DNA of 56,480 nucleotides, from IMG/VR virus record IMGVR_UViG_3300022200_000053, positions 1 to 56,480 of that record; one strand, given 5' to 3'. Within the stretch, counting starts at the first letter, position 1. The number at the start of each line of letters is the position of its first letter. This document shows, one piece after another, positions 1 to 56,480 of this stretch. The stretch is from a virus. Position numbers and translations under genes: made by a program. The notes under the pieces are model-generated. The model did no database searches, had not been told where the DNA came from, and saw only the letters and a list, made by a program, of their open reading frames with translations.

Positions 1-112
1 TTGGAAAATCGTTATCAATGAACACTTTGTTTTATCCTCCAGTGTCGCAGGAAGTGTTTTATCGGGTGAAAGATTTAGACATAGATATGTCTTATCTAAC
101 ACAAATTTTAGC

Positions 113-139
113 AGCCGGTAATTTATTTAACTACCGGCT
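113..139. other. 8-bp inverted repeat downstream of the scaffold-like gene
   Basis: AGCCGGTA at 113-120 pairs with TACCGGCT at 132-139 around an 11-nt AT-rich loop. It follows the minus-strand stop at 145. There is no clear U-run on either strand, so it may be a 3'-end stabiliser or weak terminator. Nothing else is seen in 1-144. Confidence 0.6.
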
Positions 140-144
140 AAATA

Positions 145-1122
145 TCACTCCATTACAAACAGTTTGTTTGCAACGGCTTGAGGTTGGGCTTGGTTCAGAA
201 CGCGCCAGGCATTCTGTGGGTCGCGATTCATCATGTCGCTGAAGGTGCCCCAGAAGTTTTCGGGGGCCTGAGGAGCAGCTGCTGCAGGGGGAGCAGGGAA
301 CTGACCAAGTTGAGGTTGACCAACCTGCCGGGTCGGATAACCACGAGTCTCCAGTTGATCTTCGCTTTCGTACACAGGGTACGGACCTTCGGGACCAAAG
401 AACTTGAGCGTGTAATCACTCAGCACATCGGGATTGGTCAGGATCTCGTTGTAAGCAAGGTTCTCCTGATGCTCGTTAACAGCGAAGTTGGCATAACCCT
501 TGATTACATCAGCGGCGCGATTTCCCCACGCGACGGCGCTGTCCACCATCGCCTCGAGGTTTAGAGCGTAGTTGTTCAGAATCGCTGGAGCTTCCATCCC
601 GAACGCGTCCAGAACCTGACGAGTCTCGTTGCTCAGATTGTAATAATCCGCGATCGCCGCGTCCACTTCCGCGTGGGCTTCCTGCGCCGAGTATCCCGTC
701 AAGTAAGTTGGGGAAGAGCTGGGCGAGTATGCCTGGCTGGGAGACCAGGTCAGCGGAGCCGATTGTGGCGTAACTTGGGGGCTGGTTAACCCGTAATTGG
801 CCGGGGTATACGCTGTCGGAATCTGCGATTGTTGACCCTGGAACGGGGATTGGACTGGTGCGCTCAGCAGGTTCACCACCTTGTTGAACGCCGATTCCCA
901 GGGATTCCCCGCCGATTCCGCCGGTTGGGATTGGGGGGCGTACTGAGTAGGGGCTGATTGGTAGCTGGGGGCTGCCTGAGGTACCGCTTGGGGGTAGCTG
1001 GTACCCACCTGATAAGCCACCGGAGCTGCTTGTTGTGGTGCTGGTGCCACGTAGCTGCTCGGTGCGACGGCCACTGGTACTTGGCTCGTCTGTGGGATCG
1101 ATTGGACGGTAGCGTCCTGCAT
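145..1122 (-). CDS. Putative scaffold/head-assembly protein
   Basis: This 325-residue protein is not recognised by family. Its N-terminal half (about residues 10-150) is rich in Pro, Gln, Ser, Ala and Tyr and looks disordered. The C-terminal half is acidic and helical, with segments such as AHAEVDAAIADYYNLS and PAILNNYALNLEAMVDS. A disordered N-terminus with a charged helical C-terminus directly after a portal gene is the usual position and composition of a scaffold protein, so that role is inferred. The start lies inside the portal reading frame, giving an overlap of 614 nt. The codon pattern after about 900 favours this frame over the portal frame. Confidence 0.5.
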   Translation of the reverse strand: MQDATVQSIPQTSQVPVAVAPSSYVAPAPQQAAPVAYQVGTSYPQAVPQAAPSYQSAPTQYAPQSQPAESAGNPWESAFNKVVNLLSAPVQSPFQGQQSQIPTAYTPANYGLTSPQVTPQSAPLTWSPSQAYSPSSSPTYLTGYSAQEAHAEVDAAIADYYNLSNETRQVLDAFGMEAPAILNNYALNLEAMVDSAVAWGNRAADVIKGYANFAVNEHQENLAYNEILTNPDVLSDYTLKFFGPEGPYPVYESEDQLETRGYPTRQVGQPQLGQFPAPPAAAAPQAPENFWGTFSDMMNRDPQNAWRVLNQAQPQAVANKLFVME

Positions 1123-2872
1123 AACTCATCTCCTTTTGTAAAGCTTCTAAGGTGCGATATAGATACGGGGTAAGATCTAATCGCGGATCCGCAGCCATCG
1201 GTAAATCCGGTGATTGCGGGTGGGGAGTTTGCATCATTGCCCCCACTAAGCGAGCGAACTGAGAGTATGCACCCTGCAATTCGTTCACCATTCTGAACGG
1301 GAACCCAGATAACATCTCGGCCCGTTCCTCATCCGTCTTGGACGGGAAGAGGTACTTCAGTGCCTCAATGCTATCAACACCTAACTCCTGTAGATTGCGT
1401 ACCACAATGGAGTTATTAAGTATGTCTTGGGTGGAGTCCTCGTAAACAGGACCTAGCCAGCGCCATTGGATCGTTACATCACCGTCGGGAATCAACCCAA
1501 GGACGCCAGGGGGGATTTGTTGCGTACGAAGACAAGCCATCATTAACTGTTTGACTTTCTCTTCGTACATCGACATCGCATCCTCGTAAGCAGCAATATC
1601 TTCATCCGATGCTTGCTCGGGTAGCTCCAGGGGTTTCTCAAGTCCTGCCGCTGCTGCTAACGTGTCACGGAAAAGACGTTCTTCCTGGAAGATAATTAAT
1701 TCGAGACAACGACAGATGCCATAGGTGTAAATAGAGTTTGCTTTTTTCTTTGCAGTAGCCGAAACACGACCGAACAAAGACTTGTACTCTGTAGCTGTAA
1801 CACCAGCAGAAATAGAAAGTTCGTCTACGCCACCAAGAGCCGTTCGAATCTCCTCTCGGTACTGGCGTGCAAAAGAATTTTGGTCACCTGTGATTGCATC
1901 AGGAACGATGTAACCGACGCGATCATTTGGCTCTAGGTTTGCAATGATGCGTGGTACGCGAAGCTGACCATCAACACCTCGATAAACAGGATCTGCCTTA
2001 AATCGGGATTGACTCAGCGGACCTGCGCCACCAAAACCAGAGTTTGCTGCAATAGAAGGACGCTGAACAACAGATTCTCCACCCGACTCCATGAGGTCAG
2101 TCTTGGGCCGAGAAGAAAGTAGAGTTGGATTACCAAAAAACTGCACATTCTTTCGCATGGTGCGAATCATATCGTCATGCGTGCAGATGTGATTAGCAAG
2201 CGCATCAAACTCACCAACACCCTCAGTCGAGAATCCCTTAGCGTTGTTGAAGATCTCAACACAAGGAATAAATCCAAGTGTGTTTCTAAAAGTCTTGGTC
2301 TTACCAGTAATCGCCTGATAGTTGGTATCAAATGAAATCTCACCTTCCGAGTGAGTTTCTTCGATTGTTTTCCGTTTGATCGAAAGCCGGATGTAACGCT
2401 TAATGCCACCACGACCCATAGAAGCCGGGCCCGTAAGACTACTGGATTCAATATCCTGTTGATAACCAAGGCCTTGACGGACCTTGTAGCCGTAGATGAT
2501 TACAACTTCATCCAGCTCGCCATCAATGTTATAAAAGGTACGATATTCGTGCTTGCGAAAATAGTAGAGGCGGTAGTTGTTTTTTGTAGGACGAATGTAA
2601 AAAAGACCTTGTCCATCACAAAGAAAGTAATCCCAGATTGAGTCGAGCCTTGTTTCAAGTTGATTGTATTTTATTACGCGATCAATAAAATCCTTGCGCT
2701 GGTTTCCAAAGTTATCCTGAGCCGGGAAGAATTCAACACCTTGTCGAATCCCAAATAACTTCATCTGTGCAAGATGAGAGGCAACGATGCCGGTATCAAT
2801 TGCTGCTCCTCCATCTTTTTCGATGTAAGAGTCAATAATTTCTTTAAGCCTGGCTTTTGCGTCCGTTGCCAT
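509..2872 (-). CDS. Portal (head-tail connector) protein
   Basis: This 787-residue protein fits a phage portal, the dodecameric ring at the capsid vertex that admits DNA. The first 570 residues look globular and include FLCDGQGLFYIRPTK, the YRTFYN-DGELDEVVIIYGYKV region and GGVDELSISAGVTATEYKSL, the mixed alpha/beta pattern of podovirus-type portals. It is cotranscribed with the terminase 0.8 kb upstream. Residues after about 583 are Ser/Gly/Arg-rich and overlap the 145-1122 gene in another frame. This tail may be a genuine overlapping extension, or the real stop may have been lost. The assignment rests on position, size and fold impression. Confidence 0.65.
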   Translation of the reverse strand: MATDAKARLKEIIDSYIEKDGGAAIDTGIVASHLAQMKLFGIRQGVEFFPAQDNFGNQRKDFIDRVIKYNQLETRLDSIWDYFLCDGQGLFYIRPTKNNYRLYYFRKHEYRTFYNIDGELDEVVIIYGYKVRQGLGYQQDIESSSLTGPASMGRGGIKRYIRLSIKRKTIEETHSEGEISFDTNYQAITGKTKTFRNTLGFIPCVEIFNNAKGFSTEGVGEFDALANHICTHDDMIRTMRKNVQFFGNPTLLSSRPKTDLMESGGESVVQRPSIAANSGFGGAGPLSQSRFKADPVYRGVDGQLRVPRIIANLEPNDRVGYIVPDAITGDQNSFARQYREEIRTALGGVDELSISAGVTATEYKSLFGRVSATAKKKANSIYTYGICRCLELIIFQEERLFRDTLAAAAGLEKPLELPEQASDEDIAAYEDAMSMYEEKVKQLMMACLRTQQIPPGVLGLIPDGDVTIQWRWLGPVYEDSTQDILNNSIVVRNLQELGVDSIEALKYLFPSKTDEERAEMLSGFPFRMVNELQGAYSQFARLVGAMMQTPHPQSPDLPMAADPRLDLTPYLYRTLEALQKEMSYAGRYRPIDPTDEPSTSGRRTEQLRGTSTTTSSSGGLSGGYQLPPSGTSGSPQLPISPYSVRPPIPTGGIGGESLGIGVQQGGEPAERTSPIPVPGSTIADSDSVYPGQLRVNQPPSYATIGSADLVSQPGILAQLFPNLLDGILGAGSPRGSGRGDRGLLQSEQRDSSGSGRVRDGSSSDSEQLRSKPRGDGGQRRRVGKSRR

Positions 2873-2903
2873 TAACTATTACCTTTTCTTCAATACTAAC
2901 AGC

Positions 2904-3170
2904 TTAGGAAAGAGTTTTACCAGTAAAACCTGCAAGTGCTTGTCCGTATTGAGGACCGTAGAACATGCCTGCGTTCGCAAGTCCGCCCATGTTTCCAATA
3001 GCACCAGGGAGATTGCTGGAGCCGGGGATACCAGCCAGAGGGAGTTGTGGGCCGCCACCAGGTGTAATGCCGCGGCGTTTCATTTCTTCAGGTTGAATGT
3101 CAAAGCTTGGATTACCGGCTAGAAAGTTCCCAGGGGCGCCAGGAACATTGGACTCACCACCGTAAAACAT
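2904..3170 (-). CDS. Small Gly/Pro-rich virion-associated protein
   Basis: This 88-residue protein has no recognised family. It is rich in Gly, Pro, Asn and Ala (GGGPQLPLAGIPGSSNLPGA) with repeated MFYG motifs at both ends. It lies between an AbrB-like gene and the portal, on the same strand, so a minor head role is plausible but unproven. Confidence 0.55.
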   Translation of the reverse strand: MFYGGESNVPGAPGNFLAGNPSFDIQPEEMKRRGITPGGGPQLPLAGIPGSSNLPGAIGNMGGLANAGMFYGPQYGQALAGFTGKTLS

Positions 3171-3193
3171 GTTTCTATCTCTTTTTAAGTATT

Positions 3194-3376
3194 CTACTCT
3201 TCTACAACTTCATAGCCACTAGGATCGTTGACTTTGCTAAGAACAATGCCGTTACTGCGAACATCCCAGTTGAGCACGTCTCCTTCTTGCCAGCCAAGAT
3301 CTTCAATTACCTCCTCGGGAAAAACAATATATTGATCTCCGTTCTCGTCCTCTTGGACTTCAAGAATGTAGCTCAT
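3194..3376 (-). CDS. AbrB/MazE-like swapped-hairpin DNA-binding protein
   Basis: This 60-residue protein has the pattern of the AbrB/SpoVT fold: a beta strand, then QYIVFPEEVIEDLGWQEGDVLNWDV and a final GIVLSKV strand. Proteins of this size dimerise and bind DNA as regulators or antitoxin-like factors. No toxin gene is adjacent. Its start overlaps the stop of the upstream gene by 4 nt, so it is translated with the packaging genes. Regulation of late transcription is an inference. Confidence 0.7.
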   Translation of the reverse strand: MSYILEVQEDENGDQYIVFPEEVIEDLGWQEGDVLNWDVRSNGIVLSKVNDPSGYEVVEE

Positions 3377-3669
3377 TTTGCGTCGAGAAGCTTTTCAACC
3401 AGCTTATCAAGCTTAGCGTTGATCTGAGTAAAATTATCGTGCATCTGTTGAATTTCTCTTAGGAAATCAACTTTTAAAACGTATTCAAGCGGCATGCGTT
3501 TTAAGTCGTCTTCCAAAACGTCAATCCTTCTTTTCTGTGAACCAATGTAGTCAAACGCTCTTTGGACTTGCTCGCTTTGACGGGAAAGGATTTTACCGGC
3601 CGCCCAACCACCTCCGGTAATAGCCGAGATGACAGCTGTTAAACCGATGGCAATATATTCGGGACCCAC
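3373..3669 (-). CDS. Small membrane-anchored coiled-coil protein
   Basis: This 98-residue protein starts with a hydrophobic segment (about residues 4-28, IAIGLTAVISAITGGGWAAG) followed by a long charged coiled coil ending in NAKLDKLVEKLLDAK. A single membrane anchor plus coiled coil is seen in holin-like, spanin-like and fusion-like phage proteins. The sequence does not decide between them. It lies just downstream of the terminase. Confidence 0.55.
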   Translation of the reverse strand: MGPEYIAIGLTAVISAITGGGWAAGKILSRQSEQVQRAFDYIGSQKRRIDVLEDDLKRMPLEYVLKVDFLREIQQMHDNFTQINAKLDKLVEKLLDAK

Positions 3670-3697
3670 GGCTGAAGTGTTTTTCTTATTCTATAGT

Positions 3698-5224
3698 TTA
3701 GTAATCAAGATGGAGTTGTCCCTTTCTTGATAAACCATTAACAAGCCAGACAAGAGCATCTACGCAGTCATCATGACTACTTACTCCGAAGTTTGTGAGT
3801 TCCTCGAAGAGATTTGTGAAATTACGGAACCTGTTGAAGATTATCTTGCGGTCTTCAAACATCCCCATAATTCCACGAAAACGTGCCAACTTATCTGCAC
3901 GGAAACCTTTGACTGGATGCCAAATCAAATTGTAGAGACCTTCGTTATTTAGGCAAACCCTCTTGAAGTCTGCCTCCAGTGATGCCTGGTACTGAACCGC
4001 CTCACTCCAGATGTCACACGTTGAATAGGTCGGGAAATAATTCCCGTTGTCATCCTTACCAAGTACAGACCAATCATTTAATAGTTCTTTCAGGGCATCG
4101 AGTTTTTCTAGGTTGCCCATCACACGAATCCTTCGATAGTCAATAATATGAACCTGATCACCAATACGTCCCCCAAGAATCATTACGGTGTAATCATTCT
4201 TCTCCTTAGTACCAGCAGAAAGGTCAACCCCGACACCAAGCGTGTCAAATTCAGTGGCTATCTCCGCTTTAACAATTAACTCAGGCGCCAGGGATAACTC
4301 GTTTTGCCTAACGATTTGATTCATGTACTGGAACGAAAAAGCAATAGGTGCTTGTCGTTTTTTTTCTTTTAAATAATCAAGAGACCACATCTCTGGCCAG
4401 TACGATTTTTCCTCTCCTGTTTTCGGATCATTTTGAATCGCGGAAAGAACAATCTGCATCCAGTTGTTTTGTTTGTTAAAGGTAGTTGAGTGAATATCGT
4501 CATGACGGAATCGTGTACCAAGGCAAATCGCCCTACCTCCTTCAAACATTGTGGGTGCAATCACCGCATTCCAGTTTTCCTGCATCTGTTTCCTGATGTC
4601 AGGGTTTGAAATATCTGCAGAAGACTTAATAGCGTCATCAATACAGACAAGATGAGAACGTTTTGAAGTCACTGAACCTTTTAGGCCGGCAGCACATAAA
4701 GTAAACTGCTCGTCACCAGTGGTGTCAATACCAGCAAACTTGTGATCAATTGACCAATACTCATTGCTGGTCACATTTTTCATCAGGCGTACAGTAGGAA
4801 AGACCTCTTGGTACCGCTTGCTTTCAATGATTCGTTTGATGGTTGCAGACTTGGAACGCGCAATGTCAACCGTATAAGAAAGGTAAAGAATCTGAAGAGG
4901 TTTCTTTGCTGCCGTATGGACACCAATTGCCCATGCTGTGAACAGACCCAGGACAGTAGATTTGGCCGATCCCCGTGGAGCCAAAAGATCGATGTTGGGA
5001 CCAGCAATCCCAATCAGGCAGCTACTATCTCTTCCTGTAATAAACTGTTTGTGCCACTCTTTATGATGGGCAGCAGGAGGTTTGTCTGCTACATAGTCAC
5101 AAAAAAAGCCAAAGTCCTCGCGAGCACGCTGCAAAGACTCAGCGTTTTTGTGAGGACGAATTTGTTGGTTTCTGGCCGCAGCTTTAGCGTTACGACGATA
5201 AGCAAGGTGCGTATAACTTGGCAC
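3698..5224 (-). CDS. terL: Terminase large subunit (packaging ATPase/nuclease)
   Basis: This 508-residue protein has the ATPase and nuclease modules of TerL, which pumps DNA into the prohead and cuts it. Walker A is APRGSAKST (about residues 82-90). Walker B is LVCIDDA (192-198), here with two Asp rather than the common Asp-Glu. A coupling-like motif follows at LGTRFRHDD. The RNase H-like nuclease shows GVDLSAGTKEKNDYT (D334) and a C-terminal DDCVDALVWLV. Length is normal for the family. It heads the left part of the late operon and lies downstream of a likely small terminase. Confidence 0.9.
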   Translation of the reverse strand: MPSYTHLAYRRNAKAAARNQQIRPHKNAESLQRAREDFGFFCDYVADKPPAAHHKEWHKQFITGRDSSCLIGIAGPNIDLLAPRGSAKSTVLGLFTAWAIGVHTAAKKPLQILYLSYTVDIARSKSATIKRIIESKRYQEVFPTVRLMKNVTSNEYWSIDHKFAGIDTTGDEQFTLCAAGLKGSVTSKRSHLVCIDDAIKSSADISNPDIRKQMQENWNAVIAPTMFEGGRAICLGTRFRHDDIHSTTFNKQNNWMQIVLSAIQNDPKTGEEKSYWPEMWSLDYLKEKKRQAPIAFSFQYMNQIVRQNELSLAPELIVKAEIATEFDTLGVGVDLSAGTKEKNDYTVMILGGRIGDQVHIIDYRRIRVMGNLEKLDALKELLNDWSVLGKDDNGNYFPTYSTCDIWSEAVQYQASLEADFKRVCLNNEGLYNLIWHPVKGFRADKLARFRGIMGMFEDRKIIFNRFRNFTNLFEELTNFGVSSHDDCVDALVWLVNGLSRKGQLHLDY

Positions 5225-5253
5225 GGCAGTAAATCAACTTATTAAATACTACC

Positions 5254-5415
5254 TTATTTCTCTGTCTCTTTGTTTTTTTGTTCTTTGTACTTACGTGCTT
5301 TATCTAAAGCAGCTTTACGCTTCTCCTTGTCCGACATCTCAGTACCGTCTTCTTTCTTTGCTTCTTTCTTTTTGAAGTGCTCCAGGAGTTCCGGAGGCAT
5401 TTTGTTCTTAGCCAT
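5254..5415 (-). CDS. Small Lys/Glu-rich protein
   Basis: A 53-residue ORF encodes a highly charged protein (MAKNKMPPELLEHFKKKEAK...) with no recognised family. It fits tightly between same-strand genes, its start being 3 nt from the stop of the upstream small gene. Small basic proteins like this are common in cyanophage virion modules. Confidence 0.55.
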   Translation of the reverse strand: MAKNKMPPELLEHFKKKEAKKEDGTEMSDKEKRKAALDKARKYKEQKNKETEK

Positions 5416-5418
5416 TAA

Positions 5419-5598
5419 TTAGCCTTTTGCAATACGACGAGCACGACCAGGGCCGAACTCAACGCCCTGTGACCTCCCAGCGGGGATCTCAGGTGTCGGT
5501 CTACGGCTGGGAAGCTCTTGATTCAATACTTCTTCCTGGCGGCTACGAATGAGCTGCCGTTGCATTGGATCTGAGGTAGCACCTGTACCTGCACCCAT
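5419..5598 (-). CDS. Small Arg-rich protein
   Basis: A 59-residue ORF begins MGAGTGATSDPMQRQL and ends in an Arg-rich segment, PGRARRIAKG. No family is recognised. It lies in the 382-nt gap between the terminase and the 205-residue gene, on the same strand and in register with the operon. Confidence 0.5.
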   Translation of the reverse strand: MGAGTGATSDPMQRQLIRSRQEEVLNQELPSRRPTPEIPAGRSQGVEFGPGRARRIAKG

Positions 5599-5634
5599 AC
5601 AAAACTAAACGTTCCTGTAATTATCTTAACCGAT

Positions 5635-6252
5635 CTATTCTTCCAGTTGCATACGCGCCCAGACGCTCATTGCAGCTTCTTCCAAGGGGATTTCAATGGG
5701 GTCATCCTTGAAAATAAACAGTAACTCACGAATTGCACGATCAGCCCCTGCCATCAAAAGACCTTTTCGATCTTTGATACTCGTGAATTTTTCAATTTGA
5801 TCGATATGACCGCGGATTTCTTTTTGCATGGAAGCAATACGAGCCACCCCTGCGTCTCGTTTTACAACTTTATTTTCAACATCTTCGCGAAGCTTGCGGA
5901 CATCCTCTTGCATCTCGTCGATTTCATACAAGAGTTTTTTACGATGATCCGTTTTCTCGTAATTATCTTTGATCCAAAGCTCGCACGCAGTTACTGTCCC
6001 CTTGTAACCAAGGAAACGTGAATAGAGATAAACTTCGATCAGGGAGTAGTTATCTTTAGCAAAAGAACAAAATGATTCCTGAGTCGCTGAATCTAAGTTC
6101 TCAACCCAGGAATCAAAAAGCTCAATATCGATAAGCTCGTTGGGCCTGACCGTAGTCTCGTGCTTCGTCTTCTTGCTTGAAGCGCTGCTGCTGTTCGGCT
6201 GAGGCGCGGGATTCTTCTGCACCCTTACCAATGGTTTCACGTTCTTGTTCAC
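5635..6252 (-). CDS. Possible terminase small subunit
   Basis: This 205-residue protein has a disordered basic N-terminus (about 40 residues), a compact region containing SFCSFAKDNYSLIEVYLYSRFLGYKGTVTACELWIKDNY, and then a coiled coil (EIDEMQEDVRKLREDVENK). A helix-turn-helix-like domain before a coiled coil, just upstream of TerL, suits a small terminase that recognises the packaging site, but no diagnostic motif is visible. It overlaps the 82-residue gene by 131 nt in another frame. Confidence 0.4.
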   Translation of the reverse strand: MNKNVKPLVRVQKNPAPQPNSSSASSKKTKHETTVRPNELIDIELFDSWVENLDSATQESFCSFAKDNYSLIEVYLYSRFLGYKGTVTACELWIKDNYEKTDHRKKLLYEIDEMQEDVRKLREDVENKVVKRDAGVARIASMQKEIRGHIDQIEKFTSIKDRKGLLMAGADRAIRELLFIFKDDPIEIPLEEAAMSVWARMQLEE

Positions 6253-6370
6253 CAGCAGTCTCCATTTTTTTCTTTGAGAATTCGTAAGCCACGCCAGCAG
6301 CTTGGCGGTACTTATCTAGATCAAACCAATCATCGACATCGGTTTGTCCAGTGGGTACGCTACTGGTCAT
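6122..6370 (-). CDS. Small virion-module protein, paralogue of the next gene
   Basis: An 82-residue protein. The N-terminal part (SSVPTGQTDVDDWFDLDKY) matches the start of the 64-residue protein at 6396-6590 (SSVPSDQSDKDDYFDINKF), so the two share a short conserved acidic motif. The rest is a charged Glu/Arg/Gln helix. The 3' part overlaps the possible small terminase. Confidence 0.5.
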   Translation of the reverse strand: MTSSVPTGQTDVDDWFDLDKYRQAAGVAYEFSKKKMETAGEQERETIGKGAEESRASAEQQQRFKQEDEARDYGQAQRAYRY

Positions 6371-6395
6371 GGCTTATATATCCTAGAAGAAAAGA

Positions 6396-6590
6396 TCAGA
6401 AGTTGCTCATCATGGAAGCAAGACCCTGAGCGTAGATGTCACGACGACTCTCGAGGGACTTTTGGCGCTGTTGACGGCCCTTAGAACCTTCGAGACGCTC
6501 GAGAAGCTTCTCGAATTTATTGATGTCAAAGTAATCATCTTTGTCACTTTGATCAGAGGGAACCGAAGACGCAGTTTTTGTAGAAGTCAT
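6396..6590 (-). CDS. Small virion-module protein with DDYFD motif
   Basis: A 64-residue protein whose acidic motif SDKDDYFDINKF also occurs in the neighbouring 82-residue protein. The remainder is a basic helix (GRQQRQKSLESRR). The shared motif could be a docking peptide for a common partner; this is inference. Confidence 0.5.
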   Translation of the reverse strand: MTSTKTASSVPSDQSDKDDYFDINKFEKLLERLEGSKGRQQRQKSLESRRDIYAQGLASMMSNF

Positions 6591-6633
6591 TTGTTAACTC
6601 AATAACTAAAATAATTATACCAAACACATTCCA

Positions 6634-7530
6634 TTAGGAGAATGAAAAAGATCCAACAATTTGCTGGTAAATGGAACCCTGACTCTTGATCTTAGCCAGT
6701 TCTTTTTCACCTTCGTTTTTCAGCTTTTGGGTTTCTTTGTCAATCTCACCTTGAAGATTCGTCAAGCCTGCACTGTACAAGTACTTGCGGGTATCTCGAA
6801 TGTTTTGCTGTTGCTCTTCAATCTCAGCAGCAGTGCCTGTAAAAGATTCACCAAAATCAGGAGTAGTGATTTTGGTACTGCCCTCAAGGCCTTCTGCGTA
6901 CTTAGGAAGAAGATTAGAAGCAAAGTTAAAAGTGCGTTGACCTGTTTTTTTACCAGATTCATCGACAGCCTGTTTACCAAACATGGTGTCGTAATAGTTG
7001 TCAAGATAGCTTTGATTGTACTTATCTTGATACTCGGAACTTTTAGCAAGCGCATCTTTTAAATCTTGAACAGACGTGTAATAACCTTGCTGGAAGCGTT
7101 CCAGGGCTTTGGTTTTCTCTTCCTCGGTTGCTTGCCTACCAAGCAGCTCCTCATATGCGGCCGAAACACCTGTAGAACGACGACCAGGGAGGAGCTCTTC
7201 TGTGTAAAGTTTTGTTAAACCAGCGATCTCAGCTTCTGGCGGTACCAGATCGTACTTAGCTGCATAGTCACGAAGTTGACCAGTTGCGTCGGAATAGCTA
7301 ATAAGACCCTGGCGAAGCTGGGACTCAATACCAGAAAGCAGTCCGCCGTATCCAGCTTGTGCAGACGACCTGCGAGCCTCTTCTTTTGCGGCAGCTTCAG
7401 CTTTCTCATCAGCAGCACGTTGCTCTGCAAGAGCTTCTTTTTGCTGTTGATAAGCTAAATACTTTTCAAAAGAATTGTCCTTTTCAATCTTTGGTGACTT
7501 GTATTCAACTTTAGTTCCACCGCCGCCCAT
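6634..7530 (-). CDS. Putative internal virion protein with DUF4214-like segment
   Basis: A 298-residue helical protein. An N-terminal Ala/Glu/Lys coiled coil is followed by AAYEELLGRQATEEEKTKAL and DLKDALAKSSEYQDKY. This pair resembles the DUF4214 pattern (Y-LLGR ... S-EY) found in extracellular and phage virion proteins. The C-terminus (EIDKETQKLKNEGEKELAKIK) is again coiled coil and ends in a short hydrophobic tail. It belongs to a row of same-strand genes that I infer encode internal or ejected virion proteins. Confidence 0.5.
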   Translation of the reverse strand: MGGGGTKVEYKSPKIEKDNSFEKYLAYQQQKEALAEQRAADEKAEAAAKEEARRSSAQAGYGGLLSGIESQLRQGLISYSDATGQLRDYAAKYDLVPPEAEIAGLTKLYTEELLPGRRSTGVSAAYEELLGRQATEEEKTKALERFQQGYYTSVQDLKDALAKSSEYQDKYNQSYLDNYYDTMFGKQAVDESGKKTGQRTFNFASNLLPKYAEGLEGSTKITTPDFGESFTGTAAEIEEQQQNIRDTRKYLYSAGLTNLQGEIDKETQKLKNEGEKELAKIKSQGSIYQQIVGSFSFS

Positions 7531-7540
7531 GGGTTACCTC

Positions 7541-8152
7541 CTATACGAATAAAGTACTGACATCACGTGGTGCAATGCGGCCAAAAATACCTGCAAGTTG
7601 GCCTTCTTTCTCGGCCAAGGTACGCTTCAGTGCTTCGCGATTTTCACGCTGACGTGATTCACGTGCTTCAGCAGATTGAGAAAGCCCAAATGCCCGTCGT
7701 GCACGTTCGGTATCTAATGCTAGCTGACGCTCACCTAAGGGTCCAGCCGCAAACATAGCAGCTTCTTTTTGACGGCCAAACTCTAAGTCAGGAGCAACAG
7801 TACTCTGGAAAATACGACTTCCAAGTTCAGCACCAAGCTGTCCTTTTGCTTGTTCGCGGCCAAGCATTGTCTGCCACTTTAGCTGATCAGCGGCAGCCGC
7901 CATTTGAGCGTTGGCAATACTAGCTCGGGTTTGATTTGCGGCATTTGCACCAAAGAGACTTGCGCCGATACCAGCAGCACCTAAACCTAAAGTAACTGGA
8001 TCAAAAGCCATTCCTCCTCCTCTGCTAATACCGCCAAGTTCTTTAGATGAGTCTACTCCAAGTGTTTTTCCAAAATCAAATTTACCGCTAAAAGAATCTG
8101 CAATGCTAGGCATTGAGATTGATCTCGTACTGGGCCACGCTGGGAAATCCAT
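7541..8152 (-). CDS. Putative internal virion/DNA-ejection protein
   Basis: A 203-residue protein. A Ser-rich N-terminus leads to a Gly/Ala segment, PVTLGLGAAGIGASLFGANAA (about residues 52-72), that could insert in a membrane. It is followed by long Ala/Gln/Arg helices. This layout resembles podovirus ejection proteins of the gp14 type, but there is no sequence-level match I can name. Its start overlaps the upstream gene's stop by 1 nt. Confidence 0.45.
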   Translation of the reverse strand: MDFPAWPSTRSISMPSIADSFSGKFDFGKTLGVDSSKELGGISRGGGMAFDPVTLGLGAAGIGASLFGANAANQTRASIANAQMAAAADQLKWQTMLGREQAKGQLGAELGSRIFQSTVAPDLEFGRQKEAAMFAAGPLGERQLALDTERARRAFGLSQSAEARESRQRENREALKRTLAEKEGQLAGIFGRIAPRDVSTLFV

Positions 8153-8604
8153 TAGCTGAAGTAACGAGTTGGAGTATAGCTATAACTACCGCGATCAAAA
8201 CGCGTCAAAGAAGGGATGTTTTGAGCACCTTGAGCCATAATATTGGCGATATTGCCAGCGCCTTGTGCAGCGATTATGCCTGGGGCATATGCAGCGTTTG
8301 CAATGGTCTCTGGTAAACGACCAAGCATTTCATACTTAAAGGCTTCCCTGGCAGATTCCTTGCCAAGTTTTTGAGCTTGTTCAGCACGTCTTGTAAGAAT
8401 TCCTTCAAACAACTCAGCTTGTTTGGCTTGAGCTTCTGCTCTTTGTTCTGGGGTGCCCAACAGAGTTGTTAAATCATCTCCGCCGAATGCTCGAGATGCA
8501 TCGATGAGTTCTGCATTTGAAAAACCTTTAACACGCTCCGGCCCGTACATCTGCTCAAGCCTAGAATATAAGGAGCCTGCCAATCGGGTGTTTTGTTGAG
8601 ACAT
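8152..8604 (-). CDS. Putative small virion protein
   Basis: A 150-residue helical protein rich in Ala, Gln and Glu (LGTPEQRAEAQAKQAELFEGI), ending in a Tyr-rich tail, GSYSYTPTRYFS. It sits in the internal-protein gene row, with 2 nt to the upstream gene. No family recognised. Confidence 0.5.
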   Translation of the reverse strand: MSQQNTRLAGSLYSRLEQMYGPERVKGFSNAELIDASRAFGGDDLTTLLGTPEQRAEAQAKQAELFEGILTRRAEQAQKLGKESAREAFKYEMLGRLPETIANAAYAPGIIAAQGAGNIANIMAQGAQNIPSLTRFDRGSYSYTPTRYFS

Positions 8605-8606
8605 TG

Positions 8607-9944
8607 TTATCGTCCAAAGGTAATTTGGGGTGCTTGGATCACAGAACCAGCATAAGGATTGGAAGAAATTGCTGTTCTTGCATAAGCACCGGCTTCGGTT
8701 AAACCTGTGTTTGCAAGTTGGAACATGCCGGCTTGACGACCAAGGCTCTGATAAATACTGCCCTGTGTATTTAGAAGAGCTTGTTGTTGGGTAAAGCGAC
8801 GACGATCTTGTTGCTCAATTAATGGAGCAATGCCGCGCATTTGATCAAGGTAAGTTTGCGTTGCAATTTGTCCTTCTTGGCGTGCAACATCAAGATCTTC
8901 TTTTGCACGTTGACGACGAATTTCAGATTCTAAACCTTGATCGGCACGGCGTTGTTCACGTTCGAACTCAGCTTGACGGCGTGCTTTTGCTCTGGCTCCA
9001 ATAGGACCAATAAAGGGAAGTTCTAGGTCAGAAAGACCGCCACCTCCTAAACCACCAAGACCATCGGACTGTAGACTTCCAGCAGCACCTTGGGCAGCAC
9101 CAACTGCACCACCTGCCAATTGTTGAGCACCGCCTACAACAGCGTTAACAGCTCCAGCAGTTGCTTGTTGTGCACCATATCCAACCATGCCTGGAACAAG
9201 GTAACGAAGACCTGCTCCGGCCAAACGTACAGGTAGTGGGCCAGCTTTCATCATCCCACTGGTCAATGCATTTGTAAGTACATTTGCAGCTTGACCAGTA
9301 GCTAAACCAACTGGAGCACCTAAAAGGGCACCTGCTGGATCACCTGACAATAAGGACTCAACAGAACCAAGGACTGCACCTGTTTTCCCACCCATTGCCT
9401 TGCGTCCTGGGCGAATACCAGCTTCATTCCTGGAGCCAAAGATTAAATCGCCAGCGGAGGAACGTAAATCACCATAGCGACCAGCGATGTCAATACCTGG
9501 ACCACGTCCGCCGGCGCCAGGAGCAGCACCGGCAGTAGTAGGGGGGCGACGACCACCTCCACCTCCACCTGCACTTCGGCCTTCCATTCCAGTGCTACCG
9601 GTCACAACAGCGGAGCCTTGCTGACCTCGTGCACCCGATTCAGTAATGGGTACGCCGCCACGAGTGGCCATCTGTCCTTCAACGTCTCCAGTAATCGAAG
9701 GGCGGCCAGAAGAAGTTGATTGTGGTCTTACAGAACCAGTGACCAAGGGATCCATGCCGACGTTACCAGTGACTCTGGAAACTGGTGTAGTTTGTTGACC
9801 ACCAATGCCAGTATTTCTAGCAAACTGATCTATTTGCTGCATCAGTCGCTGAAATAAACCGGGATCTTCTTGTTGAAGTGCTCTCAGCTGATTGGGGTCA
9901 ATATCGGATAGATCCACCCCCCTGGATCCCGTAACTCTAGCCAT
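8607..9944 (-). CDS. Gly/Ala-rich putative internal virion protein with VTG repeats
   Basis: A 445-residue protein. The N-terminal third carries repeats of the type VTGS/VTGN/ITGD (at SRVTGNVGMDP, LVTGSVRPQ, SITGDVEGQ and VVTGSTGMEG) followed by glycine runs. The middle has GxxxG-like hydrophobic stretches around residues 195-300. The C-terminal part is a Gln/Arg coiled coil. Such composition suggests a flexible, membrane-active virion component. No family is recognised. Confidence 0.5.
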   Translation of the reverse strand: MARVTGSRGVDLSDIDPNQLRALQQEDPGLFQRLMQQIDQFARNTGIGGQQTTPVSRVTGNVGMDPLVTGSVRPQSTSSGRPSITGDVEGQMATRGGVPITESGARGQQGSAVVTGSTGMEGRSAGGGGGGRRPPTTAGAAPGAGGRGPGIDIAGRYGDLRSSAGDLIFGSRNEAGIRPGRKAMGGKTGAVLGSVESLLSGDPAGALLGAPVGLATGQAANVLTNALTSGMMKAGPLPVRLAGAGLRYLVPGMVGYGAQQATAGAVNAVVGGAQQLAGGAVGAAQGAAGSLQSDGLGGLGGGGLSDLELPFIGPIGARAKARRQAEFEREQRRADQGLESEIRRQRAKEDLDVARQEGQIATQTYLDQMRGIAPLIEQQDRRRFTQQQALLNTQGSIYQSLGRQAGMFQLANTGLTEAGAYARTAISSNPYAGSVIQAPQITFGR

Positions 9945-9982
9945 TATTTTAGAAGTTGTTCCAATAAATTAATTTTATCAGC

Positions 9983-11050
9983 CTACATGCCAGGTTGGTA
10001 TTCAAGTGTATCGGGCAAACGTTCGGGATTATTATTTATAGAAGCAATTGCCCTATTTGTTAAGTTACCTGCAAGGCCTCCAGCAAGTGATCCAGCGAGT
10101 GTGATGCCAGCTGCACGACGCGCTGAACCAGGGACTCTGCGTTTAATTTCTTTGGTTCCCTTCATTTCTATGGTGACAGGAGGTTGAGATTTCATTGCAC
10201 TGCCCAGTGCAAGTGATCCACCTGTTAAAGCACCAACAGATTGCAGACCAATTGGGAAGCCAACAATACGAGCCTCAGGTTCACCTTGTAAATTTTCAGG
10301 TGTGAACTTAACCAAGCCAAGGCCGGTGACACCTTTGTCTTGGTAGTAATTCTTCATGTAATTTGTATAGCGTTCTTTAGTCAAACTTGGAATATCTTCT
10401 TTTGCTGTTTCATATTTTAAGGGGCGTCCCTGTCGACCAAGGAACATCCTCTCAATTAACTCAAGACCTGGTTGACCGCTTTCACGGCGATCTTCTGATC
10501 CTTGCTCTGCATAATTTTGAGCAAAACCTTTTTGACGGAACAATTCACCAGGATTTGTGATGTCAAATACACCCAGAGATGCAGCAGTTGGGGCGCCAAC
10601 AGCCAGACCAATTGCAGCTTTTTGTGTTGGATTAAACTCCTTATACATGGGTCCAGCGGCCTTCTCTGCAATTACATCTGCAATAGCCATGGGATGGTTA
10701 TAACGCCAATAAATGTGACGAGTGGAATCAGTACCAACATCAGTCAATAGCCTAGCGGCATAAGCACCAAGAAACTCTTGGGGTTTTTCACGAAGAGTAA
10801 TCCCCTTGACTTCCGCTAATTCTTTTTTAAATCTAGGACTTGCAGTACTGTAATTAGCAATTGAACTAAGGATGCGTTCTCCTTTTTCATCAACAAGCTC
10901 AGCCCGGGCTTCCGGCGCCATCAAATCAACGCCTGCCTGGAAACCCTGCTTTACTTTTTCAGGGAATAGACCACCAATGCCCGCCAAGGTATCTTGATAA
11001 ACCTGGCCCAGGAATGATTGTGCTTTTTGTTTTTGTACTGGAGTTGCCAT
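9983..11050 (-). CDS. Putative internal virion protein
   Basis: A 355-residue protein. A globular N-terminal part (LGQVYQDTLAGIGGLFPEKVKQGFQAGVD) precedes a region with HIYWRYNHPMAIADVIAEKA, and the C-terminus has two Gly/Ala hydrophobic segments (about residues 270-285 and 310-335, AAGITLAGSLAGGLAGN). Its start overlaps the stop of the upstream gene by 1 nt. Membrane-active ejection protein is the favoured but unproven reading. Confidence 0.5.
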   Translation of the reverse strand: MATPVQKQKAQSFLGQVYQDTLAGIGGLFPEKVKQGFQAGVDLMAPEARAELVDEKGERILSSIANYSTASPRFKKELAEVKGITLREKPQEFLGAYAARLLTDVGTDSTRHIYWRYNHPMAIADVIAEKAAGPMYKEFNPTQKAAIGLAVGAPTAASLGVFDITNPGELFRQKGFAQNYAEQGSEDRRESGQPGLELIERMFLGRQGRPLKYETAKEDIPSLTKERYTNYMKNYYQDKGVTGLGLVKFTPENLQGEPEARIVGFPIGLQSVGALTGGSLALGSAMKSQPPVTIEMKGTKEIKRRVPGSARRAAGITLAGSLAGGLAGNLTNRAIASINNNPERLPDTLEYQPGM

Positions 11051-11616
11051 TATTGCCCTTCTGTTACGCGGTAAGGAAGTCCTTGGAGTTGATAAAGAGT
11101 TCCATCAGCTGTATATGGGGTATACATCTGATTTAAAACTTCTTGTTGTCCCAGCTGTTGTTGCTGTGTGATCATTTGATTTGTAGCTTGTTGCTGTTGC
11201 ATCTGCAGGAACAAAGGTTCTAAGCCAATAACGGCTGCCGCACTACCTCCAAGCATCGCTGCGTTCTGAGCCATGCTTGGCACATATTCTCTTTTAAGCG
11301 CGGAAGCAGGAATATTGCCAACACCTGTATATTTAGCAACATCTTCATCAGATGCATAGTTGCGATATTTGCCTGCCAGTTTGGTAATTCCTAGTGCTCG
11401 TGCAGCACCAAAGCTAAGCCCTAAGTCAGTCGCGCCAATTGCCAAGCCCGCGAGAGGGTTGCCGGTTGTAAGCGTGCTAAGAAAAGTGGTGAGTGCTGCT
11501 CCTGGGGCAGAGGAAATAAGCAGCTCTTTTCCGCCTTTATCCAGGACCTTTTGGCCGACTTTACTTTGTGCTGCTTGTTGTAAAAGACCGGAAAGCCTGC
11601 CTGCAAGTCCTGCCAT
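11050..11616 (-). CDS. Putative membrane-active virion protein with Gln-rich C-terminus
   Basis: A 188-residue protein. Hydrophobic Ala/Gly/Leu segments lie at about residues 33-75 (APGAALTTFLSTLTTGNPLAG) and 117-135, followed by a poly-Gln stretch (QMQQQQATNQMITQQQQ). It is tightly coupled to the neighbouring ejection-like genes. No family recognised. Confidence 0.5.
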   Translation of the reverse strand: MAGLAGRLSGLLQQAAQSKVGQKVLDKGGKELLISSAPGAALTTFLSTLTTGNPLAGLAIGATDLGLSFGAARALGITKLAGKYRNYASDEDVAKYTGVGNIPASALKREYVPSMAQNAAMLGGSAAAVIGLEPLFLQMQQQQATNQMITQQQQLGQQEVLNQMYTPYTADGTLYQLQGLPYRVTEGQ

Positions 11617-11649
11617 ATTATCCTCCTAATACAACTATTTTATCTGTTG

Positions 11650-12303
11650 TTACTCTTGCGTTTTGCCAGGAGATACATTTGATTCAACTGTTTCTTCGTC
11701 AACCGTTTGTTTACCTTCTTTCTCTTCAGTAGCCTTCGTTGACTCCTTGCCTGATCCTTGACGCTTAAGAAGCTGAGCTACGGATTGGTTATCTTCAGCC
11801 TCATTTTTAGCACGACGTTCTGCTGCTGCCATCAGATAACCATTCGGATCAGGATTCCGAAGACGTGGCATCGGATTTTTTGCAGACTTACCAGGATTAA
11901 CAGTAGGACTTAATTTGTAAGCCTCAATCCAACCAGGATCAAAGTCTGGCTGGTCCTGTGGTCTTTGCGCAGTTCGTGGACGACCCTCATCAAAATCGTA
12001 GGCTTCTGGACGATCAAAACGACCTAACCCTTCAAACAGTTCATAGCTTGCATTGGGATCGTTATCATCAAAGAAAGGTGTATCACCAACAAAGTTAAGA
12101 TCAGGGTTCAAATTGACCTTTCTGGTCATAGACCTTTTTAACAGGTCGCGCTCATTAAACCTTGATGGGTTCCAGGGGTAATCACCGCTTTCTGGTTTAG
12201 ATCTAAATAGATCATCAAAATCTAATCGCTTAGCAATTTCGCCACGGCGATTAAACGGATTTTGAACATAACGACCTAAATCAAGCCTGGCGTCTTTTGC
12301 CAT
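11650..12303 (-). CDS. Hydrophilic Arg/Asp/Pro-rich protein
   Basis: A 217-residue protein without hydrophobic segments, rich in Arg, Asp, Asn and Pro, with a Lys/Glu/Thr tail. It is likely disordered. Its start overlaps the stop of the upstream 71-residue gene by 1 nt. Virion-module membership is inferred from position only. Confidence 0.5.
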   Translation of the reverse strand: MAKDARLDLGRYVQNPFNRRGEIAKRLDFDDLFRSKPESGDYPWNPSRFNERDLLKRSMTRKVNLNPDLNFVGDTPFFDDNDPNASYELFEGLGRFDRPEAYDFDEGRPRTAQRPQDQPDFDPGWIEAYKLSPTVNPGKSAKNPMPRLRNPDPNGYLMAAAERRAKNEAEDNQSVAQLLKRQGSGKESTKATEEKEGKQTVDEETVESNVSPGKTQE

Positions 12304-12518
12304 TAGCCCTCAGACTTTTCTTTCTTTTTCTTTTTTAATCCTACCAAGGTTTGACGAAGACGCGCTTGTTTTACCGTCTTTTCGTCATACTTATCTGGAT
12401 TGGAAAGGACGTTCTCTTGAAGTTGAGCAGACGTAATACCACGGCGTTTTGCTTTGGCTGTAAAAGCGCCTTCCTTCATGTCCATGCCCTGGACCCATTT
12501 TTTCTTTTTCTTTGTCAT
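12303..12518 (-). CDS. Small basic protein, virion-packaged type
   Basis: A 71-residue strongly basic protein (MTKKKKKWVQGMDMKEGAFT start, LKKKKKEKSEG end). The KEGAFTAKAKRRGIT segment followed by VLSNPDKYDEKTVKQA is a pattern I recall in small basic proteins of phages and giant viruses, although no function is known. It overlaps the 1118-residue gene by 4 nt. Confidence 0.55.
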   Translation of the reverse strand: MTKKKKKWVQGMDMKEGAFTAKAKRRGITSAQLQENVLSNPDKYDEKTVKQARLRQTLVGLKKKKKEKSEG

Positions 12519-15500
12519 GACCGAGGAATATTTAAGTATTCTAATAGGAGATCTAATCCTCTACCTGTAATCCCCAATTGACGGGGATCGGCGGCAGAAG
12601 TTCGGATGGGTCCGCCACGGCGATATTCAGATCTCATTAGATCTTGACGCCAATCTTCGGCGCCAGGGTTAATACCGTAACGTGGGATGTTAGTGACCGT
12701 ACTACCCTTTGTGTATCCTGGTACTGTCACAGGTTTATCCATGCGGGGGTAAGCAATTCTCTGACCTTGAGGAGTAAGTTGAGTAACGTAAACACCTTCA
12801 CCTGCTCCTCGTACAGCTTGTTTGGTCATACCACCGATACGAGATAAACCAGAAGACTGAGTCAGTGGACCAATCGGTGGAGGTTCTTGACCGGTAATGA
12901 AACGCTCTTCCGGATAAAGACTAAAGTAACGGGCTTTCTCTCCACGGCGAGTTAAGTCAATACTGCTAGTAGGAGCGCCAATATCGCGGCGTGTTCCAGT
13001 GCTTGCTGCCGTAGGTGGAACAACAACTACTGTGCCACCAGACATCTCGCCAATAAAGGGGCTGCGTGGACCAGGTACGCTACGGCCAGGCTGGTACTGT
13101 GCGTAACCGGTACGTTGACTTGCTTCTGGACCCGTAACGCCTAAAGTTCCTTTTAGACTCATAGGAGAAATAGAAGTAGCTTGTGGTTTTGCTTCAGGAT
13201 AAAATTCTAGTTGACTTGTTGCCGCAATCCCTGGAGTCCTGTATGGTTCGGGAGTACTAATGGCTTTTTGCTGTAATCCACCGGCAATAGCATCTGCCAA
13301 GAAGTCCTGTGCATTTGCCTCGACTTGCCTTGAAATTTCACGATTGGCACGAGTACCTGCAACCTTGTAAACAGTACCAAGAACATCAGGATTATCTTGT
13401 GTCAGATAACGTCCTGTAGGTGTGTCGACGGATCCAGTAATAGGAGGTGTTGCAAGTACAGTATTTGCTTTGCTCTTGCCTGTAAAAATGACAGGTCCAG
13501 CGGCTTCTGCTGCTGCACCTGTGTATACATCGGAAGCACTAAGAACGGGGCCAAGCAACTGAATCCGTTCCGCTTTTGTCATTTTCTTTAGTTCATCCGG
13601 ATCAATATCAGTTACAAAACCAGCCCTCATTTGCTGTACAGAAGGAAGCACAGGTAAAGGTTCTGAGGGTTCAACAATCATTCCTCGACGCAATGTTTCC
13701 ATTGATCGAGCAAGATCTTGTGCTGGACCAGGGGCAATTGTTGGTCTCTGCTGACTTTGAATACGAGCTTGTTGACGAATTTCTTCCGAAGCAGCAACAG
13801 AAGCTCTCGCACGGTTTAAGGCAGCAGTTTGTAATGCTGTGGGTTCTGGATTCTTTAAAGCTCTTGCAACTAAAGTTTGAGATGCAAGATTAGTAAGATA
13901 ATTATCAAGCGAAGTGCTGCCGCTTTCTAAATCAACAGGTAAATTTAGCTGCCTGGGATCTTGATACCTTGTGAATTTCTGAGCTACTCGTTCTTTTAAT
14001 GCTTGTCTAAACGGAGAGTCTTGACCTTCAAGCACCATTGAAGTCAGCTCTTCATCCGATGCCCTACCGATGATAGGTTTAACTTCATTAGTTAAGAGAA
14101 CATGTTCTTTATATTGAGTACCTTGACCCTGCCTGGCTTTTACTCCCGTATCTGCAGAAGCATATTCCAGGCCTGATTCATCCATATAACTAATATCCCC
14201 AGCCCTATTGAGTTTGCCGCCACGGAGCGCTTTGCCACGCATTGTGGTTTCAACTTCGGGAACATCGCCAAGCAACAGAGATACAACATCTTCTCCCTCA
14301 ACGCCGGCTTGTGCTCCGCGAAGCTCTTGTCGCTGGCGAGCATTATCAACAAGTTTTAATTCAGGATTGACTTCTTCCCGATACCTACGGTTAAAGTCTT
14401 TAGCAAAATCTTCAGGAGAGAGTTGCGATGTTTGTGGCTGCACTTCACCACGAGCTTCGGCAATAATTTGCTCAGCCCGATCCTTGAGTTCTTGCGCCCG
14501 TTGAATGCGATCTTGAACTTGTGCCGCTTGACGCCTATTTTCTGCAGAATAATCAAAATCAGTGTCAACTTCTTGAGCAAGTTGCTGTCTACGTAAATAT
14601 TCTTGTGCTCTGTTAGTTAGATCATCTGATTCTTGAAAAAGTCCAACAATCCTCTCCATCCTTGGAGCTGCGCCTGACGGAAGGTTAATGGCTTGTTTGT
14701 TTCGAAGATCAATAACAGTTAAACCTTCTACCTGGTCTACAGGCATACCATCTGGACGCTGAGAAGCAACGGTGTTAATGGCTGCATCAACCTCAATAGC
14801 ACCAGCGGATTCAGGTGAGGCTTGTGCCAGGGTTGCCAGCCGTGCGTCAGCCCGATCTTCTGCTAGTTCAATAGCAGCGAGGTTTTCATCCTCATTACGC
14901 TGGAATGCAAGCTTCACACGACCGGTCTGCTGATCTTCTGCAGAGTTGACTGCGTTAACAAATTGATCGACTTGATTCAAGTTAGAAGAAACCTGTTGGT
15001 CAACAAGAGTGTCTGCTTCCGAGTAACCAGCTTGCTTTAGGTATTGCTGACTAAAAGAATCAGGACTCTTGCCACGCCTGAAGATTTCACCTGTATTTGG
15101 ATCTGTAATTAATTCAACGTCGACGCCACTTTCTGGCCTGTAAACCCTTGGTAGCTCAGACTCAGGTTTGGCAGCCACAGAAGCAATAACTTCTTTGCGG
15201 GTGAGTGGAGTAAGTGGATACGTACGTTCAGTTTGTTTTCCAAGAACCTGTGCAAGTTCAGCCTCCGTTGGTTCAGGGAGATCACCAAGGACAAAAGACA
15301 TCTCCTTGATGTTTGGACCAGGGGGGACTGTTGGTGTACCAAAAGGATCCGTAATTGTTTCTCGTCTTGTCCATGGATCAAAGTATGTCTTGGGCTGAGG
15401 AAGATCTGCAAGAACAATGCCTTGTGGACGTTCGGCCCTTGCCTGGCGCACAACCTCTTCTGCTTGTGCTTGACGTGCAGTTTGAGTTGTTGGTGCAGGA

Positions 15501-15871
15501 CGAGAAGGTGTTACGTCAACCTGTGGAGACGAAGAAGCCCTTGGAGTACGGCCCGCAAACTCATATACGAAGTTGGGATCGACACCACTCAGGTCAACCG
15601 TGGCTCCAGTTTTGGTAGCACCAGGGCGAACGATGTCTGCTGCACGTTGCCTTGCGTTGCGAAGATCAAAAACTTCAGGATTTGCCCTTGCAATACGCTT
15701 GCCTGCTACGACAGCACCAGCAGTTGCACCAGCGGCCAGGGCAATTTTGCCAATGGTGTCGAGTAAGTTGTTTTGACGGGGTGCAGCTTCCGATTCACGG
15801 CGTTTTTTATCTTCTTCCGAAAGATATGCACCCATTAGGGCCGTATTCATGGCATTGGTATTTGAATACAT
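12515..15871 (-). CDS. Large putative internal virion protein (1118 aa)
   Basis: The first gene of the minus-strand late module encodes 1118 residues. A hydrophobic Ala/Gly segment (LDTIGKIALAAGATAGAVVAG, split around residues 37-57) follows a charged N-terminus. The rest is Arg/Gln/Pro/Glu-rich with long helices (AQEVDTDFDYSAENRRQAAQ; DRAEQIIAEARGE). No enzymatic motif was found. Its size, N-terminal membrane-like segment and position ahead of other Gly/Ala-rich proteins suggest a gp16-like injected core protein, but a fibre or tape-measure-like role is not excluded. Confidence 0.5.
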   Translation of the reverse strand: MYSNTNAMNTALMGAYLSEEDKKRRESEAAPRQNNLLDTIGKIALAAGATAGAVVAGKRIARANPEVFDLRNARQRAADIVRPGATKTGATVDLSGVDPNFVYEFAGRTPRASSSPQVDVTPSRPAPTTQTARQAQAEEVVRQARAERPQGIVLADLPQPKTYFDPWTRRETITDPFGTPTVPPGPNIKEMSFVLGDLPEPTEAELAQVLGKQTERTYPLTPLTRKEVIASVAAKPESELPRVYRPESGVDVELITDPNTGEIFRRGKSPDSFSQQYLKQAGYSEADTLVDQQVSSNLNQVDQFVNAVNSAEDQQTGRVKLAFQRNEDENLAAIELAEDRADARLATLAQASPESAGAIEVDAAINTVASQRPDGMPVDQVEGLTVIDLRNKQAINLPSGAAPRMERIVGLFQESDDLTNRAQEYLRRQQLAQEVDTDFDYSAENRRQAAQVQDRIQRAQELKDRAEQIIAEARGEVQPQTSQLSPEDFAKDFNRRYREEVNPELKLVDNARQRQELRGAQAGVEGEDVVSLLLGDVPEVETTMRGKALRGGKLNRAGDISYMDESGLEYASADTGVKARQGQGTQYKEHVLLTNEVKPIIGRASDEELTSMVLEGQDSPFRQALKERVAQKFTRYQDPRQLNLPVDLESGSTSLDNYLTNLASQTLVARALKNPEPTALQTAALNRARASVAASEEIRQQARIQSQQRPTIAPGPAQDLARSMETLRRGMIVEPSEPLPVLPSVQQMRAGFVTDIDPDELKKMTKAERIQLLGPVLSASDVYTGAAAEAAGPVIFTGKSKANTVLATPPITGSVDTPTGRYLTQDNPDVLGTVYKVAGTRANREISRQVEANAQDFLADAIAGGLQQKAISTPEPYRTPGIAATSQLEFYPEAKPQATSISPMSLKGTLGVTGPEASQRTGYAQYQPGRSVPGPRSPFIGEMSGGTVVVVPPTAASTGTRRDIGAPTSSIDLTRRGEKARYFSLYPEERFITGQEPPPIGPLTQSSGLSRIGGMTKQAVRGAGEGVYVTQLTPQGQRIAYPRMDKPVTVPGYTKGSTVTNIPRYGINPGAEDWRQDLMRSEYRRGGPIRTSAADPRQLGITGRGLDLLLEYLNIPRS

Positions 15872-15980
15872 GCGCCTTAAAGCTTTATTGCTTAAGATTT
15901 TTACCTTTACACATTCTATTGTGCGTGAATCCAGGGGATATGGGGTTTATTATTGAGAAATACATGGATTTCTACCAGGA

Positions 15981-16193
15981 ATGGAAGCTGGTAAGCGCCA
16001 AAAACGGGTCGAAGCCCTAGAGGCAATTAAAAACGAAGCATTAAGACGTGCGCGAGAAGGAGAAGACTCCCTTGAGGTGCGTGATTTTGTAACTTCGGCC
16101 AAAAAAGAACTAGCTTATGAGCTGCCTGACGAGGAAGCATTTAAAAAAGCAATGAATGCAACGCTCGCATACAAGGCAAAGAAGGAAAAATAA
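15981..16193 (+). CDS. Small charged helical protein
   Basis: A 70-residue protein, MEAGKRQKRVEALEAIKNEA..., rich in Lys, Glu and Ala and predicted all-helical. It is monocistronic and is followed by a strong terminator. No family recognised. An earlier in-frame start is not supported. Position at the divergent junction allows a regulatory role, but nothing shows it. Confidence 0.6.
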   Translation: MEAGKRQKRVEALEAIKNEALRRAREGEDSLEVRDFVTSAKKELAYELPDEEAFKKAMNATLAYKAKKEK

Positions 16194-16217
16194 TAAATTT
16201 TTAAAACATTGATTAAC

Positions 16218-16244
16218 GCCGGGGAGAAAGACCCCGGCTTTTTT
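16218..16244 (+). terminator. Rho-independent terminator
   Basis: GCCGGGG (16218-16224) pairs with CCCCGGC (16232-16238) around AGAAAGA and is followed by six T. It closes the small gene at 15981. The opposite strand lacks a T-run, so it is one-directional. Confidence 0.9.
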
Positions 16245-16637
16245 GTTTAAATTTTTGGGTAAAACGTCATTTTTACCTACAAAAGTGCGTTTTTACCTTC
16301 AAAGTTAGGCCCTTTATAGCTCCAAATAGGGGATAAAATTACCTGACGCATCTCACACCCGCCCACCGATTGGGAATGCGTAGGGAAAAAAAGAAATGCG
16401 GAGTGTTACCCATGATACACCCCCAAATCTACAGAGAAGAACGTCAGGAAATGCTAACAATTCCCCTCTGATTCGCGCGGAACCCCCAAATCGCGCTCCC
16501 TGACTGGAGTTTGCAGAAGCAGACTGTTGTCTAAAGGGAGCTTGGGTTAATACCCGACGAAGAAGATCGGGATTTAGAGCAGTAACTGTCGTCGAGCTGG
16601 ACGTTAAACGTAGCATTGTTCACTCGCATTCAACACC
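16245..16637 (+). promoter_or_regulatory. Non-coding early leader with structured hairpins
   Basis: These 393 nt precede the array of small genes and hold no convincing gene; an 87-codon minus-strand frame (16353-16616) is probably chance. A 7-bp helix GCTCCCT/AGGGAGC (16495-16501/16535-16541) encloses a 6-bp hairpin with an AGAA loop (16509-16524). A CCCGA/TCGGG hairpin follows at 16553-16571. The early promoter is expected here, but a confident -10 box was not found. Confidence 0.45.
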
Positions 16638-16883
16638 ATGAACAAGACCAACAAGATGGCGATGGAAGCCAAAGCGAAAGCTGAGGCAATGGGTTGGGAA
16701 GCTCGGGTTCAACTGGACCAGAGCGACGTTCTCGACATGGCAACGGTGGTTGCTTGGAAGAAGGGAGCAACAGATGAGAGCCCAGCTCGCTACATCCGAT
16801 TCACGGAAGAACGGGAATCGGTTAGAGGTTGGGTTCTAGTTAAGCACGCAATGATCAAGCTGGATTATTGCAACTGTTACTGA
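16638..16883 (+). CDS. Small protein of unknown function
   Basis: The first gene of the early small-gene array encodes 81 residues. A charged Lys/Glu/Ala N-terminus leads to ARYIRFTEERESVRGWVLVKH, a compact beta-like region. No family recognised. Its stop codon TGA lies inside the first helix of family A element 1. Confidence 0.6.
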   Translation: MNKTNKMAMEAKAKAEAMGWEARVQLDQSDVLDMATVVAWKKGATDESPARYIRFTEERESVRGWVLVKHAMIKLDYCNCY

Positions 16884-16950
16884 TAGCTGGTGCGAAGGGA
16901 GGTTCGATTCCTCCCATCAGACTTGCCCTCAGCGGAGATGGGCACCGCAC
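16879..16950 (+). repeat. Family A tRNA-like/pseudoknot element, copy 1
   Basis: CTGAT/ATCAG closing helix (16880-16884/16916-16920). T-arm-like hairpin GGGAGG-TTCGATT-CCTCCC (16897-16915). Pseudoknot TGCCC/GGGCA (16924-16928/16940-16944) interleaved with GCGG/CCGC (16932-16935/16945-16948). The upstream stop TGA is in the closing helix; an SD CAGGAG and ATG follow. Nearly identical to copy 4. Confidence 0.85.
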
Positions 16951-16964
16951 AACAGGAGATTCCA

Positions 16965-17159
16965 ATGAAGGTTTCTTTTCCCGTTGCATTGACTGCATTC
17001 ATTGCAGTTCCTCTTGCGATCCAAGTTGTTTCTGCAGTGGCTGTATTACCAGCTCTGGAGAAGGCGACGACAGAACAGTGCAAGACCCATGATTGGCCTG
17101 CTCACCAGCATGCTGCTCACATGGATTTCTGTACTAGCAACGGCTACCCAACCAACTGA
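16965..17159 (+). CDS. Small membrane protein, paralogue of the 17693 gene
   Basis: A 64-residue protein. A hydrophobic N-terminal helix (about residues 5-30) is followed by LEKATTEQCKTHDWP and a C-terminal FCTSNGY. The gene at 17693 has the same plan (LDKATAEQCRTHDWP, WCIGNGY), so the two are paralogues. Two Cys residues could form a disulphide outside the cytoplasm. The ATG is preceded by ACAGGAG. Function unknown. Confidence 0.65.
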   Translation: MKVSFPVALTAFIAVPLAIQVVSAVAVLPALEKATTEQCKTHDWPAHQHAAHMDFCTSNGYPTN

Positions 17160-17232
17160 GTACAAGGCGTGATGCCGGGGGATCGAATCCCCTACTCAGT
17201 TATTGCCCAGTACGCAGAGATGGGCACTGCAC
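17155..17232 (+). repeat. Family A element, copy 2
   Basis: The perfect 8-bp closing helix ACTGAGTA/TACTCAGT (17155-17162/17193-17200) contains the stop TGA of the gene above. A GGC-gtgat-GCC hairpin is followed by the T-arm-like GGGG-ATCGAAT-CCCC (17178-17192). In the pseudoknot, GCAG/CTGC (17214-17217/17227-17230) replaces GCGG/CCGC, a compensatory change. Confidence 0.85.
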
Positions 17233-17247
17233 AATCAGGAGATCCCT

Positions 17248-17388
17248 GTGGGTTACAAGCATCTTTCGGCGGTAGAGCGCCGCATCGTTTTCCAGACCTG
17301 GAAAGCATGGCAGCTTTATCCGGTGCCAAAGCACTGGGTACAGCAGGCCATCCAGGAAGCCCTGATTAATTTCAGGTCTCCCAACTGA
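17248..17388 (+). CDS. Small basic protein (GTG start)
   Basis: A 46-residue protein beginning at GTG 17248, preceded by CAGGAG. It contains LSAVERRIVFQTWKAWQLYP, an amphipathic aromatic helix. No family recognised. The upstream ATG of this frame falls inside the RNA element, so the GTG start is preferred. Confidence 0.55.
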   Translation: MGYKHLSAVERRIVFQTWKAWQLYPVPKHWVQQAIQEALINFRSPN

Positions 17389-17459
17389 TCCGTAAAAGCG
17401 GTCATCCCCGGTGCAATGCCGGGGTCAGTTATTGCCCCCAGCGGAGATGGGCACCGCAC
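17383..17459 (+). repeat. Family A element, copy 3
   Basis: Closing helix AACTGA/TCAGTT (17383-17388/17425-17430) carries the stop codon. T-arm-like hairpin CCCCGG-TGCAATG-CCGGGG (17406-17424). Pseudoknot TGCCC/GGGCA (17433-17437/17449-17453) and GCGG/CCGC (17441-17444/17454-17457). A small D-arm-like CCGT...GCGG lies between. Confidence 0.85.
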
Positions 17460-17472
17460 CACGGAGCAACTC

Positions 17473-17610
17473 ATGGCTATCCGTAAGAACCTTGCCAAGA
17501 CCCTGATCAACGCCGCCAAGGCGGTGGAGAAGGATCAGACAAAAGAACGCATCCAGAAATGGGTGCATGACTCAAGGTTCAAGCTTGCAAAGGTTATTGA
17601 ACCTAACTGA
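17473..17610 (+). CDS. Small basic helical protein
   Basis: A 45-residue protein, MAIRKNLAKTLINAAKAVEK..., rich in Lys and Ala. It starts at ATG 17473 after a GGAG sequence downstream of element 3. Unknown function. Confidence 0.55.
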   Translation: MAIRKNLAKTLINAAKAVEKDQTKERIQKWVHDSRFKLAKVIEPN

Positions 17611-17677
17611 TAGCTGGTGCGAAGGGAGGTTCGATTCCTCCCATCAGACTTGCCCTCAGCGGAGATGGGCACCGCAC
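17606..17677 (+). repeat. Family A element, copy 4
   Basis: This 72-nt copy matches copy 1 almost base for base. It has closing helix CTGAT/ATCAG, T-arm-like GGGAGG-TTCGATT-CCTCCC (17624-17642), and pseudoknot TGCCC/GGGCA (17651-17655/17667-17671) with GCGG/CCGC (17659-17662/17672-17675). It precedes the paralogue of the gene behind copy 1. Confidence 0.85.
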
Positions 17678-17692
17678 AACCAGGAGTTTCCT

Positions 17693-17872
17693 GTGACCAA
17701 GCTTATTGCTTCCTACGTAATCATTGCCGCATTCATCATGGGCATTGGTGGACAGATTATTGTTCACCAACTGGACAAGGCTACGGCTGAGCAATGCCGT
17801 ACACACGACTGGCCGAAGGAGGCCGACCAGATCCACAGGGACTGGTGCATTGGTAACGGCTACCAGATCTAG
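17693..17872 (+). CDS. Small membrane protein, paralogue of the 16965 gene
   Basis: A 59-residue protein with a GTG start preceded by CAGGAG. A transmembrane helix (about residues 4-25) is followed by LDKATAEQCRTHDWPKEADQ and WCIGNGYQI. Conserved Cys pair and HDWP are shared with the 16965 protein. Element and gene together appear to have been duplicated as one cassette. Confidence 0.65.
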   Translation: MTKLIASYVIIAAFIMGIGGQIIVHQLDKATAEQCRTHDWPKEADQIHRDWCIGNGYQI

Positions 17873-17946
17873 CTGATCCGTTAAAGCGGGTTGGGAGGTG
17901 CGAACCCTCCCACAGTTATTGCCCTTAGCGGAGATGGGCACCGCAC
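17871..17946 (+). repeat. Family A element, copy 5
   Basis: Closing helix AGCTG/CAGTT (17871-17875/17913-17917, one G-U pair). T-arm-like GGGAGG-TGCGAAC-CCTCCC (17893-17911). Pseudoknot TGCCC/GGGCA (17920-17924/17936-17940) and GCGG/CCGC (17928-17931/17941-17944). The upstream TAG stop ends one base before the helix. Confidence 0.85.
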
Positions 17947-17960
17947 ACTAACTCAGCTCA

Positions 17961-18149
17961 ATGGACATCCTCTACTTCACCCTGACCACCGAAGATGCTG
18001 TCTACAAGTTCCAGGTCAACAAGGCAGAGAACTTGGTGCGTGTCACCAAGATGATTCTCAAGAACAAGTGCTTTGGAGAGTGGCATCGTTCCACGTCAAT
18101 GACTGTAGACGCAGGGCGAAAGCTCGTGCGTCAACTACAGGCCAGGTGA
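17961..18149 (+). CDS. Small protein of unknown function
   Basis: A 62-residue protein, MDILYFTLTTEDAVYKFQVN..., mixed alpha/beta with a basic C-terminus (DAGRKLVRQLQAR). No recognised family; no strong SD before the ATG. Its stop overlaps element 6. Confidence 0.55.
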   Translation: MDILYFTLTTEDAVYKFQVNKAENLVRVTKMILKNKCFGEWHRSTSMTVDAGRKLVRQLQAR

Positions 18150-18217
18150 GTATAGCTCCCAAGCCAGGTGCAATGCCTGGCTCTGGTCATTGCCCCCAGC
18201 GGAGATGGGCACCGCAC
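18140..18217 (+). repeat. Family A element, copy 6
   Basis: Closing helix GGCCAG/CTGGTC (18140-18145/18183-18188). T-arm-like AGCCAGG-TGCAATG-CCTGGCT (18162-18182), a 7-bp stem. Pseudoknot TGCCC/GGGCA (18191-18195/18207-18211) and GCGG/CCGC (18199-18202/18212-18215). Confidence 0.85.
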
Positions 18218-18233
18218 ACTCGGAACTAACAAC

Positions 18234-18425
18234 GTGTTCTTCGTTGTTCTCAACAACCAGCAGCACAGTGCACACTTCTGCCAAGAAGATGCGTACATCG
18301 AAGCTGCTCAACTGGACCACATGCTCAACTCTCCAGAGTTGAACGATGGAGTCCAGAACTTCAACGAGGTATCCGTTCTCTCCTTCGTGGAGATGATGGA
18401 GTCTCCGGTTGAGATGGTCATCTGA
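18234..18425 (+). CDS. Small acidic protein (probable GTG start)
   Basis: A 63-residue acidic protein with a likely GTG start at 18234, since earlier codons of the frame lie in the RNA element. It contains FFVVLNNQQHSAHFCQEDAY. The 3' end of the gene supplies the 5' strand of the next element's acceptor-like helix. Function unknown. Confidence 0.5.
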   Translation: MFFVVLNNQQHSAHFCQEDAYIEAAQLDHMLNSPELNDGVQNFNEVSVLSFVEMMESPVEMVI

Positions 18426-18494
18426 CCAGGCGTGATGCCGGGGGATCGAATCCCCCACTCAACCATTGCCCCCACGGGAGATGGGCACCCACAC
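18407..18494 (+). repeat. Family A element, copy 7 (cloverleaf-like)
   Basis: The most tRNA-like copy. A 7-bp acceptor-like helix GGTTGAG/CTCAACC (18407-18413/18458-18464) encloses a 4-bp hairpin GGTC-atct-GACC (18416-18427), a GGC-gtgat-GCC hairpin (18429-18439) and GGGGG-ATCGAAT-CCCCC (18440-18456). The pseudoknot keeps TGCCC/GGGCA and uses GGG/CCC (18476-18478/18488-18490). Confidence 0.85.
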
Positions 18495-18506
18495 ATGGAG
18501 AGATCC

Positions 18507-18809
18507 ATGCACGTCTACCAGCTTACCGAGAATCCTCGTGATTCGTTTTACGGTGGCGATGATTTGTCCACTGTCATCGGTTATTACGCTTCTAAGCGTA
18601 AAGCAGATGCCAAGGCTGTAGAGCTATCAGCTCGACAAGCTAAGGAAGAAGAGCTGGATTGGATTACCAATCCTTGCGAATGCGGTGATCGCCAGTGTGA
18701 TCGCCGTGACAAGTTCTTCACATCTTGGCATGTGGACAGAATTGATCTAACTGAGTTGTCGATGCGGCGACTCATGGAGATCGAGTTGGCTGATGCCGAC
18801 GAAGACTGA
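18507..18809 (+). CDS. Small charged protein with Cys/His cluster
   Basis: A 100-residue protein starting at the second ATG (18507), which has GGAGAG at the correct spacing; the first ATG (18495) lies in the SD region. It contains NPCECGDRQCDRRDKF, a Cys cluster that may bind metal. No family recognised. Confidence 0.55.
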   Translation: MHVYQLTENPRDSFYGGDDLSTVIGYYASKRKADAKAVELSARQAKEEELDWITNPCECGDRQCDRRDKFFTSWHVDRIDLTELSMRRLMEIELADADED

Positions 18810-18879
18810 TCCGTCAAAGCGGGTGACCAGGTGCAAACCCTGGTCCAGTTATTGCCCCCAGCGGAGATGGGCACCGCAC
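18805..18879 (+). repeat. Family A element, copy 8
   Basis: Closing helix ACTG/CAGT (18805-18808/18846-18849) with the stop TGA of the preceding gene. T-arm-like ACCAGG-TGCAAAC-CCTGGT (18826-18844). Pseudoknot TGCCC/GGGCA (18853-18857/18869-18873) and GCGG/CCGC (18861-18864/18874-18877). Confidence 0.85.
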
Positions 18880-18893
18880 ACCAGGAGTTTCCT

Positions 18894-19088
18894 GTGGACC
18901 AAGCTCTTGCTTACACTCTTGAAGTGCTGATCTCCCTTCGTGAGGCAGCAATTGAAGATTGCTGTCAGAGAATGGTTAGCCATGAAACCTGCATGGCCGA
19001 GATGGTTGATCGTTTCATTAAGGCTAATGATCCGAATGGTGAGATTGCCAGGAAGGTCTATGCCTCAATGTTTAGGTCAGACCACTAA
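18894..19088 (+). CDS. Small helical protein (GTG start)
   Basis: A 64-residue protein with a GTG start behind CAGGAG. It is helical and mildly acidic (LEVLISLREAAIEDCCQRMV), with a Cys pair. No family recognised. Confidence 0.55.
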   Translation: MDQALAYTLEVLISLREAAIEDCCQRMVSHETCMAEMVDRFIKANDPNGEIARKVYASMFRSDH

Positions 19089-19090
19089 TT

Positions 19091-19162
19091 AGCTGATCCG
19101 TTAAAGCGGGAGGCAGGGTGCGATCCCCTGCCCAGTTATTGCCACCCACCGAGGGTGGCTTA
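19091..19162 (+). repeat. Family A element, copy 9 (pseudoknot replaced by a hairpin)
   Basis: The tRNA-like half is intact: closing helix AGCTG/CAGTT (19091-19095/19133-19137) and T-arm-like GGCAGGG-TGCGATC-CCCTGCC (19112-19132). The pseudoknot is replaced by a simple 7-bp hairpin GCCACCC-accga-GGGTGGC (19141-19159). It is the last copy of the array. Confidence 0.8.
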
Positions 19163-19171
19163 CACAAGATC

Positions 19172-19432
19172 ATGCAACCTCTAATCTATCAACCCAAGCA
19201 CGAACATAAGTATCGTGTCGCATGGTATGGCAGTAGCACCCAGCTTCACTTCCAGAAGTACTGCTTAGTTGCCACGCCTGATTTTGATGGAGATTACGAG
19301 TGGATCGACATCGATGTCCGTAATCTCATGGGTGGCCTTCCGAATGGTGTTAAGGAATTGCACCAGGAGATGGAAGATTATTACAACTATGGCATAGTCC
19401 AGGAACAGGACTATGCTGCATCACTTGTCTAA
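19172..19432 (+). CDS. Small protein of unknown function
   Basis: An 86-residue protein, MQPLIYQPKHEHKYRVAWYG..., with an aromatic beta-like core and an acidic C-terminal helix. ATG 19172 follows element 9. Function unknown. Confidence 0.6.
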   Translation: MQPLIYQPKHEHKYRVAWYGSSTQLHFQKYCLVATPDFDGDYEWIDIDVRNLMGGLPNGVKELHQEMEDYYNYGIVQEQDYAASLV

Positions 19433-19463
19433 CAATCTAGCCTTTTATTTCAGTTAATTGATC

Positions 19464-19673
19464 ATGCAACGTAACGAATTTGTTGACGCTTGTGTTGCTA
19501 TTGTCATTGGCACTGGTAGTGGCTTACTCCTATCTGTTGGAGCACAGAAGTCGCTCAACAACCACTACAAAGCAACGTGCAATGACAGACCAGGACACAA
19601 CCTTGTCTACGCCCACGGACTCTTAGGTGATACTTACTATTGCGTTAAGAGTAAGTACGTAAGTATCAACTGA
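19464..19673 (+). CDS. Small membrane protein with C-terminal Cys pair
   Basis: A 69-residue protein. An N-terminal helix (about residues 8-28) with glycine motifs is followed by KATCNDRPGHNLVYAHG and YYCVKSKY. The plan (anchor plus a short domain with two Cys) resembles the other small membrane proteins at 16965, 17693 and 29384. No family recognised. Confidence 0.6.
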   Translation: MQRNEFVDACVAIVIGTGSGLLLSVGAQKSLNNHYKATCNDRPGHNLVYAHGLLGDTYYCVKSKYVSIN

Positions 19674-19683
19674 TCTCTGCTCT

Positions 19684-19720
19684 AAGGGGCTTCGGCCCTT
19701 TACTGCAGGGTTCTCCTGCA
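19684..19720 (+). repeat. Family D double hairpin with UUCG loop, copy 1
   Basis: AAGGGGC-TTCG-GCCCTTT (19684-19701) is followed by TGCAGG-gttct-CCTGCA (19704-19720). A similar pair recurs at 19998-20038. UUCG tetraloops make very stable hairpins; the U-run after the first is short, so terminator function is uncertain. Confidence 0.7.
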
Positions 19721-19748
19721 TCCACTCAACTCAACCCAAGCTAGTTCC

Positions 19749-19988
19749 ATGAACTACCAAGCTGTTGAACATCTCCTCACCCAGGATGCTCGTCTCCTGG
19801 CACGTCGAGATTCTCCTGTCATTGACCAAGAGCTGGAAGAACAGCGTCAAGCTGCACTCGATCTCTTCTTCCAGTGGCAGGATGGTATGTGTCAGTTCCA
19901 AGAGCTGATGCCATTCGTTGCTATCATCCAACGCAAGGTGGATCTCAACAGAGATCTGCTGCGTTGGGAACGTAAGCATGAAGACTGA
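19749..19988 (+). CDS. Small helical protein
   Basis: A 79-residue helical protein (RDSPVIDQELEEQRQAALDL) that may form a coiled coil. It begins after a leader with CACTCAACTCAACCC and no SD. No family recognised. Confidence 0.6.
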   Translation: MNYQAVEHLLTQDARLLARRDSPVIDQELEEQRQAALDLFFQWQDGMCQFQELMPFVAIIQRKVDLNRDLLRWERKHED

Positions 19989-19997
19989 ATCCTGATC

Positions 19998-20038
19998 GGA
20001 GGGGCTTCGGCCCTTCCCACCAGGACTCAATATCCTGG
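19998..20038 (+). repeat. Family D double hairpin with UUCG loop, copy 2
   Basis: GGAGGGGC-TTCG-GCCCTTCC (19998-20017) is followed by CCAGGA-ctcaata-TCCTGG (20020-20038). It has the same order as the copy at 19684 with a different second helix, which is compensatory. Confidence 0.7.
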
Positions 20039-20063
20039 GCACTAAACCCATTGTTACTACGGA

Positions 20064-20330
20064 ATGGCAATTTCAATTGACTACCACGACATCACAGCAG
20101 CTTGTGAAAAGTTCAGGCTTAAGCCCACAGATTATTACCTTGAATTCAACGATCAAGTTGTTTATATGTACTGGGTTGCATGCCCAGTTGATATATATGA
20201 CTACATGAAAGGTGATATGACGTGCCTTGATTTTCAACGTAAAGGCAAGTGGCTCAGCTTTGAAGAATGCTCTGATCAATATGAAGAGCGTCCATTCACA
20301 AACATGCGTTACATCCTGGAGACTATCTGA
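20064..20330 (+). CDS. Small protein of unknown function
   Basis: An 88-residue protein, MAISIDYHDITAACEKFRLK..., rich in Tyr, Asp and Cys. It overlaps the next start by 1 nt (TGATG). No family recognised. Confidence 0.6.
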   Translation: MAISIDYHDITAACEKFRLKPTDYYLEFNDQVVYMYWVACPVDIYDYMKGDMTCLDFQRKGKWLSFEECSDQYEERPFTNMRYILETI

Positions 20331-20521
20331 TGAAGACGATCTACCGCCTTGGGAAAGGCTACGTCCACATGGATTCTTATCCTGAGACACATGAGACTCG
20401 CCCTTCTATTGCAGTAGTCCTCCTCTCCCTCCTCCTTGCCGCCATCACCGGCGGGGCATTGGTTGGTGTGGATATCACCAAGCCACAACCTGAGGTGTCG
20501 CATCACATCACTGGCTACTAA
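20330..20521 (+). CDS. Small single-pass membrane protein
   Basis: A 63-residue protein. A hydrophilic N-terminus precedes a transmembrane helix at about residues 26-46 (IAVVLLSLLLAAITGGALVG). Translationally coupled to the gene above. Function unknown. Confidence 0.6.
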   Translation: MKTIYRLGKGYVHMDSYPETHETRPSIAVVLLSLLLAAITGGALVGVDITKPQPEVSHHITGY

Positions 20522-20531
20522 CCACTGAACT

Positions 20532-20571
20532 ACCTGGGCATCACACGATCACGTGTGTGTAAGTCCCAGGT
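20532..20571 (+). repeat. Family B element, copy 1
   Basis: ACCTGGG/CCCAGGT (20532-20538/20565-20571) encloses an internal loop with CAT on the 5' side (20539-20541) and TGTAAGT on the 3' side (20558-20564). The apical hairpin is CACACG-atca-CGTGTG. This is the shortest copy and defines the core. Confidence 0.85.
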
Positions 20572-20594
20572 CCAACCCTCATCCTCTCGATACC

Positions 20595-20942
20595 ATGACA
20601 ACTCAACTCAAAGAACACATCCAAGTTCTGGAGGCTCGAATCCAGTGCCTGATCGACGCAATGCTCGCCAAGTACGAGAAGGAGTACCAAGTGGGTGGCA
20701 TTGAATTTGAAATTGTGAAAGGCACCAAGTACTACAAGCTGATTGAGAAGAGCACCAGGGCATCAGGAATGGGTGGTACATCTGTCCATGCATTTATTGA
20801 TCGTCAGTCCGGATCTGTCATGAAACCAGCAAGTTGGAAATCACCTGCAAAGCATGTGAGGTACAATCTGATGGATGATGTTTCATATGCTGAATGTCTT
20901 GAGCGTTGTGATTGGGCAGGTGTTTACCTCTACCTTAAATAA
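20595..20942 (+). CDS. Conserved phage protein with PASWK motif
   Basis: A 115-residue protein. A coiled-coil start is followed by KYYKLIEKSTRASGMGGTSV and HAFIDRQSGSVMKPASWKSP. The GSVHAFID...KPASW...ARYN pattern is familiar from uncharacterised phage proteins. ATG 20595 is chosen because the frame upstream lies in the family B element. Function unknown. Confidence 0.65.
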   Translation: MTTQLKEHIQVLEARIQCLIDAMLAKYEKEYQVGGIEFEIVKGTKYYKLIEKSTRASGMGGTSVHAFIDRQSGSVMKPASWKSPAKHVRYNLMDDVSYAECLERCDWAGVYLYLK

Positions 20943-20944
20943 CC

Positions 20945-21391
20945 ATGGGATTTAGAACACCTGAGCAAAGGCGGCGTTATTTGCAGAACCGTTATCAACA
21001 ACGGATTCAACAATGCCGCGCTTTATTAGGAGGAAAGTGTGTCAAGTGCGGATGCACTGAAAAGCTGGAGTTTGACCACATCGATCCACTCACAAAGACG
21101 GCATCTATTTCAAGATTGCTTGCCAATGGCAATAAAGCTGACCTTGAGAAAGAGCTACAGAAGTGCCAGTTGTTATGCAATTCATGCCATGTAGCTAAAA
21201 CAGCTGAGAAGAAAGAGAACGTAACCAATGTTAAGTCTTGGTTAATAACCAAGAAAGATTCAAGTACTGTTGTCTGCACCAACTTGTCTCAATGGTGCAA
21301 AGACAATGGCTATAAAGAGCAAGTCTTACGAGACATTGCTAGGAACAGAAGATCATTGAAGTGCGACATTGCTTTTGTGGTCAAATTGTAA
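20945..21391 (+). CDS. HNH endonuclease
   Basis: A 148-residue protein. CVKCGCTEKLEFDHIDP and LLCNSCHVAK form an HNH nuclease core with two CxxC-type zinc ligands (ββα-metal fold). The C-terminal part (LSQWCKDNGYKEQVLRDIAR) resembles a small DNA-binding module of homing endonucleases. It starts 2 nt after the stop of the gene above. A free-standing homing nuclease is the likely role. Confidence 0.8.
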   Translation: MGFRTPEQRRRYLQNRYQQRIQQCRALLGGKCVKCGCTEKLEFDHIDPLTKTASISRLLANGNKADLEKELQKCQLLCNSCHVAKTAEKKENVTNVKSWLITKKDSSTVVCTNLSQWCKDNGYKEQVLRDIARNRRSLKCDIAFVVKL

Positions 21392-21392
21392 A

Positions 21393-21444
21393 CTCCTGGG
21401 CATCCTTATTGAGAACTCTTCTCAATAGTGGTGTAAGTCCCAAT
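21393..21444 (+). repeat. Family B element, copy 2
   Basis: CTGGG ... CCCAA outer helix with CAT (21401-21403) opposite TGTAAGT (21432-21438). The apical stem includes ATTGAGA-actct-TCTCAAT. It begins just after the stop of the HNH gene. Confidence 0.75.
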
Positions 21445-21473
21445 CAACTTTCATTCATCACCTGAACATTCCA

Positions 21474-21848
21474 ATGCGCACTCGTATCTCTATCGTCAAA
21501 GAGAACAGGATTTGGAATCTGCGTTGTCAAGGTTACTGCTACGACTCTATCGGTAGCATTGTCAACTGCAACCCTACATCAATCACACGTGTCATCAAGC
21601 GTGTCCGTAACCGTCCACCAGTTGAACAAGATCCTATCCGACGTGGAAGATTGCATTCATTCCTGAGTGATGAGCAGGTAGAAGACATCCGTACACGCAA
21701 GGCTAACGGTGAATCTGCTGTCAAACTTGCAGATGATTACACCGTAACTATTGGTGCCATCTACCACATCACAACGCACCGTACTTACAAGGAACCTTGT
21801 GGTGATGGTGGCTACACATATAACTTTCGTAATCGCTTGATGCGTTAA
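21474..21848 (+). CDS. Small helix-turn-helix-like DNA-binding protein
   Basis: A 124-residue basic protein with two resolvase-like helix-turn-helix patterns: CQGYCYDSIGSIVNCNPTSI near the start and IRTRKANGESAVKLADDYTV further on. The repeat resembles the DNA-binding tails of homing endonucleases and phage regulators. No catalytic domain is present. Confidence 0.6.
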   Translation: MRTRISIVKENRIWNLRCQGYCYDSIGSIVNCNPTSITRVIKRVRNRPPVEQDPIRRGRLHSFLSDEQVEDIRTRKANGESAVKLADDYTVTIGAIYHITTHRTYKEPCGDGGYTYNFRNRLMR

Positions 21849-21850
21849 TC

Positions 21851-21901
21851 CCTGGGCATCCACACCATAATGATTACGTTATGTGTGGTGTAAGTCCCAG
21901 G
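21851..21901 (+). repeat. Family B element, copy 3
   Basis: CCTGGG/CCCAGG (21851-21856/21896-21901), CAT (21857-21859) opposite TGTAAGT (21889-21895), and a long apical stem CCACAC..ATAA / TTAT..GTGTGG. It starts 2 nt after the upstream stop. Confidence 0.85.
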
Positions 21902-21928
21902 TTCCTGTCTACTTAGTCAACTCAAATT

Positions 21929-22108
21929 ATGTACAGCAACTACGAAGCAGACTACATGGATGCAATGGCTGATCGCCTTGCTGACATTGATGATGCCATC
22001 CGTGAATCTGAGCAAGATGAATGGGGTGGTGTCGAAGAGATCTCGGCAGAAGAACGTTATGCCTGTGAGCTCTACAACGAACGTAACGTCTACCCTTACT
22101 ACGACTGA
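21929..22108 (+). CDS. Small acidic protein
   Basis: A 59-residue acidic protein, MYSNYEADYMDAMADRLADI..., with Tyr-rich ends. ATG 21929 follows GTCAACTCAAATT and has no SD. No family recognised. Confidence 0.6.
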   Translation: MYSNYEADYMDAMADRLADIDDAIRESEQDEWGGVEEISAEERYACELYNERNVYPYYD

Positions 22109-22111
22109 ACC

Positions 22112-22591
22112 ATGCCTACCAAGAAGATCAATCCATGGCAGCAGGCATGGGATGACGGTGACATCATCCTCATCCTTCTTGCTGTCATCTCACTCATCAT
22201 CACTGAACTTGCATCATGTCTTATCTCAGCTGGCTCCAAGCAACCTACCCACGCACCTGGAAACTCCGGCGTGCAATCAACAGCTACAACATCCACAAAG
22301 AGTGGGAAGGTGAAGAGCCAACCACGATCACGATCCACGAAACCTACCAGTGTTACGGAGGACCCGAAGAAGGCGGCTGGTGGTACAACCAAGGCTGGCC
22401 CGTCCAAACCATCTGCATCTTCAACAAGAAGCAAGCGATCAAAGAATACATCCAGTACGCAGACGACTACGAAGTCTGGGACCAACCAGACCTCGGGCTC
22501 ACGTCGACGCGTTCGAACTATGACGTCAACTTCGCGAACGACTTTGCCAAGCACTATCCTGAACAGCGACCTGTCTATTGCTAATGCCTGA
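22112..22591 (+). CDS. Possible overlapping membrane protein with Ser/Thr-rich tail
   Basis: A 159-residue frame begins 3 nt after the upstream stop. Its first 40 residues include a transmembrane segment (DIILILLAVISLIITELASC) and precede the start of the next gene, so at least this part looks coding. The remaining 120 residues are Ser/Thr/Lys/Arg-rich and overlap the 22216 gene in another frame; this low-complexity tail could be a by-product of that gene's codon use. Short real extent is possible. Confidence 0.4.
   Translation: MPTKKINPWQQAWDDGDIILILLAVISLIITELASCLISAGSKQPTHAPGNSGVQSTATTSTKSGKVKSQPRSRSTKPTSVTEDPKKAAGGTTKAGPSKPSASSTRSKRSKNTSSTQTTTKSGTNQTSGSRRRVRTMTSTSRTTLPSTILNSDLSIANA
22216..22584 (+). 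CDS. Small aromatic-rich protein
   Basis: A 122-residue protein with normal composition (YNIHKEWEGEEPTTITIHET; GGWWYNQGWPVQTICIFNKK), which looks like a compact beta-rich fold. It lies entirely inside the longer 22112 frame. Better supported than that frame over the shared region. Function unknown. Confidence 0.6.
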   Translation: MSYLSWLQATYPRTWKLRRAINSYNIHKEWEGEEPTTITIHETYQCYGGPEEGGWWYNQGWPVQTICIFNKKQAIKEYIQYADDYEVWDQPDLGLTSTRSNYDVNFANDFAKHYPEQRPVYC

Positions 22592-22832
22592 GACCCTTGC
22601 ATTCCCTGGTCTACGGATCACGCAACGGAATCTGTATCAATACTTCTTGGCACACAAGAAGAAGTACAAGAACACACCGTGTTATGTACCAAGGATTCCA
22701 ATGCAGAACTCAAGGCTTGATCAATATCTCAATGCATTGGTCAAGCTTGAGGAGTACGGATTGATATCTGTTGACAGAAGTAGTGATAACTACACAGGCT
22801 GGATCATCACAGATCCTAAGACTGTCGCATAA
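22584..22832 (+). CDS. Small winged-helix-like protein
   Basis: An 82-residue protein whose ATG overlaps the preceding TAA. NSRLDQYLNALVKLEEYGLI followed by SSDNYTGWIITD resembles a recognition helix plus wing, so a DNA-binding role is possible. Low certainty. Confidence 0.55.
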   Translation: MPETLAFPGLRITQRNLYQYFLAHKKKYKNTPCYVPRIPMQNSRLDQYLNALVKLEEYGLISVDRSSDNYTGWIITDPKTVA

Positions 22833-22845
22833 CATCATAACACTT

Positions 22846-22896
22846 CTGTAGTATTGGTTGGTATTGGTCATTAGGCAATACATGCCAATACTACAG
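22846..22896. repeat. 12-bp perfect inverted repeat with nested hairpin
   Basis: CTGTAGTATTGG (22846-22857) pairs with CCAATACTACAG (22885-22896). Inside, GTATTG (22861-22866) pairs with CAATAC (22876-22881). It lies immediately upstream of family B copy 4. The repeated TAGTATTGG/GGTATTGG words also look like direct repeats. Confidence 0.85.
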
Positions 22897-22902
22897 TCCA
22901 CA

Positions 22903-22940
22903 CCTGGGCATCCACCTATCATGGTGGTGTAAGTCCCAGG
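22903..22940 (+). repeat. Family B element, copy 4
   Basis: CCTGGG/CCCAGG (22903-22908/22935-22940), CAT (22909-22911) opposite TGTAAGT (22928-22934), apical hairpin CCACC-tatcat-GGTGG (22912-22927). Confidence 0.85.
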
Positions 22941-22969
22941 ACTTTCCATTTACTTCACACCCAAACACA

Positions 22970-23242
22970 ATGACTCAAGTTAACGCTTCCATTCAGAACG
23001 AGTACTACTATCTCGAAGAGGTGCGCTCCATCTTGAAGAATGTTCTTGCCCGTGAAAGCAAGCGTCATCAAATGGATCAACACCTTGCACCACAAACTGA
23101 AGGTGTCGTAGAAGAAATCCTTGCCATGCTTGAAGAGGAACTTGACTACGATCCCACACCTTCGGAGCAAGGCGAGCCGCCTATCACAATGTATGAACTG
23201 CATGATGCCGCATGGAAACAACATGTGGCCATGCACTCATGA
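22970..23242 (+). CDS. Small acidic helical protein
   Basis: A 90-residue acidic helical protein (EGVVEEILAMLEEELDYDPT). Leader TTCACACCCAAACACA without SD. No family recognised. Confidence 0.6.
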   Translation: MTQVNASIQNEYYYLEEVRSILKNVLARESKRHQMDQHLAPQTEGVVEEILAMLEEELDYDPTPSEQGEPPITMYELHDAAWKQHVAMHS

Positions 23243-23264
23243 GTGATCCAAGCCTTGCTGGCAT

Positions 23265-23365
23265 CTAGATAGTACATAAGTATTCCCCCCTCACACTCCC
23301 CGGTGGAGTACCAGGGGGGATCTATGTCTTATATAAGAACTTATTATGTACACTCCTCTATCTAG
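23265..23365 (+). repeat. Large nested stem structure containing family E hairpin, copy 1
   Basis: CTAGATAG (23265-23272) pairs with CTATCTAG (23358-23365), and TACATAAGT (23273-23281) with ACTTATTATGTA (23339-23350, three-base bulge). The core is CCCCCCT-cac-ACTCC ... GGAGT-acc-AGGGGGG (23285-23319). A 12-nt palindrome TCTTATATAAGA sits at 23327-23338. The region between the flanking genes is otherwise empty. Confidence 0.75.
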
Positions 23366-23426
23366 TACTTGCATTACCTGGTAGACTAACCCAGTCTTTA
23401 GACCACATCACATCAACTCAACACCA

Positions 23427-23639
23427 ATGACTAATCCCAACACTCCTCGTATTCCTGACTCACTTGACATGCAACGACTGCAAGCTATGCAGCTCGTAGC
23501 CAAGATGAAAGAATCAGCTGAGAAACATGGCATTGGATTCATCGGTGGATTCATTTCTCCCAATGGAGAGAAGTTTGTCATGACAAATATGGATGATCAA
23601 GATGACATCAACGCACTCATGCCGGAGGATCTTAAGTAA
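23427..23639 (+). CDS. Small protein of unknown function
   Basis: A 70-residue protein with a Met/Lys/Ala-rich helix and GIGFIGGFISPNGEKFVMTN. Starts after CATCAACTCAACACCA without SD. Unknown. Confidence 0.6.
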   Translation: MTNPNTPRIPDSLDMQRLQAMQLVAKMKESAEKHGIGFIGGFISPNGEKFVMTNMDDQDDINALMPEDLK

Positions 23640-23648
23640 ATTTAGATC

Positions 23649-23672
23649 AGAGCACGGTTTGTACCGTGCTCT
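23649..23672 (+). other. 9-bp intergenic hairpin
   Basis: AGAGCACGG (23649-23657) pairs with CCGTGCTCT (23664-23672) around TTTGTA. Terminator-like stem but with no T-run, so it may be an mRNA end stabiliser. Confidence 0.65.
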
Positions 23673-23693
23673 AAACATTAATCATCTAATTAC

Positions 23694-23894
23694 ATGGCAC
23701 AAGAGAAATCACCTATCAACTTTGACAAAACTATTGCTGGATTCAATGTTACAGAACATGGAATCAAATCGTACAGCAAATCATTTAAACTTGGTCCATT
23801 CCAACTCACACTCAATGCACGTGAGTCTGGTGTGCGTGGATCAATCAGTATCCCTGGCACTGGACTAAGCAAACGAAACATTAAATTAATCTAA
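23694..23894 (+). CDS. Small protein resembling DUF4236 N-terminus
   Basis: A 66-residue protein. LNARESGVRGSISIPGTGLS followed by KRNI resembles the DUF4236 pattern (LN-SKSGV ... GIPGTGLSY) of uncharacterised bacterial and phage proteins. The function of that family is not known to me. Confidence 0.5.
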   Translation: MAQEKSPINFDKTIAGFNVTEHGIKSYSKSFKLGPFQLTLNARESGVRGSISIPGTGLSKRNIKLI

Positions 23895-23897
23895 AGA

Positions 23898-23984
23898 TTG
23901 GGCATCTAACAGAATACATCCTCCCCTCACACTCCCCTAGTGGAGTACCAAGGGGATCTTTTATTCTTTAGTGTAAGTCCTAGG
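23898..23984 (+). repeat. Family B element, copy 5, with nested family E hairpin
   Basis: TTGGG/CCTAG outer helix (23898-23902/23979-23983), CAT (23903-23905) opposite TGTAAGT (23972-23978). The apical arm is extended: CTAA and AGAATA pair with TATTCT and TTAG. It carries a family E hairpin, ACTCC (23931-23935)/GGAGT (23942-23946) flanked by TCCCCT/AAGGGGA, like the one at 23285. Confidence 0.75.
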
Positions 23985-24011
23985 TTTATTCTCTATTTAC
24001 TTAACACAAAC

Positions 24012-24218
24012 ATGACTGATACCAAGCTCGACGAATTCCACGCAAAAGCAGCACAACTCATTCGTGCAATTATTATCAACGCAATTAAAGACACTGCCGA
24101 TTGTCATTGGCGTGTTGCTGAAGGACCAGAGGAAGGTAGCCAGATGGTTCGTGTCCGTGACCTAATGGCATGGGCCGAACAAACTGCATCCAACCTGGAG
24201 AAAACTGATGACAACTGA
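24012..24218 (+). CDS. Small protein of unknown function
   Basis: A 68-residue protein starting at ATG 24012, after the family B element and a TTAACACAAAC leader. Helical (FHAKAAQLIRAIIINAIKDT). It overlaps the next gene by 11 nt. Confidence 0.6.
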   Translation: MTDTKLDEFHAKAAQLIRAIIINAIKDTADCHWRVAEGPEEGSQMVRVRDLMAWAEQTASNLEKTDDN

Positions 24219-24576
24219 ACCAAACCCAGCATTGAAATTAGGTGACTTAATAGAACAGCTTGAATCAGACATTGATTGCTATAAGATTAGCACGAGCGAG
24301 GCTCTTGCACGTGCCTATGCCGCTGGCGCTGATCAGCAACTTGCAGAAGACGCAAAGTGGCTAGATCACCATGCTCTGAATGCAGCACATCTAAAAACTA
24401 TTCCCGTAGGTGACTTGCTAAAAGAAGCTATGCGTCCCAAACCGCCGAGCTTAAAGGCACAGGCACTGCAGGCTCTTGCAAATGCAGACGGTGCTGATCA
24501 TCCGGTGGTTGCCACTGTCCTCACTGCAGATCAACACGCGCTGATCCGCCGCGCTCTTGAACTCTTACCTGACTAA
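24208..24576 (+). CDS. Synechococcus-type conserved protein (RRALE-LPD family)
   Basis: A 122-residue protein. The C-terminal pattern PPSLKAQALQALANAD ... LIRRALELLPD is shared with the 110-residue protein at 30747 (PSSLKEQALEALKHTE ... IIRRALESLPD). I know this family from marine Synechococcus and associated metagenomes, without assigned function. It supports a marine picocyanobacterial host. Confidence 0.7.
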   Translation: MTTEPNPALKLGDLIEQLESDIDCYKISTSEALARAYAAGADQQLAEDAKWLDHHALNAAHLKTIPVGDLLKEAMRPKPPSLKAQALQALANADGADHPVVATVLTADQHALIRRALELLPD

Positions 24577-24581
24577 ACACC

Positions 24582-24899
24582 ATGCCTAAGAAACCTGAAC
24601 TCAATCCGCACTTTCCATCTGGACCACGAACAATTACTCTTGACCTTGAAGAGAACCAATGGTGGCATCTTATTTATACCCTTAGGGGTGAAATTGATAA
24701 CTACAAGACACTTCGACTTGATCTTGTTAATAGAGGCAAAGAGAAGTACAAAGAGCACATTGATTTGTATACAGACAGCATTCGAAATACAATCTCTCTT
24801 CTCGAGTCTCTTGAGACACAGATTGCTCCTTTGTATTTCACCAGGGATAGACAAGCTGAATACAGAAAGCGCAAGCTTGACACTATAGAATTTGATTAA
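24582..24899 (+). CDS. Small helical protein
   Basis: A 105-residue charged protein with a beta start (RTITLDLEENQWWHLIYTLR) and long helices. Starts 5 nt after the upstream stop. No family recognised. Confidence 0.6.
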   Translation: MPKKPELNPHFPSGPRTITLDLEENQWWHLIYTLRGEIDNYKTLRLDLVNRGKEKYKEHIDLYTDSIRNTISLLESLETQIAPLYFTRDRQAEYRKRKLDTIEFD

Positions 24900-24902
24900 A
24901 GC

Positions 24903-24958
24903 TTGGGCGTCTGTACTCGTTGTGCAAACAGCACAGAAGGAGGCAGTGTAAGTCCCAA
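24903..24958 (+). repeat. Family B element, copy 6
   Basis: TTGGG/CCCAA (24903-24907/24954-24958) replaces the CTGGG/CCCAG of other copies, a compensatory change. CGT (24908-24910) opposes TGTAAGT (24947-24953). The apical part has CTG/CAG and TGTGC/GCACA. Confidence 0.8.
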
Positions 24959-24988
24959 TGTCCACACCACTCTTATCTCAACTCAACC

Positions 24989-25174
24989 ATGCAAACATTT
25001 GAATCCAATCTTAATCTTTTTCAACGTAACAACATTGCTTCTTGTGCAATACAACGTGCTAAAGAACACCTCTGTGACAACGATCGTTTTGATGGAGAGT
25101 ACGCAACTGTAAAGATGTGGACACGTTACAAGTGTCACATCTCGACCACTGTTTCTTTTGTGGAGCCTGACTGA
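24989..25174 (+). CDS. Small protein of unknown function
   Basis: A 61-residue protein from ATG 24989 (leader ATCTCAACTCAACC, no SD). Contains CDNDRFDGEYATVKMWTRYK. It overlaps the next ATG by 1 nt. Confidence 0.6.
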   Translation: MQTFESNLNLFQRNNIASCAIQRAKEHLCDNDRFDGEYATVKMWTRYKCHISTTVSFVEPD

Positions 25175-25428
25175 TGACTGTTCTTGCCATTGAACATACT
25201 TCATTCATTGATGATACCCATGTCACAATTACAGCAGTTGTTGACGAGATGCGCCTGCTCTATCGGGCAACTCATTTCGAACCTGAAGAGTGGGCTCCTG
25301 CTCTTTGCATTACAACTATCCAGCTGGATCCAGAGGAACCGATTCCTCTTGACGAAGATGGCTTCTGCAGCTATCTTGATCACCTCGATCCTGACTGGCA
25401 AATCGTTGACACCTCAGACGAACAATGA
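25174..25428 (+). CDS. Small acidic protein
   Basis: An 84-residue acidic protein with a beta-rich start (MTVLAIEHTSFIDDTHVTIT) and an Asp/Glu-rich end. Coupled by overlap to both neighbours. Unknown. Confidence 0.6.
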   Translation: MTVLAIEHTSFIDDTHVTITAVVDEMRLLYRATHFEPEEWAPALCITTIQLDPEEPIPLDEDGFCSYLDHLDPDWQIVDTSDEQ

Positions 25429-25574
25429 TTGGCTTCTCAATTGAATTCAAGCGTTGGTATGTGATTGTACGTGGTCCCAAAGGACGTACGTACTTGGCAA
25501 CTGGTTTTGCTAAATGCATGCCAATCATCACACCAACCGGTACCTACACCATTGATCAATACTTAGGACAGTAA
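25425..25574 (+). CDS. Small basic protein
   Basis: A 49-residue ORF whose ATG overlaps the preceding TGA (ATGA). MIGFSIEFKRWYVIVRGPKG looks like a beta-hairpin protein. It is followed by family C copy 1. Confidence 0.6.
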   Translation: MIGFSIEFKRWYVIVRGPKGRTYLATGFAKCMPIITPTGTYTIDQYLGQ

Positions 25575-25579
25575 TGATC

Positions 25580-25607
25580 ACGTCCTGGGCATGACGTTAA
25601 ACTGTCC
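25580..25607 (+). repeat. Family C pseudoknot, copy 1
   Basis: ACGTC (25580-25584) pairs with GACGT (25593-25597). GGGCA (25587-25591) pairs with TGTCC (25603-25607, one G-U), with the helices interleaved. An A-rich loop TAAAC lies between. Located between two small genes. Confidence 0.85.
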
Positions 25608-25630
25608 ATTCCCTTTACCTATTCAATTCA

Positions 25631-25831
25631 ATGCAATTCCAAATTACCAAAATACACTTTGATTTGGATTCTAATGATTTAATTCAGCAACCAAATCTTC
25701 AAGAAAGTTTACAAGAAGAATATGTTGGTCAAATTTGGGAAGCAGACGACGAAGATGACTTAGTTGAAGAGCTAACCTGTGCAACAGGCTGGTGCATTAA
25801 GTCTATAGATTATCGTCACATTCTCAATTGA
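25631..25831 (+). CDS. Small acidic protein
   Basis: A 66-residue acidic protein (QIWEADDEDDLVEELTCATG). Leader CCTATTCAATTCA without SD. No family recognised. Confidence 0.6.
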   Translation: MQFQITKIHFDLDSNDLIQQPNLQESLQEEYVGQIWEADDEDDLVEELTCATGWCIKSIDYRHILN

Positions 25832-25836
25832 CCAAC

Positions 25837-25863
25837 CGTCCTGGGCATGACGTTAAACTGCCT
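25837..25863 (+). repeat. Family C pseudoknot, copy 2
   Basis: CGTC/GACG (25837-25840/25849-25852) interleaved with GGGCA/TGCCT (25843-25847/25859-25863, one G-U). It precedes the PcfJ-like gene by 27 nt. Confidence 0.85.
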
Positions 25864-25889
25864 ACACTTAACTCAACCCCAACCGCATC

Positions 25890-27617
25890 ATGCAATTTTC
25901 TCTTCCTTCTAACCTGCAACAAGAGCTCCTGGCTTACGATCCAAAGCTCAAAGCTTTAGCTAAGGAGACCAAGGTCAAGACAACCAAGAAGCCTAAGTTT
26001 CCTCTTGGTAAGATTCCTTGCCTCATCCCTACACACATTGTGCGTGAACAACTGCAGCTTGATGCAGTCGAACAGATCAATGCATCGCCTGCAGCAGAAC
26101 GTTTCCATCGATTTACCAAGGTGGTAGATGTTGCTACACCACAAGCACGTACTATCACCACAGCTATTCTGTATCACTTTGAACAATGCTGGTATGCAGC
26201 ATGGCTACCTGGTAAAGATGATGACTACATCTATGGTTACTCTTATGCATTCAAAGATACTGCTGCTGCAGCTAAGGTTGTTCCTAATCAAATCTGGAAT
26301 AGCCGCGAGCATTACAACCAATATGACTTAGGTCGCGGCAGTATTCTTTACTACTGCACTGTATATATGACTAGGAAAGCAATCATTAATGGTGATGATT
26401 CCAGGCGTTGGCGTGCTATTGGTTTATCATCTTGGTCACAGAAAGGACGTGAGATAGCTACTGCACTTTCTCAGTTTGAAGAAGCATTGCAAGCGACTAT
26501 TCCCACATGGACCGATAGTCGTTCTATGTTTGATCGTATCAGCTGTAAAGATATCTGGGATGCACTTGAGATTCCTAGGTTGATGTTCCAGAATGTTACT
26601 AATAAATCACAGCTCTCTCTAACAGTTGATACGTTTATTACCTTGGCCAATAACTGGAGCAATACTGTTAATTACTCATCAACTAGTTATCACATCCTGA
26701 CGCACATCTCCCATATTATCTCAAAGCCTGCGATCAAGAAAAGATTACAGGCTTCACTTGATCGGTCTCTTGTTGCTTACCAAGATGTGACCACAGAGAA
26801 ACGCAAGCAAGTCAAGTATGGCTACAAAGAATTCAGTAAGGTATGTAACTCTATCTATAAGATCAATTGCATCTGGCCTGATACTCCTATTGATCATTAC
26901 CTGAACTACTACGAAGAACTGCGTACATTAGATATTGAGCATTTGCGTACCAGTGGGGTATCGGGTTCTTCTTTATTGATTACTTGGTTGCAAGAAAATA
27001 TGCCCGTTGCATCATTTTTTAACATGGTACGGAAGACCAAAGAAAAGTATGACGCAGAACGTAGTCGTCTCAGCAATTACTCTGATTATGACTACATCAC
27101 TCATAGTCTTTATGAGATGAATGACACATTCTCCATGCTTACTCGTTTGCTTGAGAATGGAAAGATTGTTGAACCTCCCAAGCGTTGGAGGATGCCTGAC
27201 TTCCATGACTATGTGCAAGCAGAGAACTGGAAGATCCAGAACCCTAAGCTCAAGCTGCACCAAGACCTCTTCCCTCAGCCTATCAAGATTGATGTAGCTG
27301 GCGAGACTTGGACTTTCCTGCAGCCTATTGATACGCATCAGCTAGCTGCTTGGGGACAAGCAGTACGTAACTGTGTCGGATCTGCCTCTCACTACGCAGA
27401 AGACATTAAGAAACGTAAGCACTTCATTGTTTTGTGCATGGTAGGTAGCAAGCCAACCTTCACGATTCAGATGGATGTATCCATGGGTGTCATGAACGTC
27501 AAACAAATTGCTGGCGTTGCTAACCAGCGGTTGTCTGATGAGGAACGCGACAAGTACAGCGCTGCCTTCAAGCAGGCTTTACAGCAGCGTGAAAAGCAGC
27601 TAGCATCTGAGAGCTGA
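25890..27617 (+). CDS. PcfJ-like domain protein
   Basis: A 575-residue protein. The C-terminal 120 residues match the PcfJ-like pattern: LAAWGQAVRNCVGSASHYAE, then a strand with FIVLCMVGSKPTFTIQMDV, and VMNVKQIAGVANQRLSDEE (conserved Asn-Cys-Val, Thr-Ile-x-Met and Gln-Ile-x-Gly-x-x-Asn positions). PcfJ-like proteins occur on conjugative plasmids and in phages, and their biochemical role is not established. The N-terminal 430 residues are helical and not recognised. It is preceded by family C copy 2 and a CACTTAACTCAACCCC leader. Confidence 0.7.
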   Translation: MQFSLPSNLQQELLAYDPKLKALAKETKVKTTKKPKFPLGKIPCLIPTHIVREQLQLDAVEQINASPAAERFHRFTKVVDVATPQARTITTAILYHFEQCWYAAWLPGKDDDYIYGYSYAFKDTAAAAKVVPNQIWNSREHYNQYDLGRGSILYYCTVYMTRKAIINGDDSRRWRAIGLSSWSQKGREIATALSQFEEALQATIPTWTDSRSMFDRISCKDIWDALEIPRLMFQNVTNKSQLSLTVDTFITLANNWSNTVNYSSTSYHILTHISHIISKPAIKKRLQASLDRSLVAYQDVTTEKRKQVKYGYKEFSKVCNSIYKINCIWPDTPIDHYLNYYEELRTLDIEHLRTSGVSGSSLLITWLQENMPVASFFNMVRKTKEKYDAERSRLSNYSDYDYITHSLYEMNDTFSMLTRLLENGKIVEPPKRWRMPDFHDYVQAENWKIQNPKLKLHQDLFPQPIKIDVAGETWTFLQPIDTHQLAAWGQAVRNCVGSASHYAEDIKKRKHFIVLCMVGSKPTFTIQMDVSMGVMNVKQIAGVANQRLSDEERDKYSAAFKQALQQREKQLASES

Positions 27618-27665
27618 AGCCAAGGCAAGGGGCGTCTATCCTCGTTATAGATGCTCTGTTTATCT

Positions 27666-27890
27666 ATGCCTGATTACACAGACGATCAGCTACTTGCCAT
27701 GGCTATGGCAAATCTTGGAGAGTACATCCATGAAAACTCACCTCGTTATGTATTAATTGAAGATCCTCGCAACGAGGATGACTACGATAGCTGGACTTAC
27801 GGAATGGAAGTCCTGCCGCAAGATCACACTTGGCAGTCAACATCAATTGATGTTGATGTAAGTCCAAGTGATGCAGATATGGCGGAATAG
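27666..27890 (+). CDS. Small acidic protein overlapping the tRNA
   Basis: A 74-residue acidic protein from ATG 27666 (ATG 27651 is also possible). Contains LIEDPRNEDDYDSWTYGMEV. Its last 18 nt overlap the 5' end of tRNA-Leu, so its stop lies inside the tRNA sequence and tRNA maturation would cut the message. Confidence 0.5.
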   Translation: MPDYTDDQLLAMAMANLGEYIHENSPRYVLIEDPRNEDDYDSWTYGMEVLPQDHTWQSTSIDVDVSPSDADMAE

Positions 27891-27958
27891 GTAGACGCAA
27901 CGGACTTAAAATCCGTAGGCCACTGGCCGTGAGAGTTCGAGTCTCTCTATCTGCACCA
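27873..27958 (+). tRNA. tRNA-Leu (UAA anticodon)
   Basis: An 86-nt tRNA. Acceptor GCAGATA/TATCTGC is followed by encoded ACCA. D-loop has GGTAGACGC. Anticodon loop CTTAAAA gives UAA. A long variable arm is present and the T-loop is TTCGAGT. It is canonical in every arm, unlike the tRNA-like elements nearby. Confidence 0.95.
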
Positions 27959-27980
27959 ACCCATCACATCACACAACACC

Positions 27981-28343
27981 ATGCAAATCTTTGCTGCATT
28001 CAAACACCTCATCCCTGAATTCCATGCATACTCTGACGAGGACAAGCGTTACAACATTGGTGCTACCTGGACTGCTGCTGATGGGCTCCAGGACTTTCAC
28101 AACCTAGAGCTACGGTATGTCCGTAACTCTGAGAGGCTTGCGCTCCAAGGTGATCCACAGCCTGATGGAAGCTGGAAGTATGTCGAACCCAATGGCTGCG
28201 TCCATACCATCTCCGCTGAACGTGCTAAGCACTTTATGGAGCAGACCCAAGCACATGCACACATCGTGTGTGACATGCTCGATAAGCTAAGGGAGTCTGG
28301 TATAGGGCAGGAAGTCCTGGACACACAAGCCCATCCCGCATAG
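27981..28343 (+). CDS. Small protein of unknown function
   Basis: A 120-residue protein. Beta-rich middle (NLELRYVRNSERLALQGDPQ, KYVEPNGCVHTISAERAKHF) and helical end. Starts after CCCATCACATCACACAACACC, no SD. No family recognised. Confidence 0.6.
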   Translation: MQIFAAFKHLIPEFHAYSDEDKRYNIGATWTAADGLQDFHNLELRYVRNSERLALQGDPQPDGSWKYVEPNGCVHTISAERAKHFMEQTQAHAHIVCDMLDKLRESGIGQEVLDTQAHPA

Positions 28344-28363
28344 AATCTCTGAGGAATGTTCGG

Positions 28364-28380
28364 CCCCTGCAATGCAGGGG
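28364..28380 (+). other. 7-bp hairpin just before a start codon
   Basis: CCCCTGC (28364-28370), AAT, GCAGGGG (28374-28380), followed by TCTTTCTCT and ATG 28390. It could be an intrinsic terminator with a weak T-run or a translational control hairpin. Confidence 0.65.
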
Positions 28381-28389
28381 TCTTTCTCT

Positions 28390-28764
28390 ATGACAAATGA
28401 AACCCAAACTGGACTCATTGATCTTGACCTTGTTGACAAAGTCCATGCAATGATTCCCAAGTCAACATGGCCTGTTGTTACCAAGGGTGTTGTCTCTTAT
28501 ATCGTTGACAACATGCCTGGTTCTGTTGTTGAACAACTGACGGGTTCATACACTGACTTCGAAGAAGCAGAGAAGATTCTCTTGAGTTATTACCAAGATG
28601 AATCCAGGTCTGATGGTAAAGAATTGATCACTGATTCTTTTGGCATTCTTGGTGCAGAGAATATCCTTTACTACTTGGATTCACTGCAACTTGATAAGCT
28701 AGCTGATCATCTAAACAACAAGACTCCCACTGAAGATGACATTTCAGAAACAGGAGAGGGGTAA
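28390..28764 (+). CDS. Small acidic protein
   Basis: A 124-residue protein with normal globular composition (STWPVVTKGVVSYIVDNMPG). The 3' end overlaps the zinc-ribbon gene by 29 nt. ATG 28390 is used because the upstream frame runs through the hairpin. Unknown. Confidence 0.6.
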   Translation: MTNETQTGLIDLDLVDKVHAMIPKSTWPVVTKGVVSYIVDNMPGSVVEQLTGSYTDFEEAEKILLSYYQDESRSDGKELITDSFGILGAENILYYLDSLQLDKLADHLNNKTPTEDDISETGEG

Positions 28765-29101
28765 ATGCCCAAGCTGTAATGGTCTTGGTGTATGGACCAT
28801 CCAATCACGTAAAGCTACACATGGTCAAAGGCGACGCAAAGAGTGCAGGCTCTGTGGCCATCGCTTCACCACATATGAGATTTCATCTGAGGACTATGCC
28901 AAGTATGATCACTTCCTTTACATGCATGAAGAATTATGTAGACGATTGGGTACATTCGAGGTAAAGCCTGCAACTGAGGATAAGATCACGTGCATCACAT
29001 GCGCCCATAACAAAGGTGATACATGTGACTACGACTTCCCTGAGTACAACACATCCGATTCATCTGATTGCATTCACTATGAGTTCGAAACGTCAGTTTG
29101 A
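28736..29101 (+). CDS. NrdR-like zinc-ribbon protein
   Basis: A 121-residue protein. CPSCNGLGVWTIQSRKATHG, QRRRKECRLCGHRFTTYEIS is very close to the NrdR zinc ribbon (CPxC ... R-x-RR-x-CxxCxxRFTTYE), which binds NrdR boxes upstream of ribonucleotide reductase genes. The ATP-cone that follows in full NrdR is absent; instead there is a second Cys cluster (CITCAHNKGDTCDYDFPE). It may act as a DNA-binding decoy or regulator of nucleotide genes. ThyX lies 0.5 kb downstream. Confidence 0.75.
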   Translation: MTFQKQERGKCPSCNGLGVWTIQSRKATHGQRRRKECRLCGHRFTTYEISSEDYAKYDHFLYMHEELCRRLGTFEVKPATEDKITCITCAHNKGDTCDYDFPEYNTSDSSDCIHYEFETSV

Positions 29102-29381
29102 TTACCGTATTGGTGATCGTGTTGCCGAACGTCCTAAGACTCATGGCTTGTTCACCAGGTCACCTGAGTTACGTCAACAGCTACAGAAGTACCGCACTCA
29201 GCGGTACGGAACTGTGGTAGGGATGAGCACCAGGGTAAATAAGAATGGTGCACGCTTTAAAGTTCTTCTTATCCAATGGGATGGACTTAAGACACCATCT
29301 GAACATGCACGCATGCGCATCTGTCCTGCCTCAGAAATTGCACGCCTTACTAACGAAGTTGTGGTGCCAGGAGATATGTAA
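29079..29381 (+). CDS. Small basic SH3-like protein
   Basis: A 100-residue basic protein starting at ATG 29079, inside the end of the preceding gene. FDYRIGDRVAERPKTHGLFT and YGTVVGMSTRVNKNGARFKV, LLIQWDG suggest a KOW/SH3-like barrel that could bind nucleic acid. Function unknown. Confidence 0.55.
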   Translation: MSSKRQFDYRIGDRVAERPKTHGLFTRSPELRQQLQKYRTQRYGTVVGMSTRVNKNGARFKVLLIQWDGLKTPSEHARMRICPASEIARLTNEVVVPGDM

Positions 29382-29383
29382 GC

Positions 29384-29593
29384 ATGGATGATCTACAGAA
29401 AGCTTTTCTGCGTGGTGCATGCGTTACCATCCTTGGCTTTGCAGCAACTGGTTTGTTGGCATCAATCTTCTTGACGCCTGATGAACCCAAAGACACATCT
29501 AAGTTTGAAGTCCTTGATCAGTATCAGGGTTGCTCAGTAATCCGATACACTGATCCAACATCACGTTGGCATTATTTCCTTAAGTGTTCATGA
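29384..29593 (+). CDS. Small membrane protein with Cys pair
   Basis: A 69-residue protein. A transmembrane helix at about residues 10-30 is followed by YQGCSVIRYTDPTSRWHYFL and a terminal KCS. It is similar in plan to the other anchor-plus-Cys proteins of this window. Its stop overlaps the ThyX start. Confidence 0.6.
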   Translation: MDDLQKAFLRGACVTILGFAATGLLASIFLTPDEPKDTSKFEVLDQYQGCSVIRYTDPTSRWHYFLKCS

Positions 29594-30315
29594 TTAACGA
29601 TCCTTACTTCCGTGTTGATGTCCTTAATAGGACAGAGAATCCTCAGACGCTGTGCTGGTATGCGATGCATCAAGACTACAGCGAAGAGTATGTGTTCAAT
29701 GAAGATCCACCGTCTGAAACAGAAGCTGGCAATTTAATTGTCAAGCATCTGCTAGCAGGTGAGCGTGGTCATTACGGACCACTGGAACATCCTTCTATCA
29801 CATTCAATGTTGGATGGTTTCCACACTCAGTAATGCAACAAGCACGCACCCATCGTGTTGGTGTCAGCTTTGATGTGCAGTCCGGTAGGTATACCGGTAA
29901 GCGCATCATGGATGTGCATAAAACTAAACGTAAACCAGAAGAAGTGTTTTACCTCAGACCTGTTGGTGAGTACACCGATAGGTCTGGTAAGCGGTATAGA
30001 TACGGCATGCAGGAACGCAATGATGATATTGCAGAATGTCTTGTTGCTTCCGCTCATTACGTTGACAAGATTGAAAAAGGATACGCAGAGGAACATGCAC
30101 GTGACATGATTCCTTACGCAATCCGTCAACACTTTGTTGTGTCATTCAATCTTCGTAGTGCACTTCACTTCATGGACTTACGTTCCAAGAAGGATGCACA
30201 AGAAGAGATCCGTGCCATGTGTGATCTCATGTGGCCGCACCTCCAAATATGGGCACCAGAGGTCACGGCCTGGTACGAGAAGACTCGCTTGCACAAGGCA
30301 AGACTGGCTCCCTAG
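29590..30315 (+). CDS. thyX: Flavin-dependent thymidylate synthase
   Basis: A 241-residue protein from ATG 29590 (TGATG coupling). ThyX makes dTMP from dUMP with FAD, NADPH and methylene-tetrahydrofolate. The signature region reads QQARTHRVGVSFDVQSGRYT, a variant of the RHRxxS...SGRY motif in which the first Arg-His-Arg is shifted. HPSITFNVGWFPHSVMQQAR upstream and RQHFVVSFNLRSALHFMDLR near the C-terminus also fit the family. Phage ThyX boosts dTTP supply for replication. Confidence 0.93.
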   Translation: MINDPYFRVDVLNRTENPQTLCWYAMHQDYSEEYVFNEDPPSETEAGNLIVKHLLAGERGHYGPLEHPSITFNVGWFPHSVMQQARTHRVGVSFDVQSGRYTGKRIMDVHKTKRKPEEVFYLRPVGEYTDRSGKRYRYGMQERNDDIAECLVASAHYVDKIEKGYAEEHARDMIPYAIRQHFVVSFNLRSALHFMDLRSKKDAQEEIRAMCDLMWPHLQIWAPEVTAWYEKTRLHKARLAP

Positions 30316-30491
30316 AACATGGCAGCAGGTTGCTTTTTGAGTTCTTTGATGGCATGCTTGGACTCAACATCCTTGCGTGCCATCTTTTTCTTTTGATCAA
30401 TTAAGTACACAATCAATGCATTGTTCAATTTGGTTAGCTCCAATGTTTTTTGTGCTAGCTCCAATGAGGTTTTTGCAATTTCTTGATTCAT
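30312..30491 (-). CDS. Small Lys/Leu-rich helical protein
   Basis: A 59-residue ORF with AGGAGG 9 nt before its ATG. It is a helical, basic protein (AKTSLELAQKTLELTKLNNA). Its stop overlaps the ThyX stop convergently by 3 nt. It forms a two-gene minus-strand unit with the next gene. Confidence 0.65.
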   Translation of the reverse strand: MNQEIAKTSLELAQKTLELTKLNNALIVYLIDQKKKMARKDVESKHAIKELKKQPAAMF

Positions 30492-30640
30492 TTGATCTGA
30501 CCTCCTGTTACATAAGGAAAGTAACAGGCGTTACGGTACTTCAAGCAAAGCCACGGACGATGTGCTAGATTCCACCAGGCTCTATCTTTCTCAGCCTGTG
30601 CCTTTTGGTTGTACTTGACACCTCGATACGTAAGAGTCAT
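30488..30640 (-). CDS. Small DUF4278-like protein
   Basis: A 50-residue protein starting at ATG 30640. MTLTYRGVKYNQ matches the start of DUF4278 proteins, which are common in cyanobacteria and their phages and of unknown role. Its stop overlaps the next ATG by 4 nt. Confidence 0.65.
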   Translation of the reverse strand: MTLTYRGVKYNQKAQAEKDRAWWNLAHRPWLCLKYRNACYFPYVTGGQIK

Positions 30641-30655
30641 GATGCATTCGGCATC

Positions 30656-30685
30656 TATCAATACAGTAAGAATACTTCTGTATTG
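30656..30685. other. 10-bp inverted repeat
   Basis: ATCAATACAG pairs with CTGTATTGAT around about ten bases. It lies upstream of the two minus-strand genes and of the divergent gene at 30747, in the expected place for an operator. It resembles the AATACTACAG-type inverted repeat at 22846. Confidence 0.6.
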
Positions 30686-30746
30686 ATATTGATGTCGTTC
30701 GTCATGTAACACAACCACCAATTAGTTCTACACACTACCAACTCTC

Positions 30747-31079
30747 ATGACTAACAACAATCACCCGATCACTCCGCCGCCTGAACTGGTAGAGCAGTGG
30801 TACGAGGCCATAGACAACTCGTCTACATCTTGGAAACAGGAGCTAGCCACCCAAGCCGCCCGTTGGGGCGCAGACATGGAGCTGGAAACATGCTGTCAGT
30901 GGTTATCCATAGAAGGATATGACTTAGTTGCTGCTAAGTTCCGCGCCGCCCGCCGCCCCGAGCCGTCGAGCTTGAAGGAGCAGGCGCTTGAGGCTCTTAA
31001 GCACACAGAGGAAGGTTGGCGGCCTGTTCCTGCAGACTGTGCGATTATCCGCCGCGCTCTTGAATCCCTGCCCGATTAG
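30747..31079 (+). CDS. Synechococcus-type conserved protein (RRALE-LPD family)
   Basis: A 110-residue protein. PPELVEQWYEAIDNSSTSWK, ELATQAARWGADMELETCCQWL and IIRRALESLPD match a family I associate with marine Synechococcus. Paralogue of the 24208 gene. No known function. Confidence 0.7.
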   Translation: MTNNNHPITPPPELVEQWYEAIDNSSTSWKQELATQAARWGADMELETCCQWLSIEGYDLVAAKFRAARRPEPSSLKEQALEALKHTEEGWRPVPADCAIIRRALESLPD

Positions 31080-31103
31080 TCAACATCACTTCTCACCTTG
31101 ACA

Positions 31104-31295
31104 ATGATTAAAATCCTCAACTGTTTCAAATCACTCTTCAAGAAACGAACTGAGTATTATGTGAAGATTGATAATTCTGGTGCTTCTACTGCGATGAATA
31201 TGTTGGATTACTTTATGTCTTCAGAAGGACAAGAAGAACTCAAAAAGACCAAAGAGTTCTATATGAAATACAAAAACATTCCACTGAAGGATTAA
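31104..31295 (+). CDS. Small basic protein
   Basis: A 63-residue protein, MIKILNCFKSLFKKRTEYYV..., with an amphipathic basic start. No family recognised. The following 128 nt hold C- and A-rich sequence and no further gene. Confidence 0.55.
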   Translation: MIKILNCFKSLFKKRTEYYVKIDNSGASTAMNMLDYFMSSEGQEELKKTKEFYMKYKNIPLKD

Positions 31296-31423
31296 AGCCT
31301 AGTAGTCCACAGTCCAGGTTTGAAGGACCCCCCCCTGGTGCAGTCGAGACCGCTCTTGATTACGACGCCACTCAAACGGATTGCATCCCTGTTCACCTCT
31401 CCTAATGAAAACAACTTATCATC

Positions 31424-31720
31424 ATGAAAGGTTTTAATTCAACAAAGCAATCCACCCGCTCTTCTTCCTATTGGGTTGCATCTTACACAAAAGATAACGA
31501 AGATGAACCACTTGGTATCCACAAGAAAGTTTTGTCTTATAAACCAGGGCAAGACAAAGAAGCTTTGATGACTAAGTACTGTCACTCACTTATGAAACTT
31601 AATCCACACGTATGGGAAGTCTTGGTGCACCAGGGGCCATCTGAGATTCCGAACTCAGGTGATCAGATCGTGATCAGACTATCCCGTGAACCCTTCAAGG
31701 GATGCTCTGAACTGAGGTAA
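31424..31720 (+). CDS. Small protein of unknown function
   Basis: A 98-residue protein (SSYWVASYTKDNEDEPLGIH; DQIVIRLSREPFKGCSELR), probably alpha/beta. Just upstream of family C copy 3. Unknown. Confidence 0.6.
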   Translation: MKGFNSTKQSTRSSSYWVASYTKDNEDEPLGIHKKVLSYKPGQDKEALMTKYCHSLMKLNPHVWEVLVHQGPSEIPNSGDQIVIRLSREPFKGCSELR

Positions 31721-31725
31721 ATTAT

Positions 31726-31752
31726 GGACCTGAGCATGTCCTTAAACTGCTC
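31726..31752 (+). repeat. Family C pseudoknot, copy 3 (covariant)
   Basis: GGAC/GTCC (31726-31729/31738-31741) replaces CGTC/GACG, and GAGCA/TGCTC (31732-31736/31748-31752) replaces GGGCA/TGCCC. Both helices are kept by paired changes, which is the best evidence for the fold. Confidence 0.9.
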
Positions 31753-31783
31753 ATTAGTTTTCTTTATCATTCAACTCAACATC

Positions 31784-32545
31784 ATGAAGCTCCTCAAGTT
31801 TTCCACAGGCAACGGTAAGCTTAAGAATCGTTTGATCTTTAACCTACCAGCTGGTTATGCTTGTCCGCATGCTGGTGTATGCAAGACAATGGCTGACCGC
31901 ACTACAGGCTTGATCACTGATCTACCTCAGTACAACGGCACTGATGCAGCTGAGTACCGTTGCTTTGCTGCCATGGCAGAGACACGTCCTACTGTGCGTC
32001 AAGCTCGCTGGCACAACTGGGATCTCATCCGTGAAACCATGTACATGGATGGTGACCAGGCAACACTGATCCATGACCTGATTGAGCTTTCACTACTGGC
32101 ACAACCTAAGCGTGATCTCATTCGTATCCACGAGAGTGGTGACTACTGGACAGAGAACTACATGAAGGCCTGGATCCTTACAGCACAAGAGCATCCCGAC
32201 ATCAACTTCTACAGCTACACGAAGTCTCTTGGGATGTGGTACCAGCTGAAAGATCTGATGCCATCCAACTTTTATCTCACCGCATCATGCGGTGGGACAC
32301 TTGACTACTTGATCCCTAAGTATCCTGAGGTGTTCCAGCGTGTGGCATATGTTGTGTACACAGAAGAAGAGGCGGTAGAACGTGGGCTCTCTGTGGACCA
32401 TGATGACAGTCACTGCCTTGGTGACAAGCCTTTCGCACTCTTGGTCCATGGTTCCCAACGGGCTGGCTCTGATGCAATGGCTGCATTAACAAAACGCAAG
32501 AAAGAAGGCAAGTTTGTTGGCTATGGCGCATCCAACAAAAAATAA
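31784..32545 (+). CDS. GP88-like phage protein
   Basis: A 253-residue protein from ATG 31784; the in-frame ATG at 31724 lies inside the family C element. LIFNLPAGYACPHAGVCKTM, DLIRIHESGDYWTENYMKAW and INFYSYTKS match the Gene product 88 family of phages (Cys cluster at the start, R-H-SGD motif, then SYTKS). The role of this family is not established. Confidence 0.75.
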   Translation: MKLLKFSTGNGKLKNRLIFNLPAGYACPHAGVCKTMADRTTGLITDLPQYNGTDAAEYRCFAAMAETRPTVRQARWHNWDLIRETMYMDGDQATLIHDLIELSLLAQPKRDLIRIHESGDYWTENYMKAWILTAQEHPDINFYSYTKSLGMWYQLKDLMPSNFYLTASCGGTLDYLIPKYPEVFQRVAYVVYTEEEAVERGLSVDHDDSHCLGDKPFALLVHGSQRAGSDAMAALTKRKKEGKFVGYGASNKK

Positions 32546-32560
32546 TCTGTAGACCCTTGC

Positions 32561-32606
32561 GGATCAGATGGGATGACGTAACATGCAACCGTCTTTCATC
32601 TGATCC
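32561..32606 (+). other. 10-bp hairpin touching a start codon
   Basis: GGATCAGATG (32561-32570) pairs perfectly with CATCTGATCC (32597-32606), and an inner GACG/CGTC pair is possible. ATG 32609 follows after 2 nt. There is no SD, so the helix may gate initiation. Confidence 0.75.
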
Positions 32607-32608
32607 CA

Positions 32609-32842
32609 ATGTCTTATGTCATTGCTTGCTGGCGGTGGGGTACACCACATGCCATTACTGCCAACAAAGAAAGCAATAAGTTTGAGTTGATTCCACTAGA
32701 CTCTGATGTAGCTTTAAATAAGATCTTTTCCCATCCGTATCGTGCGGGTGCCCAACAGATCTTGACGTGGATCAACGACAACGATGAAGACCTCTCAGGT
32801 AAAGAACTCCAAGTTTGCGATGAAAGCCAGTTCCGCAAATGA
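32609..32842 (+). CDS. Small protein overlapping the polymerase start
   Basis: A 77-residue protein (MSYVIACWRWGTPHAITANK). Its 3' end overlaps the polymerase gene by 23 nt. Unknown function; probably cotranslated with it. Confidence 0.6.
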   Translation: MSYVIACWRWGTPHAITANKESNKFELIPLDSDVALNKIFSHPYRAGAQQILTWINDNDEDLSGKELQVCDESQFRK

Positions 32843-34643
32843 TAAATGGCTAGTGTTCGACCTTGAGAGTGATGGACTGTATGATGTGGCTACCAAAATC
32901 CACTGCATTGTTATCCATGACATTACAGCCGAACAAACTTTTAGTTATGGGCCTGATTGCATTGCTGATGCTATTGATCATCTGGCAACCGCTGATGTTT
33001 TAATAGGGCATAATCTGATTTTTTTCGATCTTCCTGTCCTGCAAAAGCTGCATTCATTTGTCAGCAAAGCACGCATCATTGACACACTCATCTGCACACG
33101 ACTCATCTGGCCCAAAGAAAAACTCTATGACCTTGACATCGAACAATATCCGCAGGTTCCAAAGAATCTACGTGGATCCGCATCACTTAAGGCCTGGGGA
33201 TGGCGCTTGGCCGATCATAAGATCAGCTTCAAAGACTTCTCCGAATATTCTCAGGAGATGCTGGAGTACTGTATCCAGGACGTTAATGTCACAACAAAAC
33301 TTTGGAGGCACATCTCCAAGGAGAACTATCCGGAATCAGCTCTTAAGTTGGAGCACGACTTTGCACTGGCAATTAACAAACAAATTAGAGCAGGTGTTCC
33401 TTTTGATGTGGATGCATGTATTGATCTCGTGGATGATCTACGAGCAAAACAAACACAGCTTGAAGCACAATTAAAAGATATTTTTCCTCCAATCGAACAC
33501 AGGTCTTGGTTTACACCCAGGGTCAACAACAAAACGCGTGGCTATGTTAAAGGAGTCCCTTTTGAAAAGATCAGCCACGAAGAGTTCAATCCTGGATCTC
33601 GTCAGCAAATTATTGATCGACTTAAGGCTAAGTACGGATGGGAACCAACGAAAACAACTGCGAAAGGAAATCCAAGCATTGATGATGAAGTGTTAGAACA
33701 GCTGCCTTACCCCGAGGCCAAACCTCTGGCAGAATATATGCTCATCCAGAAACGCCTTGGTCAGATTGCTGATGGAAACAATGCTTGGCTCAAGTTGGTT
33801 AATAACGATACTGGTCGAATGCACGGTGACGTTGTTACTTCTGGTTGTATCACTGGTCGCTGTGCTCACCGCAACCCCAACATGGGCCAGGTTCCAGCGG
33901 GCTATTCACCGTACGGCAAAGAATGTCGGTCGTTGTTTCATGCGCCACAAGGATGGGACATGATTGGTATCGATGCCAAAGCATTGGAGCTTAGATGCTT
34001 GGCTGGATACCTTGCCCTATGGGATGGCGGTGAGTATGCACGTGTTGTTACTAATCCAGAGATTGATATTCACGAATACAACAGGTCAATGTTTGATGTG
34101 CCAACTAGGGATATTTCAAAACGTTTATTATACGCTGTTCTATACGGGGCTGGTTATTTAAAGGCTGGTAGCATTGTGGATCCGAATGAAAAAGATGAAG
34201 AAACACTGCGTCAATTAGGAAAAACTGCAATCAATTCATTCATGAAAGGGGTACCAGCATTGAAGAAATTAAAGCAGCAGATTGAAGATAACATTGCGAA
34301 TCGTAATCATTTAATTGGATTAGATCGACGCATTCTTTATTGCAGGTCTGCATTCAAAGGATTGAATGTGTTGTTGCAATCAGCAGGTGCAATCCTTATG
34401 AAGCAAGTTGTCATCAACATCCATGAGAACATTGAGTCTGCCCTGTCTTTGCCCCATGGGCAGGGTTGGGAACAGGTACTTATGGTGCACGATGAAGTAG
34501 AAATCGTTTGCAAACCTCAATACACAAAAGTTATTAAAGAACAAGCAATGATAGCTTTTCCTCAAGCGCAAGAATTTTTTGGTTTCTTGTGTCCCATTGA
34601 AGGAGATGCTAGGGTAGGTCACACTTGGTACGACGTGCATTGA
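32820..34643 (+). CDS. polA: Family A DNA polymerase (T7-like) with 3'-5' exonuclease
   Basis: A 607-residue protein from ATG 32820 (ATG 32784 is also in frame). Exonuclease motifs are FDLESDGL (Asp14, Glu16), IGHNLIFFDLP and YCIQDVNVT. Polymerase motif A is DMIGIDAKALELRCLAGY, motif B is RDISKRLLYAVLYGAGY, and motif C is LMVHDEVEIVC. All metal-binding acidic residues are present, so an active proofreading replicase is expected. The size is smaller than T7 gp5 (704). Primase-helicase and SSB are encoded elsewhere in the window. Confidence 0.95.
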   Translation: MKASSANDKWLVFDLESDGLYDVATKIHCIVIHDITAEQTFSYGPDCIADAIDHLATADVLIGHNLIFFDLPVLQKLHSFVSKARIIDTLICTRLIWPKEKLYDLDIEQYPQVPKNLRGSASLKAWGWRLADHKISFKDFSEYSQEMLEYCIQDVNVTTKLWRHISKENYPESALKLEHDFALAINKQIRAGVPFDVDACIDLVDDLRAKQTQLEAQLKDIFPPIEHRSWFTPRVNNKTRGYVKGVPFEKISHEEFNPGSRQQIIDRLKAKYGWEPTKTTAKGNPSIDDEVLEQLPYPEAKPLAEYMLIQKRLGQIADGNNAWLKLVNNDTGRMHGDVVTSGCITGRCAHRNPNMGQVPAGYSPYGKECRSLFHAPQGWDMIGIDAKALELRCLAGYLALWDGGEYARVVTNPEIDIHEYNRSMFDVPTRDISKRLLYAVLYGAGYLKAGSIVDPNEKDEETLRQLGKTAINSFMKGVPALKKLKQQIEDNIANRNHLIGLDRRILYCRSAFKGLNVLLQSAGAILMKQVVINIHENIESALSLPHGQGWEQVLMVHDEVEIVCKPQYTKVIKEQAMIAFPQAQEFFGFLCPIEGDARVGHTWYDVH

Positions 34644-34644
34644 A

Positions 34645-35142
34645 ATGGGCTACCACATTTATTTGAAACCTTTACCAAGCAAAGAAATGTTGCACAGAAT
34701 TTTGCAATATGAAAAAGAAACTGGATATCTTTACTGGAAAAAAACTGGAAAACTTGTAAAAGCCTGCGCTAAAGATTTGGAGAATAAATATAAACGAATA
34801 ATGATTGATAAAGAACATTACGTATTACATCGCATTATCTATCAAATGCATTATGTGGATTTGAAAACAGATGAAGTAATTGATCACATTGATAGGAATA
34901 AACAAAACAATAGAATTGAAAACTTAAGAAAAGTTAATGTTTTTATTAATAATCAAAACCAGGGAAATCGCAAAAACAATACATCTGGATATAAAGGAGT
35001 TTCTTGGTCAAAGCAAAAACAAAAGTGGCGTGCAACAATCACAGTTAAAAGAAAACATAAAACGCTTGGATTTTTTACTACCAAAGAAGAAGCTTTTGAA
35101 TGTTACAAAAAAGCTAAACAAGCATTTCACTCTTGCGTTTGA
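34645..35142 (+). CDS. HNH homing endonuclease with AP2 domain
   Basis: A 165-residue protein. An HNH core (VLHRIIYQMHYV ... EVIDHIDRNKQNNRIENLR) is followed by an AP2/ERF-like DNA-binding domain (SGYKGVSWSKQKQKWRATI ... LGFFTTKEEAFECYKKA). This pairing is typical of homing endonucleases. It starts 1 nt after the polymerase stop and is visibly A-rich compared with the genes on both sides, which suggests recent insertion. Confidence 0.9.
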   Translation: MGYHIYLKPLPSKEMLHRILQYEKETGYLYWKKTGKLVKACAKDLENKYKRIMIDKEHYVLHRIIYQMHYVDLKTDEVIDHIDRNKQNNRIENLRKVNVFINNQNQGNRKNNTSGYKGVSWSKQKQKWRATITVKRKHKTLGFFTTKEEAFECYKKAKQAFHSCV

Positions 35143-35187
35143 AAACCACTCTCGAGTAGGATCTGACTGGAGCCAGACCCACTAACA

Positions 35188-35367
35188 ATGGACCTTGAAC
35201 CAAAAAACTTTATTAACATTCAACCATCAACATTAAAGATTGTATGCCCCAAACATGGAACGCATTCTCAATATATTGAAAGCACAATCCAAGGTCATGA
35301 GGGTTATTGGTGCATGATCTGTTGGCTGGAAACTCTTGGTGATTCACTTCCCGTTGTAAAAGAATGA
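35188..35367 (+). CDS. Small zinc-finger-like protein
   Basis: A 59-residue ORF. CPKHGTHSQYIESTI ... YWCMICWLE gives a CxxH...CxxC set of ligands, probably one zinc site. No family recognised. Followed by family C copy 4. Confidence 0.6.
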   Translation: MDLEPKNFINIQPSTLKIVCPKHGTHSQYIESTIQGHEGYWCMICWLETLGDSLPVVKE

Positions 35368-35371
35368 TTAC

Positions 35372-35399
35372 ACGTCCTAAGCATGACGTTAAACTGCTT
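35372..35399 (+). repeat. Family C pseudoknot, copy 4 (covariant)
   Basis: ACGTC/GACGT (35372-35376/35385-35389) interleaved with AAGCA/TGCTT (35379-35383/35395-35399). The A-T pair at the top of helix 2 replaces G-C by a double change. It precedes the SSB-like gene. Confidence 0.88.
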
Positions 35400-35420
35400 T
35401 AACACCTAACATCTGATTTC

Positions 35421-36242
35421 ATGAATTACGTTGACGCATGCGCTGTCCTCAACGAAAATCCTCGTGAGGTATACACCAGTGCAACATCATCCAATCTGTG
35501 TGCAGAAGTAATCCTGCCTCCGGTTGGTAACAAAGCATCAACTCAACTCACGCTTCATGTTTATGGAAAATCTTGTGAGAAGTTCAAAGATCTCACCAAA
35601 GGAACCCGTGTGTACATTCACGGCTCCAAGTTACGTCACGATCTCGACACCAAAACGCATTCGCTTCATGGAGGAATTATTGTTCCGGTTACAGAAGCAT
35701 TCCCAGTCTTCAATGATGTCATCCTTACTGGACGTTGTGTAAAGGATATTGATGAATCTGATCCCCGGTCCTTCAGGACCACAGGGGAAGGTTTGATGAT
35801 TTGTAACCAGACTCTTGCTGTTAATACTGGTCGCAATCAATCAGATCTTTTCAACTTTTCTGCAATCAATACAGTGCAAGATAAGTTGAACCAGGCTGAG
35901 CTTCTTGCTAACTTCACACGTAAAGGAACCGGTCTTACAATCCGTGGTCGTCTTGTTACAGATGCATGGGTTGATAAGGACACTAAAGAGCGCAGGACCA
36001 ACGTCAAGATTCAGTTGGTGCAGATGACCCTGGCACCTAAGGCCAGTGGTGAATCTCAAACAAAACCTGTGGGATCCAGGACTCAGCAATCCTCGCCAGA
36101 GGAGAGTGCTAGTCTGTGGGGAGGAAAGACAACTGATGAATCCCCTGATCCTTGGAACCAAGCATCGGGTGGTGGTCTTCCTGATCTCCCTGGCCAGTAC
36201 GGCTCCGCACCCAGCTTTGACTCAGACGAACCTCCCTTTTGA
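35421..36242 (+). CDS. ssb: Single-stranded DNA-binding protein, two OB folds
   Basis: A 273-residue protein. Two beta-rich regions (about residues 10-95 and 97-200) each look like an OB fold: TQLTLHVYGKSCEKFKDLTK, GTRVYIHG and NDVILTGRCVKDI, GTGLTIRGRLVTDAWVDK. A disordered Ser/Gly/Pro linker ends in DSDEPPF, the acidic-aromatic tip used by SSBs to recruit partners. It lies just behind the DNA polymerase. Fused OB folds are larger than bacterial SSB (about 170). Confidence 0.8.
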   Translation: MNYVDACAVLNENPREVYTSATSSNLCAEVILPPVGNKASTQLTLHVYGKSCEKFKDLTKGTRVYIHGSKLRHDLDTKTHSLHGGIIVPVTEAFPVFNDVILTGRCVKDIDESDPRSFRTTGEGLMICNQTLAVNTGRNQSDLFNFSAINTVQDKLNQAELLANFTRKGTGLTIRGRLVTDAWVDKDTKERRTNVKIQLVQMTLAPKASGESQTKPVGSRTQQSSPEESASLWGGKTTDESPDPWNQASGGGLPDLPGQYGSAPSFDSDEPPF

Positions 36243-36247
36243 GCATC

Positions 36248-36502
36248 ATGCCAATCAACGTTGAAATTCAAGACAATCAAATGTCTTTACGTGATGCCAT
36301 TGCCTACGAGTTTTACATGGACAACCTTACCGGCTACATGGAGAACTGGAGGAAAGAAAATGAAGAAGAACGTGAAGACATTGCCGTTGCTCTTGCAAAA
36401 CTTGCAGTAGCTGCCTTTGCAGTTGCTGATGTTTTTTGCGTAACACGTGATGACATTGTGAACAAAGAAACAACACAAGAAGCTAATGACACCGACGCAT
36501 GA
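36248..36502 (+). CDS. Small acidic helical protein
   Basis: An 84-residue protein (MENWRKENEEEREDIAVALA ... AFAVADVFCVTRDDIV), acidic and helical. It overlaps the next gene by 17 nt. Unknown function. Confidence 0.6.
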   Translation: MPINVEIQDNQMSLRDAIAYEFYMDNLTGYMENWRKENEEEREDIAVALAKLAVAAFAVADVFCVTRDDIVNKETTQEANDTDA

Positions 36503-36728
36503 TCAGTTCACTCTCCTTTACGAGGATGAGCACACCAAAGTTCTTTATGAATTTAAAGGTGTTGTTGCAGATGATGTCATTACGCACATCATTGATTTCT
36601 TAAAAGGCTGTGGCTATTGCGAGCACTCTATTTATTCAGTGATGCAAGATGCAGCCGAAGCTTATTTTGAAGCTCAGCAACCATTAAGATTTCCTGCACA
36701 ACAGGATGATCTCATTGGTCTCGACTGA
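36486..36728 (+). CDS. Small acidic protein
   Basis: An 80-residue acidic protein (LLYEDEHTKVLYEFKGVVAD). Followed directly by family C copy 5. Unknown. Confidence 0.6.
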   Translation: MTPTHDQFTLLYEDEHTKVLYEFKGVVADDVITHIIDFLKGCGYCEHSIYSVMQDAAEAYFEAQQPLRFPAQQDDLIGLD

Positions 36729-36732
36729 TAAT

Positions 36733-36760
36733 ACGTCCTGGGCATGACGTTAAACTGCCC
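36733..36760 (+). repeat. Family C pseudoknot, copy 5
   Basis: ACGTC/GACGT (36733-36737/36746-36750) interleaved with GGGCA/TGCCC (36740-36744/36756-36760). All Watson-Crick; the reference copy of the family. Confidence 0.9.
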
Positions 36761-36782
36761 ATCACCAAACTACGAACAGACT

Positions 36783-37802
36783 ATGACCAGCTCCGTGACT
36801 ACTAAGAAAAACACTTCGCTTGCAACACGTGGCCTTGATTCCTTCAAGCTTTTTCAATCCAAAGAATTTGTCTCGGGATACCAAAATCTCGTTACCATCC
36901 AGCCACTCAATAAGTCCAAGGTACGGGGTTGGTTCGTGCGGAAGTCAGACCTTGACACTTGTGGATGGAGTGCCACTGAAGATCAATTTGCTGACGGTTC
37001 TGTTCTCTGGAACTACAAGCAAACTTTTGGTATGGCTCCCAATACTTCAGTGGAAGAAGGGCTCAATTTCGTTGAGCCTCGCATTCAAATCCTTTTACGT
37101 TCTCCCCTCATGGTTGAGGAGACCACCGGGATGCGACAAGTGATTGGCACCTTTGATGACCCAGAGGTGAAACAGATGTTTGAGAACGATAAGGTTGCGG
37201 CTGATCTCTCCAACAGCAAAGGTGAGATGTATAAGCGTAAGTATGGTGTGCGTACTAAGTATCTGGTCTACATTCTGACCAAGGACAATAAGCGTGCACA
37301 TAAGATCCCGATGGTGCTTACTATCAAGGGGCTAAACGGTACAGACATCTCGGACAAGATCAAACTATACGAGAAGGAAATGTCCAAGTGCCTTAGCAAA
37401 GCACTGGATTCTGAAGTGCCTCTGGCATTCAACGAAAAGTTTTATGCCACCACAGTGTTTGCTCCTGTGCTTGCTAATGAGATGCGTGGTGCAAACAACG
37501 TTGAGATCTGTGCTATCGAATCGTTCGAGATCCCTGATTATTCAACGCAAGAAGCTGCGATCGAATCGCTGAGTCGTCTTTCGATCCCCGATGAAGATCG
37601 TGAGTCTACCTGGAAGTATCAAGATATGTTCCAGGACTACATCAACATCCATGCTAAGCAGGATGCAGACAAGCTTGGTGGTGCCTATGGCATCAAGCAA
37701 GGTGTTGAGATTTTGCCCGTGGCTCGCTCCACGGATGCAGTTGACGTGAAAGCACTGCCTGCCCGTGATCCCCTGACTGGAGAGGACGATTCACTCCTCT
37801 GA
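36783..37802 (+). CDS. Conserved protein, possibly DUF5895-like
   Basis: A 339-residue soluble protein. It starts at ATG 36783, because the earlier in-frame ATG 36744 belongs to the family C pseudoknot. FQSKEFVSGYQNLVTIQPLN near the start, and VRTKYLVYILTKDNKRAHKI with LVYILTK in the middle, recall DUF5895 proteins of cyanobacteria and their phages. Its place after SSB and before a Gp157-like protein suggests a DNA-replication or recombination role. No catalytic motif is visible. Confidence 0.5.
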   Translation: MTSSVTTKKNTSLATRGLDSFKLFQSKEFVSGYQNLVTIQPLNKSKVRGWFVRKSDLDTCGWSATEDQFADGSVLWNYKQTFGMAPNTSVEEGLNFVEPRIQILLRSPLMVEETTGMRQVIGTFDDPEVKQMFENDKVAADLSNSKGEMYKRKYGVRTKYLVYILTKDNKRAHKIPMVLTIKGLNGTDISDKIKLYEKEMSKCLSKALDSEVPLAFNEKFYATTVFAPVLANEMRGANNVEICAIESFEIPDYSTQEAAIESLSRLSIPDEDRESTWKYQDMFQDYINIHAKQDADKLGGAYGIKQGVEILPVARSTDAVDVKALPARDPLTGEDDSLL

Positions 37803-38012
37803 TTGAGCTGGGAGCTGATGTGAGAATTGTCCTTGCATCAGCTCCATTGCATCTTTGACCAATCCTTTAATTGCAATCTGCCGTGTTGCTGCGATCTTCG
37901 TAAGCAGCACGGCCATTTCTTTTACTTCTTCCAGGGAGGTAGATTCATTGATGGATCGAATAGTTTTTTCTTGCCAGAACAGATCTTCTGGTGACATTTC
38001 AAATTTGAGCAT
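37791..38012 (-). CDS. Small helical protein
   Basis: A 73-residue protein (EDLFWQEKTIRSINESTSLE) with a Gln-rich end. Its stop overlaps the convergent gene by 12 nt. It leaves a 166-nt divergent intergenic region (38013-38178) in which no clear promoter was assigned, only a TTGACA at 38154 too close to the ATG. Confidence 0.6.
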   Translation of the reverse strand: MLKFEMSPEDLFWQEKTIRSINESTSLEEVKEMAVLLTKIAATRQIAIKGLVKDAMELMQGQFSHQLPAQSEE

Positions 38013-38178
38013 GTTATTTAATTGTCTTTTGTTATTGTACTCGACCAGTTAAAACCATTTGAGATCTTTGTGTTGTGTTAAGAATTACACACAGACCGCG
38101 ACCTCCTCCCCTACACCCTGTTATGCTTGGTCGGTCGGCTGCACCAAGTATGCTTGACAACTCAACTCCATTCCAATC

Positions 38179-39117
38179 ATGTCCATCCAAACACAAACTG
38201 AACTCAACGCAGCGCAGGCGTCGATCTACTCGCAGACGAACATTACGCGTGCATACCAGGGCTTTGATGACACCGAGATTGCTGGCATTTATCTGCGAGG
38301 CGATCATTGTATTGTGGTGCGTCGCGATGGTAGTGAGCAGGCTTATGACCGTGAATTAATCAAGACCCAGTACAATACCTACACCTATCGACTGAAAGAT
38401 TTCTTTTCTTACCTTGGCCCTAATTATCGTGGCCCTAGTGTATGGCATAACAATGCTTACATTATGTTTAAGGGCTGGCATTACTCACACGCACTCGGAC
38501 ACTTGACATCCAATGCAAAACTTCAAGCTCACTGGGCTGACAAATTTATACATGTATCCGAACAACAAAAGCTTGTCCACCTGCTCCAGTCCGATCAGAC
38601 GGATCTTGGCCATCTGGTTGCACCAGACGGAATGCGGCTTCAGGGTCGGCCCATTGATCTTGACAGCGACATGGAAGGCGAACAGGCACCTGTCATGGGT
38701 GAACCTTGGTGTTCGTGTGGGTCGTATCAGCGTCAGCTCAGCAACTTATCTGACTTTGAGGCCGAAATCACAGGATTCAAACCCTGGTGCATCCACCTGA
38801 GCTGGTTCAACAAGTACCGTGAACTGCTGTGTAAACGCACCGAAGCACGGAACGCAAGCCCCAGTGGCACACCTGAGAAGTGCGTTGCCTGGTGGTTTGC
38901 TCCGCCTGCTGACCACATCAGCGATGGTCGTTTTGTACTTTTGTACACCAACTCAGGGGCACAAGCTCCACTGACTCACTGGCGTACCTACAAACCTAAG
39001 GAGATCTTTACGCAGCACGACGCATGGGATTTGTTCTTTAATATGTGTGATGCAGGCTACGTTCCATTCCCTGGTACTGCGCTGCCACAACTCAAGTCTG
39101 CTGTTAAGAAACAATGA
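38179..39117 (+). CDS. SWIM-type zinc-finger protein
   Basis: A 312-residue protein. C178 and C180 (WCSCGS) with C204 and H206 (WCIHLS) form a CxC-x23-CxH SWIM zinc finger, a module that binds DNA or proteins and is found in MuDR transposases, bacterial SNF2 ATPases and RAD51-paralogue partners. The N-terminal 170 residues (DDTEIAGIYLRGDHCIVVRR; AYIMFKGWHYSHALGHL) are not recognised. It overlaps the next gene by 4 nt. A role with replication DNA is an inference. Confidence 0.65.
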   Translation: MSIQTQTELNAAQASIYSQTNITRAYQGFDDTEIAGIYLRGDHCIVVRRDGSEQAYDRELIKTQYNTYTYRLKDFFSYLGPNYRGPSVWHNNAYIMFKGWHYSHALGHLTSNAKLQAHWADKFIHVSEQQKLVHLLQSDQTDLGHLVAPDGMRLQGRPIDLDSDMEGEQAPVMGEPWCSCGSYQRQLSNLSDFEAEITGFKPWCIHLSWFNKYRELLCKRTEARNASPSGTPEKCVAWWFAPPADHISDGRFVLLYTNSGAQAPLTHWRTYKPKEIFTQHDAWDLFFNMCDAGYVPFPGTALPQLKSAVKKQ

Positions 39118-39362
39118 CACCTAAACTTGATTATGTTCTGATATCAGATTTGTATGATTACACTTTAGGCTTGGTATCAAAACCATTTACCCAAATGCAA
39201 TTGCACAACAGCAAGTACACCATGAACCTTGAAGTTGACGAAGACACCTACTGGGGTCTTGTTAAGCTAGGTGCAGAGATTAAAACCGACTGTGAAACCT
39301 ATGCAGAAAACGTACTCCTCGGCCATGTGCAATCCGAGTTCGATAAACAAACTGAAGATTGA
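39114..39362 (+). CDS. Small acidic protein
   Basis: An 82-residue protein (YTLGLVSKPFTQMQLHNSKY). Coupled by ATGA overlap to the SWIM gene. Unknown. Confidence 0.6.
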   Translation: MTPKLDYVLISDLYDYTLGLVSKPFTQMQLHNSKYTMNLEVDEDTYWGLVKLGAEIKTDCETYAENVLLGHVQSEFDKQTED

Positions 39363-39516
39363 ATTCATCGAAGAAGATGATGGATCCGGTACCATCCACA
39401 TCGAGTGGGACGAGAAAGATCCAGATCTTCAATGGTGGACTGACCTTGGTGACGAAGGTCAAAAAACCTTTATACTTGATGCACTCCACAAAGCTTGTTC
39501 CAACCATGTCGATTGA
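39325..39516 (+). CDS. Small acidic conserved protein
   Basis: A 63-residue protein (LKIEFIEEDDGSGTIHIEWD, EKDPDLQWWTDLGDEGQKTF). I recall similar short proteins (IEFIEEDGSGTIHIEWDE) in cyanobacteria and cyanophages, with no known function. ATG 39325 lies inside the previous gene. Confidence 0.6.
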   Translation: MCNPSSINKLKIEFIEEDDGSGTIHIEWDEKDPDLQWWTDLGDEGQKTFILDALHKACSNHVD

Positions 39517-39931
39517 CACCTACGGACTTTCAACAGAGCAGTACCAAGAGTTCTTTGAAGATAATGTTCGGTTTGCTGCTGAGCTTTATCTACAAACTTG
39601 CAACATCTTGACCACCAAAGGTGTTGGGAATGTGGACTTCAAAACAGTCCTTGATATGTACCAAGAATGCACCTATCAGACCAACGATGATTGTCGTCGC
39701 TACCAAAAAGCAAACAACCCTGAAGCCGTTAAGGATGATGTGTTGTTTGAATTGAGTCCTACCAGGCAAGAGCTTCTTCTGCGCATGGAATCTGTTGATG
39801 CCAAGATCGAAGCACTCACTGATTACATCTGTAAACTGACCGACTACATTAATAAACTGACTGAGATTGTAACTGCTGGTCTTAATGGCGTCACCGATGC
39901 CCTGGGTACCGACCAAACAGTGCTAGACTAA
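39506..39931 (+). CDS. Small coiled-coil protein
   Basis: A 141-residue protein from ATG 39506, overlapping the gene above by 11 nt. The C-terminal 60 residues form a coiled coil (ESVDAKIEALTDYICKLTDY). The longer frame upstream is a shadow of the previous gene. Confidence 0.6.
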   Translation: MSIDTYGLSTEQYQEFFEDNVRFAAELYLQTCNILTTKGVGNVDFKTVLDMYQECTYQTNDDCRRYQKANNPEAVKDDVLFELSPTRQELLLRMESVDAKIEALTDYICKLTDYINKLTEIVTAGLNGVTDALGTDQTVLD

Positions 39932-39949
39932 TCACGTCTTCCAAGGGAC

Positions 39950-39976
39950 CGTCCTGAGTATGACGTAAAACTGCTC
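39950..39976 (+). repeat. Family C pseudoknot, copy 6
   Basis: CGTC/GACG (39950-39953/39962-39965) interleaved with GAGTA/TGCTC (39956-39960/39972-39976, one G-U). Precedes the 37-residue membrane peptide. Confidence 0.85.
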
Positions 39977-39999
39977 ACCACACCATCTCAACTTCAATC

Positions 40000-40113
40000 G
40001 TGTTTGAATCCTTGTTTGCCGCCGTACTTCCGGTAATGAAAGATTTGTTATGGGCAGCAGCAGGTATACTGCTGACCTATGCATTTAATAAGTACCAAGC
40101 TCACTTCAACTGA
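40000..40113 (+). CDS. 37-residue membrane peptide (GTG start)
   Basis: A short ORF with a GTG start after the CATCTCAACTTCAATC leader: VFESLFAAVLPVMKDLLWAA then GILLTYAF and a short hydrophilic end. It is mostly one transmembrane helix. Its place between family C copy 6 and a closely spaced downstream gene supports it. Function unknown. Confidence 0.55.
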   Translation: MFESLFAAVLPVMKDLLWAAAGILLTYAFNKYQAHFN

Positions 40114-40121
40114 CTTGAACC

Positions 40122-40838
40122 ATGACAACTCAAATCACACAAGCTAAACTCAAAGATCTCAACATCATTAAACTCTACGAGCACTATGCTGCTCTCGAAA
40201 AGTCTCTGCCTCTTCTCACTCCTGAGTCCCAAGACCTGGCAAAAGCAGAGCTTGAAGCTTGTGCCAACCTACGCTCAGAGAAGGTTGATCGTATTCATTA
40301 CGCAATGGCTGCCCATGAGGACGCATTGGAGCGCATCAAGAAAGAAAGTGACCTCATCACCCAGTCCAAACGCCACCATGAAGCACAGCTCAAATCACTC
40401 AAAGGCCTGTTAAATTACTTGCGTCGGGTCCTTCCACTGGATTCGAACAAGATCACAGGTCGTAATTATCAGTTCACCCTTGTCAAAAAGAAGGATCTTA
40501 CCGTCGAGATCACCTCGGACCCAGAGTTTTGGCACACTGAGGAACGATCAAATTATTGCATTGAGGAAGAAGTCACAACAACCAAGCGAGTTGTGTTACG
40601 TTCAATGTCAGGAGAAGTTCTGTCCGACAGAACTGAACCCAAAACAACCACTAAAGTCCTCCCTAATCTCGATGCCATACGCAGCGCCTATCAAGAAGGC
40701 CAACAACTCCCCTCTGGAGTCAAGGTCATCCAAGAATATTCCGTCCGCACCAAACGAATCTTCGGAGAACCAAAGGTGGACTTGGTTCCATCCGAGTATC
40801 CAGGATTCGTTCTACCAGAAGATTCCAGCGCCGATTGA
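40122..40838 (+). CDS. Siphovirus Gp157-like protein
   Basis: A 238-residue protein. The N-terminal helical part (SEKVDRIHYAMAAHEDALER, then KKESDLITQSKRHHEAQLKS and LKGLLNYL) has the Gp157 pattern. That family of phage proteins is linked to phage resistance in Streptococcus and is found in recombination clusters, but its activity is not firmly established. The C-terminal half is beta-rich with RTKRIFGEPKVDLVPSEYPG. It lies in the replication region, as elsewhere. Confidence 0.75.
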   Translation: MTTQITQAKLKDLNIIKLYEHYAALEKSLPLLTPESQDLAKAELEACANLRSEKVDRIHYAMAAHEDALERIKKESDLITQSKRHHEAQLKSLKGLLNYLRRVLPLDSNKITGRNYQFTLVKKKDLTVEITSDPEFWHTEERSNYCIEEEVTTTKRVVLRSMSGEVLSDRTEPKTTTKVLPNLDAIRSAYQEGQQLPSGVKVIQEYSVRTKRIFGEPKVDLVPSEYPGFVLPEDSSAD

Positions 40839-40860
40839 TGTCGAGGATGCTCGTATCAAG

Positions 40861-41085
40861 ATGAGCTGTCATGAGCACGCCCTCAAAGACTTTGATCTTC
40901 AGTTGGAGATGAATGGTCTGCAGATGGATATGCTCATGGATGGTGATCGTGTGTGCTCATACAAGATTGATGAGTACGACGAGCTGGAAGAGAAGAAGCT
41001 TAAGTTGCTTCTTGGTAAACGCTTCCATCAAAATGCTGCCAATGCATATTGGTATCACATCCAGCGAGAGAAAGCAGCTAAGTAA
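40861..41085 (+). CDS. Small acidic helical protein
   Basis: A 74-residue protein (EMNGLQMDMLMDGDRVCSYK, IDEYDELEEKKLKLLLGKRF). ATG 40861 is chosen; the rest of the longer frame is a shadow of the Gp157-like gene. It ends at a strong terminator. Confidence 0.6.
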   Translation: MSCHEHALKDFDLQLEMNGLQMDMLMDGDRVCSYKIDEYDELEEKKLKLLLGKRFHQNAANAYWYHIQREKAAK

Positions 41086-41088
41086 ACG

Positions 41089-41970
41089 CTATACAGGGGT
41101 ACCATAGTACCCCTTTTCAATTGGCTCACCCCATGTATTCCGACGTGTAAACACTGGTGTTTCTGTTAGCATCCATGAGGGTTTTTTTCTATCTACTTCT
41201 AATGCATTTTGTTGCGCTGCACTAATCTGTTTAACATGCGGCATTTTAATTTTTTGTAATCTTGATAAGCCTTGTTTTGCCATATCCAAAGCAGCCGCTG
41301 GATTGTTGTAGGTATTTGTCATGATATTAAATTCACCAACTTCATTTACTAAAGAACTAAATAACTGTGCTTCATCTGTTAAACCTGCAGCTGCTAAGCC
41401 ATTTCCAACATGATAAGCCAATGCACCGGCTTGTTCACTTGGTGTTTTAAGCTCAGTTGCTAATCCAAAATCAATTTGCATTGGGCGATTGGAAAGTTTG
41501 TTTACAAAAATATTCTCCATATGCCTATCATTAAGCATTACGTTGTTTAGTGCCAGGTGCGCTAGTTGTTTATGCGTATCTACTTGCGCCATTTGTTGTT
41601 GTGCTTTATTTAACTGATTATTTGCTTCAATGTGTTTTACAGCCCATTCTCCTCCTGTCCAATCAGGTTCTACCCAGTCGTTTACATCAACTCCTAAAGG
41701 TACGTAATTTTCTCTTAAGTCTTGCATTGCAATTGTTCCACCTGCATTAGAAACTGTTACTTCATTAATGCGCGGAGCTATGTTTAATTCTGCAGCACGA
41801 GCCTGTAAATTGGCCTCGTTTAAAATATTTGCAGGTGATTCTCCTAAAATTTCTTTTCGTACTACTCCGGGGGAATCAACATGAACTGTTCCGTATTGAC
41901 CGTGACCAATAAGTTCTTTTGCTTCTTTTGCAACTTTAGTTGCCATTAAAGCTTTAAGCTTATCAAACAT
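41089..41970 (-). CDS. Protein kinase-like phosphotransferase
   Basis: A 293-residue protein with the key elements of a protein kinase fold. The glycine loop is LIGHGQYGTVHV (residues 20-31). The candidate ATP-lysine is K39 (VVRKEI) and its helix-C partner E52. The catalytic loop DRHMENIFVN supplies D148 and N153 in the canonical D+5 spacing. The metal site is IDFGLA (DFG 167-169). The activation and C-lobe regions are short, as in atypical small kinases. It is monocistronic and antisense to its neighbours. Like T7 gp0.7 it might phosphorylate host proteins; the substrate is unknown. Confidence 0.8.
   Translation of the reverse strand: MFDKLKALMATKVAKEAKELIGHGQYGTVHVDSPGVVRKEILGESPANILNEANLQARAAELNIAPRINEVTVSNAGGTIAMQDLRENYVPLGVDVNDWVEPDWTGGEWAVKHIEANNQLNKAQQQMAQVDTHKQLAHLALNNVMLNDRHMENIFVNKLSNRPMQIDFGLATELKTPSEQAGALAYHVGNGLAAAGLTDEAQLFSSLVNEVGEFNIMTNTYNNPAAALDMAKQGLSRLQKIKMPHVKQISAAQQNALEVDRKKPSWMLTETPVFTRRNTWGEPIEKGYYGTPV
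41096..41117 (+). terminator. Rho-independent terminator between convergent genes
   Basis: GGGGTAC (41096-41102), CATA, GTACCCC (41107-41113) and TTTT. It overlaps the 3' end of the minus-strand kinase gene. On the minus strand there is no T-run. Confidence 0.85.
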
Positions 41971-42029
41971 TTTTCTTTTATTTACAAGTCTATGATGAGT
42001 TAAACTAGAAGTACTAGCACAGGAGTCTC

Positions 42030-42293
42030 ATGAACGGTGATGCAGCCCTTAATAAGTTGATTGCTGGGTTCACCAATGATGGGACTCCTCTTTCTGCAAC
42101 GATCGGTTCCAAGATGGAACATGGTGTTGTCATCTTGACAGCCGCCATGCTTGCTAATGAAAACCTTGCATCATCCATGGATCCAACTGAGATGGTTGAT
42201 GCTGCCATCAGTTATTACCAGATCATCCAAGAACGGCTGGGCTACTACCAGCAAAACCAAACAAATTCCCTAGAACGCTTGATCAATAAGTAA
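42030..42293 (+). CDS. Small helical protein
   Basis: An 87-residue helical protein (KMEHGVVILTAAMLANENLA) preceded by ACAGGAG at SD distance. It starts a new plus-strand unit divergent from the kinase. Unknown. Confidence 0.6.
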   Translation: MNGDAALNKLIAGFTNDGTPLSATIGSKMEHGVVILTAAMLANENLASSMDPTEMVDAAISYYQIIQERLGYYQQNQTNSLERLINK

Positions 42294-42328
42294 AGACTGC
42301 TAGCCTGATCAAGCCAATACATACACAG

Positions 42329-42523
42329 ATGGACACCGTTCCTGTTCCCAAGCTCACCTTGTCTTTTGAGGTGGATATTGAAATTGAGCACAACTCTTTT
42401 TCCGGGAAAACACCTGAGGAGATTGCCGACTCTCTTCAAGATGAAATCCATGATATGGTCTTTGAGCTTAACCAGGTCATTGGTATGACTTCCTCCCTGA
42501 CTGGCATTGCATCCAACGACTGA
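42329..42523 (+). CDS. Small acidic protein
   Basis: A 64-residue protein (VPKLTLSFEVDIEIEHNSFS) with a beta start and helical end. Unknown. The next gene begins 1 nt later. Confidence 0.6.
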   Translation: MDTVPVPKLTLSFEVDIEIEHNSFSGKTPEEIADSLQDEIHDMVFELNQVIGMTSSLTGIASND

Positions 42524-42524
42524 C

Positions 42525-42776
42525 ATGATGAATACTGACTACCTTGCCGGCTGGGATGTAGCATCTGAGCAACGCAAAGCAGATTTCATGGAGCATATGT
42601 ATCAATGCTCTGGTCGTCACCAAGGGCCTCCTGGAGTCAAAGGTCTGTACACCGGGTTGTGGGAAGAGTTTTGCATCCGCGAAGCTGGTCCAGCCATGCG
42701 CGACAAGTGGTTTGAGATGATGGAAGCAGTCCGTCTCTATGAAGAAGGTAAGCTGCAACCTGTGACTATGTCTTAA
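42525..42776 (+). CDS. Small protein of unknown function
   Basis: An 83-residue protein from ATG 42525 (YLAGWDVASEQRKADFMEHM). It ends at a strong terminator. Unknown. Confidence 0.6.
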   Translation: MMNTDYLAGWDVASEQRKADFMEHMYQCSGRHQGPPGVKGLYTGLWEEFCIREAGPAMRDKWFEMMEAVRLYEEGKLQPVTMS

Positions 42777-42804
42777 GGTTTACATTGAACACACTTCTGG
42801 TCTT

Positions 42805-42835
42805 GGACGTGCCACACTAGTGGTACGTCCTTTTT
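42805..42835 (+). terminator. Rho-independent terminator
   Basis: GGACGTGCCAC (42805-42815), ACTA, GTGGTACGTCC (42820-42830) and five T. The stem has 11 bp with one G-U pair. The next ATG is 6 nt after the T-run. Confidence 0.9.
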
Positions 42836-42841
42836 ATTCAG

Positions 42842-43180
42842 ATGGATCTCACCGACAAACCAATGGAAGCCATCGAGCAATGGCAAGACTGGTACCGTAA
42901 ACACAAAGTGGTAGCGGAGATTGATGAGCCTCTTGTTACCAAGGATTCACGTGAAGCGTTGCATGACACGCAACACGCTGTCAATACATACACAAAAGCG
43001 CGTTGGATGAAAAAAGCACAAGAGCATTTTGCAGATACCATCTGTGAATTCACTAATGAACTCACAGGACAAGATCTCTATAAGGCCTTTTATGCTGCGG
43101 CAATAGAAAATTTAAATATTGCAGCAAAAGAATACGCCAAAGCAAAAAGTCTTGTTGACTGTCTTAAAGGATTGAAGTGA
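42842..43180 (+). CDS. Small helical protein
   Basis: A 112-residue helical protein (DSREALHDTQHAVNTYTKAR). It is coupled to the next gene by TGATG. The start lies just behind the terminator, so it must be read through or have its own promoter. Unknown. Confidence 0.6.
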   Translation: MDLTDKPMEAIEQWQDWYRKHKVVAEIDEPLVTKDSREALHDTQHAVNTYTKARWMKKAQEHFADTICEFTNELTGQDLYKAFYAAAIENLNIAAKEYAKAKSLVDCLKGLK

Positions 43181-43419
43181 TGGGACGCACCAAAGAAGCC
43201 GGTTATCCTCAATGGATTTGTCACGGATGTGGCGAAGCTTATGGCTCTTGGTATAAAAGAGGAAACTACATTGGTCCCCCGCATCATTGTGCTACTTATC
43301 ACCAAGGATCCTGTGACTTATGTGGTGCATTAGATGTGTTGGTTACAGAGCCCAGGGACTATGGACATCTAAAGGCTAGTTGGAGGAGAGATCTACTTAA
43401 AGATCAAGTATCTTCTTGA
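43180..43419 (+). CDS. Small zinc-binding protein
   Basis: A 79-residue protein. ICHGCGEAYGSWYKRG ... CATYHQGSCDLCGALDVLVT supplies CxxC and CxxC ligands plus His, probably a zinc ribbon. I recall similar short proteins in cyanophages, with no known role. Confidence 0.65.
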   Translation: MGRTKEAGYPQWICHGCGEAYGSWYKRGNYIGPPHHCATYHQGSCDLCGALDVLVTEPRDYGHLKASWRRDLLKDQVSS

Positions 43420-43509
43420 TCTTTGGTTGTTAAACCAATGGGATGCAGCAAGTGGCACTGCTCAAGTAACAGATTACGTTTGATAAACTAAATACATCGC
43501 TAATGTTCT

Positions 43510-44061
43510 ATGTATACCCCAGGTCATGGTCGGCTACCGCAAACTCAACCCCCTGTTGCACAAGAGGCTCCGCAACAACAGGCAAAGCCTAAAGCGCCTG
43601 GTAAATCAAAGAATGGTGATGTCGGGGCCTTTATCCAGCAATGCATCTCTCTCTGTTCCTATCTCAAGGAACTTCAAACACAATCCCATCTCATTCACCT
43701 GAACCACGAGGGGGCGAACTTCCTCGGGGTGCATGCATTCCTTAAAGACCAGTACGAAGCTCATCTGACGCAGTTCGATACGCTGGGTGAATTTATTCGC
43801 AGCATGGACTACCTGATGCCCATGTGCGCCAAGGGACTAGCTGATGCCGGTCCTGGTATCCAGCATGTTACCAGCTACAAAGGAACGGATCAACTCGCTA
43901 CGTACTATAAGAATCTGGAGGAGCTAGGCATGAAAGCCAAGAAGCTGGAGCCCATTGCTGCCAAGGTAGGTGCTATTGACATCCAGAACTACCTAAGCGA
44001 TTTGTGTGGCCAAGCATTTAAGGCTGCTTGGTTTATTAAAGCTACGTTGCGGACTAACTAA
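43510..44061 (+). CDS. Dps-like ferritin (DNA-binding miniferritin)
   Basis: A 183-residue protein. A flexible Pro/Gln/Lys-rich N-terminus (residues 1-36) resembles the DNA-binding tail of Dps. The ferritin-like bundle follows. H63, H75, D90 and E94 (H-x11-H-x14-D-x3-E, within HLNHEGANFLGVH and FDTLGEF) have exactly the spacing of the Dps intersubunit ferroxidase site. Dps stores iron, removes peroxide and coats DNA. The length is normal for Dps. Its stop overlaps the next ATG by 1 nt, so it is cotranslated with a virion-like protein. Loss of other ligands was not assessed. Confidence 0.75.
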   Translation: MYTPGHGRLPQTQPPVAQEAPQQQAKPKAPGKSKNGDVGAFIQQCISLCSYLKELQTQSHLIHLNHEGANFLGVHAFLKDQYEAHLTQFDTLGEFIRSMDYLMPMCAKGLADAGPGIQHVTSYKGTDQLATYYKNLEELGMKAKKLEPIAAKVGAIDIQNYLSDLCGQAFKAAWFIKATLRTN

Positions 44062-46445
44062 TGGAATTAACACCTGCAGAACGTGTAAAATTAAATGCAG
44101 CAATTGTTAATGCTGCTAGAACCGGTCAACCTTTAGCAGGTGAACTGCAAAGTTTGTATGATCGTGCTGCTAAGTTTGAAGCCGCAAAACAACAACAATT
44201 AGCACGGCAAGCTATACAGTTATCTGCTGAAAGAGCAAGTCAAATCGCTGCAGAAAACTATGCAAATAGAGGGCCTGCTGGATTATTAAATCCAGGTTTT
44301 CCAACGCGGAATACACCTATTGCATCTCCGGATTATTCAATACCTGGTCAAATTCACATTAAAACAATATATCCACAAGGACCAACTAGTGATCTACCTG
44401 TTACCAATTTTGAAGAACTATATCCTAAACGTGTTCCTGTACTTAATCTAGAAGATAAAGATTACGCTCCAACTGCTTCACCATTTGGAAAAGAGTTTGA
44501 TTTTACAGAAGAACCTGTCGATATTAGAAACACAGAAACTGTTAATGAACGGGCTCAAAGATTTTTAGATCAATACTTCCCAGGGCAAAAACCAGGGCAG
44601 GCTCAAGTAATCAATCCACAAACGCGTCAACCTTATGGAAATGAATTAATCTTGCATGACGCCATGCATGATTTTGCTAATGTTGGTAATACATTACGTG
44701 GAGAAGAATTAATCACAATTGCAGAAAATGTTGGTGCAACTCCACTTGGAACAGATCGTATTGGCCTTAAAGGACTGACACAACAACTTGATTATCTTGA
44801 TGATTTAAATCCTGCTCAAGCTTACGATATTGGATTAGATCTTGCACGTCAAAACGCAAGAATGGGTGGTCGAACCCTTGTTCAACAACGTGGCGCTGCA
44901 AGAGGAAGTTCATTATTCCGCGATCAAAATAGAGTTGAATCTTTCTTAAGCCCTCCAATTAGCACAGAAGAATTCAACACCATGGCCCAAAGGGGTCAAG
45001 AGTTTTACGATCAAGTTAATCAAAACTGGAATGCGTTTAAACGTGGAGGTTCTGTTGAGTGGGATGATGCACGCACACGAGAAGCATTTGCTAAACGTAA
45101 TCAAGCCCTTGATGAATTTATGGGCAATGATCCTACAAAAAACTATGGCCCTCCTCGTGTAACCACGCAAAGGATTGCTGGTGGATACAACAAGGGTGGC
45201 ATTCCTTATGGAAATCCACTGTCTTTAATGAATGCACCCTTAGTTCCCACTGTAGATCAAAATCTTTACTTCCAAGAATTACAAAATAAAATCAATCAAG
45301 CAACTCCTACTCTTAGAACTGCTATTGAAAAAGAAGAACAATTCTTTAATACACCTGAGCAAACTGCCTTAAGAGAAGCGCCAAAACAATGGGAGCTTAA
45401 AGCAGATGCTTTAAACGAGATGAGCCAAGGCTATGTTTTACCTGAAACAATTAATAGTCTTAAAAGCCAGGGGATTGATGTAGAGTCTCCTGGATTTGAA
45501 AGGGATTTGCGTGTATACCAAGCTTTGTTGGGAGATAAAGCCATTGGTGGTCGCACGGTTCGTAATGTTTTGGAAGATACTATTGGGCCTAAACCACAAA
45601 GGCCCTATGCGCGTGATATTGCTCCTGTCGCTTCAGCTGTAAGCGATGTAGGAAATACGTTTTATACTAAATCAATTTACAATGATCCAAACTTTTTCCA
45701 AGACCTAAAAGAAGATGTAAATCTTAAATCAGCTCTTACTGAAGCATTTACTACCGCACGTGGTGCTCAACCTGGAGCAAGTGGAATTAGTGCTGCTGCT
45801 CCAGTGGACTTTACCGGTGGAGAAAGAATATATTTAAACCCTCCAAACCTAGGGTCTGAAGCTAATTTAAATCCTATTAATTTTACTACTAATGTATTTA
45901 AGGGTGCTGGTATAGATCCAAAAGATGCGTTGCTTGAAGCTGCCGCTAAAGCAAAGCAAATTGAGGGATACAATAAAGCTTTACCAAACATTAAGCAAGC
46001 AATACGAACCGGTTTTAACACAACAACAGACCTTGCTGGTTCTGTTCCGTTGTTTGATCCAGAATTTAGGCAGGCAGTTGAAACGGGTGACGTACGTAAA
46101 GCAGCTACTCAAGTTGCAAAAGAATATGCAATTGGCGCAGCTACTGCTCCACTAGTTGGTGCTGGCGCTGGCCTGGCTCAACGTTTGGCTCCACAAACGG
46201 CTGCTGCTGTTATCCCTGCAGCCGCAACTACTTTGCGCATTGCTAACCCAATTGCCGTAACGTCTCAATTAGGTGGCTCATCTAAAATAAACGCCGCAGC
46301 AGATAAGAAAGCAATTGAAGCTCAATTTAGGCGGGCAGAAGCCGCACGCAAACGAGGTGGTAAATGGAAGTTCCCAACTCCCTTTGGTACTTTTACTGTT
46401 CCAGAATTAGGTATTTCTGAAGCAGGTGGTTTATTCTTTCGTTAA
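44061..46445 (+). CDS. Large virion-like protein (794 aa)
   Basis: A 794-residue protein, Gln/Pro/Asn/Ala-rich, with a helical N-terminus, segments such as DYLDDLNPAQAYDIGLDLAR and MGGRTLVQQRGAARG, and Ala/Gly hydrophobic stretches near the C-terminus (about residues 695-745, AIGAATAPLVGAGAGLAQRL). The style matches the putative internal virion proteins of the minus-strand module, although it lies 28 kb away in plus orientation. No enzymatic motif was found. Coupling to a Dps-like gene is noteworthy. Confidence 0.5.
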   Translation: MELTPAERVKLNAAIVNAARTGQPLAGELQSLYDRAAKFEAAKQQQLARQAIQLSAERASQIAAENYANRGPAGLLNPGFPTRNTPIASPDYSIPGQIHIKTIYPQGPTSDLPVTNFEELYPKRVPVLNLEDKDYAPTASPFGKEFDFTEEPVDIRNTETVNERAQRFLDQYFPGQKPGQAQVINPQTRQPYGNELILHDAMHDFANVGNTLRGEELITIAENVGATPLGTDRIGLKGLTQQLDYLDDLNPAQAYDIGLDLARQNARMGGRTLVQQRGAARGSSLFRDQNRVESFLSPPISTEEFNTMAQRGQEFYDQVNQNWNAFKRGGSVEWDDARTREAFAKRNQALDEFMGNDPTKNYGPPRVTTQRIAGGYNKGGIPYGNPLSLMNAPLVPTVDQNLYFQELQNKINQATPTLRTAIEKEEQFFNTPEQTALREAPKQWELKADALNEMSQGYVLPETINSLKSQGIDVESPGFERDLRVYQALLGDKAIGGRTVRNVLEDTIGPKPQRPYARDIAPVASAVSDVGNTFYTKSIYNDPNFFQDLKEDVNLKSALTEAFTTARGAQPGASGISAAAPVDFTGGERIYLNPPNLGSEANLNPINFTTNVFKGAGIDPKDALLEAAAKAKQIEGYNKALPNIKQAIRTGFNTTTDLAGSVPLFDPEFRQAVETGDVRKAATQVAKEYAIGAATAPLVGAGAGLAQRLAPQTAAAVIPAAATTLRIANPIAVTSQLGGSSKINAAADKKAIEAQFRRAEAARKRGGKWKFPTPFGTFTVPELGISEAGGLFFR

Positions 46446-46696
46446 CTAACCCAATGCTCAAGCCTGTGGCAGTTGCAGCAGAGCGGGATGCACTTCTCGA
46501 TCTCTGCTTCGACTCTGCTCCAGGAGTACCCATGATTCACCATGGATGAGATGTTATTATCCTTGTCACCTACGTGGTGGAACTCAAGGACGCGGTGATC
46601 ATCCAACCCACACTTCTCGCACTGCAAAGTCTTCTTGTACTCCAGAAGCTTCTGTCGATTTTTATCGATACGTTTTTTGGCATCAGCCCAAGCCAC
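46442..46696 (-). CDS. Small HNH endonuclease
   Basis: An 84-residue protein. LQCEKCGLDDHRVLEFHHVG and CIPLCCNCHRLEHW form an HNH core with two CxxC pairs. Minimal size without a DNA-binding tail. Convergent with, and overlapping by 4 nt, the 794-residue gene. Likely a selfish or repair-type nuclease. Confidence 0.75.
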   Translation of the reverse strand: MAWADAKKRIDKNRQKLLEYKKTLQCEKCGLDDHRVLEFHHVGDKDNNISSMVNHGYSWSRVEAEIEKCIPLCCNCHRLEHWVS

Positions 46697-46770
46697 GTAT
46701 AGTTTTTATCAGACGTAAATATAATTTATCAGTATTTCCAATAAACGTCATTTATTGAGATTCTCGATAG

Positions 46771-46847
46771 CACCTGGGTAGGATTCGAACCTACATCGTC
46801 CTGCAATCGGCAGTAACCGTCTTATCCAATTAGCGTCGGACCAGGTG
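46771..46847 (-). tRNA. tRNA-like sequence (anticodon unclear)
   Basis: A perfect 7-bp acceptor CACCTGG/CCAGGTG and a canonical T-arm GTAGG-TTCGAAT-CCTAC. The anticodon arm is irregular: the best fold gives loop CCGATTG, without the near-universal U33, and a mismatched stem. The D region is 3 nt too long. No CCA is encoded. It could be a decaying or atypical tRNA, with GAU (Ile) only one reading. Confidence 0.5.
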
Positions 46848-46849
46848 AT

Positions 46850-46919
46850 CGGGATGGAAGGTACTGCCCCTTCTCCTTTGCGTCCCAAACGCAATGTGAT
46901 ACTTTTCTACTACATCCCG
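46850..46919 (-). tRNA. tRNA-Pro (UGG anticodon), degenerate
   Basis: Acceptor CGGGATG/CATCCCG (7 bp). Anticodon arm TTGCG-TTTGGGA-CGCAA gives UGG. T-stem GAAGG/CCTTC is intact but the loop is GGCAGTA instead of TTCRANN, and the D-arm is poor. The 5' CGGGATGTAG is typical of tRNA-Pro. It may be functional in a phage-specific form or be decaying. Confidence 0.7.
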
Positions 46920-47094
46920 AGTGACCCCCAGGTTTGTGCGTCATCTGGCGTCCCAGAGCTAAGCATAGGGGGTGTTGTTAAGGGCAAGGATGTCCGCCTA
47001 CGGTAATCTACGATGCGGCTGATGGGATCCTTTGTTTAATGCAACGTTCCTTGTTGCACCCTTGCTGCCCCATCAAAAGAGAGGGGGAACGGAT
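46920..47094. ncRNA. Structured non-coding stretch next to the tRNAs
   Basis: No gene is seen in these 175 nt. ACCCCC/GGGGGT (about 46924/46967) encloses TCTGG-cgtc-CCAGA. A second unit has GGGCAAGG (46982-46989) against CCTTGC-tg-CCC (near 47060-47071), enclosing CCGC/GCGG and GCAAC-gttcctt-GTTGC hairpins. They may be further decayed tRNA-like elements or a small RNA; strand is unknown. Confidence 0.35.
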
Positions 47095-47772
47095 TTATTC
47101 TACACCTTTTTCATTGGGAGTTTGCCAGAAGTAATCGTCGCATTCGCCTAAGCGGCCCCATTTTAACGCTTTCTCGGAGTCAAAATATCGTGTTGAAACC
47201 TTAAAGTCTGGGGTCTTAAGGTCATGGTTGCTTAGTGATGGATCAACCATGCGGCAACGGTTATTGGGATAAGCGCCAATTTGACCGTTGTCCAAAGCCA
47301 CAATGTTATGGGATTTGTGTTCATCAGGAAACTCCGCAAAATAAAAGTCGGGTTCGTTCCGATGTGGATGATAATTGTCAATCGTAAATAGGTATGTGCC
47401 CGTCATTACACCGGCACTGCGTGTCATCACTTGGAACTCCATATTAAAGATCAAGTTCTTTTCAATGACCGTAAGACCATGATCAAACCCATTCCAGAAC
47501 TGCAGGTCGGTCAGCTCCAGGTCTGGTGTTGGACTTTCTGGTTTTTCCGGATGGTTGGGATCCCAGCCAAGGAATGCGCTGATGGGAAGCTTGTCATATA
47601 ACGCACCATACTCAGTTAGGTAAGTTTCAAACTGTAATGCTCTACCTGTTAAGGACTTGCAAGTTACCCAATAACCCAGCGTATATTCACCATGACCATC
47701 ACGTAAGTCACGCAGGTATTCACGACGCACCCAAACCTTGACGGGCGGTACGTTGGCAACAAGAGTAGTCAC
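47095..47772 (-). CDS. Conserved hypothetical phage protein (GTG start)
   Basis: A 225-residue protein with a GTG start, beta-rich and aromatic (VKVWVRREYLRDLRDGHGEY, LGYWVTCKSL; NLIFNMEFQVMTRSAGVMTG). No family recognised. The GTG touches the T-run of a terminator that ends upstream transcription, so it either lacks a 5' leader or begins further inside. Confidence 0.6.
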   Translation of the reverse strand: MTTLVANVPPVKVWVRREYLRDLRDGHGEYTLGYWVTCKSLTGRALQFETYLTEYGALYDKLPISAFLGWDPNHPEKPESPTPDLELTDLQFWNGFDHGLTVIEKNLIFNMEFQVMTRSAGVMTGTYLFTIDNYHPHRNEPDFYFAEFPDEHKSHNIVALDNGQIGAYPNNRCRMVDPSLSNHDLKTPDFKVSTRYFDSEKALKWGRLGECDDYFWQTPNEKGVE

Positions 47773-47801
47773 AAAAAAATCCCGGTGTACTAAACCGGGA
47801 T
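47773..47801 (-). terminator. Rho-independent terminator, minus strand
   Basis: On the minus strand ATCCCGG (47795-47801) pairs with CCGGGAT (47779-47785) and is followed by a run of T (47773-47779). It closes the minus-strand unit of small basic and virion-like proteins. The 112 nt upstream to 47913 hold a GGGACT/AGTCCC hairpin and no gene. Confidence 0.85.
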
Positions 47802-47913
47802 CATAGCTTCCTACCTACTCAACTTGTTGCGAAGCACCACGTTCGTAACAGTTAGGGACTGTTCGACTATTAGTCCCAGAGCGGTATTGCTCCGTTTGTC
47901 AGGATATCATAAC

Positions 47914-48114
47914 TTACTTGCTGTCGCGGTAGCGACGTGCAGCCCGTCCAGCTTTCTTTGCTTTTTCAGTGTTTGGTACGAACTGTTTGCCTTCTCGGCT
48001 ACCAGCTCTTTTCTTCTGATCAGTCTCCTCACGTTCTTTTTTAGACAGTGAGGCCCAAGCTTTTTCTGGTAGGTAACGCTTGGTGTATCCTTTTTGAATT
48101 GCGCGGTCTGCCAT
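47914..48114 (-). CDS. Small basic protein (RYLPEKAW type)
   Basis: A 66-residue basic protein. YTKRYLPEKAWASLSKKERE then TDQKKRAGSREGKQFVPNT and an Arg/Lys tail. I recall this pattern from small basic proteins of phages and large eukaryotic viruses. DNA binding or condensation in the virion is inferred from charge. Confidence 0.6.
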   Translation of the reverse strand: MADRAIQKGYTKRYLPEKAWASLSKKEREETDQKKRAGSREGKQFVPNTEKAKKAGRAARRYRDSK

Positions 48115-48116
48115 GG

Positions 48117-49046
48117 TTAACGAATATTGACGGGATAAATAAATGATTTGTCTGGCATTTTCATTACGACTGCACGACCAAAATTGGTAAGTGGATGCGC
48201 GCTAGGTGCAAAAGAAGGGCCTCCGCCAATCCCAGAGAATAAGTATTTTGTCGCCATAGCCGCAGACAAAGCTGTTTCTTGAGAGGGGTTTAATGGTGCA
48301 ATTCCACCAGGGATCTGTTGCATTGGTTCTTTTCTATCTGCAGCACCATAGGAAAAGTCATATTTTTCATTGGCTGTATATCCTTGTTCGTCGGGAGTGA
48401 ACCAGACTCTTCCAAGAGAAGTAGAGGGGGAACTCAATGGATTGCTTCCCGCTGAAGTTGAGTAGGCATCATAGGGGATCTGCCCTGTTCCCATTCTTTT
48501 TATTCTGCTTCTTGTTTCGGCTAATGCATCATTTGCAAACTTCCTAACATTAGGCATATCCATGCCTGAAGCAGAAGGTGAATTTAAAATGGCACTTAAG
48601 TTTCTTTCTTCATCTATAGCAGCTTTAAGTAAATTTTTTTGATAGTCAGGCTTGCTTATAACTTTATTCACTTCACTTGTAAGTTCTTTTGGTATCTCTA
48701 ATCCAGTTGGGCCAAGTCCAGTGTAATATCTTCCAAAGAGATTTACGCTAAAAGGTAAAGCATTTAAACCTTTTGATATACCTTGTTGAACAATAGGAGG
48801 AGAAGAGCGTACTGCTCGCTCAACAAAAGGTTGGGCATTGCTTATGCTACTAGCTGCTGCGTCAATTAAAGATGCCTGCCTGCGTTCTAAATCAGTTGGC
48901 TGTGCTCCTTTTGGGATACCTGATCTTTGAAATGCTGCACCTATAGGTGTTGCTGCGCCACCAGGTAACAAACCACCAAAAACATTTTTGTCGACTTGAC
49001 CGTACGTGCGGCCTACACGATTTAAAAACTTCTGAAATAATTCCAT
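48117..49046 (-). CDS. Putative virion protein
   Basis: A 309-residue protein (ATG coupled to the upstream stop, TGATG). Ser/Pro/Gly-rich with a helical N-terminus (FQKFLNRVGRTYGQVDKNVF) and AALSAAMATKYLFSGIGGG-like segments. It resembles the internal virion proteins of the left module in composition. No family recognised. Confidence 0.5.
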   Translation of the reverse strand: MELFQKFLNRVGRTYGQVDKNVFGGLLPGGAATPIGAAFQRSGIPKGAQPTDLERRQASLIDAAASSISNAQPFVERAVRSSPPIVQQGISKGLNALPFSVNLFGRYYTGLGPTGLEIPKELTSEVNKVISKPDYQKNLLKAAIDEERNLSAILNSPSASGMDMPNVRKFANDALAETRSRIKRMGTGQIPYDAYSTSAGSNPLSSPSTSLGRVWFTPDEQGYTANEKYDFSYGAADRKEPMQQIPGGIAPLNPSQETALSAAMATKYLFSGIGGGPSFAPSAHPLTNFGRAVVMKMPDKSFIYPVNIR

Positions 49047-49327
49047 CACTTACTCTCCTTATACTTCTTGGCAGCAGACTTAGCTTTCTTTCGTTTTTCG
49101 TACTCGTCTTTTGTCATCCACTTCTCTTTGCCCCACTTTTCTAAAGACTTTTGTTTTTCACCCTTTCCGCCTTTATAGCCACCGCCTGCTTTTTCATACT
49201 CCTGTGCAAGTAGCTGGGCCTTACGTGCGCTCCATTGACCTGGCTTACCGCCCTTGGAGCCGGCCATGATCCTATCTTTGATGCGTTCACGCATCCCAGG
49301 TTTTGTATATTTATTCTCCTGAGACAT
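49046..49327 (-). CDS. DUF5872-like small basic protein
   Basis: A 93-residue protein. YTKPGMRERIKDRIMAGSKG then GKPGQWSARKAQLLAQEYEK and AGGGYKGGKGEKQKSLEKWG match DUF5872, a short basic family I recall in giant viruses, algae-infecting viruses and some phages. It ends in Lys-rich segments. The function is unknown; virion DNA or structural packaging is a guess. Confidence 0.75.
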   Translation of the reverse strand: MSQENKYTKPGMRERIKDRIMAGSKGGKPGQWSARKAQLLAQEYEKAGGGYKGGKGEKQKSLEKWGKEKWMTKDEYEKRKKAKSAAKKYKESK

Positions 49328-49481
49328 CAGGATTTTTATTACGCTCTTCTAGTATTCTACGCCACTTACACGGACGCAAGAATACCTGCTCCATTTCCTT
49401 AGGAGTTGGCTCAGGTATTGGTAACGTCGCTAGGTATCTTTCGAGGCGTTCAGCCTCGGTAGGGATGCTTCTTCTCGTCAT
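49311..49481 (-). CDS. Small overlapping protein
   Basis: A 56-residue ORF, MTRRSIPTEAERLERYLATL..., ending FLRPCKWRRILEERNKNPDV, SGE. It overlaps the gene upstream by 32 nt and the DUF5872-like gene by 17 nt. Normal globular composition supports it. Unknown function. Confidence 0.55.
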   Translation of the reverse strand: MTRRSIPTEAERLERYLATLPIPEPTPKEMEQVFLRPCKWRRILEERNKNPDVSGE

Positions 49482-49698
49482 CCTTCTTTGTAAATTGCTG
49501 CATCAAATCATCAACTTGCTCCAGGGATTCGATGCGGATCAAAAGATCAGATAACGTATTCACCGTAAGCGGGTGCTCCGTGCGTGCAGCAAACGCAAGT
49601 GCTTCACGTAGGCATGCTGAGGCTTGATCCAAAGAATCCTTGACTTGCGTAGAAAGAGACATTTCAGAAGTGCGTGGTGCTCTAACTATAGTAAACAT
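49450..49698 (-). CDS. Small helical protein
   Basis: An 82-residue protein; ATG 49662 (MSLSTQVKDS) is an alternative start. Helical (DSLDQASACLREALAFAART; SLEQVDDLMQQFTKKDDE). First gene of this minus-strand subunit. Unknown. Confidence 0.6.
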   Translation of the reverse strand: MFTIVRAPRTSEMSLSTQVKDSLDQASACLREALAFAARTEHPLTVNTLSDLLIRIESLEQVDDLMQQFTKKDDEKKHPYRG

Positions 49699-49759
49699 AG
49701 CTGTTCTTTGTCACATTACTATTATGCATCAAGAACAACACAATGAAAAGTACGGATAA

Positions 49760-50341
49760 CTAGTACCAGAGCCAGCCAATTTGATACGAGTCAAACCATG
49801 GTTCAATACCAATCGACTCCATCAGTTCGTAAACAAGGCGACCTTTGCCATGTCGGCGTCCATCAGGTGCTTTGATATTGTCATCAACAACAATTAAAGT
49901 ACCAGGATTCAGGAGTTGGTAGGCAGCAAGCAATTCCTTTAGGTGATGCGCGGCTGGTGCCCAGTCATTATTCCAGTCAGTAATGTTGTACGAGTCCAAG
50001 TACAACAAGTCACAAGCACCATAAAAGGTGTCAAGTGCTTCCACGGAATCAGACTCGATTACCTCCGCATGTTTAGTGTTCTTACGTGCCAGGGCGCAGG
50101 CACCTGGGTCAATGTCAATTGAAATCAGCTGACCTTCCCCACGTATGTCAATGTAATTGTCAAATAAAAGAGTTGAGCAACCATCGCCTGTGTAGTTGTT
50201 TTCTTCTCGATACGTCCCGGTTTCAATAATAATTGGTTTATGACACTCGTCTAGATGGTCAAAGATTTTTTGGAAAGTGAGCTCGCGTGCACCAAGGCGT
50301 GGTTTCAGTGGTTCAAAATACTCATTCCAGGTGCGTGTCAT
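49760..50341 (-). CDS. SAM-dependent methyltransferase-like protein
   Basis: A 193-residue protein with a class I Rossmann methyltransferase pattern. Motif I is IIIETGTYREEN, an ETGT variant of the ExGxGxG loop. Motif II ends in LISIDIDPGACALARKN (acidic ribose-binding residue). Motif IV is CDLLYLDSYN, and NPGTLIVVDDN follows. The last two resemble the methyltransferase type 24 group. The substrate is unknown. It could modify DNA, sugar or protein; the glycosyltransferase is 5 kb away. Confidence 0.7.
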   Translation of the reverse strand: MTRTWNEYFEPLKPRLGARELTFQKIFDHLDECHKPIIIETGTYREENNYTGDGCSTLLFDNYIDIRGEGQLISIDIDPGACALARKNTKHAEVIESDSVEALDTFYGACDLLYLDSYNITDWNNDWAPAAHHLKELLAAYQLLNPGTLIVVDDNIKAPDGRRHGKGRLVYELMESIGIEPWFDSYQIGWLWY

Positions 50342-50343
50342 AA

Positions 50344-50505
50344 CTAAAGATCAATTCGAGTGTACGGGATATCCTTGGATTGTAGCTCTTTTTCGTACGC
50401 ATCAGCTTCAATGGTTTCAACATCCTCGAAAGCAAGGTTGTTCAGACAGCCAGTTCTGCAGTCCTCATCAAAGTCAAAATAAAAACGCGTAAGGTTGGAG
50501 CCCAT
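50344..50505 (-). CDS. Small acidic protein
   Basis: A 53-residue ORF, MGSNLTRFYFDFDEDCRTGC..., ending YEKELQSKDIPYTRIDL. It ends 2 nt before the methyltransferase-like start. Globular composition; unknown function. Confidence 0.55.
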   Translation of the reverse strand: MGSNLTRFYFDFDEDCRTGCLNNLAFEDVETIEADAYEKELQSKDIPYTRIDL

Positions 50506-50507
50506 GG

Positions 50508-50612
50508 TTACTGGCGAGAAAGGACTTCGGTAAAAAAGAGGTATGCATCCATGCTGATCACCACGAGCATAGCCCCCAGGATCGACGCAATTGCGTAGTT
50601 AAAGTTGTCCAC
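50508..50612 (-). CDS. 34-residue membrane peptide (GTG start)
   Basis: VDNFNYAIASILGAMLVVIS then MDAYLFFTEVLSRQ, essentially one transmembrane helix with a GTG start and no clear SD. The stop lies 2 nt from the next ATG, which supports it as the first gene of the operon. It does not match a photosystem small subunit I know. Confidence 0.4.
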   Translation of the reverse strand: MDNFNYAIASILGAMLVVISMDAYLFFTEVLSRQ

Positions 50613-50663
50613 TGCACTCTGGTTCTTTTCATGCTAAGTTAGCAGCAATATACAAAACCATCA

Positions 50664-51518
50664 ATGGTTGCTAAAATTGAAAACAGCGATCCCTGGTCGC
50701 TGAAATATCAAGAGCAACCAGAGCTAATGCGGGAGCTAAACAGCCGTCCCGCCCGAATTACAATCAACGGTAAGAGACATTATCATACCCCATTTGTAAC
50801 AGGGCCGGCGCCCAGTGTGACGACAATCCTATCAGAAACTGCTTCCGAAGCAAACAAACGGAAGCTTGAAATGTGGTCCAAGGCTAATCCGGGTGTTAAA
50901 GAACAAGCTGCTGAGAGGGGTACGGCAATCCACTATGGTATGGAATGCTACCTAAAAGGAGATAAAAACCCTGAAATCCCAGAGGAGTACGCAGAGTTTT
51001 GGTCTGGGATGCCACAGATTCTGGATCAATTTGAAGAAGTGTTATGGGCTGAGACTCCTCTTTTGGATAAACATCAGTTTGCTCTGTCAAACGATGGGGT
51101 TGGTCGAGTATGGGGCCAGGATGAAGAAGGGAGGGCTTGGTCAGGAAGTCCTGACATTATTGGTGTAGTAGGCGGCAAGTTGACATTGGCCGACCTTAAG
51201 ACCAGTGTCAAACCATACAGTCGTAAATGGCCAAAAGATCTTGAAAAAGGGTCCCAGGAATGGCGAGACCTTCTTGGTGGTCACCTGAAGTTCAAGAAAT
51301 GCCTAAAACAGTTAGCTGCTTATGACTTAGGTATTACCCAAACATTGGGAATGAAGGTGCAGCAGGCGGCAGTGCTGGTATCAACTCCTCTGCGGACCCA
51401 GGTCTTCAAGATCGGTCGTCGTTACTTGGATATGTTGCACGAAGATTGGTATAAACTTGTCGAAGAATACTATACGCAAATTGAAAATTGCGGTGTCTAT
51501 GACGCTGATCTGATCTGA
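50664..51518 (+). CDS. PD-(D/E)XK exonuclease-like protein
   Basis: A 284-residue protein. The catalytic region reads SPDIIGVVGGKLTLADLKTS (Asp ... Asp-x-Lys), preceded by RGTAIHYGMECYLKGD, a RecB/Cas4-type helix with His. A later QLAAYDLGI matches the motif IV QxxxY of RecB-family nucleases. It probably processes DNA ends in replication or recombination. It stands at the head of a plus-strand operon with the primase-helicase. Confidence 0.8.
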   Translation: MVAKIENSDPWSLKYQEQPELMRELNSRPARITINGKRHYHTPFVTGPAPSVTTILSETASEANKRKLEMWSKANPGVKEQAAERGTAIHYGMECYLKGDKNPEIPEEYAEFWSGMPQILDQFEEVLWAETPLLDKHQFALSNDGVGRVWGQDEEGRAWSGSPDIIGVVGGKLTLADLKTSVKPYSRKWPKDLEKGSQEWRDLLGGHLKFKKCLKQLAAYDLGITQTLGMKVQQAAVLVSTPLRTQVFKIGRRYLDMLHEDWYKLVEEYYTQIENCGVYDADLI

Positions 51519-51538
51519 GGACGTGCTCTGATAAGATC

Positions 51539-51721
51539 ATGGCTTACAACCCTCAAGCTCCCATGGAATGCCGTAAGCGCCTGGCCTGGACTATTGCCTG
51601 CGAGCGTGCTGTTGTAACAAAAGAAGATGCTGTTGAGTTGTACAACAAACTGATGAAAGAATTTATGGCAATTGATAAAAGGGCTAAATATAAAGAACAT
51701 GAGTCCAATAAGACTCAGTGA
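51539..51721 (+). CDS. Small helical protein
   Basis: A 60-residue protein (APMECRKRLAWTIACERAVV) with a basic tail. Between nuclease and primase-helicase; overlaps the next gene by 23 nt. Unknown. Confidence 0.6.
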   Translation: MAYNPQAPMECRKRLAWTIACERAVVTKEDAVELYNKLMKEFMAIDKRAKYKEHESNKTQ

Positions 51722-51980
51722 TTTAACGCAATCTTGGGAAGACAGCCAGATAACCGGCCGTAGGATAAGAAGACACACAACTGAGCCTTCCATGGACATC
51801 CACGTAATCTGCGTGGGTGAGTGGATCAATACTCTCCTGAACCGCATGAATACTGCGGTGGACGGGGATTGTTTTGTCCTGCCCACCCTTATGCATCTCC
51901 ATGCCTACAACATCCTAAAGGAAAGCTCATTCCCAGAGAAAAACCTTAAAGTAGAAGTTCTGCAGCAAACGGAAGTATGA
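51699..51980 (+). CDS. Small protein of unknown function
   Basis: A 93-residue protein from ATG 51699 (SMDIHVICVGEWINTLLNRM). It is coupled to the primase-helicase by ATGA overlap. Unknown. Confidence 0.6.
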   Translation: MSPIRLSDLTQSWEDSQITGRRIRRHTTEPSMDIHVICVGEWINTLLNRMNTAVDGDCFVLPTLMHLHAYNILKESSFPEKNLKVEVLQQTEV

Positions 51981-54628
51981 CAAGCCAAAGTCAACAAGCT
52001 CTTAAGCCTGGCGAAATTAGGCTTGATCTTATTCCAATTGATTGGCCCCTGACTCCACTGGGTGCAAATAAAGATCCGTACATCCAGGGCTGGCAGAACA
52101 AACCATTTAGTGTCAAAGAAATTGAAGAGGAGCTAGCAACAGGTGACTGTAAAGCAATTGGCGTACTTGGCGGCCCTACCTATAACCATCCTTATGGTTT
52201 GGTTTGGGTTGATGTTGACGGACCAAGCGTCTACAAACTCATCGAAAAAATCAGTGGATTCTGTTGGTATGACGCCTTGCCTCCCACCCTTACCATCTTT
52301 AGCGGTAAAAAGGGAAGGGAACGTCGCCTCTACAAGTTAGACCGCGACAAGCACAAACATTTTTTAAGAAATAAATACACCTGGCACGCAGAAGAAAATA
52401 AAGAAAAGCTTGAGATCCTTTGGAAAAAACACCAGGGTGTCTTGATGGGTCTGCACCCAGAGACAGAAGGCTACTACACAGGAGAAGGGTTGGGTTTTGA
52501 GTGGGCGGACAAGCTGCCTGAACTTCCTGGTTGGATCTTGGATGGCATCATTACTAAAAACGCAAAACAAGGAAAACCAGCTCAGGAAGTCTCTCGAATT
52601 ATTGGTAGCGGATTTGCTATAACCTCATCGATAGGACTAGAGCGAGATATCCAACTTGCAATTGAAGCAACGTGGGGTATGCCTCCAGAGGCAGCAGATG
52701 ATTATGACATCTGGATTACAGTTGGTCAAACGCTTCATGCATTGGACGAATCCTTGCTAGAGCAATGGGATGAATGGTCTAAGCAATCTGAAAAATATCG
52801 AGAAGGTGAATGCCATAAACGTTGGTTGTCCTTTAGTAAAAGCGGTGGACGCGGTCTTGGTTCCTTGATCCATGTAGCCAAGGAACAGGGATGGACGCCA
52901 TCCATGGATTATAAAGTGATGAATGTAGATGACTCAACGCTTGAGCACATCGCATCAGAGCTTGAAAAAATTGAGTCACATATTCAAGAGCAAAGTACTA
53001 TGCCGGCGATCAAAGAAGAAAAAACCACGATCTTATCTACAGCAAAAACATGGGGTAAAGAAAGAAAAGGGAAAAGTAAAGAACCTCGCCCCAAAAATCA
53101 ATCATCTGATGTTGTTGCTGAGAAAATTCTCAGTATGTATAACGGGAATTTAAGGTATAGCGAAAACCAGGGCTTTTTCTATATCTATGGCCATCGTTCG
53201 CCTGGTGTCTGGTGTCACCTCTCAGAGCTTGAAATGAAAAGCTCTATTAAAGAGCATCTTGAGTATGTAAAAGAATCACTGCTTCCCAATGGATATTCCA
53301 TGAATATGATCTCGGATGTCATGGAGCAGCTCAGGATTTCAACCCTGCATGAAGATTGGTATGAAGACAATGAGCTACTACTTTTTACCAATGGGATCTT
53401 GAACGTTAAAACAAGGGAGCTTCTTCCATTCAACAAAGAAATGTACATGATACAACAACTGCCTTATGACTACGATCCAGGGGCAGGTTGTGAACCCATC
53501 ATTAAATGGCTGAAGGAAGCACAGAATAATGATTGGAGTCGCGTTCAGGTATTAAGGGCTTGGCTTCGTGCTGTACTTCTTAGTCACTCGGAAATACAAA
53601 AGTTTGTTGAGATTGTAGGCCCAGGGAAATCTGGTAAGTCGACCTATTCAAACCTTGCCCATGCATTGGTGGGCGATGAGAACGCAATGATCTCATCCTT
53701 GGAACACCTTGAGAAAAATAGGTTTGAGACAGCAAATCTGTATAAGAAAAAACTGTTGCTGTTCAATGATGTGGAGCGGTATGGCGGATCGGTATCTGTG
53801 TTAAAAGCAGTGACCGGTCGTGACCTAATTCGTAAAGAACGTAAGTTCCAAGCTGGGTCTCAAAAACCGTTTAAATTTAATGGTCTCGTTATTATTACAG
53901 CAAACGAACCAATTCAAACTACAGATCCAACTTCTGGTCTTGCCAGGCGGCGTCTTACGATTCCATTTGATAAACCATTTACTGGTAACTCGGCAGAACA
54001 ACGTACCCTTATTGATATGGACGACAACGGTCGTCCGTTTGGAGAGTTTGCTTCTTTGCTTCCAGGGCTGGTGAATTGGGTTCTGGATATGTCAGAAGTT
54101 GAAATGCGAGAATACCTTATGGAAACCACCAGCAAGGTTGAGTTTTTTGCCAAACACCATCGAGAACAAATTCTGAAGTCCAATCAAATTATGGATTGGC
54201 TAGAGCACTGTATTGTTTTCGATCCAGATGTGTCGTCTGCCATCGGATTGGCAAAGAACGCAGTAGCTGGTTCCGGTAAACTATACTCCAATTCTGATAA
54301 CTGGCTTTACGCCAACTACTGTGAGTTTTCCAGGGCGTCAAATAATAACATCCTAGGGCGCAGCCGATTTGAAACTCTTCTGATGGATGTGTGTCGTCAT
54401 CAACTTGCTCTGAATGTTTATAAATTTAAGACCAAAGGAGGCTGGAGGGTCGGCAATATTGCTTGTCGACTTGCTGATCCAACCAAGTACAAAACCTATC
54501 CTTCGATTGTAGAAGTCGGTTTAAACAAAGAAAATTGGCAGGATCAATATGGAAATGTCTTGGATAACAAGACTAATGAAACAATAAATGAAGATGAATT
54601 ATCCAAATGGGGAATGGTCGACATTTAA
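51977..54628 (+). CDS. Primase-polymerase / SF3 (D5-like) helicase
   Basis: An 883-residue protein. The N-terminal 180 residues look like a bifunctional primase-polymerase (DWPLTPLGANKDPYIQGWQN, and LVWVDVDG with D79-x-D81 as metal ligands). A middle region (about residues 215-310) contains WGMPPEAADDYDIWITVGQT. A D5-N-like part follows. The SF3 helicase has Walker A GPGKSGKST (about residues 547-555), Walker B KKLLLFNDVE and NGLVIITANEP with DPTSGLARRR (sensor and Arg finger). It would prime and unwind for the family A polymerase. Confidence 0.87.
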   Translation: MTSQSQQALKPGEIRLDLIPIDWPLTPLGANKDPYIQGWQNKPFSVKEIEEELATGDCKAIGVLGGPTYNHPYGLVWVDVDGPSVYKLIEKISGFCWYDALPPTLTIFSGKKGRERRLYKLDRDKHKHFLRNKYTWHAEENKEKLEILWKKHQGVLMGLHPETEGYYTGEGLGFEWADKLPELPGWILDGIITKNAKQGKPAQEVSRIIGSGFAITSSIGLERDIQLAIEATWGMPPEAADDYDIWITVGQTLHALDESLLEQWDEWSKQSEKYREGECHKRWLSFSKSGGRGLGSLIHVAKEQGWTPSMDYKVMNVDDSTLEHIASELEKIESHIQEQSTMPAIKEEKTTILSTAKTWGKERKGKSKEPRPKNQSSDVVAEKILSMYNGNLRYSENQGFFYIYGHRSPGVWCHLSELEMKSSIKEHLEYVKESLLPNGYSMNMISDVMEQLRISTLHEDWYEDNELLLFTNGILNVKTRELLPFNKEMYMIQQLPYDYDPGAGCEPIIKWLKEAQNNDWSRVQVLRAWLRAVLLSHSEIQKFVEIVGPGKSGKSTYSNLAHALVGDENAMISSLEHLEKNRFETANLYKKKLLLFNDVERYGGSVSVLKAVTGRDLIRKERKFQAGSQKPFKFNGLVIITANEPIQTTDPTSGLARRRLTIPFDKPFTGNSAEQRTLIDMDDNGRPFGEFASLLPGLVNWVLDMSEVEMREYLMETTSKVEFFAKHHREQILKSNQIMDWLEHCIVFDPDVSSAIGLAKNAVAGSGKLYSNSDNWLYANYCEFSRASNNNILGRSRFETLLMDVCRHQLALNVYKFKTKGGWRVGNIACRLADPTKYKTYPSIVEVGLNKENWQDQYGNVLDNKTNETINEDELSKWGMVDI

Positions 54629-54966
54629 TCCTTGATCTTTATGGGTGTGACCCAGGAATTCTGGATGATTACGAGAAGCTTCAACAGTTGCTTGAAGCTT
54701 CTCTTGTTATGGCAAAAGCAACTATTCTTCGGATTTTTGGGGAAAAGTTTCAGCCACAAGGAGTGACTCTCCTAGCACTGCTGTCGGAATCACATGCAAG
54801 TATCCACACCTGGCCAGAGATCGGGTACTGCGCTATCGATCTTTATACCTGCGGGGACACAACGCGAACACATAGAGCTGCTGAGTTTTTAAAGAAGAAA
54901 CTAAAAGCAAAAACAACAGAAGAAAAAGAGTTAGTACGGTCAATAACACCTACTGTTTCTGTATAG
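54607..54966 (+). CDS. speD: S-adenosylmethionine decarboxylase proenzyme
   Basis: A 119-residue protein. SpeD makes decarboxylated AdoMet for polyamine synthesis using a pyruvoyl group from self-cleavage. LLSESHASIHTWPE has the cleavage site at E61-S62, and H67 and C82 (LYTCGD) match the catalytic His and Cys of the bacterial enzyme. GRHLILDLYGCDP is typical of the N-terminus. Length is normal. It overlaps the primase-helicase by 22 nt. Phage SpeD is known from cyanophages; polyamines may help package DNA. Confidence 0.93.
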   Translation: MGNGRHLILDLYGCDPGILDDYEKLQQLLEASLVMAKATILRIFGEKFQPQGVTLLALLSESHASIHTWPEIGYCAIDLYTCGDTTRTHRAAEFLKKKLKAKTTEEKELVRSITPTVSV

Positions 54967-54991
54967 TAAGGCGAGAACTGTTTCATTTTCA

Positions 54992-56266
54992 ATGTCAAAA
55001 AAGAAAACTAAAGTCTTGTGGGTGGCAGATTTTGCTGCCATGACTGGCTTTGGACGAGTTAGTGGTGCCGTATTGCCCAGGCTGAGAGATAACTTTGAAT
55101 TTGTTGTGTTGGCCTGTAATTGGCATGGTGATCCAACAGATGAACAGAAAGATTTCAAGATGTACCCGGCGTCTAACCGATTTCAGCAGGCGCCCTTTGG
55201 AGAAGATCGCATCCGTGAAATCGTCGAAAAAGAACAACCTGACATTGTCTTTAGTCTGAATGATCCATGGATCGTTAGTGAGCAGTACCGTCGTATCGAG
55301 GACTTGCATAAAGCTGGTAAGTTTAAGTTCGTCGGTTACCTGACGATGGACAGCTATAACTGGCTTGGTGGCATTGATCCACATATCAATGGATGGGATG
55401 GGTTGGTTGCTTTTACTGAATTCGGTGCGTACGAATTTGTAAAAGCAGGTATTACCAAGCCTATTGCCGTAATTCCACATGGTTTAGATTCGGATGTTTT
55501 CTATCCCATGGACCAGGGGGAGGCTAGGGAGAAGCTGGGTCTCAAGAAAGACATCTTTATTGTGTTGAACGGAAACAGAAACCAGTTCCGCAAACGGATG
55601 GACATCACGATTGCTGCCTTTGCCAAGTTTGCTGTTGGTAGGCCGGATGCTCAGTTGTATATGCACATGGGCCTGAAGGACCAAGGCTGGGATCTGATGC
55701 CTCTGTTTGCCAGGGAGATGGGTAAGAACGGTCTTGATCCAAATGGTCGGATCATCATGACATCTAACAGCCATAACCCCCCGAATGTGCCGGTGGAGAT
55801 GCTGAACTGGATTTATAACTGCGCTGATGTTGGTGTCAATACCACCAAGGGTGGTGGTTGGGAGCTGGTCAACTTTGAAAACGCTGCCTGCCGTGTCGCT
55901 CAGGTGGTACCAGACCATACCAGTACTAAGGAGATTTTTGAGGGGTATGGAGAGTTGATCCGGTGCGACCACGTTGATGTGGATACAAATTATGGCCGGG
56001 AGATGCCATGCCCCTCCACGGAGCATTTAGTCGAGATCCTCTCGCACTTGTATGAGGACAAGACATATCGAGAGCATGTGGCAGAAAAGTGCTACCAGCG
56101 CGTCACTGACAAACAATTCTCATGGGACACAATTGCGTCTCAGTTTGGCGGCGTCTTCGAAGATGTGATGAATGATGTCAGCCACAGCGTGTTACCAGAG
56201 GCTGAGGTGGCGGTCAAACCTAAGAAGAATAGGAAGGAACGGAAGCGTCGTTCCCTGGCCGTGTAG
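54992..56266 (+). CDS. GT-B glycosyltransferase (family 4-like)
   Basis: A 424-residue protein. The N-terminal Rossmann domain (VLWVADFAAMTGFGRVSGAV ... IAVIPHGLDSDVFYP) is followed by a second domain with FIVLNGNRNQFRKRMDITIA (KR-type donor site), VEMLNWIYNCADVGVNT and KGGGWELVNFENAACRVAQV, the GxxE motif. The family transfers sugars from nucleotide donors. Substrate is unknown. It ends in a Lys/Arg-rich tail and a terminator follows. It may modify DNA or virion protein. Confidence 0.85.
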   Translation: MSKKKTKVLWVADFAAMTGFGRVSGAVLPRLRDNFEFVVLACNWHGDPTDEQKDFKMYPASNRFQQAPFGEDRIREIVEKEQPDIVFSLNDPWIVSEQYRRIEDLHKAGKFKFVGYLTMDSYNWLGGIDPHINGWDGLVAFTEFGAYEFVKAGITKPIAVIPHGLDSDVFYPMDQGEAREKLGLKKDIFIVLNGNRNQFRKRMDITIAAFAKFAVGRPDAQLYMHMGLKDQGWDLMPLFAREMGKNGLDPNGRIIMTSNSHNPPNVPVEMLNWIYNCADVGVNTTKGGGWELVNFENAACRVAQVVPDHTSTKEIFEGYGELIRCDHVDVDTNYGREMPCPSTEHLVEILSHLYEDKTYREHVAEKCYQRVTDKQFSWDTIASQFGGVFEDVMNDVSHSVLPEAEVAVKPKKNRKERKRRSLAV

Positions 56267-56286
56267 GGTCATCTGGAAGCCAGCTG

Positions 56287-56315
56287 CCCCGTTCCCACAA
56301 GGAGCGGGGTTTTTT
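56287..56315 (+). terminator. Rho-independent terminator
   Basis: CCCCGTTCC (56287-56295), CACAA, GGAGCGGGG (56301-56309) and six T. It ends the primase-SpeD-glycosyltransferase operon. Confidence 0.9.
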
Positions 56316-56427
56316 AGTGCCAGGGGATCTCAATGTTGGAATCAGATAAGAACAATGGAGGGGTATAGGTGATTGGTGTCAGTAAAAAGGGTATACGTAT
56401 AGTTTTGCTTAGTTCTTAGAGTGTCAG

Positions 56428-56480
56428 ACATTTTGGCCAAAATGTAGGTCACCATACCCTGTCTATATAGTCTTACGATG
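56428..56480 (+). promoter_or_regulatory. Palindromic operator and possible promoter of a gene cut by the window edge
   Basis: ACATTTTGGCCAAAATGT (56428-56445) is a perfect 18-nt palindrome. TATATAGT follows at 56464-56471 as a possible -10 box, and ATG occupies the last three bases. A regulator site controlling a downstream gene is likely; that gene is outside the window. Confidence 0.5.

Follow-up and report, generated by a model that had tools for sequence, protein, structure and literature searches.

What are the repeated structured elements that separate the small genes of this viral operon, and what could they do to its transcript? The window, meaning the whole stretch of 56,480 bases that was analysed, comes from a virus of cyanobacteria, and nine copies of a tRNA-like element with an adjoining pseudoknot had been predicted in it. 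A search of the window with R1, a covariance model from 48 elements, with filters off, returned exactly those nine, all on the + strand at 16878-19166 (E=4×10−19 to 2.1×10−10); seven of the window copies are within the R1 alignment, and the scores of these seven are partly due to construction. An exact 28-base pattern was common to six of the nine elements, and its reversed control had 0 matches. The genes and elements are as follows, with R1 scores and with each predicted cut lying between the two positions given.

16638..16883, +, first small gene, 81 aa, conserved in 6 IMG/VR contigs; stop TGA within the element 1 acceptor strand
16878..16951, +, element 1; tRNA-like part 16880-16922 with type C linker AGCTGGTGCGAA and T-loop TTCGATT; pseudoknot 16924-16948; cut 16922/16923; 64.4 bits, E=4.4×10−13
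16965..17159, +, small gene, 64 aa, resembling 17693-17872
17154..17233, +, element 2; tRNA-like part 17154-17201 (AACTGAGT/ACTCAGTT); pseudoknot 17204-17230, S2 GCAG/CTGC; cut 17202/17203; 58.6 bits, E=9.1×10−12
17248..17388, +, small gene, 46 aa; GTG start ends a CAGG..CCTG hairpin
17383..17460, +, element 3; type A linker hairpin CCGTAAAAGCGG; pseudoknot 17433-17457; cut 17431/17432; 84.1 bits, E=1.4×10−17
17473..17610, +, small gene, 45 aa
17601..17678, +, element 4, identical to element 1 over 75 nt; pseudoknot 17651-17675; cut 17649/17650; 66.1 bits, E=1.8×10−13
17693..17872, +, small gene, 59 aa, resembling 16965-17159
17871..17947, +, element 5; type A, 7+5 bp; pseudoknot 17920-17944; cut 17918/17919; 88.6 bits, E=1.3×10−18
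17961..18149, +, small gene, 62 aa
18140..18218, +, element 6; acceptor GGCCAG/CTGGTC, beginning inside coding sequence; linker GTGAGTATAGCTCCCA; pseudoknot 18191-18215; cut 18189/18190; 70.2 bits, E=2.1×10−14
18234..18425, +, small gene, 63 aa
18407..18495, +, element 7; acceptor GGTTGAG/CTCAACC, extending into coding sequence, arm TGGTC..GACCA, arm GGCGTGATGCC and T-arm; pseudoknot from 18467; cut 18465/18466; 53 bits, E=1.8×10−10
18507..18809, +, small gene, 100 aa; ATG start within a CATGGA..TCCATG hairpin
18804..18880, +, element 8; type A, 7+5 bp; pseudoknot 18853-18877; cut 18851/18852; 90.9 bits, E=4×10−19
18894..19088, +, small gene, 64 aa; GTG start follows AGGAG in a hairpin
19091..19166, +, element 9; type A tRNA-like part; hairpin 19140-19159 (GCCACCC-ACCG-AGGGTGGC) replaces the pseudoknot; cut 19138/19139; fold −34.8 kcal/mol, z −3.3; 52.7 bits, E=2.1×10−10
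19172..19432, +, gene past the last element, 86 aa

The closing helix, T-loop and pseudoknot of the original prediction were all recovered, with some corrections. The pseudoknot occurs in elements 1 to 8 but not in element 9, and the closing helix and T-stem form a single 12-bp stack with a variable split (7+5, 6+6, 5+7 or 4+8). A 7-bp T-stem on a 5-bp acceptor is an abnormal geometry for a tRNA and speaks against the RNase Z reading preferred below. Element 7, suspected to be a near cloverleaf, has a real four-way cloverleaf-like fold, which is also its minimum free energy fold. Two arms are restricted to this type; as a rule the D and anticodon arms are absent, with at most a single short linker hairpin in the majority of copies.

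Copies were also found in 29 pattern-selected viral records, among them the isolate S-EIV1, giving about 287 distinct copies, which are related sequences and not independent events. Approximately two-thirds have the pseudoknot as their 3' part and one-third a hairpin instead. With these additional homologues the covariation was overwhelming. In a tree-based test on 136 distinct composites, 13 pairs reached significance (E<0.05), every one of them within the proposed structure. Both interleaved helices of the H-type pseudoknot covary (two significant pairs in helix 1, three in helix 2), and helix 2, which was not used in detection, is paired in all 186 pseudoknot copies. Paired cells amounted to 92.4% in the copies, compared with 74.8% in shuffled sequences and 37-49% when the structure was slid. 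The distance from T-loop to pseudoknot is 21 nt in 228/266 copies, despite the varying split of the stack, and loop and linker covary in a manner resembling the tRNA elbow (linker GC with loop TGC, linker GG with loop TTC). The acceptor 5' end is the least conserved part of the element. A GNRA tetraloop reading of TGCAAAC was ruled out by the variation at positions 6 and 7 but not at position 5, and by type B and C loops, which lack G2. Folding z-scores ranged from −0.55 to −3.3 and were modest for several copies because pseudoknots were not modelled; the case is carried by covariation, which shows a 12-bp acceptor/T-stem stack, a T-loop, one discriminator-like nucleotide, UU, and then a pseudoknot or hairpin starting from the second U.

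The same minihelix lies directly upstream of the major capsid gene in P-SSP7, Syn5, S-SBP1 and other marine T7-like cyanophages, where its presence is a new finding of this study. In the marine set the nucleotide at position 73 (N73) is A in 30/40, and U occurs within 2 nt downstream in 40/40. The capsid slot of NATL1A-7 holds a genuine tRNA-Gly(TCC) without CCA (70.5 bits), and that of contig L250 a degenerate tRNA (31.2 bits). In 27 distinct marine relatives the slot is occupied by an unrelated hairpin, and therefore the capsid-slot role does not require tRNA mimicry. This hairpin was considered as a known RNA such as PhotoRC-II and had no Rfam match.

No Rfam 15 family covered the elements in gathering and relaxed scans (E≤10), so no known family with another role emerged, and we found no published report of them in a search mostly outside subscription papers. 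A pseudoknot-pattern search of 84,980 species matched a single genome contig, an Armatimonadetes MAG; we rejected this match as a host origin, as it lacks the T-arm and apparently lies within coding sequence. Neither intrinsic terminators nor sigma-70 promoters were in excess between the genes when compared with shuffles. Mimic type was associated with the upstream gene family (MI 0.46; null maximum 0.24) and showed no association with the downstream family (MI 0.19; null mean 0.17), families being defined by protein clustering with coverage limits.

Cutting by host RNase P or RNase Z had been proposed for these elements. The sequences support processing by tRNA enzymes and favour RNase Z, RNase P being the less likely of the two. 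In 177/279 copies the stop codon of the upstream gene occupies +2/+3 of the acceptor strand, and an RNase P cut would usually cost the upstream message this codon. CCA after position 73 was found in 0/265 copies, none of which has CC at 74-75; the window's own tRNA-Leu, unlike the elements, has an encoded CCA. N73 is A in 187/221 copies, and U is present at +1 and +2 past the discriminator in 221/221, the +1 position being unpaired and unused in detection. CCA is an anti-determinant of RNase Z (PMC3161902), and a U within 2 nt of the discriminator stimulates B. subtilis RNase Z ~200-fold (PMC10100781). The D or anticodon arms are dispensable for an archaeal RNase Z with Co2+ (PMC7479834), and cyanobacteria possess RNase Z plus a 5'-3' RNase J (PMC10989914). 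The genuine tRNA in the capsid slot of NATL1A-7 and the association of mimic type with the upstream gene family also speak for RNase Z. The best explanation, which we regard as somewhat probable, is that host RNase Z cuts after the discriminator of each element. These features suggest that the virus may use tRNA mimics so that host tRNA-trimming enzymes split its long messages into single-gene pieces.

The element would then be both a tRNA mimic and a 5'-end protector. RNase Z, the host endonuclease that processes tRNA 3' ends, would recognise the mimic within the polycistronic transcript of the phage and cut past the discriminator. The upstream message would retain its stop codon and gain a compact tRNA-like 3' end, and the downstream message would begin with a 5'-monophosphate end at most 1 nucleotide from the knot, hindering RNase J and RNase E. 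The operon would be punctuated by the elements as mitochondrial transcripts are by tRNAs, without tRNA production. The marine T7-like cyanophages would use a single element, or a true tRNA, to divide the capsid message from the preceding genes.

In the usual substrates of RNase Z the 5' end is already mature and the trailer unstructured. The 5' side of the element is mRNA and its trailer a tight knot, which speaks against RNase Z, as do the unrelated hairpins in the marine capsid slot. Likewise, the UU of S-EIV1-like copies may partly be a requirement of the pseudoknot, as the second U is in helix 1.

The mimic might instead be excised completely as in a tRNA operon, with an RNase P cut on the 5' side of the acceptor and an RNase Z cut on the 3' side, so that the mimic is discarded and both messages are trimmed. 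RNase P gauges the acceptor/T-stem stack from the elbow (PMC4919913), a ruler that the constant stack of the elements would satisfy, and NATL1A-7 has a genuine tRNA in the equivalent slot. However, the 5' cut would strip the upstream stop codon, and a well-formed RNase P 5' boundary (paired G1-C72, conserved N-1) is missing, with pair 1:72 paired in 82% of copies but mostly A-U, and N-1 mostly C. We consider full excision unlikely. We give similarly little weight to a translation device, in which mimic and knot would influence ribosomes as they terminate or initiate, by reinitiation, standby or IRES-like docking, with the stop-start distance set; a coupling of termination to reinitiation had also been proposed originally. 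The tight positions speak for such a device: besides the stop codons at +2/+3, the downstream start lies 41-43 nt past the pseudoknot start in 118/181, and it is held in a hairpin of at least 5 bp in 32/131 pseudoknot leaders compared with 1.7% in shuffles. Yet the S-EIV1 element lies ~50 nt beyond the upstream stop, L032:5100 has no 40-codon ORF upstream, and hairpin-type copies are poor in SD (2/82) and start hairpins (0/82); shared cassettes may account for the spacing.

An uncut stability element, with mimic and knot stopping exonucleases from both sides or insulating genes, would agree with the alternative hairpins in the same slots and with the conservation of structure over sequence. 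A plain barrier, however, needs no 12-bp length, T-loop, loop-linker coupling, CCA absence or UU, and we judge this reading improbable. The least credible proposal, to which we assign hardly any probability, is that the repeats have no role as RNA and act at the DNA level, as cassette-shuffling recombination sites or worn tRNA attachment sites. The identity of elements 1 and 4 and the 53 downstream and 63 upstream gene families in 126 combinations would suit recombination, but compensatory changes occur in all helices, the pseudoknot included, and the window elements are always intergenic and on the coding strand.

Returning to cleavage by RNase Z, a broader scenario is conceivable, though we hold it only tentatively: a dedicated RNA mark for punctuation, derived from tRNA genes, may have evolved in S-EIV1-like and T7-like cyanophages or been exchanged between them, with host RNase Z as the main splitter of operon mRNA and knot-capped messages starting at the cut. 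The proposed series would run from tRNA through degenerate tRNA to a bare acceptor/T minihelix. The elements constitute a repeated RNA class outside Rfam, supported by covariation, whose form imitates the half of tRNA that its processing enzymes read. Such a class would extend tRNA punctuation from mitochondria to bacterial viruses. If the predicted cut is right, RNase Z would process mRNA as well in infected cyanobacteria, and operons could be split with the elements as genetic parts. Since they occur in the well-studied isolates P-SSP7, Syn5 and S-EIV1, the nucleotide-accurate prediction of cut sites is directly testable, perhaps with existing transcript-end data.

Compared with known systems, the elements have the 12-bp acceptor/T stack and T-loop of tRNA (RF00005), but none of the nine in the window scored above its gathering threshold or was called by ARAGORN. 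The tRNA-Gly of NATL1A-7 shares the slot, the following leader, the stack, the lack of CCA and the UU downstream; it is a complete tRNA, whereas most relatives have the minihelix only. As in mitochondrial tRNA punctuation, tRNA-shaped elements stand between genes of one transcript and stop codons overlap them. The phage elements differ in not being functional tRNAs (usually no anticodon arm, no CCA), in being many copies of one fold with a pseudoknot next to it, and in that cleavage is predicted here. The mascRNA/menRNA family (RF01684) is a tRNA-like structure in MALAT1/MEN beta that is cut by RNase P and RNase Z. It resembles the elements in lying within a longer RNA and in the proposed processing by tRNA enzymes, but those of the window are in phage mRNA, in tandem, with a 3'-side pseudoknot and no Rfam match. 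Plant-virus tRNA-like structures also combine T-loop/elbow mimicry with pseudoknots in viral RNA. They are 3'-terminal in RNA genomes and aminoacylatable, whereas the phage elements are internal and repeated, with mRNA on both sides, no CCA, an ordinary helix as acceptor and no match to an Rfam TLS family. In phage T7, the intergenic sites processed by RNase III are structured intercistronic RNAs that yield separate messages, as is proposed for the elements of T7-like cyanophages, but the shape differs and the nuclease probably does too. Finally, the start-associated sequences SAS/ESAS of mycobacteriophages are repeated elements preceding small phage genes, like those described here; we know of no tRNA-like fold in them.

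The 56,480-base record, a relative of the freshwater Synechococcus phage S-EIV1, encodes terminase, DNA polymerase and primase. Ten small genes without family assignment stand in tandem on its plus strand (16638-19432), and between them lie nine elements of ~75-90 nt, each a tRNA-like part followed by a pseudoknot or hairpin. We found no excess of promoter-like or terminator-like sequence between these genes, and the ten are therefore likely to form one polycistronic RNA.

A covariance model built from 48 elements (R1), run with filters off, matched exactly nine copies in the window, the number of tRNA-like plus pseudoknot copies given in the original prediction. R1 also matched 30 of 30 other records, which had been picked beforehand for carrying part of the pattern, with one to eight copies per viral record (two in S-EIV1). 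One of the 30, an Armatimonadetes MAG, has a match, apparently within coding sequence, that we regard as fortuitous. At least 287 distinct copies, which share kinship so that counts are not independent, were extracted from pattern-matched IMG/VR stretches; the family is larger than this sample. In the 48-row alignment 92.4% of cells were paired, and none of 500 shuffles reached its covariation score. The expected covariation was also borne out against a tree-based null, where 136 composites gave 13 significant pairs, all 13 within the structure and none elsewhere. The 3' strand was fully paired in 191 of 265 copies, a share that dropped to 34% with flanks swapped between elements and to 14.5% with flanks shuffled (same maximisation).

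T-stem and acceptor form one 12-bp stack, split 7+5, 6+6, 5+7 or 4+8, with the T-loop pattern [TA][TG]C[AG]A... The D and anticodon arms are replaced by a linker, which besides longer forms is of three types:

Type A: hairpin CCGTNNAAGCGG
Type B: hairpin GGCGTGATGCC
Type C: unpaired, ATGGTGTA-like

Copy 7, originally described as a near cloverleaf, and its relatives have two arms and indeed fold as a cloverleaf. In hairpin linkers the dinucleotide GC co-occurs with a TGC loop (97 pairs) and GG with a TTC loop (21); 17 apparent exceptions were other linker types picked up by the search expression. T55 accompanies TGG linkers in 22 of 23 cases, and the ATC loop type B NGA linkers in 37 of 38, the trace expected of a putative elbow-like contact between loop and linker.

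The single nucleotide after the stack (N73) is A in 187 of 221 elements and is followed by UU in all 221. A pseudoknot is present in 186 of the 287 extracted copies, with helices TRCCY/RGGYA and GCGG/CCGC (the latter varying to GCAG/CTGC, GTGG/CCAC, AGGG/CCCT, GCCG/CGGC and others), and a plain hairpin replaces it in most of the other 101. The start codon lies 41-43 nt past the pseudoknot start in 118 of 181 copies, and mostly 32-38 nt past the hairpin start in hairpin-type copies. SD and start codon lie inside a small hairpin in 32 of 131 pseudoknot leaders versus 0 of 82 hairpin-type leaders; those of the window (CAGG..CCTGTG, CATGGA..TCCATG) are:

17240-17250, plus strand, SD/start hairpin
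18496-18509, plus strand, SD/start hairpin
18882-18896, plus strand, SD/start hairpin

Other structured RNAs were seen in the window and in compared stretches (L-numbers):

Window 19685-19722 and 19998-20040: intergenic spacers, farther downstream, with a GGGGCTTCGGCCCT hairpin, then a second hairpin (e.g. TGCAGG..CCTGCA); similar paired hairpins in L009 and L012
L013:8317-8364, L013:9012-9072, L009:8084-8140: separate intergenic family CCTGGGC..TCCA..TAAGYCCCAGG of S-EIV1 and relatives
L013:5704-5732, L012:4933-4980, L032 about 5050: GGGGGCTGCGCATCC..CGCAG leader hairpin preceding the cluster's first gene or element
Window 46849-46919, minus strand: tRNA by Rfam (42.3 bits), missed by ARAGORN, with an apparently atypical T-arm

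A weak match in the marine phage S-CBP42 pointed to T7-like cyanophages, in which the minihelix of the window elements also occurs directly upstream of the major capsid gene, with variants in P-SSP7, P-SSP2, Syn5, S-TIP28, S-TIP37, S-CBP3 and many contigs. Occupants of this capsid slot include:

S-SBP1: minihelix ACTGAT-CCGTAAAAGCGG-CAA-GGGAGG(TGCAATG)CCTCCC-ATCAGT-A-TTGG
Cyanophage NATL1A-7: genuine tRNA-Gly(TCC) without CCA, then the same leader
L250:628-695: degenerate copy resembling a tRNA, scoring 31.2 bits and not called by ARAGORN
L204, L206, L212, L216, L221, L245 and others: unrelated hairpin in 27 distinct copies, its 15-nt loop CACCUCAGAGUCGGA conserved and its stem varying from 5 to 10 bp, without an Rfam match

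True tRNA, worn tRNA, minihelix and unrelated hairpin thus alternate in one place. One intact and one worn tRNA, rather than a tree, suggest the direction from tRNA to mimic. Directly 3' of the slot, marine capsid leaders (e.g. L209:490-560) carry a conserved structure, TTGGC..CCTTACGAGG-ATACC..GCCGTCTAGACGGTGGGATAGACC, with seemingly compensatory changes and absent from Rfam. A Glutamine-II riboswitch (RF01704), often preceding a short ORF, lies upstream of the slot in L203, L204, L206, L208-L211 and L216.

Cleavage by RNase P alone would fall at the 5' side of the acceptor. In 177 of 279 copies the stop codon of the upstream gene sits at +2/+3 of the acceptor strand, so that this cut would strip messages of their stop codon, and the acceptor 5' end is the weakest pair (paired in 82%). 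The sequence signatures point to RNase Z, an enzyme that cuts on the 3' side of N73 and that CCA inhibits (PMC3161902). The B. subtilis enzyme is stimulated ~200-fold when a U lies no more than 2 nt downstream (PMC10100781), and an archaeal RNase Z with Co2+ needs neither D nor anticodon arm (PMC7479834). CCA is absent in 265 of 265 mimic copies and encoded in the window's own tRNA-Leu; U occupies the stimulating position in 221 of 221 elements and 40 of 40 marine copies.

RNase Z would cleave the mimic after N73, and the mimic would remain on the upstream message. Mimic type associates with the upstream gene family, not the downstream one, as expected if it stays there. The downstream RNA would start ≤1 nt from the knot, which may protect this new 5' end; such a position makes sense because cyanobacteria possess the 5'-3' exonuclease RNase J, active on non-triphosphate 5' ends (PMC10989914).

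No Rfam family matched the elements in the search that had been proposed, and no description of them was found in the literature searched. Both punctuation by tRNAs and mimicry of tRNAs are established principles; what is new, to our knowledge, is the occurrence in a phage, the arrangement as tandem copies, the fused 5' knot and the tRNA-to-mimic series.
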